64,000 nt of DNA from Mangrovimonas aestuarii (GTDB taxonomy: Bacteria; Bacteroidota; Bacteroidia; Flavobacteriales; Flavobacteriaceae), in the NCBI RefSeq assembly GCF_028767185.1, contig NZ_JARACK010000001.1, positions 1 to 64,000 of the forward strand, given 5' to 3'. How positions within the stretch are numbered: position 1 is the first letter of the stretch; each line of letters begins with the position of its first letter. The notes beneath the pieces were generated by a model. That model was not told where the DNA came from, did no database searches, and worked only from the letters and a program-made list of their open reading frames with translations. Position numbers and translations under genes: made by a program. Shown here one piece after another: positions 1 through 64,000 of the stretch.

Positions 1-2231
1 CCAAGAATGGCTGCATTCTGTGATGTTAGGTCGAAGGTCTCAAAACCATCGTTGCTCACGTCGTCACAAACTACCATATTATCAGGTTGTGTTGCTTCAG
101 CACGTGGGTGAACAATTAAGTTAAATAAAGGCGTTTGGGAAACAACCGAACATCCTTCATCATTTCCAAATCCAACTTTAACATATATTGGTTGCGGATT
201 ATTCGTATTGGAATATAAATCAGGTAACGCATTTGTTCCTGCATTAGCATCTGCTAAAGTCTCATAATATGTCACAAAAAATTCCAAAGGCGATTGAGTA
301 CCTAAAATACCTAATGTTTGAGAACTCAAATCAAATTCTTCAACACCATCATTACTAACATCGTCACAAGTTTCAATATCGGCTACTGGATTGATAACTG
401 GAGGCACACCAACATGCAAAACGAAAGTCATAGTTTCGTAACAATTAGAATTCAAATACTCGACTCTTACGTAAATAACTTCCCCATCAACACCTTGGTA
501 AGCCTCTGGCGCACTAATGGGACTTACATCTGAATCAGCATCCGCTTGAGAGTTATGGAATGTAATTATTAAGTCACTAGGACTAGGTGTTGGCGCTAAC
601 ATTACAGGATTGTTCTCTGTAAGATCAAAAATATAAGGAGGCCCAGAAGGATCACATACATACAAATCTTCAGGAGTATCAACAACAATCTCTGGAAGCA
701 TTTCAACACAAACTTCCTCTGTATATTCACAGCCAAAGTCATCTTGAACTCTATAGGTATAGCAATATACCCCTGGTGTATCAGGAGCTACAGTTATAGT
801 GTTGCCAGATGTATTTACGATAGTTGGATCTGGATCCCAGGCTTCCCCAACAATTTCTGGTGTAAATGAAAGGTTTGGAGGTTGAATATTAGGATCAAAT
901 TCCATCCCCCAAGAAAAAACATATCCATTGTCGATACCCAGGTTATCAATAATTTCAATACACCAATCTCCATTTAAAGGACTTCCCAACAATGTATTAA
1001 AAGATCCTTCAGGCAGGTAAGTACCTGGTATAATAGAATTTCCAGGAGGGCTACCTGCTATCAATGTAGGGCCAGACTCCAATATGGTACTTCCAGACAT
1101 AGAAAAACAATAATCGGCTCCTACACCTGGAGTTAGAGATCCATCATCATTGGCACCTCCTAAGTAAGTTCCACCTCCTCCAGGATAAGCTTTAAGAACA
1201 GCTGTTTGACCGTTTGGACTTATTATGTTAATATCTAAATCCCCCAAATAGGAATGCTCCATATTAACACATATTTCCAACAATTGAGCAATATCATCAA
1301 GTGTTTGATTTGAATTATAACAATCTACTGTAATACACGTCTGGTAGGTTGCACCGTTACCATCTGGCAAAAAGGTAACCCCACTTACTGGAGGCGTACA
1401 TTCATTTATATATGGTGTAGGTTCAACAATACCATCTATTGTCGTAGTTTCACCAAAACATAATATCTCATTAGCTGCTTGAGTACCTGTAAAATCAGGT
1501 TCTGTTGCTACTTGAACTATTTGGTTTATTAAATTAGTGTTTGTACAACCCAACGGGTTCGTGTCTGTGATATTTAAATTGACAACATAAACACCAGGTG
1601 TATCATAAGAAAACGTCACCGTTTGACCTGGAACAGTAGTACCTTCTCCTAAATTCCATTCGTAACTTGAACCAGTCCCATCCACAGAAAACTGTCCACT
1701 TCCCGTTAATGTAATATCTTCATTAGGGCACACTCTAATTATCCCTTCGGCATCAGGAGCAGGGACTGCACTGTCTATTTGAGAAACTATAGTTTGACAA
1801 GGTGTGAAACACGAAATAGTTGCTTCCCACCCTAGACCACTTGCTGCACTATCGGAAACAAATTCAATGGTTAGACAACCTGTAGGATTATTTGGTGTTG
1901 CTGAAGCAAAACCTGGACTGTTCGCTCCAGAACCTGAGAATGTTCCAAAGGGATTGGCTGCGGTACTATCTCCATCATAAATGGTCATCAAGTCGGCATT
2001 TAATTGCGTATTGAAAGCTGTAAAATCCAACTGAGTACGCTGACCAGCTTCTTCAGGACAAATTGTAATCACAAGTGTCTCTCCATTCCCATAGTTGGCA
2101 AATTCACCTCCAGAATCATAAAAAATGCCAGAACACGTGGTAAATGTTCCGTTTTGCATAACTAGATCTTGGGCAAAACCAATAGTACTAGTTGTGGTTA
2201 TTAGTATTAAAAAAAGTAAAATTCTCTTCAT
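1..2231 (-). CDS. Large secreted CUB/PKD/P-domain protein, 3' part outside window
   Basis: The reading frame is open from an ATG at 2231 to the window edge (743 codons); the C-terminus is missing. A signal peptide of about 20 residues ends near GFAQ. A Cys-containing CUB-like domain follows (about residues 26-145), then a PKD-like domain (about 145-230) and a proprotein-convertase P-domain-like region (about 305-447, with NIISPNG and GDWCIEIIDN). After that come roughly 100-residue repeats, each with a Cys-Asp start and an FDL motif, at about residues 525, 620 and 720. This architecture is typical of flavobacterial extracellular proteins that end in a T9SS type B (gliding-associated) sorting domain. 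The end that would prove it is outside the window. It lies 15 bases downstream of a small exported protein gene on the same strand, so the two are probably co-transcribed. Confidence 0.85.
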   Translation of the reverse strand, partial: MKRILLFLILITTTSTIGFAQDLVMQNGTFTTCSGIFYDSGGEFANYGNGETLVITICPEEAGQRTQLDFTAFNTQLNADLMTIYDGDSTAANPFGTFSGSGANSPGFASATPNNPTGCLTIEFVSDSAASGLGWEATISCFTPCQTIVSQIDSAVPAPDAEGIIRVCPNEDITLTGSGQFSVDGTGSSYEWNLGEGTTVPGQTVTFSYDTPGVYVVNLNITDTNPLGCTNTNLINQIVQVATEPDFTGTQAANEILCFGETTTIDGIVEPTPYINECTPPVSGVTFLPDGNGATYQTCITVDCYNSNQTLDDIAQLLEICVNMEHSYLGDLDINIISPNGQTAVLKAYPGGGGTYLGGANDDGSLTPGVGADYCFSMSGSTILESGPTLIAGSPPGNSIIPGTYLPEGSFNTLLGSPLNGDWCIEIIDNLGIDNGYVFSWGMEFDPNIQPPNLSFTPEIVGEAWDPDPTIVNTSGNTITVAPDTPGVYCYTYRVQDDFGCEYTEEVCVEMLPEIVVDTPEDLYVCDPSGPPYIFDLTENNPVMLAPTPSPSDLIITFHNSQADADSDVSPISAPEAYQGVDGEVIYVRVEYLNSNCYETMTFVLHVGVPPVINPVADIETCDDVSNDGVEEFDLSSQTLGILGTQSPLEFFVTYYETLADANAGTNALPDLYSNTNNPQPIYVKVGFGNDEGCSVVSQTPLFNLIVHPRAEATQPDNMVVCDDVSNDGFETFDLTSQNAAIL

Positions 2232-2246
2232 AACTTGGTTTGAAAA

Positions 2247-2717
2247 TTATTGATATTGAGGCTTTATACTGATGAAATAATTAGTGTTGTCCACCTTGTA
2301 CAAAGCTCCCTCAGCACCGTAAAATTTAAAATTGTATTTTAAAGGATTAAAGGTTTTAGTGTTAAAATTAAAGTCCCTTTTCAGGCTTGGGTTATAATTG
2401 TTAAAAAGGGAGATACTAGAAAGCAGTTCGCATTCTTTATGATTTTTAGCATCGGGAATCTCAATAATTTCAACTCTATTTCGCAAAATATTTTTTATGT
2501 CTTTTAAGCGTTGTGGTTTACTTAATACATATTCCTGAAGTTTATCACCATAAACATCCAACAGCATTTCTTTTTCTTTTGCCGTTAAAGGAGTATTAAC
2601 ATTTTCATTGTATTTGGCCAAAGGCAAGGATTGACGGGGATATTTCTCTTGAGCTTGAGTAGAAAACACCCAAAAACAAAGCAGAAAAACCACCAAAAGT
2701 GGGGATTTACTTTTCAT
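2247..2717 (-). CDS. Small exported protein of unknown function
   Basis: 156 residues. An upstream in-frame ATG at 2795 would add 26 residues, but the ATG at 2717 puts a clean signal peptide first (MKSKSPLLVVFLLCFWVFS, cleavage after TQAQ), so I use it. The mature part contains an alpha-helical stretch (LTAKEKEMLLDVYG) and a conserved-looking RLKDIKNILRNRVEI segment, then a Cys and several Asn/Phe-rich strands. I recall similar proteins encoded directly before large T9SS type B proteins in Flavobacteriaceae, and the layout here is the same (15-base gap). The function is unknown; a periplasmic or outer-membrane accessory role is an inference. Confidence 0.75.
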   Translation of the reverse strand: MKSKSPLLVVFLLCFWVFSTQAQEKYPRQSLPLAKYNENVNTPLTAKEKEMLLDVYGDKLQEYVLSKPQRLKDIKNILRNRVEIIEIPDAKNHKECELLSSISLFNNYNPSLKRDFNFNTKTFNPLKYNFKFYGAEGALYKVDNTNYFISIKPQYQ

Positions 2718-2838
2718 AGTTCTGATTTTTTCATGTTGGTTTAAGCCCGAAAAATAAGAAAAAATGTAATCATGTTCTGTTAAAATAAAGAACAAATTAA
2801 TTCTTTGTTAATTCAAACTTAATCAAACGTGAAATACT

Positions 2839-2846
2839 TATCTTTG
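2839..2846 (+). promoter_or_regulatory. Promoter -7 element for folE operon
   Basis: TATCTTTG matches the Bacteroidota -7 consensus TAnnTTTG and sits 32 bases before the folE ATG. No TTG was found at the ideal distance upstream, so only the -7 box is called. Confidence 0.55.
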
Positions 2847-2878
2847 CAAATTCAAAATCTATTCATATATATAGCACG

Positions 2879-3556
2879 ATGAAGTTTGACAGTAATTTTG
2901 AAGAGTTTGATTCTCTGGGAGATAACCACATAGGAACATCTACAGATACGCCTATGCGTGAGGATGCCTTTACTCTTTCTAACGAAGAAAAGATAGAAAT
3001 TATCCGAGACGATGTTCGCCATATTATGGAAACCTTAGGACTTGATTTAACTGACGATAGTTTGAGAGGTACTCCAAACCGTGTCGCCAAAATGTTTGTA
3101 AAAGAAATATTTGGCGGTTTGGATCCAGAAAGAAAGCCTAAAGCATCAACTTTCGACAATAAATATAAATACGGTGAAATGCTTGTTGAGAAAAACATTA
3201 CCGTTTACTCAACCTGTGAGCACCACTTATTGCCTATAGTAGGTAGAGCACACGTAGCATACATTTCAAACGGCAAGGTCGTTGGGCTTTCTAAAATGAA
3301 CCGTATTGTTGATTATTATGCAAAGCGCCCACAGGTACAGGAGCGACTAACTATTCAAATTGTTAGGGAACTACAGAAGGTTTTAAACACAGAAGATGTT
3401 GCTTGTGTTATAGACGCTAAGCACCTTTGTGTTAATTCTCGCGGAATCCGTGATATAGAGAGTAGCACTGTTACAGCCGAATTTGGTGGAAAGTTTAAGG
3501 ACAAGGAAACCAAAAGAGAATTTCTTGACTATATCAAATTAGACACAACTTTTTAA
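2879..3556 (+). CDS. folE: GTP cyclohydrolase I
   Basis: 225 residues, a normal length for type I FolE. It converts GTP to 7,8-dihydroneopterin triphosphate, the first step of folate synthesis and an entry to queuosine precursors (queE is at 18567). The zinc ligands are visible as Cys113 and His116 in STCEHHLLP and Cys184 in KHLCVNSRG. The catalytic histidines (His115, His182) and the substrate-loop motif GLSKMNRIVDYYAKRPQVQE are present. The first ~30 residues are an acidic, poorly conserved arm common in the family. It is the first gene of folE-cysS-yidD (22-base gap to cysS), driven by a TATCTTTG promoter. Confidence 0.97.
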   Translation: MKFDSNFEEFDSLGDNHIGTSTDTPMREDAFTLSNEEKIEIIRDDVRHIMETLGLDLTDDSLRGTPNRVAKMFVKEIFGGLDPERKPKASTFDNKYKYGEMLVEKNITVYSTCEHHLLPIVGRAHVAYISNGKVVGLSKMNRIVDYYAKRPQVQERLTIQIVRELQKVLNTEDVACVIDAKHLCVNSRGIRDIESSTVTAEFGGKFKDKETKREFLDYIKLDTTF

Positions 3557-3578
3557 CCAAAACCCTAACTAACCAGAC

Positions 3579-5060
3579 ATGCAGCTTTATCAGCAACAGG
3601 AACTAAAGGTATACAATTCGATAACAGGCAAAAAGGAAACATTCTCACCCATAACAGAAGGCTATGTAGGCATGTATGTTTGTGGCCCTACTGTTTATAG
3701 TAATGTACACCTAGGAAATGTGAGAACCTTTATGTCTTTTGACATGGTATTCCGCTACCTAAAACACCTAGGCTATAAAGTGCGTTATGTTAGAAATATT
3801 ACCGATGCTGGCCATTTGGAAAACGATGCCGACGAAGGAGAGGATCGCATTGCAAAAAAAGCACGTCTGGAGCAAATAGAGCCTATGGAAGTTGTACAGC
3901 GTTATACTGTCGATTTCCACAATATATTGAATAAGTTCAATCTTATCCCCCCAAGTATTGAACCTACGGCTACAGGTCATATTATAGAACAAATTGAAAT
4001 TATCAAGGACATCATAACTAAAGGTTACGCCTATGAAGTGAACGGATCGGTTTACTTTGATGTATTGAAATTTAACGAAACCCACAATTACGGGAAGCTT
4101 AGCAAGCGTAAAGTGGAAGACCTAATTCATAATACCCGTGAATTAGACGGGCAGAGTGACAAGAAAAACCCTCAGGATTTTGCCCTTTGGAAAAAAGCCG
4201 AACCACAGCATATAATGCGTTGGCCATCACCTTGGAGTGACGGATTTCCTGGATGGCACCTTGAATGTACGGCTATGAGCACAAAGTACCTTGGGGAGCA
4301 CTTTGATATTCACGGAGGAGGAATGGATTTGAAATTCCCTCATCATGAATGTGAAATTGCACAAGCTGAAGCTTCTACTGGACAAACTCCAGTTAACTAT
4401 TGGATGCATGCCAATATGTTAATCATGAACGGAAAGAAAATGGCCAAATCAACTGGTAACTTTATTCTTCCTGAAGAGATTTTTACTGGCGACAATGCTC
4501 ACATATCAAAAGCCTATGCTCCAAGTATAGCTCGCTTTTTCATGCTTCAGGCACATTACAGAAGTGTATTGGATTTTACTGATACTGGCCTTCAAGCAAG
4601 TGAAAAAGGGTTTAACCGTTTGATGGATGCCATCAATATATTAAGTAGTCTAAAAACTTCTGAAGAATCAACTATCGACATCCCAGCATGGAAACAGAAG
4701 TGTTATGATGCCATGAACGACGATTTCAATTCGCCTATTCTAATTGCCAATTTGTTTGAAGCTGTTAAGTTTATTAATCAAATAAATGAAGATAAAGCGT
4801 TTATCACTGCTGAAGATTTAGCTGTTTTAAAGGAAACTATTGAAGCATTTGTTTTTGATGTACTAGGGTTAGTTAACATATCCAAAACCGATAGTGGCAC
4901 CGATAAATTATCAGGTGCAGTAGAATTACTCATCAAACTAAGACAAGAAGCCAGGGCGAATAAAGATTTTGCTATGTCTGATAAGATTCGTGATGAACTT
5001 GCCGAAGTTGGCATTCAGCTTCAGGACGGTAAAGACGGAACCTCCTTTTCGACTAATTAG
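3579..5060 (+). CDS. cysS: Cysteine--tRNA ligase
   Basis: 493 residues; a class I aminoacyl-tRNA synthetase that charges tRNA-Cys. The HIGH motif is HLGN at 44-47 and the KMSKS loop is KMAKS at 287-291. Zinc ligands that recognise the cysteine thiol are Cys35, Cys230, His255 and Glu259; the spacing between the last three equals that in E. coli CysS. A helical DALR-type anticodon-binding region follows after about residue 350. It sits between folE and yidD with short gaps, so the three are probably one transcript. Confidence 0.98.
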
Positions 5061-5086
5061 CTAGACTTTATAAATAATCTTAGATC

Positions 5087-5308
5087 ATGAAGAAGGCACT
5101 TATTGCACCCTTTGTTTTTTTGGTTAGAGTGTACCAAGTCCTTATTTCCCCATTAACCCCTGCAAGCTGCAGATACCAACCCACATGCTCTTCCTACACG
5201 ATAGAAGCTCTAAAAAAATACGGTTTGATCAAAGGAGGTAGACTGGCTATTAAACGGATACTTAGTTGTCATCCTTGGGGAGGTTCTGGTTATGATCCTG
5301 TTCCCTGA
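5087..5308 (+). CDS. yidD: Membrane protein insertion efficiency factor YidD
   Basis: 73 residues. It carries the family hallmarks: an amphipathic N-terminal segment ([15 protein letters not shown]), the [16 protein letters not shown] signature with paired cysteines, and the C-terminal [13 protein letters not shown]. YidD proteins sit on the inner face of the cytoplasmic membrane and help YidC insert proteins. In many bacteria it neighbours rnpA and yidC; here it follows cysS by 26 bases and precedes lgt. Confidence 0.95.
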
Positions 5309-5454
5309 CACATAGAAAAACAGAAGCAAAACACTATAAATCAAGATACTAAAAAATAATAAAGATTTAATATAGTTGTTTATTATGTCTTCATCTTTCA
5401 TTTCTTTATTATCCACATTGGATTACCTATATTTACGCTGCTAAATTAAAACCT

Positions 5455-6381
5455 ATGCACCTACTAAAATTCGACTGGAACCCAATTACTGGTTTAGATA
5501 TTATAGGCAACTTTAAAATCCACTTTTATAGTTTAACGTGGATTATCGCTTTCCTTCTTGGCTGGATAATCATCAAAAGAATTTATAAAAGAGAAAATGT
5601 TTCAGAAGAATATTTAGATCCCTTATTCATCTATACAGTATTGGCTACAATGATAGGGGCTCGTTTAGGTCATGTTCTTTTTTACCAATCAGAATTAATC
5701 CGTCAGGATTTTCTAAGCATATTTCTACCATTTCGCTTTAAACCTGAATTTGAATTCACAGGTTTTCAAGGACTTGCCAGTCATGGTGCTGCAATCGGGA
5801 TTATTATCGGAATGTATTTGTACCGTAGAAAATACAAATACAAATCTTTGTTATGGATCTTAGATCGTATTGTAATGCCAGTAGCTGCTGGCGGTGTTTT
5901 TATTAGGATTGGTAACTTTATTAATTCTGAAATTGTTGGGAAAATAACAAATTCAAATTTCGGAGTTCGTTTTATTCAAGATCAATACACCAAACGCGAA
6001 GCCATACAATTAACGGGAATAAAGGATGCTAAAGCCGCTTACAATGCAATTGCCCATAATCCTGATTTCGCACATCTTCTTGATGCAGTACCCTATCGTC
6101 ATCCTGCACAATTATACGAATCGTTTTGCTACATATTTGTATTCATAATCCTTTGGTTTGTTTACACTAAAACCAATAAAGGAGAGAAAACCGGATATTT
6201 ATTTGGACTATTTTTAGTGCTACTTTGGACAGTCAGATTCTTTATTGAATATGTAAAAGAAGCTCAAGTAGAAGGTCGTGAAGATTGGATAATGGGATTA
6301 AATACTGGACAAATACTTAGTATTCCATTCATTCTTTTAGGTTTCTACTTCATGTTTGGCTACAAAAAGCGACAAGCTTAA
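5455..6381 (+). CDS. lgt: Prolipoprotein diacylglyceryl transferase
   Basis: 308 residues with about seven hydrophobic membrane segments. It transfers diacylglycerol to the lipobox Cys of prolipoproteins. The Lgt signature is visible as IRIGNFINSEIVGK near residues 150-165, with GLASHGAA (the conserved His) before it and the HPAQLYES motif near residue 220. The insert between the signature and HPAQLYES is long, as is common in Bacteroidota. A 146-base gap after yidD leaves room for its own promoter. It is followed 14 bases later by a predicted lipoprotein gene, so its product may process its own neighbour. Confidence 0.96.
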   Translation: MHLLKFDWNPITGLDIIGNFKIHFYSLTWIIAFLLGWIIIKRIYKRENVSEEYLDPLFIYTVLATMIGARLGHVLFYQSELIRQDFLSIFLPFRFKPEFEFTGFQGLASHGAAIGIIIGMYLYRRKYKYKSLLWILDRIVMPVAAGGVFIRIGNFINSEIVGKITNSNFGVRFIQDQYTKREAIQLTGIKDAKAAYNAIAHNPDFAHLLDAVPYRHPAQLYESFCYIFVFIILWFVYTKTNKGEKTGYLFGLFLVLLWTVRFFIEYVKEAQVEGREDWIMGLNTGQILSIPFILLGFYFMFGYKKRQA

Positions 6382-6395
6382 TTTTAAGAAACAAC

Positions 6396-6887
6396 ATGGC
6401 TTTACCCTCTTTTAAAGTAGCTTTAACAACACTCTCTTTTGTATTGGCTCTTTCTGGATGCAAGAAAGAGAAAAAGACTCTTAAAACTACCGAAGTATCA
6501 TTTAAAAAGGAAGGGATTCTAAAGCTATATAAAGCCGGTACAGATTCAGTTATAAAACAATTGGACATTGAGATAGCCGAAACCGATTACGAAACCCAAA
6601 CGGGTTTAATGTATCGGAACAGCATGACAAACAATCAGGGCATGCTATTCATTTTTTCAGATTCAAAGCCAAGATCGTTTTATATGAAAAACACCCGTAT
6701 TCCTTTAGACATTATCTATATTGATAACAAGAATCATTTGGTAAGCTCTCAAAAGAATGCCAAGCCTTTTGACGAAACCTCATTACCTTCAAATGTACCA
6801 GCGCAGTTTGTTTTAGAAGTTAACGCTGGACTTGCTGATGAATGGAATTTAAAAATTGGTGATTCTATGTCATTCAACAGAGAGTAA
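6396..6887 (+). CDS. DUF192 family lipoprotein
   Basis: 163 residues. The N-terminus is a lipoprotein signal with lipobox LSGC (Cys22), followed by a lysine-rich stretch. The rest is a DUF192 domain with its typical features: ETDYETQTGLMYRNSM, an NQGMLFIF motif, FYMKNTRIPLDIIYID, and a C-terminal VLEVNAGLADEW. DUF192 proteins are small beta-rich proteins of unknown biochemical role. The gene is 14 bases after lgt and looks co-transcribed. No strong terminator follows; a 7-bp inverted repeat at 6943-6961 lacks a T-tract. Confidence 0.88.
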   Translation: MALPSFKVALTTLSFVLALSGCKKEKKTLKTTEVSFKKEGILKLYKAGTDSVIKQLDIEIAETDYETQTGLMYRNSMTNNQGMLFIFSDSKPRSFYMKNTRIPLDIIYIDNKNHLVSSQKNAKPFDETSLPSNVPAQFVLEVNAGLADEWNLKIGDSMSFNRE

Positions 6888-7121
6888 TACCCTTCTTTTC
6901 CCTTTGGCTTTCTTTTAATATCCCCAATCCCTTACTTAATATTTTAGGTATGTAACCTAAATATCATTTTGCCTATAACATTTCCCCTCATAATCTAATC
7001 GACAAGAAGACTACTTAAAGCTTTTTGAAGCTCTTCTAAAAGTAAACTTTAAGTCTACTTTGTATTCTTTACTCTCTTTATCTAAACCCAAATTAACCCC
7101 ATAAAAGTTCTTCTAGAGGAT

Positions 7122-7153
7122 AAAAAAAGCCTGTTGCTTTCACAACAGGCTTT
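7122..7153 (-). terminator. Intrinsic terminator of secDF
   Basis: An 11-bp perfect stem (AAAGCCTGTTG paired with CAACAGGCTTT) with a 6-base loop. On the minus strand it is followed by a T-run, 23 bases beyond the secDF stop codon. Confidence 0.9.
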
Positions 7154-7176
7154 CATGTATTTAGAACAATTTTATT

Positions 7177-10173
7177 TTATGCAGCTTCTTCATCTTTTTG
7201 TTCTCTTTCAGCTCCACCTGCACGCTTTACAGTATCGTACATAATTGGAGTAGCAATGAAAAGCGATGAATAAGTACCAACTATTACACCAACTATAAGG
7301 GCAAACATAAATCCTCTAATAGAATCTCCACCGAAAGCAAAGATTGACAATAATACTACCAATGTAGTTAAAGAGGTATTCAATGTTCTACTAAGAGTAG
7401 AGCTCAATGATGAATTAATGGTTTTATCAAATTCCCAACCAGTATGTTCATTTAAGAACTCACGAATACGGTCGAATACAACCACGGTATCGTTCAGTGA
7501 GTAACCAATAACCGTTAATATTGCAGCGATAAATGCTTGATCAATCTCCATTGAGAAAGGCATCCAGTGGTATGTTATTGAGAAAATACCCAATACGATT
7601 AACACATCGTGGAATACAGCGGCAACTGCACCCAGTGAGAATTGCCATCTTTTGAATCGGATAAGGATATATAAGAATACCACAATCAGTGATCCTAGTA
7701 CCGCCCAAAACGATGCTTGTTTAATATCGTCTGCGATAGATGGACTCACCTTGTATGATGCCATCAAACCAACTTCTTTAGCCTCTGTCTCATCGATGAA
7801 TTTTTCATATGATACACCTTCCATGTATGGCTGTAAGGCATTATAAAGCTTCTGTCTGATTTCTTCATCTACTTCAGAACTAGCCTCGTCAATTTTGTAC
7901 TTAGTGGTAATCTTCAATTGGTTTGCTTCTCCAAAAGTTTTTGCATCTGCACTTCCAAACACTTCTTTAAGGTTTGTACTAATTTCAGTAGCATTTACAT
8001 CTTGAGCAAAACGAACTTGATAGTTTCTTCCTCCAACGAAATCTACACCCTGGTCTAAACCATTAGTGAACAAAGATGCTAGCCCAGCTAAAATAATTAC
8101 CCCAGAAATGATATAGGCGATTTTTCGCTTTTTCAAGAAGTTGATGTTGATATTTCTGAAAAGATTTTTTGTGATACCAGTAGAAAAATCAAGTTGACCT
8201 CCTCTGTTGGTATACCAGTCAATCAACAATCTTGTAATGAAGATTGCAGTGAACAACGATGTAGCAATACCAATCAATAATGTAGTGGCGAAACCTTTAA
8301 TAGGACCTGTACCGAATACAAAAAGAATCAATGCAGTTAAACCTGTAGTAATGTTGGCATCTAAAATTGATGACAATGCATTACTAAACCCATCCTTAAT
8401 GGCATCTTTTTGAGCTTTTCCTTTGGTTAACTCTTCACGAATACGCTCATAAATAAGAACGTTCGCATCTACCGACATACCAATAGTCAATACAATACCA
8501 GCAATACCTGGTAAAGTCAATACAGCTCCAAGCCCTGATAATACTCCAAAGATTAAAACAATATTGAACAACATTGCTACATCAGCAAACCATCCAGCTC
8601 TACCGTAGTACAATAACATCCATACCAATACTAAGGCCAATGCAATTAAGAAAGACATTTTACCACTATCTATAGCTTCTTGCCCTAATGATGGTCCTAC
8701 TACTTCACTTTGGATAATATCTGCTTTTGCAGGTAATTTACCAGCACGTAATACGTTAGCTAAGTCTGTTGCTTCGTTAAGAGTGAAGCTTCCAGAAATC
8801 TCTGAATTACCTCCGGAAATTGCACCACTTGTTACTCCTGGAGCAGAATACACAACATTATCTAAAACGATGGCAATTTGAGAACGCTGGTTGAATGCTC
8901 TTCCAGTCATTTCTTCCCAAATTTTAGCACCTTTCACGTTCATTTGCATAGAAACAGAAGGCTTCCCTAACTGATCGTAGTTTTGAGTAGCATCTGTAAT
9001 AACTGCACCACTTAAAGGTGGTACATTTTCACGATTACCTACCAAAGCATAAAGGTCAACTACCTCACTGTTTTTATTAGGTTTACTGAAAGCAAACTTC
9101 ACGTAACGCTGGTCTGCTGGCAATAATGCTCTCACCTCAGCTCTGTTAAGGTAATCTAATACCTTATCTTTATCCTCGATAGCAAATTGAGCCACAATAG
9201 GCCCCCCCTGGTATCCAGGTCCTCTAATAAGATCTAAAAGAGGATTTACATCTGTAGCAGTGCTATCAGTTTCGGCTTCACCTAAAAGCTCTTCAATTTG
9301 AGCATCTTTAGCATCTTGAGCTTCTTCTTTGGCTTCTTCCTTAGTTTCTTTTGGAGCAACCAAAGGCTTTAAAGTTTCATTGGCCTGTACCAAGAATGTA
9401 AAAAACTGCTCTCCTTTGTAAGCATCCCAAAACTCTAATTGAGCTGTACTTTGTAGTAGCTTTTGAGCTCGCTCAATATCCTTAACCCCTGGTAATTCAA
9501 CCAAAATACGTCCAGAGTTTCCTAAACGTTGAATATTTGGCTGCGTTACACCAAACTCATCGATACGCTTGCGTAATACTTCAAAAGCAGATACGATAGC
9601 TTCATCAATTTTTCTTTCGATAATAGGCTTAACCTGATCATCGGTCATGTTAATTTCTATATCTGGATAAAGTGCTCTTGTAGCAAAAATATCTGGAGAA
9701 GCTAATTTGGCATCACCTTTAATTTTGTCGAATGAAATAAAGAAATCCTCTAAATAAGTATTCTGGCTATTCTTCTGTAATTCTTCAGCATCAACTAAAG
9801 CTTTGTTGAACAAAGGGTCTTTTGTATTGTCAGCAAGCCCTTTTAAAATATCCTTAACGGAAACCTGAAGGATTACGTTAATCCCTCCTTTAAGGTCAAG
9901 ACCAAGGTTCATCGCCTTTTCCTTTACCTCATTGTAAGTGTAGTTTGCGACTCCTATATTATATACCTCTTTGTTAGAGATGGAATCCAAATAGTTTCTT
10001 TCCTCATTACTACGTTGTGACCTATAATCTGGAACGGTCTCATCAAACTTACTAATTGCGTATTCTTCGGCTTGGTTATCTAACTGTGTCGCCTTGAAAG
10101 TAAACGACAACTGGTAAATACTTACCAATCCAAACAGAATTGCAAATAGTTTTACTAATCCTTTGTTCTGCAT
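7177..10173 (-). CDS. secDF: Protein translocase subunit SecDF (fused)
   Basis: 998 residues, with SecD and SecF joined in one chain as is usual in Bacteroidota. It is the proton-driven membrane component that aids Sec export late in translocation. The SecD half has an N-terminal membrane segment, the conserved LDLKGGINVILQV motif near residue 93, a large periplasmic domain with an acidic Glu/Ala-rich insert (about 275-305), and six membrane segments including LTIGMSVDANVLIYERIREE. The SecF half starts near residue 680 and contains GVDFVGGRNY and the matching IGYSLNDTVVVFDRIREF segment. It is monocistronic, with its own promoter and terminator. Confidence 0.97.
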   Translation of the reverse strand: MQNKGLVKLFAILFGLVSIYQLSFTFKATQLDNQAEEYAISKFDETVPDYRSQRSNEERNYLDSISNKEVYNIGVANYTYNEVKEKAMNLGLDLKGGINVILQVSVKDILKGLADNTKDPLFNKALVDAEELQKNSQNTYLEDFFISFDKIKGDAKLASPDIFATRALYPDIEINMTDDQVKPIIERKIDEAIVSAFEVLRKRIDEFGVTQPNIQRLGNSGRILVELPGVKDIERAQKLLQSTAQLEFWDAYKGEQFFTFLVQANETLKPLVAPKETKEEAKEEAQDAKDAQIEELLGEAETDSTATDVNPLLDLIRGPGYQGGPIVAQFAIEDKDKVLDYLNRAEVRALLPADQRYVKFAFSKPNKNSEVVDLYALVGNRENVPPLSGAVITDATQNYDQLGKPSVSMQMNVKGAKIWEEMTGRAFNQRSQIAIVLDNVVYSAPGVTSGAISGGNSEISGSFTLNEATDLANVLRAGKLPAKADIIQSEVVGPSLGQEAIDSGKMSFLIALALVLVWMLLYYGRAGWFADVAMLFNIVLIFGVLSGLGAVLTLPGIAGIVLTIGMSVDANVLIYERIREELTKGKAQKDAIKDGFSNALSSILDANITTGLTALILFVFGTGPIKGFATTLLIGIATSLFTAIFITRLLIDWYTNRGGQLDFSTGITKNLFRNININFLKKRKIAYIISGVIILAGLASLFTNGLDQGVDFVGGRNYQVRFAQDVNATEISTNLKEVFGSADAKTFGEANQLKITTKYKIDEASSEVDEEIRQKLYNALQPYMEGVSYEKFIDETEAKEVGLMASYKVSPSIADDIKQASFWAVLGSLIVVFLYILIRFKRWQFSLGAVAAVFHDVLIVLGIFSITYHWMPFSMEIDQAFIAAILTVIGYSLNDTVVVFDRIREFLNEHTGWEFDKTINSSLSSTLSRTLNTSLTTLVVLLSIFAFGGDSIRGFMFALIVGVIVGTYSSLFIATPIMYDTVKRAGGAEREQKDEEAA

Positions 10174-10221
10174 TATGTTCTAAATGATTTGGTTTATTTC
10201 TTAAAATAATTTAAAAACGAG

Positions 10222-10252
10222 CAAATATATAATTTACGGTCAGAAAACCCAA
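10222..10252 (-). promoter_or_regulatory. Promoter of secDF
   Basis: On the minus strand the -7 box TATATTTG (10222-10229) lies 20 bases after a TTG (-33 element, 10250-10252). This is a good match to the Bacteroidota housekeeping promoter, about 48 bases before the secDF start. Confidence 0.75.
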
Positions 10253-10270
10253 TATTATTGCCATAATTAT

Positions 10271-10302
10271 AAAAAAAAAGAGTAGTCTGAAGACTACTCT
10301 TT
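10271..10302 (-). terminator. Intrinsic terminator of mdh
   Basis: An 11-bp stem (AAAGAGTAGTC with GACTACTCTTT) closing a TGAA loop, with an A-run on the plus strand that becomes a T-tract in the minus transcript. It lies 26 bases beyond the mdh stop. Confidence 0.9.
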
Positions 10303-10327
10303 ATCATATAGTTAAATCGCTGTGGAA

Positions 10328-11254
10328 TTATAGTTCCAGAAGGCCATTTGTTTTACGCACACCTTCTGCACTAGTAGCCATATGCTCTTTTTCGGCATCT
10401 GTAAGGTCGATTTCAACGATACGCTCAATACCGTTTCTACCTAACACTACAGGCGCTCCGATACAGATATCGCTTAATCCGTACTCCCCTTCCAACAATG
10501 TAGAACATGGGTAGATTTTCTTTTGGTCGCAAGCAATAGCTTGAACCAATCCGCTCACAGCAGCTCCTGGCGCATACCAAGCACTAGTTCCCAATAATTT
10601 GGTAAGTGTAGCTCCACCTACTTTAGTATCTTCTTTTACTTGCTCTAAACGCTCTTCAGAAAGAAACTCCGAAACAGGCACACTGTTTCTTGTAGCCAAA
10701 CGCGTTAATGGCACCATACCCACATCACTGTGACCACCGATTACCATACCGTCAACATCGCTAATTGGCGCATCTAAAGCCTCTGCCAATCTGTACTTGA
10801 ATCTAGCAGAATCCAAAGCACCACCCATACCAATGATTCTGTTCTTTGGTAGGTTTGTAGATTTGTGAACAAGGTAAGTCATAGTATCCATTGGATTACT
10901 TACCACAATCATAATTGTATTTGGAGAGTGCTCAATAAGGCTTGATGAAACAGTCTTAACGATTCCTGCGTTGATACCGATAAGCTCTTCACGAGTCATT
11001 CCTGGTTTACGAGGAATACCACTTGTAATTACACAGATATCGCTCCCTGCTGTTTTACTGTAATCGTTTGTTACTCCTGTGATTTTTGTATCGAATCCGT
11101 TTAAAGAAGCTGTTTGCATCAAGTCCATTGCTTTACCTTCAGCAAAACCTTCTTTAATATCCAATAACACTACTTCTGAAGCAAAGTTTTTAATAGCAAT
11201 ATACTCGGCACAACTTGCCCCTACTGCTCCTGCTCCAACTACTGTAACTTTCAT
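10328..11254 (-). CDS. mdh: Malate dehydrogenase
   Basis: 308 residues, of the LDH-like MDH type. It oxidises malate to oxaloacetate with NAD in the TCA cycle; citrate synthase is also in the window. The Rossmann motif VGAGAVG starts at residue 6 and Asp32 in LLDI favours NAD over NADP. Substrate-binding arginines are Arg82, Arg88 (PRKPGMTREE) and Arg151. The catalytic His175 is in IGGHSDVGM. It has its own -7 box and terminator. Confidence 0.97.
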   Translation of the reverse strand: MKVTVVGAGAVGASCAEYIAIKNFASEVVLLDIKEGFAEGKAMDLMQTASLNGFDTKITGVTNDYSKTAGSDICVITSGIPRKPGMTREELIGINAGIVKTVSSSLIEHSPNTIMIVVSNPMDTMTYLVHKSTNLPKNRIIGMGGALDSARFKYRLAEALDAPISDVDGMVIGGHSDVGMVPLTRLATRNSVPVSEFLSEERLEQVKEDTKVGGATLTKLLGTSAWYAPGAAVSGLVQAIACDQKKIYPCSTLLEGEYGLSDICIGAPVVLGRNGIERIVEIDLTDAEKEHMATSAEGVRKTNGLLEL

Positions 11255-11292
11255 TTATTTGAATTTTTAGATTGTGAAAAATTTAATTTCCG

Positions 11293-11300
11293 CAAATTTA
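11293..11300 (-). promoter_or_regulatory. Promoter -7 element of mdh
   Basis: TAAATTTG on the minus strand matches TAnnTTTG, 38 bases before the mdh ATG. A TTG lies only 14 bases further upstream, shorter than the usual spacing, so the -33 element is uncertain. Confidence 0.5.
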
Positions 11301-11338
11301 ATATTTTTAAAACACAATACCTTAAGGAATTATTTTTT

Positions 11339-12373
11339 CTAAAAGCCGAAATTTATTCCTAAAACTGCACTATTGAAATCTGCCAATGTGTAAGCCGCAT
11401 TAAGACCAAAAACACCTAATTTCAAGTTTGCTCCTAAAGTTCCCGTTATCCCTTGTGTTTTAGATTTAATACTAAAAGGATCTTTAACCGTTTTTGCAGG
11501 ACCTGCTAACAATGATTCATCAGCTACTACAAATGTCCCTAAAAGATCTGTTCTATTTTTACTACTTAAAAAGCCTAAAGCACCATAAAAATTAATTACC
11601 GGCAATTTTGTTCCAACTATCAATTGATAAGTCAATGTGTTCACGTCCGTATCAACGCGTTGGTTTTCACCACTTATATATTCCTTATCTGTGAAGTCAT
11701 AAAAACCATCAAGGTGTGTATAAGCCACTAACCCTGAAACAGCTAGAGGCAACACCTTATCTGCTGGTAAAAGCGACGTAAAATCATATTGCACTCCAAA
11801 ACCATACATCCCCACTTTAAAATCTTTAGATTTCACCTGTGGAAAAAAATGCGCCCTAACCTGTGTTCCTTTAAAAGGAACAAAACTAGCTTGCAAATAT
11901 CCATTAGGAACAAACTTAAGTCCTTCTGAGGCCAATCCTTGAGGTAAGGTTAACACAAATTCCTGATCACCAAGTATTGGACCGAACAATTCGTCATCAT
12001 AGGTTATAACAACATTAACATCAGGATTGTTTTCACCTAAAGCTGTGGCCACCATTTTTGAAGAACTTCCATCCTCAAACCTAATATTTTCATAATCGGC
12101 CGTTTCCATGTTAAACCTGTTGTGCTTATCCTTCACAAAAGTCATATTACCAACAATTGAAATCTCAAAAGAAAACCTTTTTGGCACTTTAGCATTGTTA
12201 AACCAATTGGTATTGATACCGTAGGCAAGAGCATCGCTTGCCGGTGCTATATATCCTGTTGTAAAATGTTTAGCATCTTCTATACCCGCAGCTAAAAGTT
12301 CATTAATACTACCTTGAGCATGGACACTCCCCATAAACACTAATCCAAGAATTAGACCGCTTAAGATTTTCAT
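11339..12373 (-). CDS. Exported beta-rich protein, possible DUF6588 type
   Basis: 344 residues from the ATG at 12373. An upstream in-frame ATG at 12418 would put 15 polar residues before the signal peptide, so it is rejected. The signal peptide is MKILSGLILGLVFMGSVHAQ. The mature start (LLAAGIEDAKHFTTGYIAPA) followed by LAYGINTNWFNNAK, and later alternating amphipathic strands ending in FGF, suggest an outer-membrane or periplasmic beta-barrel-like protein. It shares the same design as the next gene upstream (N-terminal YIAPASDA versus YVTPAANA, then FEISIVGNMTF versus LEISIQGNMLF), so the two are paralogues. The family name is from memory and not certain. Confidence 0.7.
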   Translation of the reverse strand: MKILSGLILGLVFMGSVHAQGSINELLAAGIEDAKHFTTGYIAPASDALAYGINTNWFNNAKVPKRFSFEISIVGNMTFVKDKHNRFNMETADYENIRFEDGSSSKMVATALGENNPDVNVVITYDDELFGPILGDQEFVLTLPQGLASEGLKFVPNGYLQASFVPFKGTQVRAHFFPQVKSKDFKVGMYGFGVQYDFTSLLPADKVLPLAVSGLVAYTHLDGFYDFTDKEYISGENQRVDTDVNTLTYQLIVGTKLPVINFYGALGFLSSKNRTDLLGTFVVADESLLAGPAKTVKDPFSIKSKTQGITGTLGANLKLGVFGLNAAYTLADFNSAVLGINFGF

Positions 12374-12452
12374 ACTGTATTGTACGTGGTTGATAAGTTG
12401 GTTTGAATAAAAAAGCACTTCTTGAATGGAGTACTTATCTTATTTATATTTA

Positions 12453-15462
<3,010 letters not shown>

Positions 15463-15607
15463 TTAATTTCACGAAAGCCGCTTAAAACGTCTTTAAACAC
15501 ACTTAAAATCGATTTTAATCACTTCTTAATACTCTTCAAAAACAAAAAGGAACAAAAAACCGTTCTATGGCCGTAAATTGAAACTCCAAAACCTCACACA
15601 TACCCAT

Positions 15608-15643
15608 AAAAAAAGCTGCCCTATGTTGAAGGCAGCTTTTTTT
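15608..15643 (-). terminator. Strong terminator after T9SS protein gene
   Basis: A 13-bp perfect stem (seven A-T pairs plus GCTGCC with GGCAGC) around a 10-base loop. It is flanked by A and T runs and so could act in both directions. It lies 19 bases beyond the stop of the minus-strand gene at 15663. Confidence 0.9.
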
Positions 15644-15662
15644 ATGGTAAAAATCAGATATA

Positions 15663-18245
15663 TTATTTCTTAATAACCTTAATAATTCTTGATCCTTTTT
15701 CAGAATCAAGCTTGATAAAATACATTCCCGAGTTTAAAGATTCAAAGTTAACCTCTGCATCCATACTTCCAATTGAAGCTTTGTATACTTGCTGTCCAAT
15801 AGCACTGTAAACTTCAACAGTTTTAATATTTACAGAAGCAGAAATATTCAACTTGTCTTTTACTGGATTTGGGCTATAGTTAACCCCAAAATCACCATTA
15901 TCAAAATCAGGAGTACTCAAAGACTCATCTGGATAAACATAAAAACTAAAAGGAGCCGATCCAGAACCATAAACTGTTATATAATATGTAGTCCCTGCTG
16001 TTGCATCCAAATAAAAAGTCCCATCAGCATTCATACAAGTTGTATCCGAAATAGCACTTTCTACAACTGTCAGTCCCGAACAGCTACCTGTAGAAATATT
16101 AAAGAACGTACCCGAAACACCGGTATAACTCATATAATAAGTACCAGTTTGAGTAGGAGTAAAAGTATAATACAAGGTACTAGAAGTCACATACCAAGGA
16201 AGACAACCTACCAAAATATTTGAAAAAGTATTTTCAAAATTCGCACTAATGACATTTGTAGCACCTGCCATATCAGACAATTGCACTGAAACCGCCTCAT
16301 CACATGCAGTGTTCTCCGGAACATCAATACTCTTAACACAAATATCAAAATTAGCTCCCAAACCTGAACTAGTACGCACTACCGCATAATAAGTAGTTCC
16401 TGCTGTTAAATCTTCAGTAACAGCTTGAACATAACAAGAAGAAAGCATAGTCATTACAGAACCACAAGTTCCCTCATAAACCGTTACATAGGCATTTGAA
16501 GAATCACCTGAAATATTTGAAATTGAAAATTCATAATAACCATCTGTCGCAGGAGTAAATTCATACCACGTCATTTTATTAGCAGAAGTATCACCACATT
16601 CTGGGATTCCTGTAATTTCAGAATTTGCAGATGCTCCATAAGTGTCCCCACTCACAATGTTATTGCATGTATCATCAGAAAGCACTAAGACCTCAGCAGT
16701 TGTACAAGTATCATTAGCTGGTGGACAATAGTAAGTAAACGATTCTGTTATAGAACAGCTAGTATCAGCACTATCACTCAAAGTAAAAGTTACATCGGCA
16801 CCACTAGCATATGGCCCCATGGTCACTATACCCGCAACACTGGCTGATTGAGCAACACTACCCTGATCATCAGTAATAGACACTGTAGTAGCCGACCCTA
16901 GAGACAACACATCAACATCTACTGAGAATTGATCGTTACCACAATCTGGATCTGCTGTTAGAGTAAAAGTTGAAACCACACATGTGTTTTGGGTAATATC
17001 AAGGTCATAAGTTGCTACTCCTGTACCATTTTGAGCTCCTACAACTATGTAGTAAGTGCTACCAGAAAGCAGGACAATCTCATTAATAATTATGTCATTC
17101 AAATCATTTGTAGAATCTCCGTATCCTATACAAGCCGTAGCCAAATCAGGACAGTCATCTAAAACTGTAGTAACCACTCTACCCCCAGCAATATTTGTCA
17201 CCTCTACATTTACTGAAATATCTTCGGTAGGAGTAATTGAATAAACTACCTCCTCACCAAAATAAGTAGGATTTCCACAAGGTGTTGACTCATAAAAGTC
17301 TTCAAAACCAGAGGTGGTTCCTGTTGCAGAATAAGGCAACACAGGACTAATTAATAAAGGATCTGCACAGGTTGCTCCTGTAATAGGAGCTGGCCTAGTG
17401 GTAAATGTACTTTCATTTGTACACCCCGTAGCATCGCCTGAGGAATTATAAGGCACTATAGTAACATAATATGTTGTATCGTAATCCAAAGTCCCAGTTA
17501 AGGTATACTCCGAAACATCTCCAACATCAAAACCATCGAGCAACTCCGTTCCGCCAGAAGTGGTACCAATATTAATTTTATAACCAGAAAACACTCCTGT
17601 TGCATTAGTCCAAACAAGATCTAAGTCATTAACATCTAAATCGACTGCAGCATCTGCTGGCACTAAAACAGTAGCATCACAATTAGGCACAGAAGTCACC
17701 GGTTGAGTTACTGAAATATTGTCAAGGAACACATAATATGCACCTGTCACATTTGTAGCTACCCAACGGATTTGAAAATTGCTCCCTACAGGTATGACTC
17801 CTGCCGCTATGGTGTAGTTAATCTGATCACAAGCATCTACAGAGGTATAATTAGAATCGTTTATAGTTCCTACATTGGTCCAGGTTGTTCCATCAGTAGA
17901 ATACTCCACAACCATATCCCCCCAGTTTGCCGGAGCTGGTTGATTACCACCAAAAAAACTATAGTAATACGCTTTAAAGTCAAAGTCTACGGTAATTTGT
18001 TGCCCGTTAGACGCTCCTGTCAATAATGGAGACACCAATGAGGCAGTGTTTCCTCCATTCATTAATGCGCGATAGCTTTGGCCTTCGCAAGCTGAAAAAG
18101 TCCCGGACATGCTGAAACCATTGTTAGTCCAACCAGAATTTATTCCGCTGCCTGAAGAATCAAAATCTTCTTGAATTCCTATCTGCTGGGCATGAAAAGT
18201 TCCAACAAAAAAAACTCCAAGAATAAAAGTAATTAATTGTTTCAT
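15663..18245 (-). CDS. Secreted adhesin-like protein with T9SS sorting domain
   Basis: 860 residues. A signal peptide ends at FHAQ (about residue 20). The N-terminal region (20-190) resembles a MAM/jelly-roll module (FDFKAYYYSFF, WVATNVTGAYYVFLDNISVT). A fibronectin-III-like module follows (about 190-290, NYDTTYYVTIVPYN type). Then come three or four beta modules that repeat a TAGTTYY(V/I)(V/T)V theme (about 290-785), resembling pre-peptidase C-terminal domains. The last ~70 residues form a T9SS type A sorting domain, with VNYSPNPVKDKLNIS, VEVYSAIGQQV, LNSGMYFIKL and a basic end. The protein is expected to be exported by the T9SS and attached or released at the surface. The Thr/Ser/Asp-rich composition fits this. 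Confidence 0.88.
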   Translation of the reverse strand: MKQLITFILGVFFVGTFHAQQIGIQEDFDSSGSGINSGWTNNGFSMSGTFSACEGQSYRALMNGGNTASLVSPLLTGASNGQQITVDFDFKAYYYSFFGGNQPAPANWGDMVVEYSTDGTTWTNVGTINDSNYTSVDACDQINYTIAAGVIPVGSNFQIRWVATNVTGAYYVFLDNISVTQPVTSVPNCDATVLVPADAAVDLDVNDLDLVWTNATGVFSGYKINIGTTSGGTELLDGFDVGDVSEYTLTGTLDYDTTYYVTIVPYNSSGDATGCTNESTFTTRPAPITGATCADPLLISPVLPYSATGTTSGFEDFYESTPCGNPTYFGEEVVYSITPTEDISVNVEVTNIAGGRVVTTVLDDCPDLATACIGYGDSTNDLNDIIINEIVLLSGSTYYIVVGAQNGTGVATYDLDITQNTCVVSTFTLTADPDCGNDQFSVDVDVLSLGSATTVSITDDQGSVAQSASVAGIVTMGPYASGADVTFTLSDSADTSCSITESFTYYCPPANDTCTTAEVLVLSDDTCNNIVSGDTYGASANSEITGIPECGDTSANKMTWYEFTPATDGYYEFSISNISGDSSNAYVTVYEGTCGSVMTMLSSCYVQAVTEDLTAGTTYYAVVRTSSGLGANFDICVKSIDVPENTACDEAVSVQLSDMAGATNVISANFENTFSNILVGCLPWYVTSSTLYYTFTPTQTGTYYMSYTGVSGTFFNISTGSCSGLTVVESAISDTTCMNADGTFYLDATAGTTYYITVYGSGSAPFSFYVYPDESLSTPDFDNGDFGVNYSPNPVKDKLNISASVNIKTVEVYSAIGQQVYKASIGSMDAEVNFESLNSGMYFIKLDSEKGSRIIKVIKK

Positions 18246-18566
18246 AAATAATTAGATTTAGTTTATCAGATATAATTGTTCGCTTAATTCAAACTAACTA
18301 CTGATGTTAACACTAAACTTCTAATGATTTTATCTTTCCTACCACAAAAAGCTAAGTCAACAACATATAACTCAACCAATACAAATTGTAATAGAAAACT
18401 TTAAAAACAATGAATATTTAGCAGTGTTTTCCGCAAACACTTTAAACATCAACAATTAAATCTTCCTAAACTAAGAAATACTGTATTCTTGAAACAAAAA
18501 CCGCTAACCATTAACCTTGTATTAACCTAAATTAGGTTTTTTCTGTGAGCGTAAATAAATAATTGA
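18246..18566. other. Intergenic region between queE and T9SS protein gene
   Basis: 321 bases without a gene. It contains an inverted repeat AGTGTTT-N5-AAACACT (18423-18441) and a short hairpin AACCTA-N3-TAGGTT (18524-18538) followed by T residues on the plus strand. No minus-strand TAnnTTTG box was found for the T9SS protein gene, so its promoter is unidentified. queE ends at 18567 without a minus-strand T-tract hairpin. Confidence 0.5.
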
Positions 18567-19199
18567 TTACGGGATATTTAGGTATTTATGTGTTTGAAGA
18601 GAAACCTTCCATTTTGGATTAGCCATAACATAATCTACTATGAGCGGAATCATTTTATCTCGTTTGCTCCACTCTGGCTGAAGATATAGTACACAGTTAT
18701 CATTAACTTTTGCAGCTTGTTCTTCTGCAAAGTCAAAGTCACTTTTATTGTAAACAATTACTTTAAGTTCATTAGCATGGTGATAAACTTCCTCTGTTGG
18801 CAATTTTACCTTTTTTGGCGACAAGCAAATCCAGTCCCAATCCCCAGTCAACTTATAAGCTCCAGATGTCTCAATATGCGTTTTAACACCACGGTCTTTA
18901 AGCTGGCTAGTCAACTTGGTCATATCCCAGGTCAATGGTTCACCTCCAGTAACCACAATAGTGTCACTATAATTAACGGCATCGTCCACTATTTTAGAAG
19001 TATTGGTTGGCGGGTGTAAATCGGCATTCCAGCTTTCCTTTACATCACACCAATGACAGCCAACATCACAACCACCTACACGAATAAAATAAGCCGCAGT
19101 ACCCTTATGAAACCCTTCTCCTTGGATAGTATAAAACGCTTCCATTAAAGGGAGCATTTCCCCACTTTCCACCAATGCTTGAACCTCTTGTTTTGTCAT
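18567..19199 (-). CDS. queE: 7-carboxy-7-deazaguanine synthase
   Basis: 210 residues from the ATG at 19199; a longer frame reaching 19271 would run through the promoter. It is a radical SAM enzyme that converts 6-carboxytetrahydropterin to 7-carboxy-7-deazaguanine in queuosine synthesis. The iron-sulfur motif is CX3CX2C at Cys44, Cys48 and Cys51 (GGCDVGCHWCD). The TIQGEGFHKG segment before it and the SAM-binding VVTGGEPL and HIETSG motifs are present. The TATCTTTG box ends only 4 bases before the ATG, so the mRNA may be leaderless. Confidence 0.95.
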   Translation of the reverse strand: MTKQEVQALVESGEMLPLMEAFYTIQGEGFHKGTAAYFIRVGGCDVGCHWCDVKESWNADLHPPTNTSKIVDDAVNYSDTIVVTGGEPLTWDMTKLTSQLKDRGVKTHIETSGAYKLTGDWDWICLSPKKVKLPTEEVYHHANELKVIVYNKSDFDFAEEQAAKVNDNCVLYLQPEWSKRDKMIPLIVDYVMANPKWKVSLQTHKYLNIP

Positions 19200-19203
19200 G
19201 CTG

Positions 19204-19211
19204 CAAAGATA
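19204..19211 (-). promoter_or_regulatory. Promoter -7 element of queE
   Basis: TATCTTTG on the minus strand with only four bases between it and the queE ATG. A TTTG lies 24 bases further upstream (19236-19239), a little far for a -33 element. Confidence 0.5.
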
Positions 19212-19310
19212 GCAATACTTTATGGGTATGACACTCAAATACAGCATAGTTTTAATCCTACTGCAACACACAATTCGGTTAGATTAACTATTTTTAGGAA
19301 AAATAACCTG

Positions 19311-20813
19311 ATGGACATTACAGAATCATTCAAGCAACATATAATGGACGGCAATACCACAAAAGGAGAAAGCATCCCCATTGGCGCTGCAATGCTTAAC
19401 GGAAAAACCATCACAGAGGCCTACATCAATGTTCCTCTTAAAACACTTAACAGGCATGGGTTAATCGCAGGAGCAACAGGAACAGGAAAAACAAAAACCC
19501 TACAGGTGATGGCCGAGAACCTTAGCGATCGCGGTATTCCAGTATTGCTCATGGATATAAAAGGCGATCTTAGCGGTATTGCTCAACCAAGCCAAGGACA
19601 CCCTAAAATTGATGAACGTCACCTACAAATTGGCCTCCCTTTCACACCAAGGTCCTTTCCCGTAGAAATCCTTACCCTTTCTGAGCAAGATGGGGTGAGA
19701 TTACGAGCTACAGTTAGTGAGTTTGGTCCAGTATTGTTATCAAGAATTTTAGAACTTAATGATACTCAATCAGGTATAGTTTCAGTGATTTTTAAATATT
19801 GTGATGACAACAAACTCCCCCTACTCGACCTAAAGGATTTCAAAAAAATGCTCCAATATGCCACTCTAGAAGGTAAAGATGAGTTTGCAGAAGCCTACGG
19901 AAGAATTTCCACCTCTTCGACGGGAGCCATTTTACGAAAGGTTATTGAGTTGGAACAGCAAGGTGCCGATCTGTTTTTTGGGGAAACCTCTTTTGATGTT
20001 AATGATTTAGCTCAATTAGATGATGAAGGTAGAGGCTATATTAATATAATAAGGCTAACGGATATTCAGAACCGCCCCAAATTATTTTCTACGTTTATGC
20101 TATGCCTATTGGCTGAAATCTATGCTACGTTTCCTGAACAAGGAGATAGCGACCGTCCTGAATTGGTCATCTTTATAGATGAAGCACACCTAATTTTCAA
20201 CCAAGCTTCAAAAGCTTTGATGGATCAATTGGAGAATGTTGTTAAGCTTATTAGAAGTAAAGGTGTCGGGCTGTATTTTGTAACGCAAAACCCAACAGAT
20301 ATTCCGGAAGCGATTTTGAGTCAATTGGGACTAAAAATCCAACATGCCTTAAGAGCCTTTACCGCAAAAGATAGAAAATCCATTAAACTCACATCTCAAA
20401 ACTACCCAACATCTGACTATTACGATACCGAAAAGGTTTTAACATCACTTGGAATAGGAGAAGCATTGGTCACAGCCCTTGACGAAAAAGGTCGTCCCAC
20501 GCCATTGGCTGCAACTATGATGCGTGCACCAATGAGCAGAATGGATGTACTTACCGAAACTGAATTGAAAAATCTCATTCAATCATCTAAACTGGTAAAA
20601 AAATACAACGACAACATCGATAGGGAAAGTGCCTATGAAATTCTCAACAAAAAAATAGCTCAAGCCGAAACTATTAAAGAAAAACAAACTCAAAAAACAA
20701 GATCGAAACAATCATCTAGTAACTCAAGAATGAACCCTATAGTAAAAGTACTTACCAGTGCCTCATTTATAAGGGGTGTGTTTGGCGTTTTGAATAAAAT
20801 GATGAGAAAATAA
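19311..20813 (+). CDS. HerA-like ATPase (DUF853 type)
   Basis: 500 residues from the ATG at 19311; the frame is open further upstream into the queE promoter region, but that part looks non-coding. The Walker A motif is GATGTGKT at 54-61 and Walker B is VIFIDEAH (about 286-293), followed by a FVTQNPTDIPEAIL sensor-like segment. This matches the DUF853 branch of the HerA/FtsK superfamily, hexameric DNA-pumping-type ATPases whose cellular role is poorly known. The last ~60 residues are Lys/Gln/Ser-rich, with a basic, hydrophobic end. No NurA nuclease or defence gene is nearby, and the gene is widespread outside defence islands. Confidence 0.88.
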   Translation: MDITESFKQHIMDGNTTKGESIPIGAAMLNGKTITEAYINVPLKTLNRHGLIAGATGTGKTKTLQVMAENLSDRGIPVLLMDIKGDLSGIAQPSQGHPKIDERHLQIGLPFTPRSFPVEILTLSEQDGVRLRATVSEFGPVLLSRILELNDTQSGIVSVIFKYCDDNKLPLLDLKDFKKMLQYATLEGKDEFAEAYGRISTSSTGAILRKVIELEQQGADLFFGETSFDVNDLAQLDDEGRGYINIIRLTDIQNRPKLFSTFMLCLLAEIYATFPEQGDSDRPELVIFIDEAHLIFNQASKALMDQLENVVKLIRSKGVGLYFVTQNPTDIPEAILSQLGLKIQHALRAFTAKDRKSIKLTSQNYPTSDYYDTEKVLTSLGIGEALVTALDEKGRPTPLAATMMRAPMSRMDVLTETELKNLIQSSKLVKKYNDNIDRESAYEILNKKIAQAETIKEKQTQKTRSKQSSSNSRMNPIVKVLTSASFIRGVFGVLNKMMRK

Positions 20814-20873
20814 TGTTATTTCTAACCGACAAAAAAAGACTTAATATTACCTTTATCTGATAAATAACTAATG

Positions 20874-20881
20874 TATTTTTG
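20874..20881 (+). promoter_or_regulatory. Promoter -7 element of lipoprotein operon
   Basis: TATTTTTG matches TAnnTTTG and lies 47 bases before the ATG at 20929. Confidence 0.5.
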
Positions 20882-20928
20882 CACGAACCAAATCAAATTC
20901 AAACCTACAATTAAACAACATTAACCGA

Positions 20929-21483
20929 ATGAAAAAAAGCATATTTTCGTTGGCTCTAATAGCCTTGATTGCAACAAGCTGTAAAAAGGAGCAAGATCCA
21001 TTTCAAATAAGTAAACAACACGTTGGTCTTTTAACCGACTCCACACAAGTTAAAGATCTTAATTTAATTTTTGCAAAGGACTCAATCGTGAAATCTATAG
21101 GAGGTGATGAGTTTACAGGCAACTTTAACAACATTAAAATCTTCGACAAAACTGGGAATAAACTTTTAGAGCTTACTCCTGATCAAGTTTTAGACTCTAC
21201 AGCCGTAATTACATCGATAAACATTATAGATCCACGCTACAAAACCGAGAGAAACATCTCAAAAATGAGTACCTTTAAGGAAATTAAGGATAACTATAAA
21301 ATTTCAAGAATTGACAACTTAATCAATTCTGTTGTAATAGCTGTAGATGAGATTAACGCTACCTTTACCATAGACAAAAAGGAATTACCGGCCAACTTAA
21401 GATTTGACATGAACCTTAAAATCGAATCTACTCAAATTCCAGACAGCGCCAAAGTCAAGTACTTTATGTTAAACTGGATGTAA
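20929..21483 (+). CDS. Lipoprotein of unknown function
   Basis: 184 residues. A lipoprotein signal ends in IATSC (Cys18), followed by KKEQD; a charged stretch just after the Cys is typical of surface-exported lipoproteins in Flavobacteriia, but this one is not acidic enough to be sure. The rest is a soluble mixed domain with many Asp, Lys and Ile residues and no further Cys. I do not recognise the family. It starts a probable operon with the cupin gene (22-base gap) and the hydrolase gene. Confidence 0.75.
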   Translation: MKKSIFSLALIALIATSCKKEQDPFQISKQHVGLLTDSTQVKDLNLIFAKDSIVKSIGGDEFTGNFNNIKIFDKTGNKLLELTPDQVLDSTAVITSINIIDPRYKTERNISKMSTFKEIKDNYKISRIDNLINSVVIAVDEINATFTIDKKELPANLRFDMNLKIESTQIPDSAKVKYFMLNWM

Positions 21484-21505
21484 ACCTTCAAGTTTTATTT
21501 TTACT

Positions 21506-21868
21506 ATGAGTAAGTATAAAGTTCAAACCAGTCCATTAGTAGTGCCAACCAATGATGGAAAAACCATCAAAGAACATTTTGGCTTAGCTACAAACAACAA
21601 CGGCGACCTCAGCATGGCACATATGATAGCTCCGCCAGGCTGGAGTGAACCTTTTCAAACTCCAGAGTTTGATGAATATACTTTTATTATCAGTGGTAAA
21701 AAACAAATTATTGTTGATGGAGACACCATAGTTTTAAATACCGGTGAATCCATTAAAATCAATAAAAATGCTAGGGTGCAATACTCCAACCCGTTTTTGG
21801 AACCCTGCGAATATCTAGCCATTTGCACCCCAGCATTTTCCATGGAAACCGTGAACCGAGAAGAATAA
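21506..21868 (+). CDS. Single-domain cupin protein
   Basis: 120 residues forming one cupin barrel. The first cupin motif region is visible as FDEYTFIISGKKQIIVDGD and the second as LNTGESIKINKNARVQYSNP. The usual metal-binding His pair of motif 1 is not obvious (no GxHxH), and the Glu/Tyr there may mean altered or no metal binding. The substrate is unknown. Its stop codon overlaps the start of the next gene by one base (TAATG), a sign of translational coupling to the hydrolase. Confidence 0.8.
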   Translation: MSKYKVQTSPLVVPTNDGKTIKEHFGLATNNNGDLSMAHMIAPPGWSEPFQTPEFDEYTFIISGKKQIIVDGDTIVLNTGESIKINKNARVQYSNPFLEPCEYLAICTPAFSMETVNREE

Positions 21869-22695
21869 TGACCAATAGTGCCGTAAAATTTATTGGAAGT
21901 TGCGTTAATGGCATAAGCTACATTTCACCAAACCTAGCTGCCAATACAGCCTTAAAACTGTTCACTACTCCCAGAAAAGGAAAAATCTCAGCGGAACAAC
22001 AGACCTTTCTTGACACCTCACAACAGCTTCTCCTAAACCATAACGGCCATAACATTATGACTTATCATTGGTCTGGGAATAATAAAACTGTGCTTTTAGC
22101 CCACGGATGGGAAAGCAACTCTGGTCGTTGGCAAATTACAATTGAAGAACTTCGTAAACTCGACTATAATATTATCGCCTTAGATGCTCCTGCACATGGA
22201 CAATCTGGAAGCGACATTTTCAATGCTATCTTATATGCCGATTTTATACACGTTGCTTCACAGCACTTCAGCCCCGAGATAATTATAGGCCACTCCGTTG
22301 GAGGCATGGCTACGGGATATCACTTATTTAAGTATCGACCAAAACTAATCAGCAAGCTTATTCTTCTTGGAGCCCCATCGGAATTTAAGGATGTTTTAAA
22401 ACGTTACACTGATATGTTAGGCTATAATAATCGTGTTATCGATGAGCTCAACAACACTATAGTTAATAGATTTGGCACCTCTCCTGAAAAATTTGCTACT
22501 TCTCACTGCTTAAAGGATTTCCCAATCCCTACTCTAGTTATTCACGATAAGGAGGACGACATCATTCCATATCAAGATGCCCTCCAAATTGCAGACAGCC
22601 ATAATCAATGCCAACTAAATACTACTAAAGGACTGGGACACTCACTAAACACACTCCAAATTATAGAAACGATAAAATCGTTTATAAAAGATTAA
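21868..22695 (+). CDS. Alpha/beta hydrolase
   Basis: 275 residues, starting at the ATG that shares a base with the cupin stop codon; an in-frame upstream ATG inside the cupin gene is rejected. The oxyanion-hole motif HGWESNSGRW starts at about residue 79. The nucleophile Ser143 lies in GHSVGG, Asp230 or Asp231 is the acid (HDKEDDIIP), and His258 is the general base (GLGHS). The N-terminal ~60 residues form a short helical cap found in similar predicted hydrolases. The substrate cannot be predicted. The neighbouring cupin suggests a shared small-molecule pathway, which is only an inference. Confidence 0.88.
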   Translation: MTNSAVKFIGSCVNGISYISPNLAANTALKLFTTPRKGKISAEQQTFLDTSQQLLLNHNGHNIMTYHWSGNNKTVLLAHGWESNSGRWQITIEELRKLDYNIIALDAPAHGQSGSDIFNAILYADFIHVASQHFSPEIIIGHSVGGMATGYHLFKYRPKLISKLILLGAPSEFKDVLKRYTDMLGYNNRVIDELNNTIVNRFGTSPEKFATSHCLKDFPIPTLVIHDKEDDIIPYQDALQIADSHNQCQLNTTKGLGHSLNTLQIIETIKSFIKD

Positions 22696-22702
22696 GGAGT
22701 AG

Positions 22703-22710
22703 TATCTTTG
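22703..22710 (+). promoter_or_regulatory. Promoter -7 element of rluF
   Basis: TATCTTTG matches TAnnTTTG, 29 bases before the rluF ATG and just after the hydrolase stop codon. Confidence 0.55.
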
Positions 22711-22739
22711 TCTCGAATTCAATATTTTATTCATTTAAG

Positions 22740-23510
22740 ATGGAAGAGTCTTTAGTACGCCTAAACAAATACCTTAGCGAAGTAGGATACTGTTCACGCC
22801 GGGAGGCCGATAAACTAATTGATGCTGGAAGAGTTACCGTTAATGGTAAAGTCCCTGAAATGGGCACTAAAATAGGTAAGGATGATGTTGTAGCTGTAGA
22901 CGGAAAGCGTATTACAGACAAAAAGGATGACTTTGTCTATTTAGCACTTAATAAACCAGTAGGTATTGTTTGTACAACCGACACAAGGGTAGAGAAAGAC
23001 AATATTATTGACTTCATGAATTACCCTAAGCGTATTTTCCCTATTGGAAGATTGGACAAACCTAGCGAAGGACTTATCCTTTTAACTGATGACGGAGATA
23101 TCGTAAACAAAATACTTCGCGCCAGCAATAACCACGAAAAGGAATATATCGTAACCGTTGACAAACCTATTTCACAAACCTTTGTAAATCGTATGGCAGG
23201 CGGCGTGCCAATTCTTGATACAGTTACCAAAAAATGTGTTGTAGAAAAATTGAGCACCGACACCTTTCGAATAGTACTAACACAAGGATTGAACCGACAA
23301 ATTCGACGTATGTGTGAATATCTGAACTATGAGGTAACCAAACTTCAAAGGGTTCGCATTATGAACATTCAACTTGATGTACCTGTTGGTGAATATCGTG
23401 AACTGACAAAAGAAGAACTTAAAGAGCTTAAAAAACTCATAAGCAGTTCAACCAAAACATTCAATCCTGAGCGAAGCGGCAGACCTAGACGAAGCAGAAG
23501 GAATTCTTAA
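22740..23510 (+). CDS. rluF: 23S rRNA pseudouridine synthase RluF
   Basis: 256 residues. An N-terminal S4 RNA-binding domain (residues 5-55, RLNKYLSEVGYCSRREADKL) is followed by the RsuA-family catalytic domain with GRLDKPSEGL; Asp106 is the catalytic residue. The AGGVPILDTVTKKC and QGLNRQIRRMCEYLNYEV segments match RluF, the enzyme for positions 2604/2605 of 23S rRNA, better than RluB or RsuA. The C-terminal tail is Arg/Ser-rich. It is monocistronic, with its own -7 box, and converges on folD through a shared terminator. Confidence 0.92.
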   Translation: MEESLVRLNKYLSEVGYCSRREADKLIDAGRVTVNGKVPEMGTKIGKDDVVAVDGKRITDKKDDFVYLALNKPVGIVCTTDTRVEKDNIIDFMNYPKRIFPIGRLDKPSEGLILLTDDGDIVNKILRASNNHEKEYIVTVDKPISQTFVNRMAGGVPILDTVTKKCVVEKLSTDTFRIVLTQGLNRQIRRMCEYLNYEVTKLQRVRIMNIQLDVPVGEYRELTKEELKELKKLISSSTKTFNPERSGRPRRSRRNS

Positions 23511-23532
23511 ACTTAGTTTATTTGAAACTTTC

Positions 23533-23577
23533 AAATAAAAAGCCCGGTAATAAAATTTCTTACCGGGCTTTTTATTT
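23533..23577. terminator. Bidirectional terminator between rluF and folD
   Basis: An 18-bp perfect inverted repeat (AAATAAAAAGCCCGGTAA and its complement) around a 9-base loop. A-rich and T-rich arms allow it to act for both convergent genes. Confidence 0.92.
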
Positions 23578-23601
23578 TATAAACTTCTCACTTACGATTT
23601 A

Positions 23602-24486
23602 TTACTTTCTCATCATGTGACGCTCTCTTGCCAATAATGTGTTTTTAAGCAACATAGCAATAGTCATTGGCCCTACTCCGCCAGGAACTGGAGTAATAAA
23701 ACTCGCTTTCTTGCTTACGTTTTCAAAATCTACATCTCCAGTAATGTAGTACCCTTTTTCTTTTGTATCATCAGACACACGCGTGATTCCCACGTCGATG
23801 ATTACAACATCATCCTTAACCATCTCTGCTTTAAGGAAACCTGGCACACCTAAAGCCGTAATGATAATATCTGCTTGAGATGTGATCTGAGTGATGTTCT
23901 TAGTGTGACTATGCGTTAAGGTTACAGTTGAGTTTCCTGGGAACCCTTTACGGCCCATTAAAATACTCATTGGACGCCCAACAATATGTGAACGACCTAT
24001 AACCACAGTGTGCTTCCCTTGAGTTTCTACACCATAACGTTCCAACAACTCTAAAATTCCAAACGGCGTAGCAGGAATGAACGTAGACATATCCAAGGCC
24101 ATTTTACCAAAGTTGGTTGGGTGGAATCCGTCTACATCCTTATCTGGGTCCACAGCCATCAAAACTTTTTGAGTATCGATTTGCTTAGGCAAAGGCAACT
24201 GAACGATAAACCCATCAATTTCTGGATTTTTGTTCAACTCCTCAATCTTGTCCAGCAACTCTACCTCACTGGTAGTATTCGACATTCTCACCAAAGTAGA
24301 TTCGAAACCAATGCGCTCACAGGCTTTTACCTTACTCCCCACATAAGTTAAACTCGCCCCATCGTTACCAACGATAATAGCCGCCAAATGCGGAACTTTT
24401 TCCCCATTGGCTTTCATCTTTTTTACCTGCTCGGTAATTTCATTCTTGATGTCGTTACTTACCTTTTTTCCGTCTAGTAAAGTCAT
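23602..24486 (-). CDS. folD: Bifunctional methylenetetrahydrofolate dehydrogenase/cyclohydrolase
   Basis: 294 residues. It interconverts 5,10-methylene-, methenyl- and 10-formyl-tetrahydrofolate. The catalytic Tyr48 and Lys52 lie in TYVGSKVKACERIG; PDIDGF-type and QLPLP motifs (IDGFIVQLPLPK) are present, with KDVDGFHP following. The NADP-binding motif is VIGRSHIVGRPM, and the C-terminal signature PVPGGVGPMTIAML is intact. It lies 33 bases downstream of ffh on the same strand with no terminator between, so it is probably transcribed with ffh. Confidence 0.97.
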   Translation of the reverse strand: MTLLDGKKVSNDIKNEITEQVKKMKANGEKVPHLAAIIVGNDGASLTYVGSKVKACERIGFESTLVRMSNTTSEVELLDKIEELNKNPEIDGFIVQLPLPKQIDTQKVLMAVDPDKDVDGFHPTNFGKMALDMSTFIPATPFGILELLERYGVETQGKHTVVIGRSHIVGRPMSILMGRKGFPGNSTVTLTHSHTKNITQITSQADIIITALGVPGFLKAEMVKDDVVIIDVGITRVSDDTKEKGYYITGDVDFENVSKKASFITPVPGGVGPMTIAMLLKNTLLARERHMMRK

Positions 24487-24519
24487 TGTTATTTGTGTAA
24501 AAATTGTTCTTATTCAAGC

Positions 24520-25848
24520 TTATCGCATGTTTTTCATCATTTGCATCATGCGTTTTCCACCGCCACCTTGCATCATTTTCATCATCTTGCTCATCTGGTC
24601 AAACTGCTTTAAAAGCTGGTTTACTTCCTGAACAGAAGTACCAGATCCTTTTGCAATACGTTTTTTTCTGCTGGCGTTAATAGTAGCTGGGGTAGTACGC
24701 TCACCTGGAGTCATAGAGTGAATTATAGCTTCAATATGCTTGAAGGCATCGTCATCAATATCGATATCCTTCATCATTTTACCAGCTCCAGGAATCATTC
24801 CGACAAGGTCTTTCATATTACCCATCTTTTTAATCTGCTGGATTTGGTTTAAGAAATCGTCAAAACCAAACTGGTTCTTGGCAATTTTTTTCTGAAGCTT
24901 TCTAGCCTCTTCTTCATCGTATTGCTCTTGAGCACGTTCTACTAAAGATACAACATCCCCCATCCCCAAAATACGGTCTGCCATACGTGAAGGGTGGAAC
25001 ACATCGATAGCCTCCATTTTCTCACCAGTACCGATAAACTTAATTGGCTTATCTACCACTGATTTAATGGATATAGCAGCACCACCACGAGTATCACCAT
25101 CTAACTTGGTAAGAATAACTCCGTCGAAGTTCAACACATCGTTGAAGGCTTTTGCTGTATTAACCGCATCCTGACCAGTCATAGAGTCCACAACAAATAA
25201 TGTTTCCTGTGGTTGGATAGCTTTGTGGATATTAGAAATCTCGGTCATCATTGCCTCATCTACAGCTAGACGACCTGCGGTATCGATAATAACCACATTA
25301 TGACCGTTGGCTTTTGCATGAGCAATACCTGCTTGTGCAATAGCAACCGGGTCCATATTTCCTTTATCGCTGTATACCTCAACATTAATCTGGTCACCTA
25401 CAACATGTAACTGATCGATCGCTGCCGGACGGTAAACGTCACAGGCTACCAATAAAGGCTTTTTAGTTTTTTTATTCTTAAGGTAGTTTGCCAATTTACC
25501 TGAGAAGGTGGTTTTACCAGACCCCTGTAAACCGGACATCAAAATAATACTCGGATTCCCACTAAGGTTAATTCCTGCGGTTTCACCTCCCATTAATTGG
25601 GTTAACTCATCCTTTACAATCTTAACCATTAATTGCCCTGGCTGTAAGGTTGTCAATACATCCTGACCAAGTGCTTTTTCCTTAACAGTATTGGTAAAAT
25701 TCTTTGCTATTTTAAAGTTAACATCGGCATCTAATAAGGCACGTCTTACTTCCTTTAGGGTTTCCGCCACATTGACTTCAGTAATACTTCCGTGCCCTTT
25801 AAGTACGTGTAAGGCTTTATCTAACTTATCGCTTAAATTATTAAACAT
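24520..25848 (-). CDS. ffh: Signal recognition particle protein Ffh
   Basis: 442 residues. It is the GTPase of the SRP that recognises signal sequences and delivers ribosomes to FtsY. It contains the helical N domain (1-90), the G domain with the P-loop SGLQGSGKTT starting near residue 105, DTAGRL, and TKLDGDTRGGAA, and the Met-rich M domain ending in a very Met-rich tail (MMKMMQGG, then MMQMMKNMR). A -7 box is upstream and folD follows. Confidence 0.97.
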   Translation of the reverse strand: MFNNLSDKLDKALHVLKGHGSITEVNVAETLKEVRRALLDADVNFKIAKNFTNTVKEKALGQDVLTTLQPGQLMVKIVKDELTQLMGGETAGINLSGNPSIILMSGLQGSGKTTFSGKLANYLKNKKTKKPLLVACDVYRPAAIDQLHVVGDQINVEVYSDKGNMDPVAIAQAGIAHAKANGHNVVIIDTAGRLAVDEAMMTEISNIHKAIQPQETLFVVDSMTGQDAVNTAKAFNDVLNFDGVILTKLDGDTRGGAAISIKSVVDKPIKFIGTGEKMEAIDVFHPSRMADRILGMGDVVSLVERAQEQYDEEEARKLQKKIAKNQFGFDDFLNQIQQIKKMGNMKDLVGMIPGAGKMMKDIDIDDDAFKHIEAIIHSMTPGERTTPATINASRKKRIAKGSGTSVQEVNQLLKQFDQMSKMMKMMQGGGGKRMMQMMKNMR

Positions 25849-25874
25849 AGTCTTCCTTGAAATTTTAAGAGTTG

Positions 25875-25882
25875 CAAATTTA
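25875..25882 (-). promoter_or_regulatory. Promoter -7 element of ffh-folD
   Basis: TAAATTTG on the minus strand matches TAnnTTTG, 26 bases before the ffh start. Confidence 0.5.
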
Positions 25883-25928
25883 AGGATTTGATACGTATAA
25901 TTAAAGTATCCTCCTATAAATTGACAAC

Positions 25929-25960
25929 AAAAAAGGGCTGCCCTTCACGGACAACCCCTT
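25929..25960 (-). terminator. Terminator of acidic lipoprotein gene
   Basis: On the minus strand, AAGGGGTTGTCC pairs with GGGCAGCCCTT (one bulged G, two G-U pairs) around GTGAA, followed by a run of T. It lies 30 bases beyond the stop codon. Confidence 0.8.
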
Positions 25961-25990
25961 CATTATTAACCAAAAACTTAAAAATGGATA

Positions 25991-28006
25991 TTAATTACAT
26001 TCGCGTTCCAGCATCATTTGAACATTACTTTGGGTATTAGTGAAAACAAATTGCTCCATTCCACACTCTACAACTAACCATTCGCCAATAAACTGTTGTG
26101 TTGGCCCTGTTAGCTGACTGATGTTTACAATAACACCTCCATTATTACTACCATAAGTAGTCCACACTCCATTTACAGTGGTTCCGTTACCCTCTATTAC
26201 CAACGATTGGTTGTCGTTAAAATAAAAATCGTAGCTGTTAAAATCACCACTTCCGTTAATACTTACCGGTATCCAATGGCACTCCATTAAATAGGAATCT
26301 ACATCAAATTCTGAGCAACTTTCCGTGCTACAGTCTTCAACAAATAAATACAATTCAAAAATTTCAAAATTATTAGATCCTATTTGCTGTACCCTTACAT
26401 ATAGGGTTTGCGGGTTAGACGTATTTGTATAATTGAATTGAGAGGAATTTATAGATTCTCCTCCCATTTCTGCTTCTGAATAGGATAGATAGAATAACAA
26501 CTCAACTTCTTCACCTAATGCTGGACAATTCATGTAAGGCTCTACCAGATTAAAGATCGCTGTGCCATCAAACTCGCCTTCATCGCAAACCGTCAATGTC
26601 ATCTCCTCAAAACACTCAAAAGGGTTTTCTTCCTCACACACTTGCTCGAAGACCAAAGTATCCTCACCATGAACCATTTCAATACTATCATCATCACAAT
26701 CTACAATAGTCCAAACTTCGGAAAGCATATTATACGGCTGCGGCAACTGCAATACCATCATAGCACCTTCATCTGACAAGGTAATATCCCAAGTTCCGGT
26801 AAGCTGTGTATTCCCATTAAGGTCGGTTACGGTAACTAACCCGTCATTATTGAAGTAGAAGTGGTCGGCTACAATATTGTTGAATAGATTTGTATTTGCA
26901 ACCCAGTAACACTCCTGAAGGTTTTCGTTGATTTCCTGAACACTGCAATCCAATTCGTCTTCACACTCTTGCTCCATTACAATCACTGTTCCTTCCGGTG
27001 TAGAATCGTTAATTCGTTGTAACTGTAAGTGATCGTCGTCACATGACAAGACTAACCAGTTCCCTCCTAAATCACCTTGGAAAGCGGTAAGCTCTGTAAG
27101 TGACAAAATAACACCTCCATTATCGCTAACCGAAGTACTCCAATCACCTCCAATAGCTACAGTGGTATCACCATTAACAATCTCCAAAGAACCATTTTCA
27201 TTGAAGTAGAAATCGTAATTGTAGAAAGCCTGATCGTTATTATTATAAGAAACAATATTCCAGTAACATTCTTGCAGGTACATATCCAATGTTTCTTCTG
27301 TACACTCATCATCATCGTCGTCACAATTCTGTTCGGCTGCATTAATAGCTTCTTCCAATTGTTGGTTATTGTTTACCTGAAGGGTTTCGCCATTGGCATA
27401 AATCAATGTAATAGGAAAATTTAAGCTTGCCAAAACAGCGCCTTGGCTATCATCACCTAAATTGTCTAAGAACAAATATAATTGCTGATCACTTTCGATT
27501 ACAGTTGTATCTACATCCTGAAAATCGGTATTGTACATTGAAAAAGTAATGGGGTATTGAAAATCCACACATTCTATCACTTCTGGCTCTTCCATACAAT
27601 CCTCAACAAAATCCTCAAGTTCATCCTCATTGTTAATTGTGATTTGGGTATAATCGTTTAGAACAATGGTTATCGGAAATAAAAAGTCTAAATCATCCTC
27701 ATCGTCATCAAATTCATTGAACAATTGTTCTATTAAAGCCAAATCCTCATAAGTGTTTATGGTGATGGTAATGTCGTTCACCATTACGCTAACCGGTAGA
27801 CTAACCGAAATACAACTGGAGTCATCCAATATATTATCCATAGCACCATTACTAGCGGAAGTGTTTTGCATTAAGCTAGCCAAGGTAGAATTGGCATCGA
27901 TAATTTCTTCTTCTTCAGGCTCATTTACCTGAGTTTCGTCCTCCTGACACGAGAACAGGGCAAAAAAGGTAAACATAAACATGAGTAGGTGTAACTTGAA
28001 TTTCAT
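25991..28006 (-). CDS. Acidic repeat lipoprotein, probable target of adjacent ECF sigma factor
   Basis: 671 residues from the ATG at 28006 (a longer frame to 28051 would run through the shared promoter motif). A lipoprotein signal ends in ALFSC (Cys20). The next residues, QEDE, are acidic and resemble the surface-export signal of flavobacterial lipoproteins. Residues about 60-230 contain four copies of a PIT-type beta unit (LPVSVMVND, FPITIVLND, YPITFSMYN, FPITLIYAN), each followed by an acidic helix. Three lipocalin-like modules follow at about 233-337, 343-447 and 560-671, each opening with an EC(Y/H)W motif and an (D/H)FYFN strand. Cys and Asp/Glu are abundant, so metal or peptide binding is possible. 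The family is not recognised. A motif shared with fecR lies 24 bases upstream. Confidence 0.8.
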   Translation of the reverse strand: MKFKLHLLMFMFTFFALFSCQEDETQVNEPEEEEIIDANSTLASLMQNTSASNGAMDNILDDSSCISVSLPVSVMVNDITITINTYEDLALIEQLFNEFDDDEDDLDFLFPITIVLNDYTQITINNEDELEDFVEDCMEEPEVIECVDFQYPITFSMYNTDFQDVDTTVIESDQQLYLFLDNLGDDSQGAVLASLNFPITLIYANGETLQVNNNQQLEEAINAAEQNCDDDDDECTEETLDMYLQECYWNIVSYNNNDQAFYNYDFYFNENGSLEIVNGDTTVAIGGDWSTSVSDNGGVILSLTELTAFQGDLGGNWLVLSCDDDHLQLQRINDSTPEGTVIVMEQECEDELDCSVQEINENLQECYWVANTNLFNNIVADHFYFNNDGLVTVTDLNGNTQLTGTWDITLSDEGAMMVLQLPQPYNMLSEVWTIVDCDDDSIEMVHGEDTLVFEQVCEEENPFECFEEMTLTVCDEGEFDGTAIFNLVEPYMNCPALGEEVELLFYLSYSEAEMGGESINSSQFNYTNTSNPQTLYVRVQQIGSNNFEIFELYLFVEDCSTESCSEFDVDSYLMECHWIPVSINGSGDFNSYDFYFNDNQSLVIEGNGTTVNGVWTTYGSNNGGVIVNISQLTGPTQQFIGEWLVVECGMEQFVFTNTQSNVQMMLERECN

Positions 28007-28030
28007 ATTATTGATTTTTGTTGGTTTAAC

Positions 28031-28063
28031 AATATAACAGTTCAAAGCCAAAATGTCCTACCC
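28031..28063 (-). promoter_or_regulatory. Shared bipartite motif, copy 1 (candidate ECF promoter of lipoprotein gene)
   Basis: Read on the minus strand: GGGTAGGA (28056-28063), 13 bases, AACTGTTATAT (28032-28042, followed by T at 28031). The same two blocks with the same spacing lie before fecR at 28691-28722. There is no TAnnTTTG box here. It ends 24 bases before the lipoprotein ATG. Confidence 0.7.
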
Positions 28064-28139
28064 CACTTTTTATTTTTTTACACTTTAAATAACTACTCCC
28101 TACAATAGAATGCGCCTGCTCTTATTAAAATTTATTTTT

Positions 28140-28147
28140 TACATTCG
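28140..28147 (+). promoter_or_regulatory. Weak -7 element of ECF sigma gene
   Basis: TACATTCG differs from TAnnTTTG at one fixed position and lies 21 bases before the sigma factor ATG. The shared ECF-like motif is absent here, so the sigma gene is probably transcribed by the housekeeping sigma factor. Confidence 0.35.
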
Positions 28148-28168
28148 TGAAGACCTAACCAACCCTAA

Positions 28169-28684
28169 ATGAATAAAAACCTACATAAGGACATTTGTAA
28201 TGAAACTTTGTTTTCTGCTATATTCAGGAGGCATGCCGAAAGCCTTCATGACTTTCTGTATTATAAATTTGGGGACGGGTTAAACTCAAGAGACAAAGTT
28301 CAGGAAGCCTTTGTTAAACTATGGCAAAACTGTGGTAAGGTCTCCCCAGACAAAGCCAAGAGTTACCTCTATACCACTGCCAACAATCTTATGTTAAATG
28401 AGGTTGCCCATCAAAAAGTAGTCTTAAAACACCAACAACACAAACCCAAAGATTACACCAACGAATCTCCGGAGTTCCAAATGCAGGAACAAGAATACAT
28501 GGCTAGGTTACAACAGGCCTTAGAAAAGCTAACTGAAGCGCAACGCACTGCTTTTTTACTCAATCGTGTAGAAGGAAAATCGTTTAAAGCAATTGCGCTA
28601 CAATTGGATATCTCCTCTAAAGCTGTAGAAAAACGAATTTATGGCGCCTTAAAAAAACTTAGAGAGGATATTAAAGAACTTTAA
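28169..28684 (+). CDS. ECF RNA polymerase sigma factor (FecI-like)
   Basis: 171 residues with only the two ECF regions. Region 2 spans about residues 15-80 (SLHDFLYYKFGDGLNSRDKVQEAFVKLW) and region 4 about 108-165 (LTEAQRTAFLLNRVEGKSFKAIALQL helix-turn-helix, then SSKAVEKRIYGALKKL). Directly downstream lie an anti-sigma factor of the FecR type and an STN-domain TonB receptor, the classical cell-surface signalling arrangement. The gene is 54 bases before fecR, and a candidate promoter recognised by this factor lies in that gap. Confidence 0.93.
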   Translation: MNKNLHKDICNETLFSAIFRRHAESLHDFLYYKFGDGLNSRDKVQEAFVKLWQNCGKVSPDKAKSYLYTTANNLMLNEVAHQKVVLKHQQHKPKDYTNESPEFQMQEQEYMARLQQALEKLTEAQRTAFLLNRVEGKSFKAIALQLDISSKAVEKRIYGALKKLREDIKEL

Positions 28685-28690
28685 TATGAT

Positions 28691-28722
28691 GGGTAGGAAA
28701 AAACAAGGTTTAACTGTTATAT
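28691..28722 (+). promoter_or_regulatory. Shared bipartite motif, copy 2 (candidate ECF promoter of fecR-receptor unit)
   Basis: GGGTAGGA (28691-28698), 13 bases, AACTGTTATAT (28712-28722). It begins 6 bases after the sigma factor stop codon and ends 16 bases before the fecR ATG. It is identical in both blocks and in spacing to the copy before the divergent lipoprotein gene. Confidence 0.7.
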
Positions 28723-28738
28723 AGATAAGCACAGTATT

Positions 28739-29632
28739 ATGGAGCGAGACAAACTGATAAAAAAATGGTTGAACCACGAGCTTAAGCCCGATGAGCTTGA
28801 AGCCTTCAAGCAATTAGAAGACTATCAAGAACTCACAAAATTGGACAATGCACTTCAACAGTTTAGACCTTCAAGTTTCGAAGTCGATGCCGAATTAATC
28901 AAACTTCAGAAAACCATAAAAAAAGGAAAAAGCAAACCAATTTGGAAAAATCCATTGTGGCATATTGCAGCTGTAATTGTTCTTTGCCTTGGGATTTACT
29001 ATTACACAATAACCTTAAACACACATATTTCCACTTTAGCTTCGCAAACAACATCGGTTATTTTACCTGATCAATCGGAAGCGCAGTTGAATGCAGGAAG
29101 TTCAATCACATACAACAAAAGTAACTGGGGTGATAAAAGAGAAGTTCAATTAAATGGCGAAGCTTATTTTAAAGTAGCCAAGGGAGTAAGGTTTCAAGTT
29201 AAAACTGAATTAGGAACCATAACTGTTTTGGGTACCCAATTTAATGTAAAGCAGCGAAAGGATTATTTTGAGGTGATCTGTTATGAAGGATCGGTGGAGG
29301 TTCAATCAACAGTTAGAAAAACAATTTTAAAACCTGGCGACCAAGTGTTGGTTATAAACGGAAAACCAATCCACAGAGAAAAAGAGATTGCTAAAAACCC
29401 AGCTTGGGTAGAAGGTTCCAGCCAGTTTATTAGTATCCCTTTGTATGAAGTTCTTAACGAATTGGAGCGACAGTACAATATTTCGATACAGATGAAACAA
29501 TTGGACACAAGCCGAATGTTTACGGGGCGTTTTACCCATACCGATTTAGACTTGGCGCTCAAATCAATCTGCACCCCAATGCAATTAACCTATTCACAAT
29601 CCCAAAACTCGGTTACCATAACAGGTGAATAA
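28739..29632 (+). CDS. FecR-type anti-sigma factor
   Basis: 297 residues. A cytoplasmic N-terminal part (1-70) that would bind the sigma factor is followed by one membrane segment (about 72-93, WHIAAVIVLCLGIYYYTITL). Then comes a periplasmic FecR domain (about 105-195, with LNGEAYFKVAKG and VLGTQFNV) and a C-terminal STN-like domain (about 225-297, YEVLNELERQYNIS), the form usual in Bacteroidota. It should relay a signal from the receptor encoded next to the ECF factor encoded before. The stop codon overlaps the receptor start by 8 bases. Confidence 0.93.
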   Translation: MERDKLIKKWLNHELKPDELEAFKQLEDYQELTKLDNALQQFRPSSFEVDAELIKLQKTIKKGKSKPIWKNPLWHIAAVIVLCLGIYYYTITLNTHISTLASQTTSVILPDQSEAQLNAGSSITYNKSNWGDKREVQLNGEAYFKVAKGVRFQVKTELGTITVLGTQFNVKQRKDYFEVICYEGSVEVQSTVRKTILKPGDQVLVINGKPIHREKEIAKNPAWVEGSSQFISIPLYEVLNELERQYNISIQMKQLDTSRMFTGRFTHTDLDLALKSICTPMQLTYSQSQNSVTITGE

Positions 29633-31928
29633 ACACTTAGTCTTACTTGCTTTCTTGTTCTGCACTATGGCAGTTCAGCTTTGTTGGTCACAATTAGCAC
29701 GCAAAGTCTCTCTGCAAACTGCATTAAACACAATAGAACCCTATTACCAAATTAGCTTTTCTTATGCCGATGATTTAATTGATGGGAAATTTGTATCTCC
29801 ACCAGATACAACCAAGAAATTACCTGAAGTTCTAGAAGCTTTAAGCCTTGATTGCAGACTAGCATTTCAACTTTTAAGTAAAGGGCATTATGCCATTATT
29901 CCAATAAATAAATCTGATAACCTTCCAATATTACCACAGGAGCTTGAGGAAGTTGTAATCATGGACTACTTAACCTCGGGTATTAGCCAAAGGCCCTACG
30001 GTCTCACCACTATCAGTCCAAAAAAGTTTGGAATCTTGCCGGGACTTATTGAACAGGATATTCTTCAAACCGTACAAGCTTTACCCGGTATTGTAAGCGT
30101 AGACGAAACCATATCAAACATCAATATAAGAGGAGGTACCCACGACCAAAACCTCATCCTTTGGGAGGGTATAAAAATGTATCAATCAGGCCATTTCTTT
30201 GGAATGATCTCTGCTTTTAACCCCTATCTTACTGAACAAGTAAATATTTCCAAAAACGGTAGTAGCGCCCAATATGGTGATGGCGTTTCGAGTATTATCG
30301 ATATGCGTTTGGGCAACACCTTAACAAACGATACCAAACTAGGTTTGGGTATAAACCTTATCAATACCGATGGTTTTATTTCTACTCCTCTCTCTAAAAA
30401 AATGGAACTGCAAGTTGCTGCCAGACGCGCCATAACCGATTGGGTGGACACACCTACTTACCAAGAATATTCTAATCGAGTATTCCAGGATACCGATATA
30501 GAAAACACAAACGGTAATACCCTCAGTAAATCTGAAGAATTTTACTTTTATGATATATCTTTAAAACTACTTTACGATATTTCGGAAACAGATAAACTTC
30601 GAGCAAGTCTACTTTCGGTTTACAACAACCTGAGTTATTTAGAACTGGCTACCAGCAATACCAATGACCAAGCCAAGGGTAGTGATCTAACACAGTCTAA
30701 CCTAGCGACAGGATTGGAATACACCAAAGATTGGAACCCAAACACAGAAACCACCATTTTTATCTCTATATCAGATTACAATTTAGATGCTACCAATCAA
30801 GATGTTATTACTGAACAACGCTTATCCCAGAAAAATGAAGTACTGGAAACAGCCCTCAAATTCAACCTCGACAAGAAACTTTCCAACCAGTTAATCCTTA
30901 ACAGCGGCTACCAATTTTCGGAAACAGGGGTTGGCAATCTGGAAGATGTGAACAACCCTGCTTTTAGCCGATACATTAAACGTGTGTTGCGTAACCATGC
31001 CATGTACACCGAGGGACGATACCAATCGAAGAACAAAAAAACCAATGTTCAACTAGGTGTTCGCGCCAACTATTTCGGAAAGTTCGAGCAGTTTAGAGTA
31101 GAGCCCCGTTTAAGTTTTGATTACCAATTGAACAATCACCTAAATCTCCAAGTATTAGGAGAATTGAAAAGTCAAACTACCACCCAAATTATAGATTACC
31201 CCAAGGACTTTTTGGGTATTGAAAAACGACGCTGGGTAATAGCCAATAATGAAGGCATTCCCATCACTAAAAGCAAGCAGATTTCCGTTGGTTTGAGTTA
31301 TCACAAAAACAAACTCCATGCTAGCATTGAAGCCTACCTTAAGGAAGTAGACGGCATTAGTACTCGCAGTCAGGGATTTCAAAACCAGTATCAATACACA
31401 CAAACCATAGGGCAGTATAACATTAAGGGCATTGACCTTCTCGTTAACAAACAGTTTCGTCAATTTAGTACCTGGTTCAGTTATTCCCTAAGTCAAAACA
31501 ATTACAAGTTCCCTTCTTTGAACTCAGGAGAAGACTTCCCCAATAACTTAGACCTTCAGCATATTTTTAGTGGTGCGGGAACTTATACCATTAACAGTTT
31601 TAAAGTAGCGTTGGGAGTGAATTGGCACTCTGGCAAACCCTTTACAACACCTTTAAACTTTACAGCTCCAAATGGAGTGATTCAATACAATCCTCCAAAT
31701 ACAGATAGACTAGAGGATTATTTTAGGACAGATATATCTGCTACTTACAAAGTAAAACTCAATAAAAAAACCGAAGCCATTTTAGGTGCTTCGGTTTGGA
31801 ATATATTCAATCGTAAAAATATCATTAACAGTTATTATGCTGTTGGTGATGATGGTATAGTAAACAAGATTGACATCTCGGCCTTAGGGCTTACTCCCAA
31901 CGTAAGCCTGCGTGTCAATTTTAAATAG
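29625..31928 (+). CDS. STN-domain TonB-dependent receptor (signal transducer)
   Basis: 767 residues. The start is a GTG that overlaps the fecR stop (GTGAATAA); it gives a proper signal peptide (MNKHLVLLAFLFCTMAVQLCWSQ), while the next ATG would cut it away. An STN domain (about 27-93), which contacts FecR, is followed by a TonB-box-like LEEVVIMDYLTSG (108-120). The plug domain (about 122-235, with NINIRGGTHDQNLILWEG) and a 22-strand-type barrel ending in VSLRVNFK come next. It lacks the carboxypeptidase-like domain of SusC proteins and is smaller, and no SusD gene is near. The ligand is unknown. It ends 3 bases before the convergent argS stop. Confidence 0.92.
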   Translation: MNKHLVLLAFLFCTMAVQLCWSQLARKVSLQTALNTIEPYYQISFSYADDLIDGKFVSPPDTTKKLPEVLEALSLDCRLAFQLLSKGHYAIIPINKSDNLPILPQELEEVVIMDYLTSGISQRPYGLTTISPKKFGILPGLIEQDILQTVQALPGIVSVDETISNINIRGGTHDQNLILWEGIKMYQSGHFFGMISAFNPYLTEQVNISKNGSSAQYGDGVSSIIDMRLGNTLTNDTKLGLGINLINTDGFISTPLSKKMELQVAARRAITDWVDTPTYQEYSNRVFQDTDIENTNGNTLSKSEEFYFYDISLKLLYDISETDKLRASLLSVYNNLSYLELATSNTNDQAKGSDLTQSNLATGLEYTKDWNPNTETTIFISISDYNLDATNQDVITEQRLSQKNEVLETALKFNLDKKLSNQLILNSGYQFSETGVGNLEDVNNPAFSRYIKRVLRNHAMYTEGRYQSKNKKTNVQLGVRANYFGKFEQFRVEPRLSFDYQLNNHLNLQVLGELKSQTTTQIIDYPKDFLGIEKRRWVIANNEGIPITKSKQISVGLSYHKNKLHASIEAYLKEVDGISTRSQGFQNQYQYTQTIGQYNIKGIDLLVNKQFRQFSTWFSYSLSQNNYKFPSLNSGEDFPNNLDLQHIFSGAGTYTINSFKVALGVNWHSGKPFTTPLNFTAPNGVIQYNPPNTDRLEDYFRTDISATYKVKLNKKTEAILGASVWNIFNRKNIINSYYAVGDDGIVNKIDISALGLTPNVSLRVNFK

Positions 31929-31931
31929 GGT

Positions 31932-33716
31932 TTACATACGTTGTGGTACTTCAATACCCAATAGTTTAAATGCCGATTTGATTACCAATCCTACCTTCTC
32001 AGAAAGTTGAACTCTGAACAATTTATCTGTTGCATTTTCAGCTCCCAATATCGATACGTTTTGGTAGAAGGAGTTAAACGCCTTAACCAAATCGTAAGTA
32101 TAATTAGCAATTAAAGCCGGGCTGTGTTGGGTAGCTGCATTCTGAACCACTTCTGGAAACAGCTCCAACTGCTTTAACAATTCCCTTTCTTTTTCATGTA
32201 ACTCTATGCCAGAAGGATTTACCTCAAGATTGTAATCAAAATCCACCTTTCTTAAAATGGACTGTATTCTTGCATAGGTATATTGAATAAACGGCCCTGT
32301 ATTCCCTTGGAAGTCGATAGATTCTTTAGGGTCGAAAAGGATTCGTTTTTTAGGATCTACCTTTAAGATGAAATACTTTAAAGCACCTAGACCAATCATC
32401 TTGTACAGCTCTTGTTTTTCCTCTTCGGAATACCCATCAAGTTTACCCAATTCTTTGGAAATTTCCTCAGCTGTACCTGCCATTTCAGAAATCAAATCAT
32501 CAGCATCGACAACAGTTCCTTCTCTACTCTTCATTTTTCCGCTAGGAAGATCTACCATCCCGTAACTTAGGTGATATAGATTCTCTGCCCATTCAAATCC
32601 TAGCTTTTTAAGGATCAAGAACAACACCTTAAAGTGATAGTCTTGCTCATTCCCTACGGTATATACCATCCCACCTACATCTGGATAATCCTTGATACGT
32701 TGAATTGCCGTACCAATATCCTGTGTCATGTATACAGCTGTACCATCGGCACGCAAAACAATCTTTTCGTCAAGCCCTTCTTCTGTAAGATCACACCAAA
32801 CTGAACCATCCTCTTTTTTAAAGAACACACCTTTGTTAAGGCCTTCGGCAACAAATTCCTTACCTAGCAAATAGGTATCGCTTTCATAGTATAAACAATC
32901 GAAGTTTACTCCAAGATTTTCATAAGTAACATCAAATCCGTCGTACACCCACTGGTTCATAGTTTTCCAAAGGGCCACAACCTCTTCATCACCAGCTTCC
33001 CATTTTCTTAGCATCTCTTGGGCTTCCAGTAAAATAGGCGCTTGCTTTTTGGCTTCCTCCTTATCCATTCCCTCGGCAACCAAAGCTTCAATTTCCTTCT
33101 TGTATTCCTGATCGAACTTTACATAGTAGTTCCCCACCAATTTATCTCCTTTCAATCCCGTACTCTCTGGTGTTTCACCATTACCGAAACGCTGCCAGGC
33201 CAACATGCTCTTACAGATGTGGATTCCCCTATCATTAATAATCTGGGTTTTATACACCTTTTGTCCGGAAGCTCTCAATATTTCGGCTACACTATATCCT
33301 AACAGGTTGTTTCTTATGTGTCCCAAGTGTAACGGCTTATTGGTGTTAGGAGAAGAATACTCTACCATAACTGCTTTGTCTCCCTCTTTTGGGCTCACCA
33401 ATCCGAATGAATCTTCTTTTCTCATTTCGTTTAAGGCTGTCACATAATGGGCATCGCTAATCTCAAGATTCAAAAACCCCTTAACCACGTTAAAGGCTCG
33501 TACCTCTTCTACATGCTTCACAAGATATTCTCCTACGGCTGTACCAATTTGCATAGGGTTGCCCTTAATGCTTCGCAACATAGCAAATACAACTACGGTA
33601 ATATCACCTGCAAATTCCTTGCGGGTGGCTTGGAATTCTACTGTTTCCAAATTGGCGCTATACAGCTGTTCTGCTGCTTGCTTAATATGATGCGTTAAGG
33701 TGTTTTGAAGACTCAT
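31932..33716 (-). CDS. argS: Arginine--tRNA ligase
   Basis: 594 residues. It is the class I synthetase for tRNA-Arg. The N-terminal Add-1 domain (about 1-110) precedes the HIGH motif HLGH at 130-133 in SSPNTNKPLHLGHIRNN. The KMSKS region is the degenerate GKMKSREG usual in ArgRS, and the DALR anticodon-binding domain (ARIQSILRK onward) ends in the conserved C-terminal ...GIEVPQRM. A -7 box lies 22 bases upstream. It converges on the TonB receptor gene with a 3-base gap. Confidence 0.97.
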   Translation of the reverse strand: MSLQNTLTHHIKQAAEQLYSANLETVEFQATRKEFAGDITVVVFAMLRSIKGNPMQIGTAVGEYLVKHVEEVRAFNVVKGFLNLEISDAHYVTALNEMRKEDSFGLVSPKEGDKAVMVEYSSPNTNKPLHLGHIRNNLLGYSVAEILRASGQKVYKTQIINDRGIHICKSMLAWQRFGNGETPESTGLKGDKLVGNYYVKFDQEYKKEIEALVAEGMDKEEAKKQAPILLEAQEMLRKWEAGDEEVVALWKTMNQWVYDGFDVTYENLGVNFDCLYYESDTYLLGKEFVAEGLNKGVFFKKEDGSVWCDLTEEGLDEKIVLRADGTAVYMTQDIGTAIQRIKDYPDVGGMVYTVGNEQDYHFKVLFLILKKLGFEWAENLYHLSYGMVDLPSGKMKSREGTVVDADDLISEMAGTAEEISKELGKLDGYSEEEKQELYKMIGLGALKYFILKVDPKKRILFDPKESIDFQGNTGPFIQYTYARIQSILRKVDFDYNLEVNPSGIELHEKERELLKQLELFPEVVQNAATQHSPALIANYTYDLVKAFNSFYQNVSILGAENATDKLFRVQLSEKVGLVIKSAFKLLGIEVPQRM

Positions 33717-34206
33717 TTGTATCTTTTTTATAAGGATGCAAAGATAGGTTTTTCTGAACCTTTTAAGAAGTCACAACTTTTTAATTCATAACTTTTAAAA
33801 GAAAATTATACATTAAGAAACCATACTACATCCATACATTAACCATTAAGTATCCATTAACTAATGGAACCTTTGAACCACCCTAAATAACTATTCACTA
33901 AAACAAGTGTAGAAAAAACACCCATAGAAGTAAAAATAACTGAAGAGCAGTAATTTTAGTAAAAAGAGACTTTCATATACTTAAAGAACCGTTCGTCTAT
34001 TTTTTTTGCATTAAATCCTATTAATTAGCAAATTACATCTCATTTTACAACATTTGCTTGTGCTATTTTGCTATTAGCCTTTAATTGTTCCAAAGAACTA
34101 AAAACTAACATAACCTAATTAACCTATACATCTAAAAAGCATTTCTATCTTTCCCTCAACCTGAAATGTTTTGATTGATTACAGGACTCATATAACCAAC
34201 CATTAT
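33717..34206. other. Intergenic region between argS and histidine kinase
   Basis: 490 bases without a gene. It holds the argS -7 box and a 14-base palindrome CCATTAACTAATGG (33854-33867). The remainder is AT-rich and has no TAnnTTTG match that fits the kinase gene exactly; TATTTTTTTTG at about 33997-34008 has the right letters with extra T. I see no RNA gene or small coding frame. Confidence 0.5.
33739..33746 (-). promoter_or_regulatory. Promoter -7 element of argS
   Basis: TATCTTTG on the minus strand matches TAnnTTTG, 22 bases before the argS start. No TTG at the ideal distance. Confidence 0.55.
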
Positions 34207-36267
34207 ATGAACAGAGTAATTACTTTACTTGTTTTCATTTTTGCATTGAACACCTTTTCCCAAAATCGGGAAACAGATAGTTTGAGCATTGCTTTGGCAT
34301 TCCAAAGTCAAGACAGTAGCAAGGTAAAAACCTCCTTAAAACTCATTGAATCCCTTTACAGTAAATCGGATTACACTACAGCACTTCGCTACCTATTGGA
34401 AACCGAAAAACTTTCTGAAGAAATAGATTACCCAAAAGGACTTGCTTCTACTACCTATTACAAAGCTTTAATCTATTCTGCAAAAGACGACTATATTAAT
34501 GCTGTTGATAACTTCGCAAAATGCAAGATGATTTTTGCACAACTCAATGATACACTAGAAGTGGCTAGAGTAAACAACAGAATTGGGCTTCTGGAAATTA
34601 AAAGAGGTAACTTCAATACAGGGTTACAATACGTACTATCAGCCATCAACGAACTTGAACGCCGTGGACTTAATAATGAGTTACAAACCGCCTATTGCAG
34701 TTTGGCCGCCACTTATGAGGATATGAACCTAATTAATGAGGCCATAGAATACAATCATAAAGCTTTAAACTTGGTTCAACTATCGTTTAATGAAAAACAA
34801 CTGGTGAAATCCAACGCTAACCTCGGACGACTATACGCTTTAAAGGATGACCATCGTAAAGCTATAGAATACTATAGAGCCGCATTACTTACCTCATCTA
34901 ACAGTTCTGATAGTATAAGAGGTGAAATTCTACCTTTATTGGGTGGTGAATATACCAAACTGGAGAATTTTTCTTTGGCCAAAGAATATTTAGATGAAGC
35001 ATACAAGTTTAATACTACAACCAACTTCATTCCTGGTCTGTTAATTACTCAAAACAATCTTGGAGAACTAAATCTAAAGCAAGGTAATTTAGATATCGCG
35101 AGAGTTCAATTACTTCAAGCATTTAATATTGCAAAAGCATTGGACGACAAAGTTCAACTTTTGAATAATTATAAGCTTCTAATGGAGTTAGATAGCTCTA
35201 CTTCAAATTATAAAAATGCTTTGTATTGGCAACGACAATATTTTAGTCTAAAAGACTCTTTGGCTACAAACACTAAAGAAATGGCTAATCTCAGTGTCCA
35301 TAATTCAGAGGTTCCTTTTGACCCTGGATACACCCCACCAATTAGAGAAGAAGCACCATCAGTAATCGCAGACATAACCAAGGTAAACCGCTTAAAATTA
35401 ATAACCTACATTCTTTTAGGCGCTTTTGTTGTTTTAGCCACTTTCTTTATCCTTATCTATTCTAAAAGAAGAAGTCGTATGCAGTACACCAAGGAATTGG
35501 AAGAAAAGAACGAACGCATAGAGACTCAAAACAAATCGATTACGGAACAAGCTACAAACCTGGAAAACATCAACAAGGTAAAGGACAAATTGTTTTCAAT
35601 TATTTCACATGACCTAAAGGACTCATTGAGTTCTATAAACGGTTTTATAGACTTGTTAAAAGAAGGGAGTTTAAGTCGTCAGGAGTTTGACGGATTGATT
35701 CCAGAATTAAGCGATAATGCCAATAATGCATCACTTCTGCTCTTTAACCTTCTTAATTGGTCAAAATCCCAGATGCAATCGTTAGAAGCCAACCCCAGTT
35801 TATTTGACATCAAGGAAGTGGTAGAGGAAAAAATAAAACTGTTCGAACAAAAAGCAGAACGCAAAGGGGTTAGTATTGAGAACCAAACCTTGAGGGATTT
35901 TATCTATGCAGATAGAAGCATGGTAGAAATTATAGTTCAAAATTTATTGGCCAACGCTATTAAGTTTACCAGACCTGGTGACCATATTATTATTAATAAT
36001 CACATAAGTAATGGCAACAGCATATTAAGTATTGCCGACACAGGTATTGGAATACCGAAAGAAAACATTAAAAAACTTTTCCATAACAAATCCTTTACTA
36101 CAACTGGTACTAAAAACGAAAAAGGAACAGGTTTAGGGCTTTCCATATGTAAAGAGCTTGTAGACCTGAACCACGGGAAGATATGGGTTGAAAGTGCAGA
36201 AAAAAAAGGGAGCACCTTTTTTGTTGAGCTCCCTAAATCCAATACTTTTGAAGCTGTTGAAGCTTAA
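34207..36267 (+). CDS. TPR-containing sensor histidine kinase
   Basis: 686 residues from the ATG at 34207, which starts a signal peptide (MNRVITLLVFIFALNTFSQ); an ATG 36 bases earlier is rejected. The sensor part has about seven TPR-like repeats (35-350). A membrane segment at 397-419 is followed by a coiled coil (425-460), the HisKA domain with phospho-acceptor His468 (FSIISHDLKDSL), and the ATPase domain with the N box (QNLLANAIKFT), G1 DTGIGI (611-616) and G2 GTGLGL (640-645). No response regulator gene is adjacent, so its partner is unknown. The stop codon overlaps that of the convergent ctlX. Confidence 0.93.
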   Translation: MNRVITLLVFIFALNTFSQNRETDSLSIALAFQSQDSSKVKTSLKLIESLYSKSDYTTALRYLLETEKLSEEIDYPKGLASTTYYKALIYSAKDDYINAVDNFAKCKMIFAQLNDTLEVARVNNRIGLLEIKRGNFNTGLQYVLSAINELERRGLNNELQTAYCSLAATYEDMNLINEAIEYNHKALNLVQLSFNEKQLVKSNANLGRLYALKDDHRKAIEYYRAALLTSSNSSDSIRGEILPLLGGEYTKLENFSLAKEYLDEAYKFNTTTNFIPGLLITQNNLGELNLKQGNLDIARVQLLQAFNIAKALDDKVQLLNNYKLLMELDSSTSNYKNALYWQRQYFSLKDSLATNTKEMANLSVHNSEVPFDPGYTPPIREEAPSVIADITKVNRLKLITYILLGAFVVLATFFILIYSKRRSRMQYTKELEEKNERIETQNKSITEQATNLENINKVKDKLFSIISHDLKDSLSSINGFIDLLKEGSLSRQEFDGLIPELSDNANNASLLLFNLLNWSKSQMQSLEANPSLFDIKEVVEEKIKLFEQKAERKGVSIENQTLRDFIYADRSMVEIIVQNLLANAIKFTRPGDHIIINNHISNGNSILSIADTGIGIPKENIKKLFHNKSFTTTGTKNEKGTGLGLSICKELVDLNHGKIWVESAEKKGSTFFVELPKSNTFEAVEA

Positions 36268-37199
36268 GCCTTGGGTAAGAACACCTCGGCTATCATACAA
36301 CGAGCACTTCCTCCCCCACACTTTTCAATGGTATCCAAGCTACTGCTTAAAATATCACAGTGCTTATTTATTGTATTAATTTGATCTTGGGTAAGACTAT
36401 CGTATGCCACTTGGCTCATCACCAAATATCTTTTATCGTTCTCCCCTCTAACCTGTAACATATTTCCAGCAAAACTGTTTACCTGATCTTCTGTAATGGC
36501 TATAATTTCCTTTTCGTCCTGCTTTAAGTAATCAATAACACTCTTACGTTCTTTTTTATTGTCTATAGAATCCAAACAGATAACGGCAAAAGTCTCAGCC
36601 AAACACATCATTACATTGGTATGATAAATAGCCTTTCGCTCACCATTAACAGTCTGATTAGCATGAAACGTTACCGGTGTATATTCAAAATCCTCACAGA
36701 ACTCAATAAACAAATCTTCATCAGATCGAGGAGATAAAGCACAATAGGCTTTACGGTTTACACGATCTAAAAGCAAACTCCCAGTGCCTTCTAAAAATAC
36801 TTCTTCTTCCTCTGCTGATGTATAATCAACAACGTCATCTATCCTAAACCCTTTTTCCTCAAGAATGTCAAACACATCCCCTCGACGCTCCAATCGTCTG
36901 TTTTCGGCAAACATAGGATAGAGAGCTACAGTCCCGCTGTCATGGAATGATATCCAATTATTAGGAAATATAGAGTCTGGAGTATCTGTTCCTTTGGTAT
37001 CATCAATTACAACAACATTTACGCCCACACTTTCCAGCTTTTCAACGTAAGCATCGAACTCTTGTTGAGCCTTAACATTAACTGTTTCCGGCAATAGGTT
37101 ATCCAACACCTTTTGGTAATGGTTGTTTACGGCTGTCTGCTCATTCATTCTAAAATTCACTGGACGAACCATCAATATGGTATTTGCAGTTTGTCGCAT
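36264..37199 (-). CDS. ctlX: Citrulline/arginine deiminase-family hydrolase CtlX
   Basis: 311 residues, in the guanidine-modifying (deiminase/DDAH-like) superfamily. The likely catalytic Cys301 lies near the C-terminus in GGGSARCMIAE; His193 (YHTNVMM) and Glu137 (FLEGTGS) complete the expected active site. FPNNWISFHDSG near residue 78 is a family motif. Enzymes of this group act on citrulline, arginine or related compounds, and the name CtlX fits best from memory. It lies 13 bases after the arginase gene, so the two form an arginine-degradation unit. ATG10 is an alternative start. Confidence 0.85.
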   Translation of the reverse strand: MRQTANTILMVRPVNFRMNEQTAVNNHYQKVLDNLLPETVNVKAQQEFDAYVEKLESVGVNVVVIDDTKGTDTPDSIFPNNWISFHDSGTVALYPMFAENRRLERRGDVFDILEEKGFRIDDVVDYTSAEEEEVFLEGTGSLLLDRVNRKAYCALSPRSDEDLFIEFCEDFEYTPVTFHANQTVNGERKAIYHTNVMMCLAETFAVICLDSIDNKKERKSVIDYLKQDEKEIIAITEDQVNSFAGNMLQVRGENDKRYLVMSQVAYDSLTQDQINTINKHCDILSSSLDTIEKCGGGSARCMIAEVFLPKA

Positions 37200-37212
37200 A
37201 ATGAGGGGAAAT

Positions 37213-38172
37213 TTAAATAGTTTCCTTTATGGTTTTGGTTATAGCATCTAAAACCTCAAAAGCAGTTTCTGCCATTTTATTTCCTTTAAAGTCCAATAAA
37301 GGATTCACTTCTACAAACTCAACAGCAGCTACTTTTTTAGAGTTAATAATTTGATTAATAATTGCTATAATTTCGTACTGATCAAAACCTTTAGGTACAG
37401 GAGTTCCTGTTCCGTAAGAAATCATATCGCAATCCATACTATCAACATCAAAAGAAACATAAATTATATCACAATCTGATAATCTATCCAAAGCCTCATT
37501 AACACAAGTTTCTAATCCTCTGTAACGCACCTCATGCACCATATAATTTTTGATACCTAACGCTTCTATTTGTTTGTCTTCTGGCTCTTCAGTATCGCGA
37601 ACTCCAAAATATACAATATCATCTGCGGCAAGTTTTGCTCCCTGACAACCAATATTTTTCATAGCCTCCCAATAATTCTTCGTCTCCTCAGAAACATCAT
37701 TGATTTTACAGGACATATTATCTTCAGAAATTGCTGCTGCAAGAGGCATTCCATGAATGTTACCGGAAGGTGATGTATAAGGAGAATGAATATCTGCATG
37801 TGCGTCTATCCAAACCACACCTAAACGCTTGTCCTTATTAGCAGCTTTAACTCCAGATATTGTTCCTAAAGCTGATGAGTGATCTCCCGAAAGTACTAAT
37901 GGGAAGTTATTATCTTCTATACTTCGCATTACTGCATCACTCAAACGTGTGCATTGGTCATGCACACTTTTAATTCGCTTTGCAAAAGAGTTTTGTACTT
38001 TACTATAAATGGATTCGTTTTCAGTCTCAATATCTTCAAAATCAAACTGATTAAAATAATCATTATTTACTTTAATCGCAGCAATCTCTATAGCATCTAT
38101 CCCCATATCAGAACCGCGGGTTCCAGCACCAATATCCGATCTGTTTTTAATAATCTTAATCGATCTACTCAT
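37213..38172 (-). CDS. Arginase
   Basis: 319 residues of the ureohydrolase family. It hydrolyses arginine to ornithine and urea. The metal ligands for two Mn ions are all visible: His98 (SGDHSS), Asp123, His125 and Asp127 (WIDAHADIH), and Asp242 and Asp244 (SFDVDSMD). The substrate-loop SPSGNIHGMPLA and the end motif VEVNP are intact. Agmatinase or formimidoylglutamase activity is less likely but not excluded. It begins only 17 bases beyond the gltA terminator hairpin, with no clear promoter of its own. Confidence 0.92.
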   Translation of the reverse strand: MSRSIKIIKNRSDIGAGTRGSDMGIDAIEIAAIKVNNDYFNQFDFEDIETENESIYSKVQNSFAKRIKSVHDQCTRLSDAVMRSIEDNNFPLVLSGDHSSALGTISGVKAANKDKRLGVVWIDAHADIHSPYTSPSGNIHGMPLAAAISEDNMSCKINDVSEETKNYWEAMKNIGCQGAKLAADDIVYFGVRDTEEPEDKQIEALGIKNYMVHEVRYRGLETCVNEALDRLSDCDIIYVSFDVDSMDCDMISYGTGTPVPKGFDQYEIIAIINQIINSKKVAAVEFVEVNPLLDFKGNKMAETAFEVLDAITKTIKETI

Positions 38173-38182
38173 ATCTATCTGT

Positions 38183-38228
38183 ATAAAAAAAGCGTGACTA
38201 CTTCGACTAGCTCAGTATGACACGCTTT
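38183..38228 (-). terminator. Terminator of gltA built on a repeat-like hairpin
   Basis: Outer stem AAAGCGTG with CACGCTTT (8 bp), followed on the minus strand by a T-run. The 24-base interior reads GTCATACTGAGCTAGTCGAA on the minus strand (overlapping the stem), which resembles abundant dispersed intergenic sequences of Bacteroidota. Confidence 0.75.
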
Positions 38229-38247
38229 AATTGATTAATTTCTTATT

Positions 38248-39534
38248 TTATCTTTCGTTTTTCTCTTTAAAAGACCTTAAGGTTTCTCCTGTGTAAATTT
38301 GTCTTGGACGACCAATAGGCTCTTTACGTAAACGCATTTCACGCCATTGAGCAATCCAACCTGGCAGACGCCCTAAAGCGAACATAACCGTAAACATTTC
38401 TGTTGGGATTCCCATAGCTCTATATATGATTCCAGAGTAGAAGTCTACGTTAGGGTATAATTTTCTATCAACGAAGTAAGAGTCTTCTAGTGCTTCTTTT
38501 TCTAATCCTTTAGCAATACCCAAAATTGGATCTTCTACACCTAAATCTCCCAATACTTCATCGGCCGCTTTTTTGATGATTCTCGCTCTAGGATCAAAGT
38601 TCTTGTAGACACGGTGTCCAAATCCCATTAAACGGAATGGATCGTCTTTATCCTTAGCTTTGGCCATGTATTTTTTAGTATCACCACCATCTTCTTTAAT
38701 CCCTTCTAACATTTCCAAAACAGCTTGGTTTGCTCCACCGTGAAGAGGCCCCCAAAGTGCAGAAATACCTGCAGACAAAGAAGCGAACAATCCTGCATGT
38801 GATGAACCAACAATTCTTACTGTAGAAGTAGAACAGTTTTGCTCATGGTCGGCATGAAGGATCAATAGTTTGTCCAATGCGTTTACTACTATAGGGTTTA
38901 AAACAAACTCTTCGTTAGGCTGCTTGAACATCATTTTCAAAACGTTTTCCACATACCCAAGAGATTTATCACCATAATCTAATGGTAAACCTTGTTTTTT
39001 ACGCATTGCCCAAGCTACCAATACTGGGAATTTACCCATTATTTTAACTATAGCGTTGTACATATCCTCTTCAGATTCTGTATTAACAGACGAGGGGTTG
39101 AATGCTGTTAAAGCACTTGTCAAAGATGCCAACACGCCCATTGGATGTGCTGATTTAGGGAATGCATCAACAATCTTCTTAACATCATCGTCAACTACAG
39201 ATTGAGCTTTAATATCTGTATGGAATTTATCCAATTGCTCTACTGTTGGTAGTTCTCCAAAAATCAAAAGATATGCTACTTCAAGAAAGTCTGCTTTTTC
39301 TGCTAGCTCTTCGATTGAATATCCTCTATATCTCAAGATTCCTTTCTCTCCGTCAAGGAAAGTAATTGCACTTTCACAAGCTCCTGTATTCTTATATCCT
39401 GGATCGATTGTTACAACACCATCAGTAGCCGCCCTAAGGTTTTTTATATCGATGGCAACTTCATTCTCTGTTCCTTGTATAAGTGGAAAATCGTATTTTT
39501 TACCGTTAATTTCTAACGTAGCAGTGTTTGACAT
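38248..39534 (-). CDS. gltA: Citrate synthase (type II)
   Basis: 428 residues. It condenses acetyl-CoA with oxaloacetate, the first TCA step. The catalytic His residues are visible in NCSTSTVRIVGSSHAG and LWGPLHGGANQAV, and the FGHRVYKNFDPRA motif contains the third His and the oxaloacetate-binding Arg. The N-terminal extension (residues 1-60, with a short beta domain ending in DPGYKNTGACES) is that of the hexameric, Gram-negative type II enzyme. The upstream region has an imperfect TATTTTCG -7 candidate only. Confidence 0.97.
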   Translation of the reverse strand: MSNTATLEINGKKYDFPLIQGTENEVAIDIKNLRAATDGVVTIDPGYKNTGACESAITFLDGEKGILRYRGYSIEELAEKADFLEVAYLLIFGELPTVEQLDKFHTDIKAQSVVDDDVKKIVDAFPKSAHPMGVLASLTSALTAFNPSSVNTESEEDMYNAIVKIMGKFPVLVAWAMRKKQGLPLDYGDKSLGYVENVLKMMFKQPNEEFVLNPIVVNALDKLLILHADHEQNCSTSTVRIVGSSHAGLFASLSAGISALWGPLHGGANQAVLEMLEGIKEDGGDTKKYMAKAKDKDDPFRLMGFGHRVYKNFDPRARIIKKAADEVLGDLGVEDPILGIAKGLEKEALEDSYFVDRKLYPNVDFYSGIIYRAMGIPTEMFTVMFALGRLPGWIAQWREMRLRKEPIGRPRQIYTGETLRSFKEKNER

Positions 39535-39664
39535 ATATCTTGAAAATTTTATTGTGAAATGGTCGTTTTATTAAACCCCACGAAAATACGAAATAGCTGA
39601 CTATTTTTAAAGTATATCGGCAAAGGATTTATCAATTAACATATTTTTAAAACTTATGGCATAA

Positions 39665-39699
39665 AAAAAGTGGCCATTGCTATACAATGGCCACTTTTT
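39665..39699 (-). terminator. Intrinsic terminator of eno
   Basis: A 15-bp perfect stem (AAAAAGTGGCCATTG with its complement) around a 5-base loop, with A and T runs on its flanks. It lies 16 bases beyond the enolase stop. Confidence 0.93.
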
Positions 39700-39714
39700 A
39701 TAACGCCTAAAGGC

Positions 39715-41088
<1,374 letters not shown>

Positions 41089-41095
41089 TTAAACT

Positions 41096-41129
41096 AAAAA
41101 ACCTCAAAGCGTTTTTAGTCCTTGAGGTT
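41096..41129 (-). terminator. Intrinsic terminator of carA
   Basis: AACCTCAA pairs with TTGAGGTT (8 bp) around a 14-base loop; the A-run at 41096-41101 gives the T-tract on the minus strand. It lies 10 bases beyond the carA stop. Confidence 0.8.
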
Positions 41130-41138
41130 CTTGTTTTA

Positions 41139-42251
41139 TTAGTTTTTGTTCTTCTTTATATTCTCTATAAACTGATCGAACAAATAATCGGCATCGTGTG
41201 GCCCAGGGCTAGCCTCTGGGTGGTACTGTACCGAAAAACAGTTTTTACTCTTCATCCTAATTCCAGCAACAGTGTTGTCGTTTAGGTGAAGGTGTGTAAT
41301 TTCAATATCTGGATGGCCTTCGGCTTCTTCTCTGTTTATGGCAAAACCATGGTTTTGGGAAGTGATTTCACCTTTTCCTGATATGATATTTTTAACTGGG
41401 TGGTTAATTCCTCTGTGACCATTGTGCATCTTATAAGTAGAGATGCCATTTGCCAAAGCAATAACTTGGTGACCTAAACAAATACCAAATAATGGAAGGT
41501 TTCTGTTTATTACTTCCTTGGCAAGGTTTTGTGCGTCTACCAGAGGCTCTGGATCTCCAGGACCATTAGATAAGAAATATCCATCAGGATTCCACTCACT
41601 CATTTCTTCGAATGTAGTATTGTATGGGAATACTTTAATGTAAGCATCGCGCTTTGCTAGGTTTCTTAAGATGTTCTTCTTAACACCTATATCTAAAGCT
41701 GCAATTTTATAAGTAGCATTCTCATCACCTACATAATAAGGTTCTTTAGTAGAAACGTTAGAAGCCAACTCCAAACCGTTCATATCTGGAACGTTTGCCA
41801 ATTGTTCTTTAAGTCCTTCTATGTTATCTACATCTGTAGAAATAACAGCATTCATCGCACCGTTGTCTCTAATATAGCTAACTAATGCTCTAGTATCTAC
41901 ATCGGAAATTGCGAATAGATTGTTCTCGTTTAAAAACGATTCTAATGAAGCATCAGCTGCCGGACGTGAGTAGTCGTAACTAAAGTTTTTACAGATCAAC
42001 CCCGCAATCTTTACGCTATCAGATTCTATTTCATCCTTATTGGTACCATAGTTACCTATGTGAGCATTGGTAGTTACCATAAGTTGCCCAAAGTATGATG
42101 GGTCGGTAAAAATCTCTTGATAACCAGTCATTCCAGTGTTAAAACACACTTCACCAAATGCAGTACCTTCTTTATCTCCTACGGCCTTACCATAAAAAAT
42201 GGTTCCGTCAGCTAGGAGAATTAATGCTTTTTTTCGATTTTGATATTTCAT
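41139..42251 (-). CDS. carA: Carbamoyl-phosphate synthase small subunit
   Basis: 370 residues. It is the glutamine amidotransferase subunit that supplies ammonia for carbamoyl phosphate, used for arginine and pyrimidines. The N-terminal CPSase domain (FGEVCFNTGMTGYQEIFTDP) is followed by a class I glutaminase domain with the nucleophile Cys in FGICLGHQVIAL and the His/Glu pair in QYHPEASPGP. The large subunit carB is not adjacent. Only 33 bases separate its ATG from the rplQ terminator, and they contain a palindrome (TTTTGCAAAA, 42264-42273), so its promoter must overlap the terminator region. Confidence 0.96.
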   Translation of the reverse strand: MKYQNRKKALILLADGTIFYGKAVGDKEGTAFGEVCFNTGMTGYQEIFTDPSYFGQLMVTTNAHIGNYGTNKDEIESDSVKIAGLICKNFSYDYSRPAADASLESFLNENNLFAISDVDTRALVSYIRDNGAMNAVISTDVDNIEGLKEQLANVPDMNGLELASNVSTKEPYYVGDENATYKIAALDIGVKKNILRNLAKRDAYIKVFPYNTTFEEMSEWNPDGYFLSNGPGDPEPLVDAQNLAKEVINRNLPLFGICLGHQVIALANGISTYKMHNGHRGINHPVKNIISGKGEITSQNHGFAINREEAEGHPDIEITHLHLNDNTVAGIRMKSKNCFSVQYHPEASPGPHDADYLFDQFIENIKKNKN

Positions 42252-42280
42252 TGCTTAGAAAAGTTTTGCAAAATTGCATA

Positions 42281-42311
42281 AAAAAAGGATAAACTAAAAA
42301 AGTTTATCCTT
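42281..42311 (-). terminator. Terminator of the ribosomal protein cluster (after rplQ)
   Basis: An 11-bp perfect stem (AAGGATAAACT with AGTTTATCCTT) around five A residues, with a T-tract on the minus strand. It is 24 bases beyond the rplQ stop. Confidence 0.92.
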
Positions 42312-42335
42312 AAATATTTATTAATGAACCTCAAT

Positions 42336-42812
42336 TTATTCTTCTTCGTTAGAAGCTTGAGTTTCTGTAGCAGGAGCATCAGTAGTTTTCTTAGCACCAC
42401 CTCTTCTACTTCTACGTGTAGTTTTCTTCTTAGCTGAATCTGCATTGTAGATTTCGTTGTAATCTACCAATTCGATCATAGCCATATCAGCGTTATCCCC
42501 AAGACGGTTACCAAGCTTAATGATTCTTGTATATCCTCCAGGTCTGTCACCAACTTTAACAGCTACGTCTCTAAAAAGCTCAGTAACCGCATCTTTTTGT
42601 CTTAATCGACTAAAAACGATACGTCTGTTATGAGTTGTATCTTCTTTAGACTTGGTTACCAATGGCTCGATAAATTGCTTTAACGCTTTAGCCTTAGCAA
42701 CAGTCGTGTTAATACGTTTGTGCTCGATTAGAGAACAAGCCATATTTGCCAACATAGCTTTTCTGTGAGCTGTTTTTCTACCTAAATGGTTTACTTTTTT
42801 TCCGTGTCTCAT
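42336..42812 (-). CDS. rplQ: 50S ribosomal protein L17
   Basis: 158 residues. The core (1-120) begins [21 protein letters not shown] and ends in [11 protein letters not shown] 38-residue tail follows, first basic ([12 protein letters not shown]) and then acidic (ASNEEE), longer than the E. coli protein (about 127) and common in Bacteroidota. It is the last gene of the rpsD-rpoA-rplQ unit, 61 bases after rpoA. Confidence 0.97.
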
Positions 42813-42873
42813 GACATTTTCATTTAGCGATCATCTTGCTCAACTCTCTTCAGAGGAGCAAATTATGAACGTG

Positions 42874-43866
42874 TTAGTCTTTATCTAATTTATATTTTGA
42901 TAAGTCCATACCGAAGTTAAGACCTTTAACGTTTACAAGCTCTTCAAGCTCTGTTAAAGATTTCTTACCGAAGTTACGGAACTTCATCAAGTCGTTTTTG
43001 TTAAATGACACCAAATCTCCTAAAGTGTCTACCTCTGCAGCTTTTAAACAGTTTAATGCTCTTACTGAAAGATCCATGTCAACCAATTTGGTTTTCAATA
43101 GCTGTCTCATGTGAAGAGATTCTTCATCATAAGTTTCTGTTTGAGCGATCTCATCAGCTTCTAAAGTAATGCGCTCATCAGAGAACAACATGAAGTGATG
43201 GATTAATGTTTTAGCAGCTTCGGTAAGTGCATCTTGCGGAGCAATGGATCCATCGGTAATAATTTCAAATACCAATTTCTCATAATCCGTTTTTTGCTCT
43301 ACACGATAGTTTTCAATGCTGTACTTAACGTTTTTAATGGGCGTGTAGATAGAATCTGTGAAGATAGTTCCAACCGGTGCAGTAGCTTTTTTGTTTTCTT
43401 CTGCTGGTACGTAACCTCTACCTTTTTCTATACTAATCTCCATATTAACAGTTACCTTAGGGTCTAAGTTACAGATTACAAGATCTGAATTTAATACTTG
43501 GAAACCTGAGATGAACTTTTGGAAATCCCCGGCAGTAATTTGCTCTTGTCCAGAGACAGATATAGTTACCGACTCATTGTCGATATCCTCAATCTGCTGC
43601 TTAAAACGAACCTGTTTTAGGTTTAAGATAATTTCAGTAACATCTTCAACCACACCAGGGATAGTAGAGAACTCGTGGTCTACGCCTTCAATTCTAACCG
43701 ATGTAATTGCAAAACCTTCCAAAGAAGAAAGTAAAACGCGTCTTAATGCGTTACCTACTGTTAATCCATAACCAGGTTCTAAAGGTCTAAATTCGAATTT
43801 CCCTTCAAAATCTGATGAATCAATCATGATTACTTTGTCGGGCTTTTGAAAATTAAATACTGCCAT
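42874..43866 (-). CDS. rpoA: RNA polymerase subunit alpha
   Basis: 330 residues. The N-terminal dimerisation domain (about 1-235; [24 protein letters not shown]) assembles the polymerase. A linker leads to the C-terminal domain (about 250-320; [20 protein letters not shown] and [14 protein letters not shown]) that binds UP elements and activators. It is encoded 98 bases after rpsD and should share its promoter at 44666-44695. Confidence 0.98.
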
Positions 43867-43964
43867 GTGTTTTTCTTCGTTTTAATTGTTATTTAGTTGC
43901 GCGGTCTATAAGTTTGAAGAAGTACGAATAAACCCTTTGGCTAAATACCAATATAGTTAATTTA

Positions 43965-44570
43965 TTATTTAGAATATAATTCTACGATGAACTGTTCGTT
44001 AATGTTTTCAGGAATCTGGATTCTTGCAGGAACAGCAACATAAGTTCCTTCTTTCTTTTCGTCATTCCAAGTAATCCACTCGTAAACGTGACTTGAGTTA
44101 GAAAGAGATCTGTCGATAGCATCAAGAGATTTAGACTTTTCTCTTACCGCTACAACATCACCTGCCTTAAGAGTATAAGAAGGAATGTTTACAACACTAC
44201 CATTTACGGTAATGTGTCTGTGAGATACTAATTGTCTTGCAGCACTTCGAGAAGGAGCAATTCCCATTCTGAATACTACGTTGTCTAATCTGGACTCACA
44301 AAGTTGTAACAATACCTCACCAGTAATTCCTGGTGCAGCAGTTGCTTTCTTGAAGATGTTTCTAAACTGACGCTCTAAGATACCATAAGTATACTTAGCT
44401 TTTTGCTTTTCCATTAACTGGATTGCGTATTCAGATTTTTTACCACGACGCTTGTTAGCACCATGTTGCCCTGGAGGATAATTTCTTTTTTCAAAAGCTT
44501 TGTCGTCTCCAAAGATAGCTTCGCCAAACTTACGAGCTATTTTAGTTTTAGGACCAGTATATCTTGCCAT
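43965..44570 (-). CDS. rpsD: 30S ribosomal protein S4
   Basis: 201 residues. It nucleates 30S assembly on 16S rRNA. The S4 RNA-binding domain is at about 92-155 ([31 protein letters not shown]). The N-terminus lacks the zinc-binding cysteines seen in some S4 proteins (Cys-minus form). In E. coli S4 represses its own operon. Here rpsD starts a separate unit with rpoA and rplQ, following a terminator and a promoter. Confidence 0.98.
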
Positions 44571-44665
44571 TTTAATTGATTTTAAGAGTGATTATGAATT
44601 AAGGTCTTAATCTTATCCTTCGATAATCGTTAATCTCTTGTTATACTTGTTTTTTTTTCAGTTTG

Positions 44666-44695
44666 CAAATTTACGTATAAAAAAATTAATATCAA
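44666..44695 (-). promoter_or_regulatory. Promoter of rpsD-rpoA-rplQ
   Basis: On the minus strand a TTG (44693-44695) lies 19 bases before TAAATTTG (44666-44673), an excellent Bacteroidota promoter. It is about 95 bases before rpsD. The TTG is part of one arm of the rpsK terminator hairpin. Confidence 0.78.
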
Positions 44696-44720
44696 CTGCG
44701 TTAACAATTGATATTAATTT
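44676..44720 (-). terminator. Terminator after rpsK, inside the alpha gene cluster
   Basis: A 13-bp perfect stem (AAATTAATATCAA with TTGATATTAATTT) around a 12-base loop, followed by a T-run on the minus strand. It starts 16 bases beyond the rpsK stop. The stem is AT-rich, so termination may be partial. Confidence 0.75.
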
Positions 44721-44736
44721 TAGATATACAAATAAA

Positions 44737-45126
44737 TTATACTCTTCTACGTTTAGGAGGTCTACATCCGTTGTGTGGTAGTGGAGTTACATCGATGATT
44801 TCCGTAACTTCGATACCAGCATTGTGGATAGAACGGATAGCAGATTCTCTACCGTTACCAGGACCTTTAACGTATACTTTTACTTTCTTTAAACCAGCTT
44901 CTTGAGCTACTGCAGTAGCATCTTCTGCAGCCATTTGAGCAGCGTAAGGAGTGTTTTTCTTAGATCCACGGAATCCCATTTTACCAGCTGAAGACCACGA
45001 AATAACGTCACCTTTCTTGTTAGTTAATGAGATTATGATGTTATTGAAAGAAGCATTGATATGCGCTTCTCCAACTGAATCTACGATAACTTTACGTTTT
45101 TTAGTTTTAGTATTTGACTTTGCCAT
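44737..45126 (-). CDS. rpsK: 30S ribosomal protein S11
   Basis: 129 residues. It sits at the platform of the 30S subunit, near the E site and the Shine-Dalgarno helix. Motifs: [40 protein letters not shown], and the C-terminal [18 protein letters not shown]. It follows rpsM by 105 bases and precedes a terminator. Confidence 0.98.
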
Positions 45127-45231
45127 ATTAATTTAGTTTCAAGTTGTTAGTTATTAGTTGTTAGAATCCTAAACATTTCTATTTCAAACAGATTCATCTA
45201 ACTTCTAAAACTAATGACTAATGTCTACTTA

Positions 45232-45606
45232 TTATTTAGTTGCTTTTTTCTTGTTAGCAACTGTTTTTCTTTTACCTTTTCTTGTTCTAGAGTTGTTTTT
45301 AGTACGCTGACCTCTTAAAGGAAGTCCCGCTCTGTGACGGATACCTCTGTAACATCCGATGTCCATTAAACGCTTAATGTTCATAGACGTTTCAGAACGT
45401 AATTCACCTTCAATAGTGAAAGACGAAACAGCTTCACGGATGCTTCCGATTTGATCGTCTGTCCAATCTTGAACTTTGATGTTTTCGTCTACCTTAGCAG
45501 TTGCTAAAATCTCTTGGGCTCTACTCTTACCTATTCCGAAGATATAAGTTAAAGAGATTACCCCTCTCTTTTGTTTTGGTATATCTACACCTGCAATTCT
45601 TGCCAT
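45232..45606 (-). CDS. rpsM: 30S ribosomal protein S13
   Basis: 124 residues, starting [19 protein letters not shown]. It lies in the 30S head and contacts tRNA and L5. The helix-two-turn-helix part and the basic tail ([20 protein letters not shown]) are normal. It starts 2 bases after the rpmJ stop. Confidence 0.98.
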
Positions 45607-45608
45607 AA

Positions 45609-45725
45609 TTACCCTTGTCTTTGTTTGAATCTAGGATTCTTTTTGTTAATTACGTAAAGTCTACCTTTTCTGCGCACGATCTTACAATCTGCACTTCTCT
45701 TTTTAACTGATGCTCTTACTTTCAT
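45609..45725 (-). CDS. rpmJ: 50S ribosomal protein L36
   Basis: 38 residues, found by translating the gap between infA and rpsM: it begins [20 protein letters not shown] and ends NPRFKQRQG. Only one Cys remains of the usual three Cys and one His, so this is the zinc-free (Cys-minus) form. It sits 4 bases after infA and 2 bases before rpsM, the standard order. Confidence 0.95.
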
Positions 45726-45729
45726 CGTA

Positions 45730-45945
45730 TTAGTATCTATAAGTTATTCTAGCCTTAGTTAAATCGTAAGGACTCATTTCCAATTTTACTTTATCTCCCG
45801 GTAACAACTTAATGTAGTGCATACGCATTTTCCCGGATATGTGTGCAGTCACAATGTGACCATTTTCCAATTCAACACGGAACATTGCATTAGATAATGC
45901 TTCAATGATTGTTCCGTCTTGTTCTATTGCTGCTTGTTTCGCCAT
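45730..45945 (-). CDS. infA: Translation initiation factor IF-1
   Basis: 71 residues with one S1/OB fold ([31 protein letters not shown]). It binds the A site of the 30S subunit during initiation. It lies between secY and rpmJ, 10 bases after the secY stop. Confidence 0.97.
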
Positions 45946-45955
45946 AGTATAATAA

Positions 45956-47299
45956 TTAAGCTACTGCTTTTCTATTTTTACCTGTTTTCATCAAGCCATC
46001 ATAGTGTCTGTTAAGCAAATAAGAGTTTACTTGCTGCATGGTATCGATTGCAACTCCAACCATAATTAATAATGATGTACCACCGAAAAATAAGGCCCAA
46101 CCTGATTGAACGTTCATCAACTTCACGATAACTGCCGGGAACACGGCAATTACAGCTAAGAAAATAGAACCAGGCAATGTTATTTGAGACATTATTTTAT
46201 CTAAATAGTCTGCTGTTTCAGATCCTGGACGAATACCTGGGATAAACCCATTGGCACGCTTCAAGTCGTCTGCCATCTTATTTGTTGGCACAGTAATCGC
46301 GGTGTAAAAATACGTGAAAACAATAATTAACAACGCGAACACTAAATTGTAAGTAAACCCGAATACGTCTGAGAACTGTGTTTGTAACCATTGACCAACT
46401 GCAGATTCTTTCATTAATGAAGATCCTCCAATTAGTCCAGGCACGAACATAATAGCTTGGGCGAAGATAATTGGCATTACCCCTGAAGCATTAAGCTTCA
46501 AAGGAATGTAATCTCTTGCTCCCATAACATTTTTCTCATATCCACCAGTAGCTGTTCTTCTTGCATATTGAACTGCTATCTTGCGCACTGCCATTACCAG
46601 CATTATAGATGCTAAAATAATAACGAACCACAATACCAACTCGATAAGGATCAGCATTACTGCATTAGTCTCCATACGAGATGCTGCATTTTGTAAAAAC
46701 GCCTGAGGCAATGTCGCGATAATACCTACCATGATCAATAATGAAATACCATTACCAATACCTTTATCAGTAATACGTTCACCTAACCACATGGCAAATA
46801 TACATCCAGTTACTAAAATAATAACAGAAGAAAAATAGAATAAACCGCCTTGGCCTAATAAAAAGGCACTTTGAGGAATTCCTAAGCTAGGTAAACTAGC
46901 TAAATATCCCGGTGCTTGAACCAAGCAAATAGCGATAGTTAACCATCTTGTAATTTGATTGATCTTTTTACGTCCACTCTCTCCTTCTTTCTGCAGCTTT
47001 TGTAAATAAGGAATTGCAATTCCCATTAACTGCACAACAATAGAAGCAGAAATATATGGCATAATCCCTAAAGCAAATACAGAAGCGTTTGCAAAAGCTC
47101 CCCCCGTAAATGCATTTAATAGCCCTAGTAGCCCATCATCTGTACTATCTGCCAAACCTTCTAATTGAGAGGCATCAATACCAGGAAGCACTACTTGTGC
47201 ACCAAAACGATAAACTAATAACAGACCAAGAGTAACTATAATTCTGTTTCTTAGCTCCTCTATTTTCCAAACATTTTTTAACGTCTCTATAAATTTCAT
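45956..47299 (-). CDS. secY: Protein translocase subunit SecY
   Basis: 447 residues with ten membrane segments. It is the channel of the Sec translocon; secDF in this window acts with it. Recognisable parts are the plug region after the first segment ([14 protein letters not shown]), [18 protein letters not shown], and the cytoplasmic loops [10 protein letters not shown] and [15 protein letters not shown]. It is located after rplO by 15 bases, as in most spc operons. Confidence 0.98.
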
Positions 47300-47314
47300 G
47301 CGCTTAATAAGTTC

Positions 47315-47767
47315 TTATAAAGTTACAGCCTCTCCTCCTGCTGCTTCGATAGCAGCTTTTGCTGAAGCAGTAAATTTATGAGCAGACACCTTGATTTTTG
47401 CTTTTAATTCTCCTCTTCCTAAGATTTTAACCATCTCATTCTTTCCGGCTAATCTCAAAGAAACTAAAGTGTCAAAATCAACTGTATCTTTAATTTTCCC
47501 ATCATCAACCAATTGTTGAAGAGTGTCTAGGTTAATTCCTTGGTACTCTTTACGGTTAATGTTTGTAAAGCCAAACTTAGGAACACGTCTTTGAAGTGGC
47601 ATTTGCCCTCCTTCAAATCCAATTTTCTTAGAATATCCAGAACGTGACTTAGCTCCTTTGTGACCTCTTGTTGCAGTGCCACCTTTACCAGATCCTTGTC
47701 CACGACCTACGCGCTTCCCTTGACTTTTAACTGAACCTTCTGCAGGTTTTAAATTACTTAAATCCAT
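47315..47767 (-). CDS. rplO: 50S ribosomal protein L15
   Basis: 150 residues. The Gly/Lys-rich N-terminus (KRVGRGQGSGKGGTATRGHK) threads into 23S rRNA; the globular end contains the conserved AHKFTASAKAAIEAAGG. Spacing is 12 bases to rpmD and 15 to secY. Confidence 0.98.
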   Translation of the reverse strand: MDLSNLKPAEGSVKSQGKRVGRGQGSGKGGTATRGHKGAKSRSGYSKKIGFEGGQMPLQRRVPKFGFTNINRKEYQGINLDTLQQLVDDGKIKDTVDFDTLVSLRLAGKNEMVKILGRGELKAKIKVSAHKFTASAKAAIEAAGGEAVTL

Positions 47768-47779
47768 TTTTCAGTATCT

Positions 47780-47962
47780 TTATTTGGTTTCTTCAATAGA
47801 AACTAAGTGTTTTACTTTTTCAACCATACCAAGGATATTTGGTGTGGCATCATGCTCTACAACCTGACCGATTCTTTTAAGACCTAACGCCTCAAGAGTA
47901 CGCTTTTGTCTTAAAGGGCGGTTAATTGCACTTCTAACTTTTGTTACTTTTATCTTTGCCAT
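47780..47962 (-). CDS. rpmD: 50S ribosomal protein L30
   Basis: 60 residues, the usual bacterial size: MAKIKVTKVRSAINRPLRQK followed by TLEALGLKRIGQVVEHD. It lies between rpsE and rplO. Confidence 0.97.
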   Translation of the reverse strand: MAKIKVTKVRSAINRPLRQKRTLEALGLKRIGQVVEHDATPNILGMVEKVKHLVSIEETK

Positions 47963-47973
47963 CGTATCCTTAA

Positions 47974-48498
47974 TTATCCGTTAAAAACTTTTTCAAGAGA
48001 TATACCTCTATCGCGGGCAATAGTATTAGCATCGCGTAACTGTAATAATGCATCAAAAGTTGCCTTAACTACGTTATGAGGGTTTGATGATCCTTGAGAT
48101 TTAGAAAGTACATCGTGTACACCAACAGCTTCCAATACAGTTCTTACTGCACCACCGGCAATAACCCCGGTACCAGGAGCGGCTGGGATGATGTTTACTC
48201 TAGCTCCACCAAATTTACCTTTTTGCTCATGAGGTAAAGTTCCTTTTACCAATGGGATGCGTACAAGGTTTTTCTTAGCATCTTCGATAGCCTTTGCAAT
48301 TGCACTAGCAACATCTTTAGATTTTCCTAAACCGTGTCCTACCACACCAGCTTCGTCTCCTACTACAACAATAGCAGAAAAGCCGAATGCTCTACCTCCT
48401 TTAGTTACTTTTGTAACTCTCTGTACACCAACTAAACGATCTTTAAGATCTAATCCACTTGGTTTTACTAACTCTGCGCTTTTGTATTTTTGATACAT
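47974..48498 (-). CDS. rpsE: 30S ribosomal protein S5
   Basis: 174 residues. The double-stranded RNA-binding N-terminal domain ([21 protein letters not shown]) and the C-terminal domain with [20 protein letters not shown] are intact. It contributes to decoding accuracy and the mRNA entry channel. It starts 6 bases after rplR. Confidence 0.98.
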
Positions 48499-48504
48499 AA
48501 TTTC

Positions 48505-48861
48505 TTAGAATTTAAGTCCTGCTTCTCTAGCTCCGTCAGCTAATGATTTAACTCTACCATGGTATAAATATCCACCTCTATCAAAAGAGATTGTGTCTAC
48601 ACCAGCTTTTAAAGCTTTTTCAGCAACCGTTTTACCAACAAGGGTAGCGATTTCTGATTTACTACCAGTTGCAGAATTAATATCTTTATCTCTTGAAGAT
48701 GCCGATGCTAGGGTTTTTCCTGTAACGTCATCTATCACTTGAGCATAAATCTCTTTGTTGCTTCTAAAAACAGCTAATCTAGGTCTGGCTTCTGTACCAG
48801 AAACTACTTTTCTGATTCTGTTTTTTATTCTTAATCTTCTCTCGTTCTTTGTTAATGCCAT
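48505..48861 (-). CDS. rplR: 50S ribosomal protein L18
   Basis: 118 residues. It binds 5S rRNA together with L5. Motifs: [18 protein letters not shown] and [21 protein letters not shown]. It sits between rplF and rpsE with 10- and 6-base gaps. Confidence 0.98.
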
Positions 48862-48871
48862 AACTCAATTA

Positions 48872-49414
48872 TTAAGCTGATTTACCTGCTTTTCTTCTAA
48901 TGATTTCTCCAACAAACTTGATACCTTTTCCTTTGTAAGGTTCTGGCTTACGGAACGAACGAATCTTCGCAGCAACCTGTCCTACAAGCTGTTTATCGTG
49001 AGAAGTTAACTTTACTATTGGGTTCTTTCCTTTTTCTGAAACCGTTTCAATTTTAACTTCGGGCGCTAAATCTAAAACAATATTATGAGAAAAACCTAAA
49101 GCAAGGTCAAGTTTTTGTCCTTGGTTGCTTGCTCTGTATCCTACCCCTACTAATTCCAATTCTTTAGTCCATCCTTTAGACACTCCTGTTATCATATTGC
49201 TAATCAGAGCTCTATATAGACCATGTTTGGCTTTTTGTTCTTTGTTTTCAGCAGAACGTTCAACTAAAACATTACCATCTTCAACTTTTACAGATACAGC
49301 AGTGATTTCTTGAGATAATTCTCCTAATTTCCCTTTAACTGTTACCACGTTTTCGTTGACTTCGACTGTAACTCCTTCCGGAATTGCTACTGGGCTATTT
49401 CCTATTCTTGACAT
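48872..49414 (-). CDS. rplF: 50S ribosomal protein L6
   Basis: 180 residues with two repeated L6 domains, starting MSRIGNSPVAIPEGVTV and ending with the conserved IRSFRKPEPYKGKGIKF segment near the factor-binding site. It lies 16 bases after rpsH. Confidence 0.98.
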   Translation of the reverse strand: MSRIGNSPVAIPEGVTVEVNENVVTVKGKLGELSQEITAVSVKVEDGNVLVERSAENKEQKAKHGLYRALISNMITGVSKGWTKELELVGVGYRASNQGQKLDLALGFSHNIVLDLAPEVKIETVSEKGKNPIVKLTSHDKQLVGQVAAKIRSFRKPEPYKGKGIKFVGEIIRRKAGKSA

Positions 49415-49430
49415 GTCTTAATGGTATTTA

Positions 49431-49829
49431 TTAGTAAACGTAACATAATAATTCGCCACCTACATTCTCTCTTTGAGCTTGCTTACCAGTCATTACTCCG
49501 TGAGAAGTAGAAACGATGGCAATTCCAAGTCCATTAAGAATTCTAGGCATTTCTTTAGCGCTAGCATACTTACGTAAACCAGGTTTACTTATTCTCTGGA
49601 TCTTCTTAATTACAGGTTCTTTAGTCTCTTTGTTGTACTTAAGAGCTATTTTAATAGTTCCTTGTACTGAAGAGTCATCAAACTTATAACTTAAAATGTA
49701 TCCTTGATCGAATAAAATTTTAGTTATTTCTTTCTTAAGGTTAGATGCAGGAATCTCCACAACTCTGTGGTTTGCTCGCACTGCATTTCTAACTCTTGTT
49801 AGGTAATCCGCAATAGGATCTGTGTACAT
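49431..49829 (-). CDS. rpsH: 30S ribosomal protein S8
   Basis: 132 residues: MYTDPIADYLTRVRNAVRAN at the start and the C-terminal GIAIVSTSHGVMTGKQA motif. It binds the central domain of 16S rRNA; in E. coli it represses the spc operon at rplE. It is separated from rpsN by 69 bases, longer than its neighbours' gaps. Confidence 0.98.
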   Translation of the reverse strand: MYTDPIADYLTRVRNAVRANHRVVEIPASNLKKEITKILFDQGYILSYKFDDSSVQGTIKIALKYNKETKEPVIKKIQRISKPGLRKYASAKEMPRILNGLGIAIVSTSHGVMTGKQAQRENVGGELLCYVY

Positions 49830-49898
49830 AGTGAATAAATTTGCGGTTTTGGTTTTCGGGGCAATATGCCCCGAACCTTAAACCAGTTTATAATGTTT

Positions 49899-50168
49899 TT
49901 ACCAACTTGCTTTTTTAACTCCTGGGATAAGCCCTTGGTTGGCCATTTCCCTGAACATTACACGCGAAATACCAAACTGACGCATATATCCTTTTGGTCT
50001 TCCGGTAAGCTTACATCTATTATGCATACGAACAGGAGAAGCATTTCTTGGCAGCTTTTGTAATGCTTCGTAATCGCCAGCTTCTAATAAAGCTTTGCGT
50101 TTCTCTGCATATTTTGCTACAGTTTTAGCTCTTTTTACCTCGCGGGCTTTCATTGATTCTTTAGCCAT
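49899..50168 (-). CDS. rpsN: 30S ribosomal protein S14 (zinc-free type)
   Basis: 89 residues, the long form without the CxxC zinc motifs; only one Cys is present ([18 protein letters not shown]). It lies in the 30S head. The start [20 protein letters not shown] is typical. It follows rplE by 3 bases. Confidence 0.98.
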
Positions 50169-50171
50169 AAC

Positions 50172-50723
50172 TTAGTTCTTTTTAAAAGGTAATCCTAATT
50201 CGGTTAATAATGATTTTGCTTCCTTATCGGTTTGTGCCGAGGTCACAAAGGTAATATCTAATCCTGAGATTTTGTTAACCTTATCGATATCAATTTCAGG
50301 AAAAATAATTTGCTCTGTAATTCCAAGGTTATAGTTACCTCTTCCGTCAAATCCGTTAGCTTTGATTCCGTTAAAATCTCTTACACGTGGTAAGGCTGAA
50401 GTAATCAAACGATCTAAAAATTCCCACATTCTTTCACCACGTAAAGTCACTCTTGCCCCGATTGGCATTCCTTTACGAAGTTTGAAAGTTGCGATATCCT
50501 TTTTAGATAATGTAGCAACGGCTTTCTGTCCTGATATAGTGGTTAACTCGTCTACTGCGTAATCAATTAACTTTTTGTCTGCAACGGCAGCACCAACACC
50601 TCTAGATAATACTATCTTTTCAAGTTTAGGCACTTGCATTACATTACTATATCCAAATTCTTCTGTAAGAGCTGCAATTACTCTGCTTTTGTACTCTTCT
50701 TTAAGTCTAGGTAAATATGCCAT
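50172..50723 (-). CDS. rplE: 50S ribosomal protein L5
   Basis: 183 residues. It binds 5S rRNA and contacts P-site tRNA and S13. Motifs: [17 protein letters not shown] and [20 protein letters not shown]. It starts 2 bases after the rplX stop. Confidence 0.98.
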
Positions 50724-50725
50724 AA

Positions 50726-51037
50726 CTAAATTACTTCATTGGATTTTTTTGAAAATCTTACTTTCTTGTCACCTTCCATACGTACACCAGCTCTTGTAGT
50801 CTCCCCTTTAGAGGTCAACAAAGATAGGTTTGAGATATGAATTGGTGCTTCTTTTTCCACGATTCCACCTTGAGGGTTTTGTGCGCTAGGCTTGGTGTGT
50901 TTCTTCACCATGTTTACACCCTCAACAATCGCTTTGTTCTTATCTTTGAATACTTTAAGTACTTTACCTTCGGCATTTTTGTGATCTCCGGCAATTACTC
51001 TTACAGTATCTCCTGATTTAATTTTAAGCTTTGTCAT
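50726..51037 (-). CDS. rplX: 50S ribosomal protein L24
   Basis: 103 residues with an N-terminal KOW motif ([20 protein letters not shown]). It is an early assembly protein of the 50S subunit. It lies 12 bases after rplN. Confidence 0.98.
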
Positions 51038-51049
51038 CTTAATATTTCA

Positions 51050-51418
51050 TTAAAGCACTTCAGGTGCTAATGATACAATTTTCATGAATTGTTTGTCACG
51101 AAGTTCTCTAGCAACAGGACCAAAAACACGAGTTCCTCTCATTTCGCCAGCAGCGTTTAAAAGTACACAAGCGTTATCGTCGAATCTAATGTAAGATCCA
51201 TCTGGCCTTCTTACTTCCTTTACGGTACGTACAACAACTGCAGTAGAAACTGCTTTCTTTTTCACGTTTCCGTTAGGCGTAGCATCTTTTACAGATACAA
51301 CTACTTTATCTCCAACAGAAGCATATCTTCTTTTTGTACCACCTAAAACACGGATTACTAAAACTTCTTTAGCTCCAGTGTTGTCAGCTACTTTTAATCT
51401 TGATTCTTGTTGTACCAT
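51050..51418 (-). CDS. rplN: 50S ribosomal protein L14
   Basis: 122 residues: [20 protein letters not shown] and the [20 protein letters not shown] signature. It forms an intersubunit bridge with 16S rRNA. It starts 2 bases after rpsQ. Confidence 0.98.
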
Positions 51419-51420
51419 AA

Positions 51421-51678
51421 TTACTTCGCTCTTTCAATTATTTCAACTAATCTCCAACACTTAGATTTACTTAAAGGTCTTGTTTCCATGATCTTTACAG
51501 TATCTCCAATGTTACAATCGTTTTTCTCGTCGTGTGCAACGTATTTTTTCGTTTTTAACACGAACTTTCCATATATAGGGTGTTTTACTTTTTTAACCTC
51601 AGAAACCACAATAGACTTCTGCATTTTGTTACTAGTAACAACACCTACACGTTCTTTTCTTAAATTTCTTTTTTCCAT
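51421..51678 (-). CDS. rpsQ: 30S ribosomal protein S17
   Basis: 85 residues with the OB-fold motifs [19 protein letters not shown] and the C-terminal [18 protein letters not shown]. It follows rpmC by 12 bases. Confidence 0.98.
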
Positions 51679-51690
51679 CTTTCAGCAGAA

Positions 51691-51882
51691 TTATTGTAGT
51701 TCTCTTTTAGTTAATTCTGTTGCCAATCTTGCGATTGTACGTCTTGTAGAACGCAACTGAATTGGATTCTCTAAAGGAGATATTGCGTGAGCCATTTTTA
51801 GGTCAGCATAACTCTTTCTTGTCTCACTAAGTTTCTCTTGTAACTCAGCTGTAGATAATTCTTTAATTTCTGATTGTTTCAT
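51691..51882 (-). CDS. rpmC: 50S ribosomal protein L29
   Basis: 63 residues from the ATG at 51882 (MKQSEIKELSTAELQEKL). A longer frame would start at 51918 inside rplP; an ATG directly before the chosen one (51885) is an equal alternative. It lies at the polypeptide exit, next to L23. Its C-terminus RRTIARLATELTKREL is typical. Confidence 0.95.
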   Translation of the reverse strand: MKQSEIKELSTAELQEKLSETRKSYADLKMAHAISPLENPIQLRSTRRTIARLATELTKRELQ

Positions 51883-51895
51883 CATATCAAATAAA

Positions 51896-52315
51896 TTATG
51901 CTTCGAAATCTCTAGCAATTACAAACTTAGTTTTAACAGGTAGTTTTTGAGCTGCCAAACGCAATGCTTCTTTAGCGATATCCAATGGAACACCACCAAC
52001 TTCGAATAACATACGTCCTGGCTTAACAACAGCTGCATAATGATCTACAGCACCTTTACCTTTACCCATACGTACCTCAAGCGGCTTTTTAGTGATTGGC
52101 TTGTCTGGGAAAATTTTAATCCACAGTTGCCCTTCCCTTTTCATATAACGGGTAGCTGCAATACGAGCTGCCTCGATTTGACGTGATGTCAAAAAGTTTG
52201 AATCAAGTGACTTTATACCAAAAGTTCCGTTTGAAAGTTGGTGCCCTCTTCCGGCATTTCCTTTCATACGTCCCTTCTGGGTTTTACGAAATTTTGTTCT
52301 TTTAGGCTGTAACAT
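51896..52315 (-). CDS. rplP: 50S ribosomal protein L16
   Basis: 139 residues: [20 protein letters not shown] and [17 protein letters not shown]. It helps place the A-site tRNA. It lies 20 bases after rpsC and 13 bases before the L29 start. Confidence 0.98.
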
Positions 52316-52335
52316 TTTTTCTTTTCTTTAAAAAA

Positions 52336-53049
52336 TTACTTTCTACGACGAGGTTTACTGTTTCCACGTCCTCCGCCTTTTCCTTGCTTTTTGGACATTC
52401 CAACTAGCGGAGAAAGCTCTCTTTTACCATATACTTCGCCTTTCATGATCCACACTTTAACACCAAGTCTACCGTAAGTAGTATGTGCTTCTACAAGTGC
52501 GTAGTCAATATCGGCTCTAAAGGTCGATAAAGGAATACGTCCATCTTTATAGTGCTCTGTACGTGCCATTTCAGCTCCGTTCAAACGACCACTAATCTGA
52601 ATTTTGATTCCTTCAGCATTCATTCTCATTGTAGCAGCAATAGCCATTTTAATTGCACGTCTGTAAGAGATACGGTTCTCAATTTGACGAGCAATACTTG
52701 AAGCTACCAAGAATGCATCTAGTTCCGGTCTTTTAATTTCAAAGATGTTAATTTGAACCTCTTTGCCAGTTAATTTCTTAAGCTCTTCTTTCAACTTGTC
52801 TACCTCTTGACCTCCTTTACCGATAATAATACCTGGACGAGCCGTAGTGATAGTAACGGTTACAAGTTTAAGCGTACGCTCAATAATTACTCTGGAAACA
52901 CTAGCTTTAGATAAACGCGCATGAACGTATTTTCTAATCTTATCGTCTTCGGCAAGCTTATCACCGTAGTCATTACCTCCATACCAGTTAGATTCCCATC
53001 CTCTGATAATTCCTAAGCGATTTCCGATTGGATTTGTTTTTTGTCCCAT
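52336..53049 (-). CDS. rpsC: 30S ribosomal protein S3
   Basis: 237 residues. It has a type II KH domain with [14 protein letters not shown] (about 72-85) and the C-terminal domain [20 protein letters not shown]. It forms part of the mRNA entry helicase. The tail is Gly/Arg/Lys-rich. It follows rplV by 9 bases. Confidence 0.98.
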
Positions 53050-53058
53050 ACTTCTATC

Positions 53059-53466
53059 TTAGCTTTGTGTGTTATTGTTAGCTCCTACCACGATAGTTAC
53101 GTGGTTAGAACGTTTTCTAATTCTGTGTGCACGACCTTGTGGTGCTGGACGCAATCTTTTTAACATTGCACCACCATCAACTCTAATTTCCTTCACGATA
53201 AGTTCAGCATCTTCAATGCTTGCATCTTCGTTTTTAGCTTGCCAGTTGGCAATAGCAGAAAGTAAAAGTTTTTCTAAGCGATTAGATGCTTCTTTCTGGC
53301 TAAACTTTAAAATATTTAGCGCTTTTTCTACGCGTTCACCTCTTACTAAGTCGGCTACTAAACGCATCTTTCTCGGTGACGTAGGACAGTTATTAAGCTT
53401 AGCAAAAGCAATTTGCTTTTTCTCTTCCTTAATAGCGTCTGCCATTTGTTTTTTACGACTTCCCAT
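53059..53466 (-). CDS. rplV: 50S ribosomal protein L22
   Basis: 135 residues. About 18 N-terminal residues ([18 protein letters not shown]) precede the core, as is usual in this phylum. The core starts [20 protein letters not shown], and the exit-tunnel loop is at [20 protein letters not shown]. It starts 6 bases after rpsS. Confidence 0.98.
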
Positions 53467-53472
53467 AGCTTA

Positions 53473-53751
53473 CTACTTTTTACCTTTGTTTTTAGCACCA
53501 GCGTGACCTCTAAACGATCTTGTTGGTGAAAATTCTCCTAATTTGTGACCTACCATGTTTTCAGTTACATAAACTGGCACGAATTGACGACCGTTATGTA
53601 CTGCGATAGTTTGTCCTACGAAGTCTGGAGTAATCATAGATGCTCTAGACCAAGTTTTGATCACAGTTTTCTTACCAGACTCAACGTTTTCTTGAACTCT
53701 TTTGTCTAATTTATAATGAACGTAAGGTCCTTTTTTTAATGATCTTGCCAT
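53473..53751 (-). CDS. rpsS: 30S ribosomal protein S19
   Basis: 92 residues: [20 protein letters not shown] and the conserved [20 protein letters not shown], ending [13 protein letters not shown]. It binds 16S rRNA in the head with S13. It follows rplB by 6 bases. Confidence 0.98.
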
Positions 53752-53757
53752 GTCCTA

Positions 53758-54582
<825 letters not shown>

Positions 54583-54592
54583 CGTTGTCTAA

Positions 54593-54883
54593 TTACATGT
54601 TAGTGTATAAATCAATCATTTCACCTTCCGCCAGTTGTACAATCGCTCTTTTAGTAGCGTTTGTTTTACCATGCTGAATACCCGTTTTAGTATAACGGGT
54701 TCTACGCTCTGGACGGACATTTATAGTACGAACTTTTTCAACAGAAACGCCATAAGCAGCCTCAACTGCATTTTTAATTTCTATCTTGTTCGCTCCTGTG
54801 CTCACTTGAAAAGTATAGCAATTACTTAACTCACTTTGAGCCGTTGCTTTTTCTGTGATGATAGGTTTAATTAAGATACTCAT
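54593..54883 (-). CDS. rplW: 50S ribosomal protein L23
   Basis: 96 residues: MSILIKPIITEKATAQSE, VEAAYGVSVEKVRTINV. It is the docking site for trigger factor and SRP (ffh is in this window). It starts 7 bases after rplD. Confidence 0.98.
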   Translation of the reverse strand: MSILIKPIITEKATAQSELSNCYTFQVSTGANKIEIKNAVEAAYGVSVEKVRTINVRPERRTRYTKTGIQHGKTNATKRAIVQLAEGEMIDLYTNM

Positions 54884-54890
54884 CGTTTCC

Positions 54891-55520
54891 TTATTTACTT
54901 AAATTCGTTACAATTCCTTCTAAGGCACCTTCCAAAAGAACAACTTGACCAGCGTTCAATATTTTGTAAGTGCTTAATTCTGAAGCAATTACTACCTCAG
55001 AGTTCTTTAAATTGCGTGCCGACAAATATACATTATTATTCGACGCACCCAACACAAACAAAGACTTTTTGCTATCTAACTCTAAGGCTTTCAGCATAGA
55101 AGTGAAATTTTTAGTCTTTGGCGCATCGAAATTAAAGTCTTCCAATACGGTAATTGCGTTCTCACTTGCTTTGATACTTAAGGCAGATTTTCTAGCCAAA
55201 CGCTTAACATTTTTGTTAAGTTTGAAGCTATAGTTTCTTGGTCTAGGACCAAACATACGCCCACCACCTACAAATACACCAGACTTGATGCTACCAGCTC
55301 TGGCCGTACCAGTACCTTTTTGCTTCTTTATCTTACGTGTGCTACCAGTAATCTCTGCACGCTCTTTAGCCTTGTGTGTTCCTTGACGTTGATTAGCTAA
55401 ATATTGCTTAACGTCTAAATACACAGCGTGGTTATTAGGCTCAATAGCAAAAACAGCATCAGAAAGGTTTGCCTTTCTCCCTGTTTCTTTTCCGTTGATA
55501 TCTAATACTGCTACTTCCAT
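54891..55520 (-). CDS. rplD: 50S ribosomal protein L4
   Basis: 209 residues from the ATG at 55520, whose first base is the last base of the rplC stop (TAATG); a frame extending to 55565 lies inside rplC and is rejected. Motifs: [20 protein letters not shown] (tunnel loop) and [18 protein letters not shown]. In E. coli L4 represses the S10 operon; here a hairpin leader sits before rplC. Confidence 0.97.
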
Positions 55521-56137
55521 TACTTCTGAATAATTACATAAGAATTTTTGTGACCAGGAACACATCCTTTTACAACAAGTAGGTTCTTATCAGCAACCAC
55601 TTTTAAAACTCTTAAATTTTGAACTTTCACTTTTTCACCACCCATTCTTCCGGCCATTCTCATTCCTTTGAATACTCTCGCAGGATAAGACGCAGCTCCA
55701 ATAGAACCAGGCGCTCTTAAACGGTTGTGCTGACCGTGAGTTGCTTGTCCAACTCCACCAAATCCGTGACGTTTTACAACCCCTTGGAAACCTTTACCTT
55801 TAGAAGTTCCAGAAATATCTATGAACTCTCCTTCTTTAAAGTGCTCCACAGTGATGGCATCACCTAATTTGTACTCCTCTTCGAATCCTTGGAACTCAAC
55901 AACTTTGCGTTTTACAGAAGTACCTGCTTTCTTAGCGTGACCAATATCAGCTTTAGTAGCATTTTTTTCTGTCGCGTCATCGAAACCAAGTTGAAGAGCG
56001 CTATACCCGTCAACCTCTTCGGTTCTGACTTGGGTAACGATACATGGTCCAGCTTCGATTACTGTACATGGAATGTTCTTTCCATTTTCATCAAAAATGC
56101 TGGTCATACCGATTTTCTTTCCTATTAACCCAGACAT
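55520..56137 (-). CDS. rplC: 50S ribosomal protein L3
   Basis: 205 residues: [20 protein letters not shown], then [19 protein letters not shown] and the long loop near the peptidyl-transferase centre ([20 protein letters not shown]). It follows rpsJ after 144 bases that carry two hairpins, and it is translationally coupled to rplD. Confidence 0.98.
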
Positions 56138-56173
56138 AATTATTAATTAAATTTATTAGTTATTATTAAAAAG

Positions 56174-56207
56174 GTTCAGGGTCAAAAAACACATTTCGAC
56201 CCTGAAC
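56174..56207 (-). terminator. Terminator-like hairpin between rpsJ and rplC
   Basis: On the minus strand GTTCAGGGTC pairs with GACCCTGAAC (10 bp) around a 14-base loop, followed by CCTTTTTAATAA. It lies 36 bases before rplC, within a ribosomal protein operon, so it is more likely an attenuator than a full stop. Confidence 0.65.
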
Positions 56208-56252
56208 TGTATTTCTATCCGTTTTTCCCTAACCAATCGCTCGGGACATGTT

Positions 56253-56273
56253 TATTGAGTGCGTTACTCAATA
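56253..56273 (-). promoter_or_regulatory. Second hairpin in rpsJ-rplC gap
   Basis: TATTGAGT pairs with ACTCAATA (8 bp) around a 5-base loop, just after the rpsJ stop. It has no T-tract. It may be part of a regulatory leader with the hairpin at 56174-56207. Confidence 0.5.
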
Positions 56274-56281
56274 TGGTGTCA

Positions 56282-56587
56282 TTACACTTTAATCTCTACT
56301 TCAACACCACTTGGCAATTCAAGTTTCATTAAAGCATCGATAGTCTTAGAAGACGAACTGTAAATATCCAACAACCTCTTGTAAGAACTTAATTGGAATT
56401 GCTCTCTCGACTTTTTGTTTACGTGAGGAGAACGCAATACAGTGAAAATTTTCTTGTGTGTTGGTAACGGAATAGGACCAGTTACTACAGCACCTGTACT
56501 TTTAACAGTTTTTACAATCTTATCAGCAGATTTGTCTACTAAGTTGTGATCGTATGACTTTAGTTTTATTCTGATTTTTTGACTCAT
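56282..56587 (-). CDS. rpsJ: 30S ribosomal protein S10
   Basis: 101 residues: [20 protein letters not shown] and the conserved [20 protein letters not shown]. It lies in the 30S head, and in other bacteria it also serves as NusE in antitermination. It is encoded 11 bases after fusA, so it belongs to the str transcript. Confidence 0.98.
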
Positions 56588-56598
56588 TTTCTTAAGAT

Positions 56599-58728
56599 TT
56601 AAGCTTCAACTCCTTTAGCCGCTTTAATCACCTCTTCAGCAATGTTTGAAGGGGTTTCAGCATAGTGTGAAAATTCCATAGTAGATGTTGCTCTACCTGA
56701 TGACAATGTACGTAATGAAGTTACGTAACCGAACATTTCAGATAATGGCACCTCTGCTTTGATTACTTTAGAACCTGCTCTGTCGCTCATGTTGTTAACT
56801 TGACCACGACGACGGTTAAGGTCACCTACAATATCCCCCATGTTTTCTTCTGGAGTAAGAACCTCTAGCTTCATAATTGGCTCCATGATTACAGCTTTAG
56901 CAGCTTTTGCAGCAGCTTTGAAACCAAGTTTAGCAGCCAATTCGAATGATAACTGATCAGAATCCACATCGTGGTAAGAACCATCAGTTAAAGTAACCTT
57001 CATAGAGTCTACCTCATATCCAGCCAATGGCCCATTAATCATTGCCATTTTGAATCCTTTCTCAATAGAAGGAATAAATTCTTTTGGTACGTTACCACCT
57101 TTAATCTCAGAAACGAACTCAAGTCCAGTTTTACCTTCTTCAGCAGGCTCAAGAGTAAATACTATATCTGCGAATTTACCACGTCCACCAGATTGTTTCT
57201 TATAAACTTCTCTGTGTTCTGCACGTCTTGTAATAGCTTCTTTGTACTCTACTTGAGGTTGTCCTTGGTTTACTTCAACCTTGAACTCACGCTTCAAACG
57301 GTCAACGATAATATCTAAGTGAAGCTCACCCATACCAGAAATGATAGTCTGGCCTGAAGCTTCATCTGTTCTTGCAGTAAATGTTGGATCTTCTTCTGCC
57401 AATTTAGCTAATGCCATACCCATTTTATCAACGTCGGCTTTAGTCTTAGGCTCTACAGCGATACCAATTACAGGATCAGGGAAGTCCATACTTTCCAATA
57501 CAATTGGGTGTTTTTCATCAGACATAGTATCTCCAGTCTTGATGTCTTTAAACCCTACTGCAGCTCCAATATCTCCAGCTTCGATGAAGTCGATAGCGTT
57601 TTGCTTGTTAGAGTGCATTTGGTAAATACGAGAGATACGCTCCTTTTTACCTGAACGGTTGTTCAAGATATAAGAACCTGCATCTAAACGTCCAGAATAG
57701 GCACGGAAGAAAGCTAAACGTCCTACGAAAGGATCTGTAGCAATCTTAAACGCTAATGCTGCGAAAGGTTCGCTAACGTCTGGTTTACGAGTAATCTCTT
57801 CTCCTGTATCTGGGTTAGTACCAACAATAGCATCTTTATCTACTGGTGAAGGCAAGTAACGACAAACAGCATCTAATAAAAACTGTACTCCTTTGTTTTT
57901 AAATGAAGATCCACAGATCATAGGAATAATAGCTCTATCCATTACAGCAGCTCTTAAAGCAGCGTGTACTTCTTCTTCAGTGATAGAGTTTTCATCTTCC
58001 ATGAACTTCTCAAGAAGCTCTTCATCATATCCAGCTACCTCTTCGATAAGGTTAGCTCTATATTGTCTTACTTCGTCTACCATATCAGCTGGGATATCTA
58101 CAACGTCGAAAGTTGCTCCGAAGTTATCCTCGTGCCATACAATAGCTCTGTTCTTTGCTAAATCTACAATACCTCTAAAGTCTGCTTCATCTCCAATTGG
58201 CAATACAATTGGCACAGCATTGGACCCTAGCATATCTTTAACTTGCTGACAAACTGCTAGGAAGTTAGATCCTTGACGGTCCATTTTGTTAACAAAACCA
58301 ATTCTTGGAACTTTATAGTTATCTGCAAGTCTCCAGTTTGTTTCAGACTGAGGCTCTACACCATCTACCGCACTAAATAAGAATACCAATCCATCCAATA
58401 CACGTAATGAACGGTTTACCTCTACTGTAAAGTCAACGTGACCAGGAGTATCGATAATGTTAAAGTGGTAACCTTTAGCATCAGCAGTAGGTTGTCCTTG
58501 CTCGGTAGGGAACTGCCAAGTACAAGTTGTAGCAGCAGAAGTAATTGTAATACCTCTTTCCTGCTCTTGCTCCATCCAGTCCATAGTAGCTGCACCATCG
58601 TGCACCTCACCTATCTTATGGGAAACCCCTGTATAAAACAGGATACGCTCAGTTGTTGTTGTTTTACCAGCATCAATGTGAGCAGCAATCCCAATATTTC
58701 TTGTATATTTTAAATCTCTTTGTGCCAT
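56599..58728 (-). CDS. fusA: Elongation factor G
   Basis: 709 residues. It is the GTPase that drives translocation on the ribosome. The G1 motif [15 protein letters not shown]3 DTPGHVDF and G4 NKMDR are intact, followed by domains II-V ([16 protein letters not shown], then the C-terminal [15 protein letters not shown]). It lies between rpsG (5-base gap) and rpsJ, as expected for the str operon; tuf is not in this cluster. Confidence 0.98.
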
Positions 58729-58733
58729 TTTTA

Positions 58734-59210
58734 CTAGAATCTAAAGTGTGAGAATGCTTTGTTTGCTTCCGCCATCTTGTGCGTATCAACTCTTTTCTTA
58801 ACAGCAGCTCCTTCTTCTTTAGCAGCAGCAAGTATTTCTGACGCTAATCTTTGAGCCATTGATTTCTCATTTCTCTTTCGTGCATAACCGATTAACCACT
58901 TCATTGCTGTAGAGATTTTACGGTCCGGACGAATTTGCATAGGGATTTGGAATGTAGCACCACCAACTCTACGACTGCGCACTTCTACGTGAGGCATAAC
59001 GTTAGATAAAGCATCTTTCCATAATTCCAAAGCAGTTTTTTCTTCATCAGTTTTCTTTTGGTCTACGATATCGATAGCATCATAAAACACTCTGAAGGCT
59101 ACAGATTTCTTCCCATCCAACATCATCATATTCACAAAACGCGTAACCAACTGATCATTAAATCGCGGATCTGGCAACAACGGCCTTTTTTTCGCTTGTC
59201 TTTTTCTCAT
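58734..59210 (-). CDS. rpsG: 30S ribosomal protein S7
   Basis: 158 residues: [40 protein letters not shown]. It nucleates the 30S head and contacts E-site tRNA. In E. coli it represses the str operon. It lies 23 bases after rpsL. Confidence 0.98.
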
Positions 59211-59233
59211 GTCTTTTCTTTAAAAGATTTTAA

Positions 59234-59608
59234 TTACTTTTTAGGGCGTTTTGCACCATACTTAGATCTTCGTTGGGCTCTTCCTTGAACACCTGCGGTA
59301 TCCAAAGCACCACGAACGATGTGGTATCTAACTCCTGGTAAATCTTTTACCCTTCCACCTCTAACCAATACTATCGAGTGCTCTTGTAGATTGTGCCCTT
59401 CTCCAGGGATGTAAGCGTTCACTTCGTTACCGTTTGTCAACCTCACCCTTGCTACCTTACGCATAGCCGAGTTTGGTTTCTTAGGTGTTGTAGTGTAAAC
59501 ACGTGTACACACTCCACGTCTTTGTGGACACGAATCTAAAGCAGCCGATTTACTCTTCTTGGTTATTTTGGCTCTTCCTTTTCGTACTAATTGTGAAATT
59601 GTTGGCAT
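59234..59608 (-). CDS. rpsL: 30S ribosomal protein S12
   Basis: 124 residues: [20 protein letters not shown] and the decoding loops [18 protein letters not shown] and [15 protein letters not shown]. The lysines whose change gives streptomycin resistance are the ordinary sensitive type. It is the first gene of the ribosomal protein cluster, with a consensus promoter 43-74 bases upstream. Confidence 0.98.
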
Positions 59609-59651
59609 ATTATTTAATAAATATTTTTAAAATCCTCTTCTTAGAGGGCTG

Positions 59652-59682
59652 CAAATGTAGCAATAAAATTATTTTTATCAAA
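59652..59682 (-). promoter_or_regulatory. Promoter of the str-S10-spc cluster
   Basis: On the minus strand TTTG (59679-59682), 19 bases, then TACATTTG (59652-59659): a complete match to the Bacteroidota housekeeping promoter. The leader to rpsL is about 37 bases and contains a 5-bp hairpin (59634-59647). Confidence 0.82.
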
Positions 59683-59750
59683 CCCTAAAGGATTAATTTT
59701 CAATAGAATTTAATTTTCATCAATAGTTAGATATACAGTGCTTCCTTTTT

Positions 59751-61490
59751 ATGTTAGCTTTACCAAACCCTAAAGCGCTGTTCAAGGTGATAAAAAGTAA
59801 AGTTCACATATACCTTTTCTCATGCCTTTGTATATTGGCAAGCTCATGTATGCTGGGCCAAAACCTCTACCTCAACGTTTTAGGGAATAACGAAAAGGAA
59901 ACTGCGGTAATAGACTCACTAGGATATTTTAGCTCTCACAAAGACCTTAAAAGCATAACCCAAGAACTAGACAGCCTTAACAACAAACTTTACAGACTTG
60001 GGTACATTGACGCCAAATCCAATAAACCTATAAAAGAAAACGACTCCACCTTCTTAGCAACCATTAATTTAAAAAATCGCTTCTACAGCATATTAATTTA
60101 TTATGACAATGCAGTTGTAGACGGGAGCCTATTAAGAAGAATAACCACAAATAAAACCCCTACCCATTTTACAATTCCTTTTACCAGGGTTGAATACACC
60201 TTAAATTACCTTAACAATACAATAGCAGAACAAGGAAAACCTTTCAACAAAGTACGCCTTAAGGACATTTTAAAAATCAATCAAAACACTTTAAGCGCCA
60301 CTTTGGATGTTTACACAGAAAACAGCAACCGCAGGATAGACGACATCGTTATTAAGGGCTACGAAAAATTCCCCAAATCATTTATTAAGCACTATTTAAA
60401 AATTAAAGAAGGGCAGGTTTTCAAAATTAACACACTTAAAGAAAAAACAAAAAACCTTGGAGAGTTAACTTTTGCCTCGGAGATAAAACCTCCCGAAGTT
60501 CTTTTTACACAAGACTCCACCACATTATACCTTTACGTAGAAAAAAACAAAAGCAATACGTTTGACGGCTACTTGGGATTTGGAACTAACGAAGACACAA
60601 ACAACATTGAATTTGATGGTTATTTAAACTTAAGCTTAACCAACAACCTTAATTATGGCGAATCTTTTACTCTTCAATACAAAAGTGACGAAAACGACCA
60701 AAAAACATTTGACGCAAAACTCCAATTACCCTACATATTTGGAACACCCATTGGCACAGAACTCGAACTCTACTTATTTAAGAAAGATTCTTCGTTCACA
60801 ACAGCCACACAATCCGCCAAAATAACATACCAAGTAAGCTCCAAACACAATGTTGCTCTTGGGATTAAATCCACCCAATCAAACAACCTTCAAGACAGCC
60901 TCATAACCAACACCGTTAGTGACTATAAAAGCACATTTTACAATCTAGCTTACAGATACACAAAAAAACAACCTAATAACTTACTATTCCGCACTAAATC
61001 GCAATTTTACTTTGAGTCGGGCCTGGGGTCTAGAGAAACCGATCTTGAAACAGAAGAGCAATCTACTTTCACTCTCGATGCATTTAATATTTTTTACCTT
61101 AACGATCGAAACAGTATTTACTTAAGAACAAACGGCAATATTTTAAACTCGAGCTCCTACCTTGAAAATGAACTTTTTCGTTTTGGAGGAATAAATTCCA
61201 TCAGAGGTTTTGAAGAAAACAGTCTTACAGCCTCCCTTTTTGGATTAATAAACACAGAATATCGTTATCAACTATCGCAAATATTATACGCACACACCAT
61301 TACCGATTTAGCCTACTTTGAAAACGATATTACCAACACCAAGGAAAAACTATACGGGTTTGGTTTTGGCTTTGGCTTAATCACTAAGGCAGGTTTACTA
61401 CGATTTATCTACGCTAATGGCAAAACCGAAAACCAACCTTTCAGGCTATCCAACTCCAAAATCCACATTAGTCTTTCAGCGTTATTTTAA
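59751..61490 (+). CDS. Omp85-like outer-membrane protein (BamA/TamA family)
   Basis: 579 residues. A signal peptide ends near CMLGQ (about residue 36). The region 40-250 contains POTRA-like units (IDDIVIKGYEKFPKSFIKHY, LKEKTKNLGELTF). The C-terminal ~320 residues form a 16-strand-type barrel with the Omp85 motif FRFGGINSIRGFEEN near residue 480 and a C-terminal strand ending LSALF. It is shorter than BamA (about 800) and has fewer POTRA units, so it is an accessory family member rather than the essential BamA. Its function is unknown. It precedes a SusC-type gene on the same strand by 121 bases, and they may or may not be linked. Confidence 0.82.
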   Translation: MLALPNPKALFKVIKSKVHIYLFSCLCILASSCMLGQNLYLNVLGNNEKETAVIDSLGYFSSHKDLKSITQELDSLNNKLYRLGYIDAKSNKPIKENDSTFLATINLKNRFYSILIYYDNAVVDGSLLRRITTNKTPTHFTIPFTRVEYTLNYLNNTIAEQGKPFNKVRLKDILKINQNTLSATLDVYTENSNRRIDDIVIKGYEKFPKSFIKHYLKIKEGQVFKINTLKEKTKNLGELTFASEIKPPEVLFTQDSTTLYLYVEKNKSNTFDGYLGFGTNEDTNNIEFDGYLNLSLTNNLNYGESFTLQYKSDENDQKTFDAKLQLPYIFGTPIGTELELYLFKKDSSFTTATQSAKITYQVSSKHNVALGIKSTQSNNLQDSLITNTVSDYKSTFYNLAYRYTKKQPNNLLFRTKSQFYFESGLGSRETDLETEEQSTFTLDAFNIFYLNDRNSIYLRTNGNILNSSSYLENELFRFGGINSIRGFEENSLTASLFGLINTEYRYQLSQILYAHTITDLAYFENDITNTKEKLYGFGFGFGLITKAGLLRFIYANGKTENQPFRLSNSKIHISLSALF

Positions 61491-61611
61491 CAAAAACATA
61501 TGTTTTTTAACACTTACACAGCACTATGAACTAAATTTTTAACGACAAATTGTTGTTTTATTAAGTTTTTATTATGATTTTTGAGAAAGACTAATTCAAA
61601 TTAAATATACA

Positions 61612-64000
61612 ATGAAAACAAAGTTTAGTGGAATTCTTACGCTATTTCTGGCGTTTGTTGTGCATATTTCGTATGCGCAGGAAAAGACAATTTCAGGAAC
61701 GGTATCGGACGAATCCGGCATACCACTCCCTGGAGTTAACATTATTGTAAAAGGCACGACCACAGGAACACAAACAGACTTCGATGGTAACTACGCCATT
61801 CAAGCCAGTGTTGGTGATGTGCTTACATTTAGCTACGTTGGATTAGAGGCTCAAGAAGTTACTGTTGGAACCTCTAGCACTCTTAATGTGACTATGAAAG
61901 AGGACACTGCGGTTCTTGAAGAAGTTGTGGTAACTGCCTTTGGTAAACAAAGAGTCAAGCGAGAGGTTAGTACAGCTGTATCGCTGGTTGATGAAGAGCA
62001 ATTAACAGAGGTTACCAACACGAACCCTTTTGAATCGCTTTCCGGTAAAGTTGCCGGGGTTGACATTTCTACCCCAGCACAGACAGGTGCTACTTCAAAG
62101 GTTATTTTACGTGGTTTCAGCTCACTTTCCAACAACCAACCGCTGTACATTGTAGATGGAACTCCTATTAACAATAGCCAAAACAGAACTCGAACAGCTG
62201 CAGGTGCTACTGAAGTAAATCGTTCTTTTGATGGAGGTAGTGGTTTGAACGATTTAGACCCAAACAGCATTGAAAGTATAAGTGTACTTAAAGGTTCAAC
62301 AGCCGCCGCTCTTTATGGTTCGCGTGCTGCCAATGGTGCAATTATCATTACTACAAAACGCGCTAAAGAGGGACAAAAACTTCGCGTTGATGTTGTGAGT
62401 TCTTTTGACCAGTTTGAAGTTGCTAGAGTGCCTCATTTACAGTCTCAATTCGGCCAAGGATGGAGCGGTCTAGGGTACTCATCTCTTCCAGCCGGTGGCT
62501 TAGGTGCCAGTAATGAAAACGGATCTTGGGGTCCAGAATTTGATGGTGAATTAAGACCTTGGGGACATGTTGTTGACAATATGCAACAGATTAAGCCTTA
62601 CGTTGCCCTAAAAGACAATGTTAGAGAGTTCTACGATATTGGAACCTTATATACGAATTCAGTTCGGTTAAGTGCTGGAGGCGAAGTGGGTAATTTCAGC
62701 TTGGGCTTTACAAGCTCAGACAGTGATGGTATCATCCCTACAGATGACGATAAGTTTACTAGACGTGCCTTTAATGGTAGCGGTGGATTTAAAGCAGGTA
62801 AACTTACTTTAAATGCTACTGGTAATTATGTTGAAAGAGATCAGAATGTGGTTAACACCGGACAGAGTGACGATGCTGGACAAGGAGCGGTTTTTGCACA
62901 GGAAATTATCCAAAACCCTACAGACATTAGTTTACTTGATTTAGAAGACTTAGACAACCCTTTTAACACTCCTGATAATTATTTCACTCCTTATCAGCGA
63001 AATCCATGGTCTGTTTTGAGAGATACTGAAAACAACTTAAGAACCAATCGCTTTTACGGAAATGCTAATTTAAGATATGAACTGGCTGAAAACTTATCAA
63101 CCACTTTCCAATTTGGAGCTGATGTATCTAACACATATAATAAGAGTTTTGGTAATAAAGTAACATTTACACCGGGGTCTCCAAACGACCTTCTTGGACA
63201 AAATCCAGTATTGGGAGGGGTAACAGAAGCGAGAACCCTTCAAAAACAATATGATACTTTCCTTACCGTTGACTATAACAGCGGTCTTACAGAAAATTTA
63301 TCTTTAGATGCTACAGTTGGTTACAACTACAACCAACGATCTTCAGACTATCTTAATGTAAGTATCACCGATTTAAGTGTACCTGGCTATTACGAGCTAA
63401 ACAACACTCTTGGTAGAGCCACCACAGTACAAACAAATTCTAAGAGAAGAACTTATGCTTTATTTGGTTCTGCTACATTAGGACTTATGGATAGATTTTT
63501 CCTTACCCTTACCGGAAGAAACGACTGGACTTCTACTTTAGAAATTGGAAACAACTCCTACTTCTACCCTTCTGCAGGGTTAAGTGCTATTGTTCTTGAT
63601 AACGGAGAGCATTTTGTTAAGTTAAGAGCCGCTGCTTCGCGAGTAGCCAACGATACCAATCCTTACTTTACACAAAGTACACTGGTAGCCGCTACAAATG
63701 GAGCTTTCTTTGGACAAATCACCTTCCCTATAGGAGGGGTAAATGCTTATGAGGTAAGTAATGTTATTGGTAACCCAGGCATTGAACCTGAAATAACGGA
63801 TGAGTTTGAAATAGGTACAGAAATAAATCTATTTAACAATAGAGTTAACATCGACGCGACTTACTACAACAAAAGGACTGATGGGGTAATTATCGCAAGA
63901 CCTCTTGCACCTGCTTCTGGATATAGAAGTATTAGAGGTAATTTCCTTGATGTAGAAAATAAAGGGGTTGAATTAGCTGTTAATTTCTTCCCTGTTCGCG
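61612..64000 (+). CDS. SusC/RagA-type TonB-linked receptor, 3' end outside window
   Basis: 796 codons from an ATG at 61612 with an open frame to the window edge. A signal peptide (MKTKFSGILTLFLAFVVHIS, cleaved after YAQ) precedes a carboxypeptidase-regulatory-like domain (about 25-105, ISGTVSDESGIPLPGVNIIV). A TonB box follows (EEVVVTAFG, about 110), then the SusC plug (about 120-235) with VILRGFSSLSNNQPLYIVDG and the GSRAANGAIIITTK motif, and a large barrel. Such proteins take up oligosaccharides or peptides with a SusD lipoprotein. The SusD gene, if present, lies beyond the window. No exact TAnnTTTG was found before it. Confidence 0.93.
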   Translation, partial: MKTKFSGILTLFLAFVVHISYAQEKTISGTVSDESGIPLPGVNIIVKGTTTGTQTDFDGNYAIQASVGDVLTFSYVGLEAQEVTVGTSSTLNVTMKEDTAVLEEVVVTAFGKQRVKREVSTAVSLVDEEQLTEVTNTNPFESLSGKVAGVDISTPAQTGATSKVILRGFSSLSNNQPLYIVDGTPINNSQNRTRTAAGATEVNRSFDGGSGLNDLDPNSIESISVLKGSTAAALYGSRAANGAIIITTKRAKEGQKLRVDVVSSFDQFEVARVPHLQSQFGQGWSGLGYSSLPAGGLGASNENGSWGPEFDGELRPWGHVVDNMQQIKPYVALKDNVREFYDIGTLYTNSVRLSAGGEVGNFSLGFTSSDSDGIIPTDDDKFTRRAFNGSGGFKAGKLTLNATGNYVERDQNVVNTGQSDDAGQGAVFAQEIIQNPTDISLLDLEDLDNPFNTPDNYFTPYQRNPWSVLRDTENNLRTNRFYGNANLRYELAENLSTTFQFGADVSNTYNKSFGNKVTFTPGSPNDLLGQNPVLGGVTEARTLQKQYDTFLTVDYNSGLTENLSLDATVGYNYNQRSSDYLNVSITDLSVPGYYELNNTLGRATTVQTNSKRRTYALFGSATLGLMDRFFLTLTGRNDWTSTLEIGNNSYFYPSAGLSAIVLDNGEHFVKLRAAASRVANDTNPYFTQSTLVAATNGAFFGQITFPIGGVNAYEVSNVIGNPGIEPEITDEFEIGTEINLFNNRVNIDATYYNKRTDGVIIARPLAPASGYRSIRGNFLDVENKGVELAVNFFPVR

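Follow-up and report, generated by a model that had tools for sequence, protein, structure and literature searches.

An ECF-type promoter motif predicted before fecR and before a divergent lipoprotein gene in Mangrovimonas aestuarii, and its conservation in Flavobacteriaceae

Two exact copies of a bipartite motif, GGGTAGGA-N13-AACTGTTATAT, flank the gene for an ECF sigma factor in the window, by which we mean the whole 64-kb stretch of Mangrovimonas aestuarii DNA that was analysed. One copy points to fecR and a TonB-dependent receptor gene, the other to a divergent gene for an acidic lipoprotein (Table 1). We conclude that GGGTAGGA, as the -35 element, and TGTTATAT, as the -10 element, are very probably promoter elements recognised by the sigma factor whose gene (28169-28684) lies between the two copies. 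Each site consists of two blocks at a fixed spacing, lies upstream of a gene and points to it, and is linked to an ECF sigma gene whose region 4.2 it matches, with one clear exception among the relatives (L353, discussed below). A promoter definition of this kind would make the regulon of a widespread envelope-signalling system of the Flavobacteriaceae readable from sequence, with surface lipoproteins and other exported proteins as its content. It also suggests a circuit that has the regulator and the receptor as targets and leaves out the sigma factor.

Table 1. Features of the sigma-fecR-receptor locus, with positions in the window
Feature	Position	Strand	Remarks
Acidic lipoprotein, 671 aa	25991..28006	-	ORF; no Pfam or NCBIfam family
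Predicted start of lipoprotein mRNA	near 28027 (A)	-	conserved purine, inferred
Predicted ECF-type promoter of lipoprotein gene	28032..28063	-	-35 GGGTAGGA, N13, -10 region AACTGTTATAT; exact match
Possible sigma-gene promoter box TACATTCG	28140..28147	+	resembles TAnnTTTG; 29 bases before sigma ATG
ECF sigma factor, 171 aa	28169..28684	+	Sigma70_r2 and Sigma70_r4_2 (Pfam); region 4.2 helix KAVEKRIY
Predicted ECF-type promoter of fecR-receptor	28691..28722	+	same blocks and spacer length; exact match
Predicted start of fecR-receptor mRNA	near 28727 (A)	+	conserved purine; leader about 12 nt
fecR, sigma regulator, 297 aa	28739..29632	+	FecR and FecR_C domains above Pfam cut-off
TonB-dependent receptor, 767 aa	29625..31928	+	plug and barrel above Pfam cut-off

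Judged by its protein families, the layout of the locus is that of FecI/FecR/TonB-receptor-type cell-surface signalling: an ECF sigma factor in which regions 2 and 4 are both present is followed by a FecR-family regulator and a receptor. The best NCBIfam model for the sigma factor is TIGR02985, at a score of 110.5 that lies below the cut-off of 126.4. The receptor gene starts with GTG and overlaps the end of fecR. At its N terminus the window's receptor matches FecR_C with an E-value of 0.019, which falls short of Pfam's cut-off; among 16 aligned receptors, at E up to 0.05, FecR_C is matched in 15 and STN in 3. We read this N terminus as a predicted FecR_C/STN-like signalling domain. A single-sequence fold of the region gave an uninformative pLDDT of 40, and a search of the PDB with a profile of the 16 receptors found no chain at E 0.001. 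Between the sigma gene and fecR lie 54 bases in which no terminator-like site was found; the only such site between 27900 and 32100 falls within the receptor gene, on the minus strand. Read-through from the sigma gene's promoter may therefore also feed fecR and the receptor gene.

The divergent lipoprotein has no match in Pfam or NCBIfam. A similar ORF, judged by its first residues, stands at the same place in 39 of 40 wide orthologous loci, and the group could found a family of its own. The acidic lipoprotein and its orthologues share several invariant cysteines and runs of Asp. Its structural model predicts alpha/beta segments followed by beta-rich, partly lipocalin-like domains and is locally good (mean pLDDT 82.7, pTM 0.35). 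Foldseek returned weak or domain-level matches, the best to DUF4822 and others to DUF4847 and potempin E, as well as glycoside hydrolases at very low TM; for this reason a function from structure was dropped. As a speculation, the lipoprotein may be the surface partner of the receptor.

Exact matching bears out the initial annotation in its main observation, namely that the motif occurs twice with identical blocks, a spacing of 13 bases in both copies and unlike spacer letters. The coordinates given there were right for the copy ahead of fecR and one base off for the copy ahead of the lipoprotein gene, whose lower coordinate is 28032 and had been given as 28031. The distance from the end of the motif to the ATG, given as 16 to 24 bases, is indeed 16 for fecR and is 25 for the lipoprotein gene. 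Reading of both 32-base elements, and of the bases between them and the start codons, likewise agrees that neither copy has the housekeeping box TAnnTTTG, which a sigma-A promoter would carry. The whole genome (2,952,053 bases in 15 contigs) holds no further exact copy, let alone many copies unrelated to this locus: the pattern has 2 matches and its reversed form 0. The window was also shuffled 100 times with its dinucleotides kept; no match arose even when any spacer of 10 to 16 bases was allowed, and a chance origin of the pair was rejected on these two results. With a looser core and up to two mismatches, 51 matches were found in the same genome against 54 for the reversed control; two have no mismatch and are the known copies, and five have one. 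Weaker sites in this genome are therefore indistinguishable from noise. No prominent third target emerged from this search, and further regulon members in M. aestuarii were dropped from consideration.

Conservation was followed in 149 genomes of the same family, one per genus. A FecR match was found in 120 of these, and 50 are close (E up to 1.2e-80), with M. aestuarii itself included. Wide loci were taken from 40 of the other 49 genomes with close FecR, which makes 41 with the window. The element before fecR is present in all 41 at no more than one core mismatch, and the divergent element in 38, the remaining three having two mismatches. Seven further close orthologues carry both sites (7/7, up to two mismatches); the remaining two (L024, L029) are covered by short loci only. 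A second set was made of the best 80 loci of a scan of named genomes (Winogradskyella, Psychroserpens, Lacinutrix, Algibacter, Bizionia, Kordia and others). Within these 80, at up to two mismatches, the fecR element is found in 73 and the divergent element in 72; at up to one mismatch the spacer is 13 bases in 71 and 15 in one, with no other length in the range 9 to 17. The two collections overlap, and the 121 pooled loci comprise 111 that are distinct. The blocks are kept before fecR in 106 of the 111 (up to three mismatches) and before the divergent gene in 103 (up to two). This conservation supports the proposal of the initial annotation that the ECF factor transcribes both fecR-receptor and the divergent lipoprotein gene, as far as sequence can speak to it. 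The divergent site is missing in eight loci, in three of them because the contig ends. The five loci in which the fecR element is missing from the searched stretch are of different kinds: by eye, L246 and L271 have GTAGGA and CTGTTATAT about 90 bases upstream, L220 (Kordia) has an altered -35, and L239 and L256 have no visible element.

The pattern of conservation within the pooled distinct loci is that of a bounded element. Columns upstream of it are near background, so plain common descent of the whole stretch is not the explanation. Conserved are the two blocks, an A/T tract that opens the spacer (T in 95-97% at three positions in the divergent set) and a few bases just past the -10 block; to these the fecR set adds bases +34 to +37. 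Both sets have a purine at the 35th base after the first G of GGTAGGA, from which transcription is predicted to start near 28727 and 28027. In one relative, G045 (locus L061), the divergent element is intact and the lipoprotein gene is absent, an ffh-like ORF starting about 200 bases further on; here the promoter may have outlived its gene.

If the element is read by the neighbouring sigma factor, its spelling may be expected in step with the recognition helix. A contrast set of 80 loci from more distant FecR matches brought the total to 191 distinct loci; region 4.2 was readable in 181, and the other 10 were dropped. The window belongs to class A (helix K[AG]VEKR-IY, 113 loci), which has the -35 GGTAGGA: in the 107 of its loci with an AGG-N17-TGT pair, GT stands before AGG in 106 and after it in none. 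Class B (K[AT][VI]EKR-[MI][HSTM], 44 loci) has the -35 GTAGGGT, with GT before AGG in 42 of 44 and after it in 43. In class C (KV[VI]EYR-IY, 24 loci) GT is found neither before AGG (0/24) nor after it (0/24), and all loci read T[CA]AGG (-35 T[CA]AGGA). Nine further close orthologues were also inspected; the helix is readable in seven, where it is always KAVEKRIY, and GGTAGGA is present in five. L352 combines the -35 GGTAGGGA with the helix KAVEKRIY.

Single residues of the sigma factor predict the parts of the element to different degrees. Across 173 loci the 5' half of the -35 is best predicted by column A152, then by R133, S149, K155 and L161, and the 3' half by Y158, M75 and S40. For TGTT versus TGTC at -10 the best predictor is S65: residue 65 is threonine, in place of serine or alanine, in all 11 TGTC loci. 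These 11 loci belong to class B (L307, L309, L318, L319, L326, L327, L332, L334, L339, L346 and L348). Alignments to ECF sigma factors in the PDB place residues 152, 155 and 158 in the region 4.2 helix and residue 65 just before a W of region 2. In E. coli sigma-E the matching residues make contact with DNA.

In genomes that hold two or three classes, the -35 differs even between paralogues of one genome and so goes for the most part with the sigma factor rather than with the genome. In 22 of the 25 such genomes all loci agree with the class of their own sigma factor; each of the other three has one locus that is off in one half (L327, L334, L346). This correspondence also bears on the possibility that some other ECF sigma factor, or several whose specificities overlap, uses the element as a promoter. 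Such a reading has a small chance of being right: overlapping ECF regulons are known in other bacteria, as noted in PMC9723704, and the M. aestuarii genome has 18 Sigma70_r4_2 matches, 17 of them over the cut-off, but it has only one FecR match, both sites flank this sigma gene, and the -35 fits the sigma class throughout in those 22 genomes.

A site for some other DNA-binding regulator, an operator that controls both genes beside a separate nearby promoter, is improbable to much the same degree. One shared regulator would not produce a -35 half that differs between paralogues of the same genome in step with sigma class. The element further points to its gene at both places with the spacer fixed at 13, and no TAnnTTTG box lies in the window's two copies or in the stretches from there to the ATGs; in favour of an operator, a conserved bipartite site near start codons could be one. 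The distribution of the element speaks in the same direction as the paralogues. The core pattern has 182 sites in the 149 genomes and its reversed control 10, and the 84 genomes with a site comprise 49 of the 50 with close FecR, 35 of the 70 with more distant FecR and none of the 29 without a FecR match. The sole genome with close FecR that was missed (G108) has both elements with one to two mismatches.

The reading by the neighbouring sigma factor leads to a further, more tentative proposal, to which we give just short of an even chance. Flavobacteriaceae may hold a natural modular code, in which a few residues of FecI-like sigma factors mainly keep apart up to three sigma/FecR pairs per cell. 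All pairs would share one promoter geometry, AGG-N17-TGT. Within it, A152/K155 versus V/Y would set GT versus T[CA] before AGG, Y158 versus H/S would set A or G versus GT after AGG, and S65 versus T would set TGTT versus TGTC at -10. If the code is true, an exchange of two or three residues should be enough to shift a sigma factor to another promoter set, and the paralogous sigma/promoter pairs in one cell offer in any case a natural experiment on -35 recognition by ECF sigma factors.

Several results limit this code. Its clearest exception is L353 (G121), where the class A helix KAVEKRIY goes with a class B-form -35, AGTAGGGT, before fecR; either more positions matter or the code is not strict. 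The AGG-N17-TGT pair before fecR is missing in six of the 113 class A loci, five of them from Kordia, and by eye the Kordia loci have GGGTGGGA or GGGGA at the place of the -35. Three Kordia loci (L200, L220 and L235) have a GGGGAATTTT-like -35 before fecR with the helix KAVEKRIY unchanged, again an exception to the code. In a tree of 105 sigma factors, built with the helix and residue 65 excluded and with class A thinned to 37 of its 107 rows with a readable site, the classes need only two changes. Each class is a single clade, so that the independent events are few, about two, and no significance across independent events can be attached to the joint change. Independent-pairs tests of it had no power, and the Fisher tests, both of class against -35 and of residue 150 below, ignore kinship, the tree showing one to two class changes. 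Columns off the helix, S40, M75 and R133 among them, follow the -35 no less well than those within it, as shared descent would lead one to expect. The change from A to G after GGTAGG has occurred repeatedly within class A without a consistent change in the helix. For residue 150 and this A/G base in class A the Fisher test gave p 0.003 and the independent-pairs test was powerless; a link of residue 150 or 152 to the base was not kept.

In relatives the element also appears to precede genes for further exported proteins. Among the matches listed, mostly from genomes with close FecR, 40 extra sites away from the locus were chosen by hand, and 24 of the 40 have an ORF of at least 80 residues within 160 bases; the other 16 were left out of the count that follows. 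By a home-made signal-peptide rule, 19 of the 24 ORFs look exported, compared with 37 of 104 neighbouring ORFs, some of which may be false (p 0.0002). A secreted family of about 155 residues follows the element in five genomes (L165, L177, L182, L185, L187). One member compared with Pfam had no match. Four of the five genomes (G093, G029, G005, G040) have this site and the sigma locus on one contig, about 28-30 kb apart. This family is probably a third conserved target. Another secreted family, of about 391 residues, follows the element in three genomes (L156, L170, L176) and is a candidate target. It is very unlikely, more so than the operator or the other sigma factor, that the element acts within the two mRNAs, as a leader element or a signal for their translation: the nearly constant gap before fecR, whose ATG mostly lies 45-49 bases beyond the first G of GGTAGGA, would suit such a role, but the distance to the first start of the divergent gene varies from 2 to 45 bases (L061, with its other gene, aside), the spacer is unconserved except for its A/T tract, and the extra sites stand before unrelated genes at gaps of 4 to over 100 bases.

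The sigma gene itself seems to be served by another promoter. No element faces it in any of the 109 class A loci where the start of the sigma gene could be read, in agreement with the earlier suggestion that the ECF factor does not transcribe its own gene. The housekeeping -7 box of Bacteroidota is TAnnTTTG (PMC7366714, PMC9723704). A related form, TAnnTT[AT][GA], which was picked after viewing the sequences, lies at -40 to -17 of the sigma start in 81 of the 109 loci; in 200 sets made by first-order resampling it was there in 19.9 loci on average and in 32 at most. The stricter TAnnTT[TC]G within 60 bases was found in only 3 of 41 loci; the window's TACATTCG is one of the three and is not of the looser form. 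A housekeeping promoter for the sigma gene is thus probable, on the evidence of these boxes. The divergent motif starts no more than 61 bases from the sigma ATG in 73 of the 87 class A loci that have it within 130 bases; in the window the distance is 105 bases. Because of that distance, overlap or mutual exclusion of back-to-back promoters was left out of the explanation.

Taken together, we propose the following mechanism. A signal at the outer-membrane receptor would pass through the N-terminal domain of the receptor to FecR, and FecR would let the sigma factor work. Such a transfer is modelled on the FecI/FecR/FecA and Fox systems, as they are described in PMC9249621 and PMC11637429. The sigma factor would then transcribe fecR and the receptor gene rightward and the surface lipoprotein gene leftward. 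With the sigma gene made from a separate promoter, the response would raise its own regulator and sensor and not the sigma factor. FecR may be an inhibitor, or a factor that the sigma factor needs as in E. coli, and the sign of the feedback would follow from that.

ECF promoter classes and the rewiring of ECF specificity have already been published. The parts of the present locus are of known kinds. Among the open-licence PubMed Central papers listed in the literature searches, no description of this signalling system was found, nor any of a promoter between sigma and fecR, a divergent lipoprotein target or a class-wise -35 code. The nearest motif within the family is SM6 of Flavobacterium psychrophilum, likewise a predicted ECF promoter motif (PMC9723704). 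As presented there, SM6 has a CGT box, with type IX secretion genes among its targets, whereas the window's motif has TGTT and a GGTAGGA -35; 'GGTAGG' and 'FecR' were not found in the main text of that article, a transcriptome study whose authors state that more ECF-controlled starts may await discovery. Outside the family, the motif 2 and SigW-1 promoters of Bacteroides thetaiotaomicron have elements about 10 and 30 bases before mapped starts and are proposed to be ECF promoters (PMC7366714, PMC12596196). TGTT lies near -10 of the mapped starts of two SigW-1 promoters, although the motif search of those authors was not significant (PMC12596196). On these accounts the sigma factors and the targets are other than those in the window.

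Two known gene arrangements come closest to the locus as a whole. In polysaccharide utilisation loci of Bacteroides, sigma and anti-sigma genes stand beside an outer-membrane TonB-type transporter, as they do here (PMC11501099). The window differs in that the receptor gene has no SusD-like gene behind it, the next ORF (31932-33716) lying on the opposite strand, and in its partner, the divergent acidic lipoprotein that lacks a Pfam family. The E. coli FecI-FecR-FecA system is similar in its components: an ECF sigma factor, FecR as its regulator, and a TonB-dependent receptor that carries a signalling domain at the N terminus. In the description given in PMC9249621, its sigma factor is not autoregulated in its synthesis and its targets include the receptor gene, as is predicted for the window locus. 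The E. coli genes fecIR are co-transcribed, and FecI acts on the fecA promoter (PMC9249621). In the window, by contrast, the predicted sigma-dependent promoter lies between the sigma gene and fecR, and the regulator would be induced together with the receptor. The divergent lipoprotein gene would be a second target there, and the relatives have further candidate targets.
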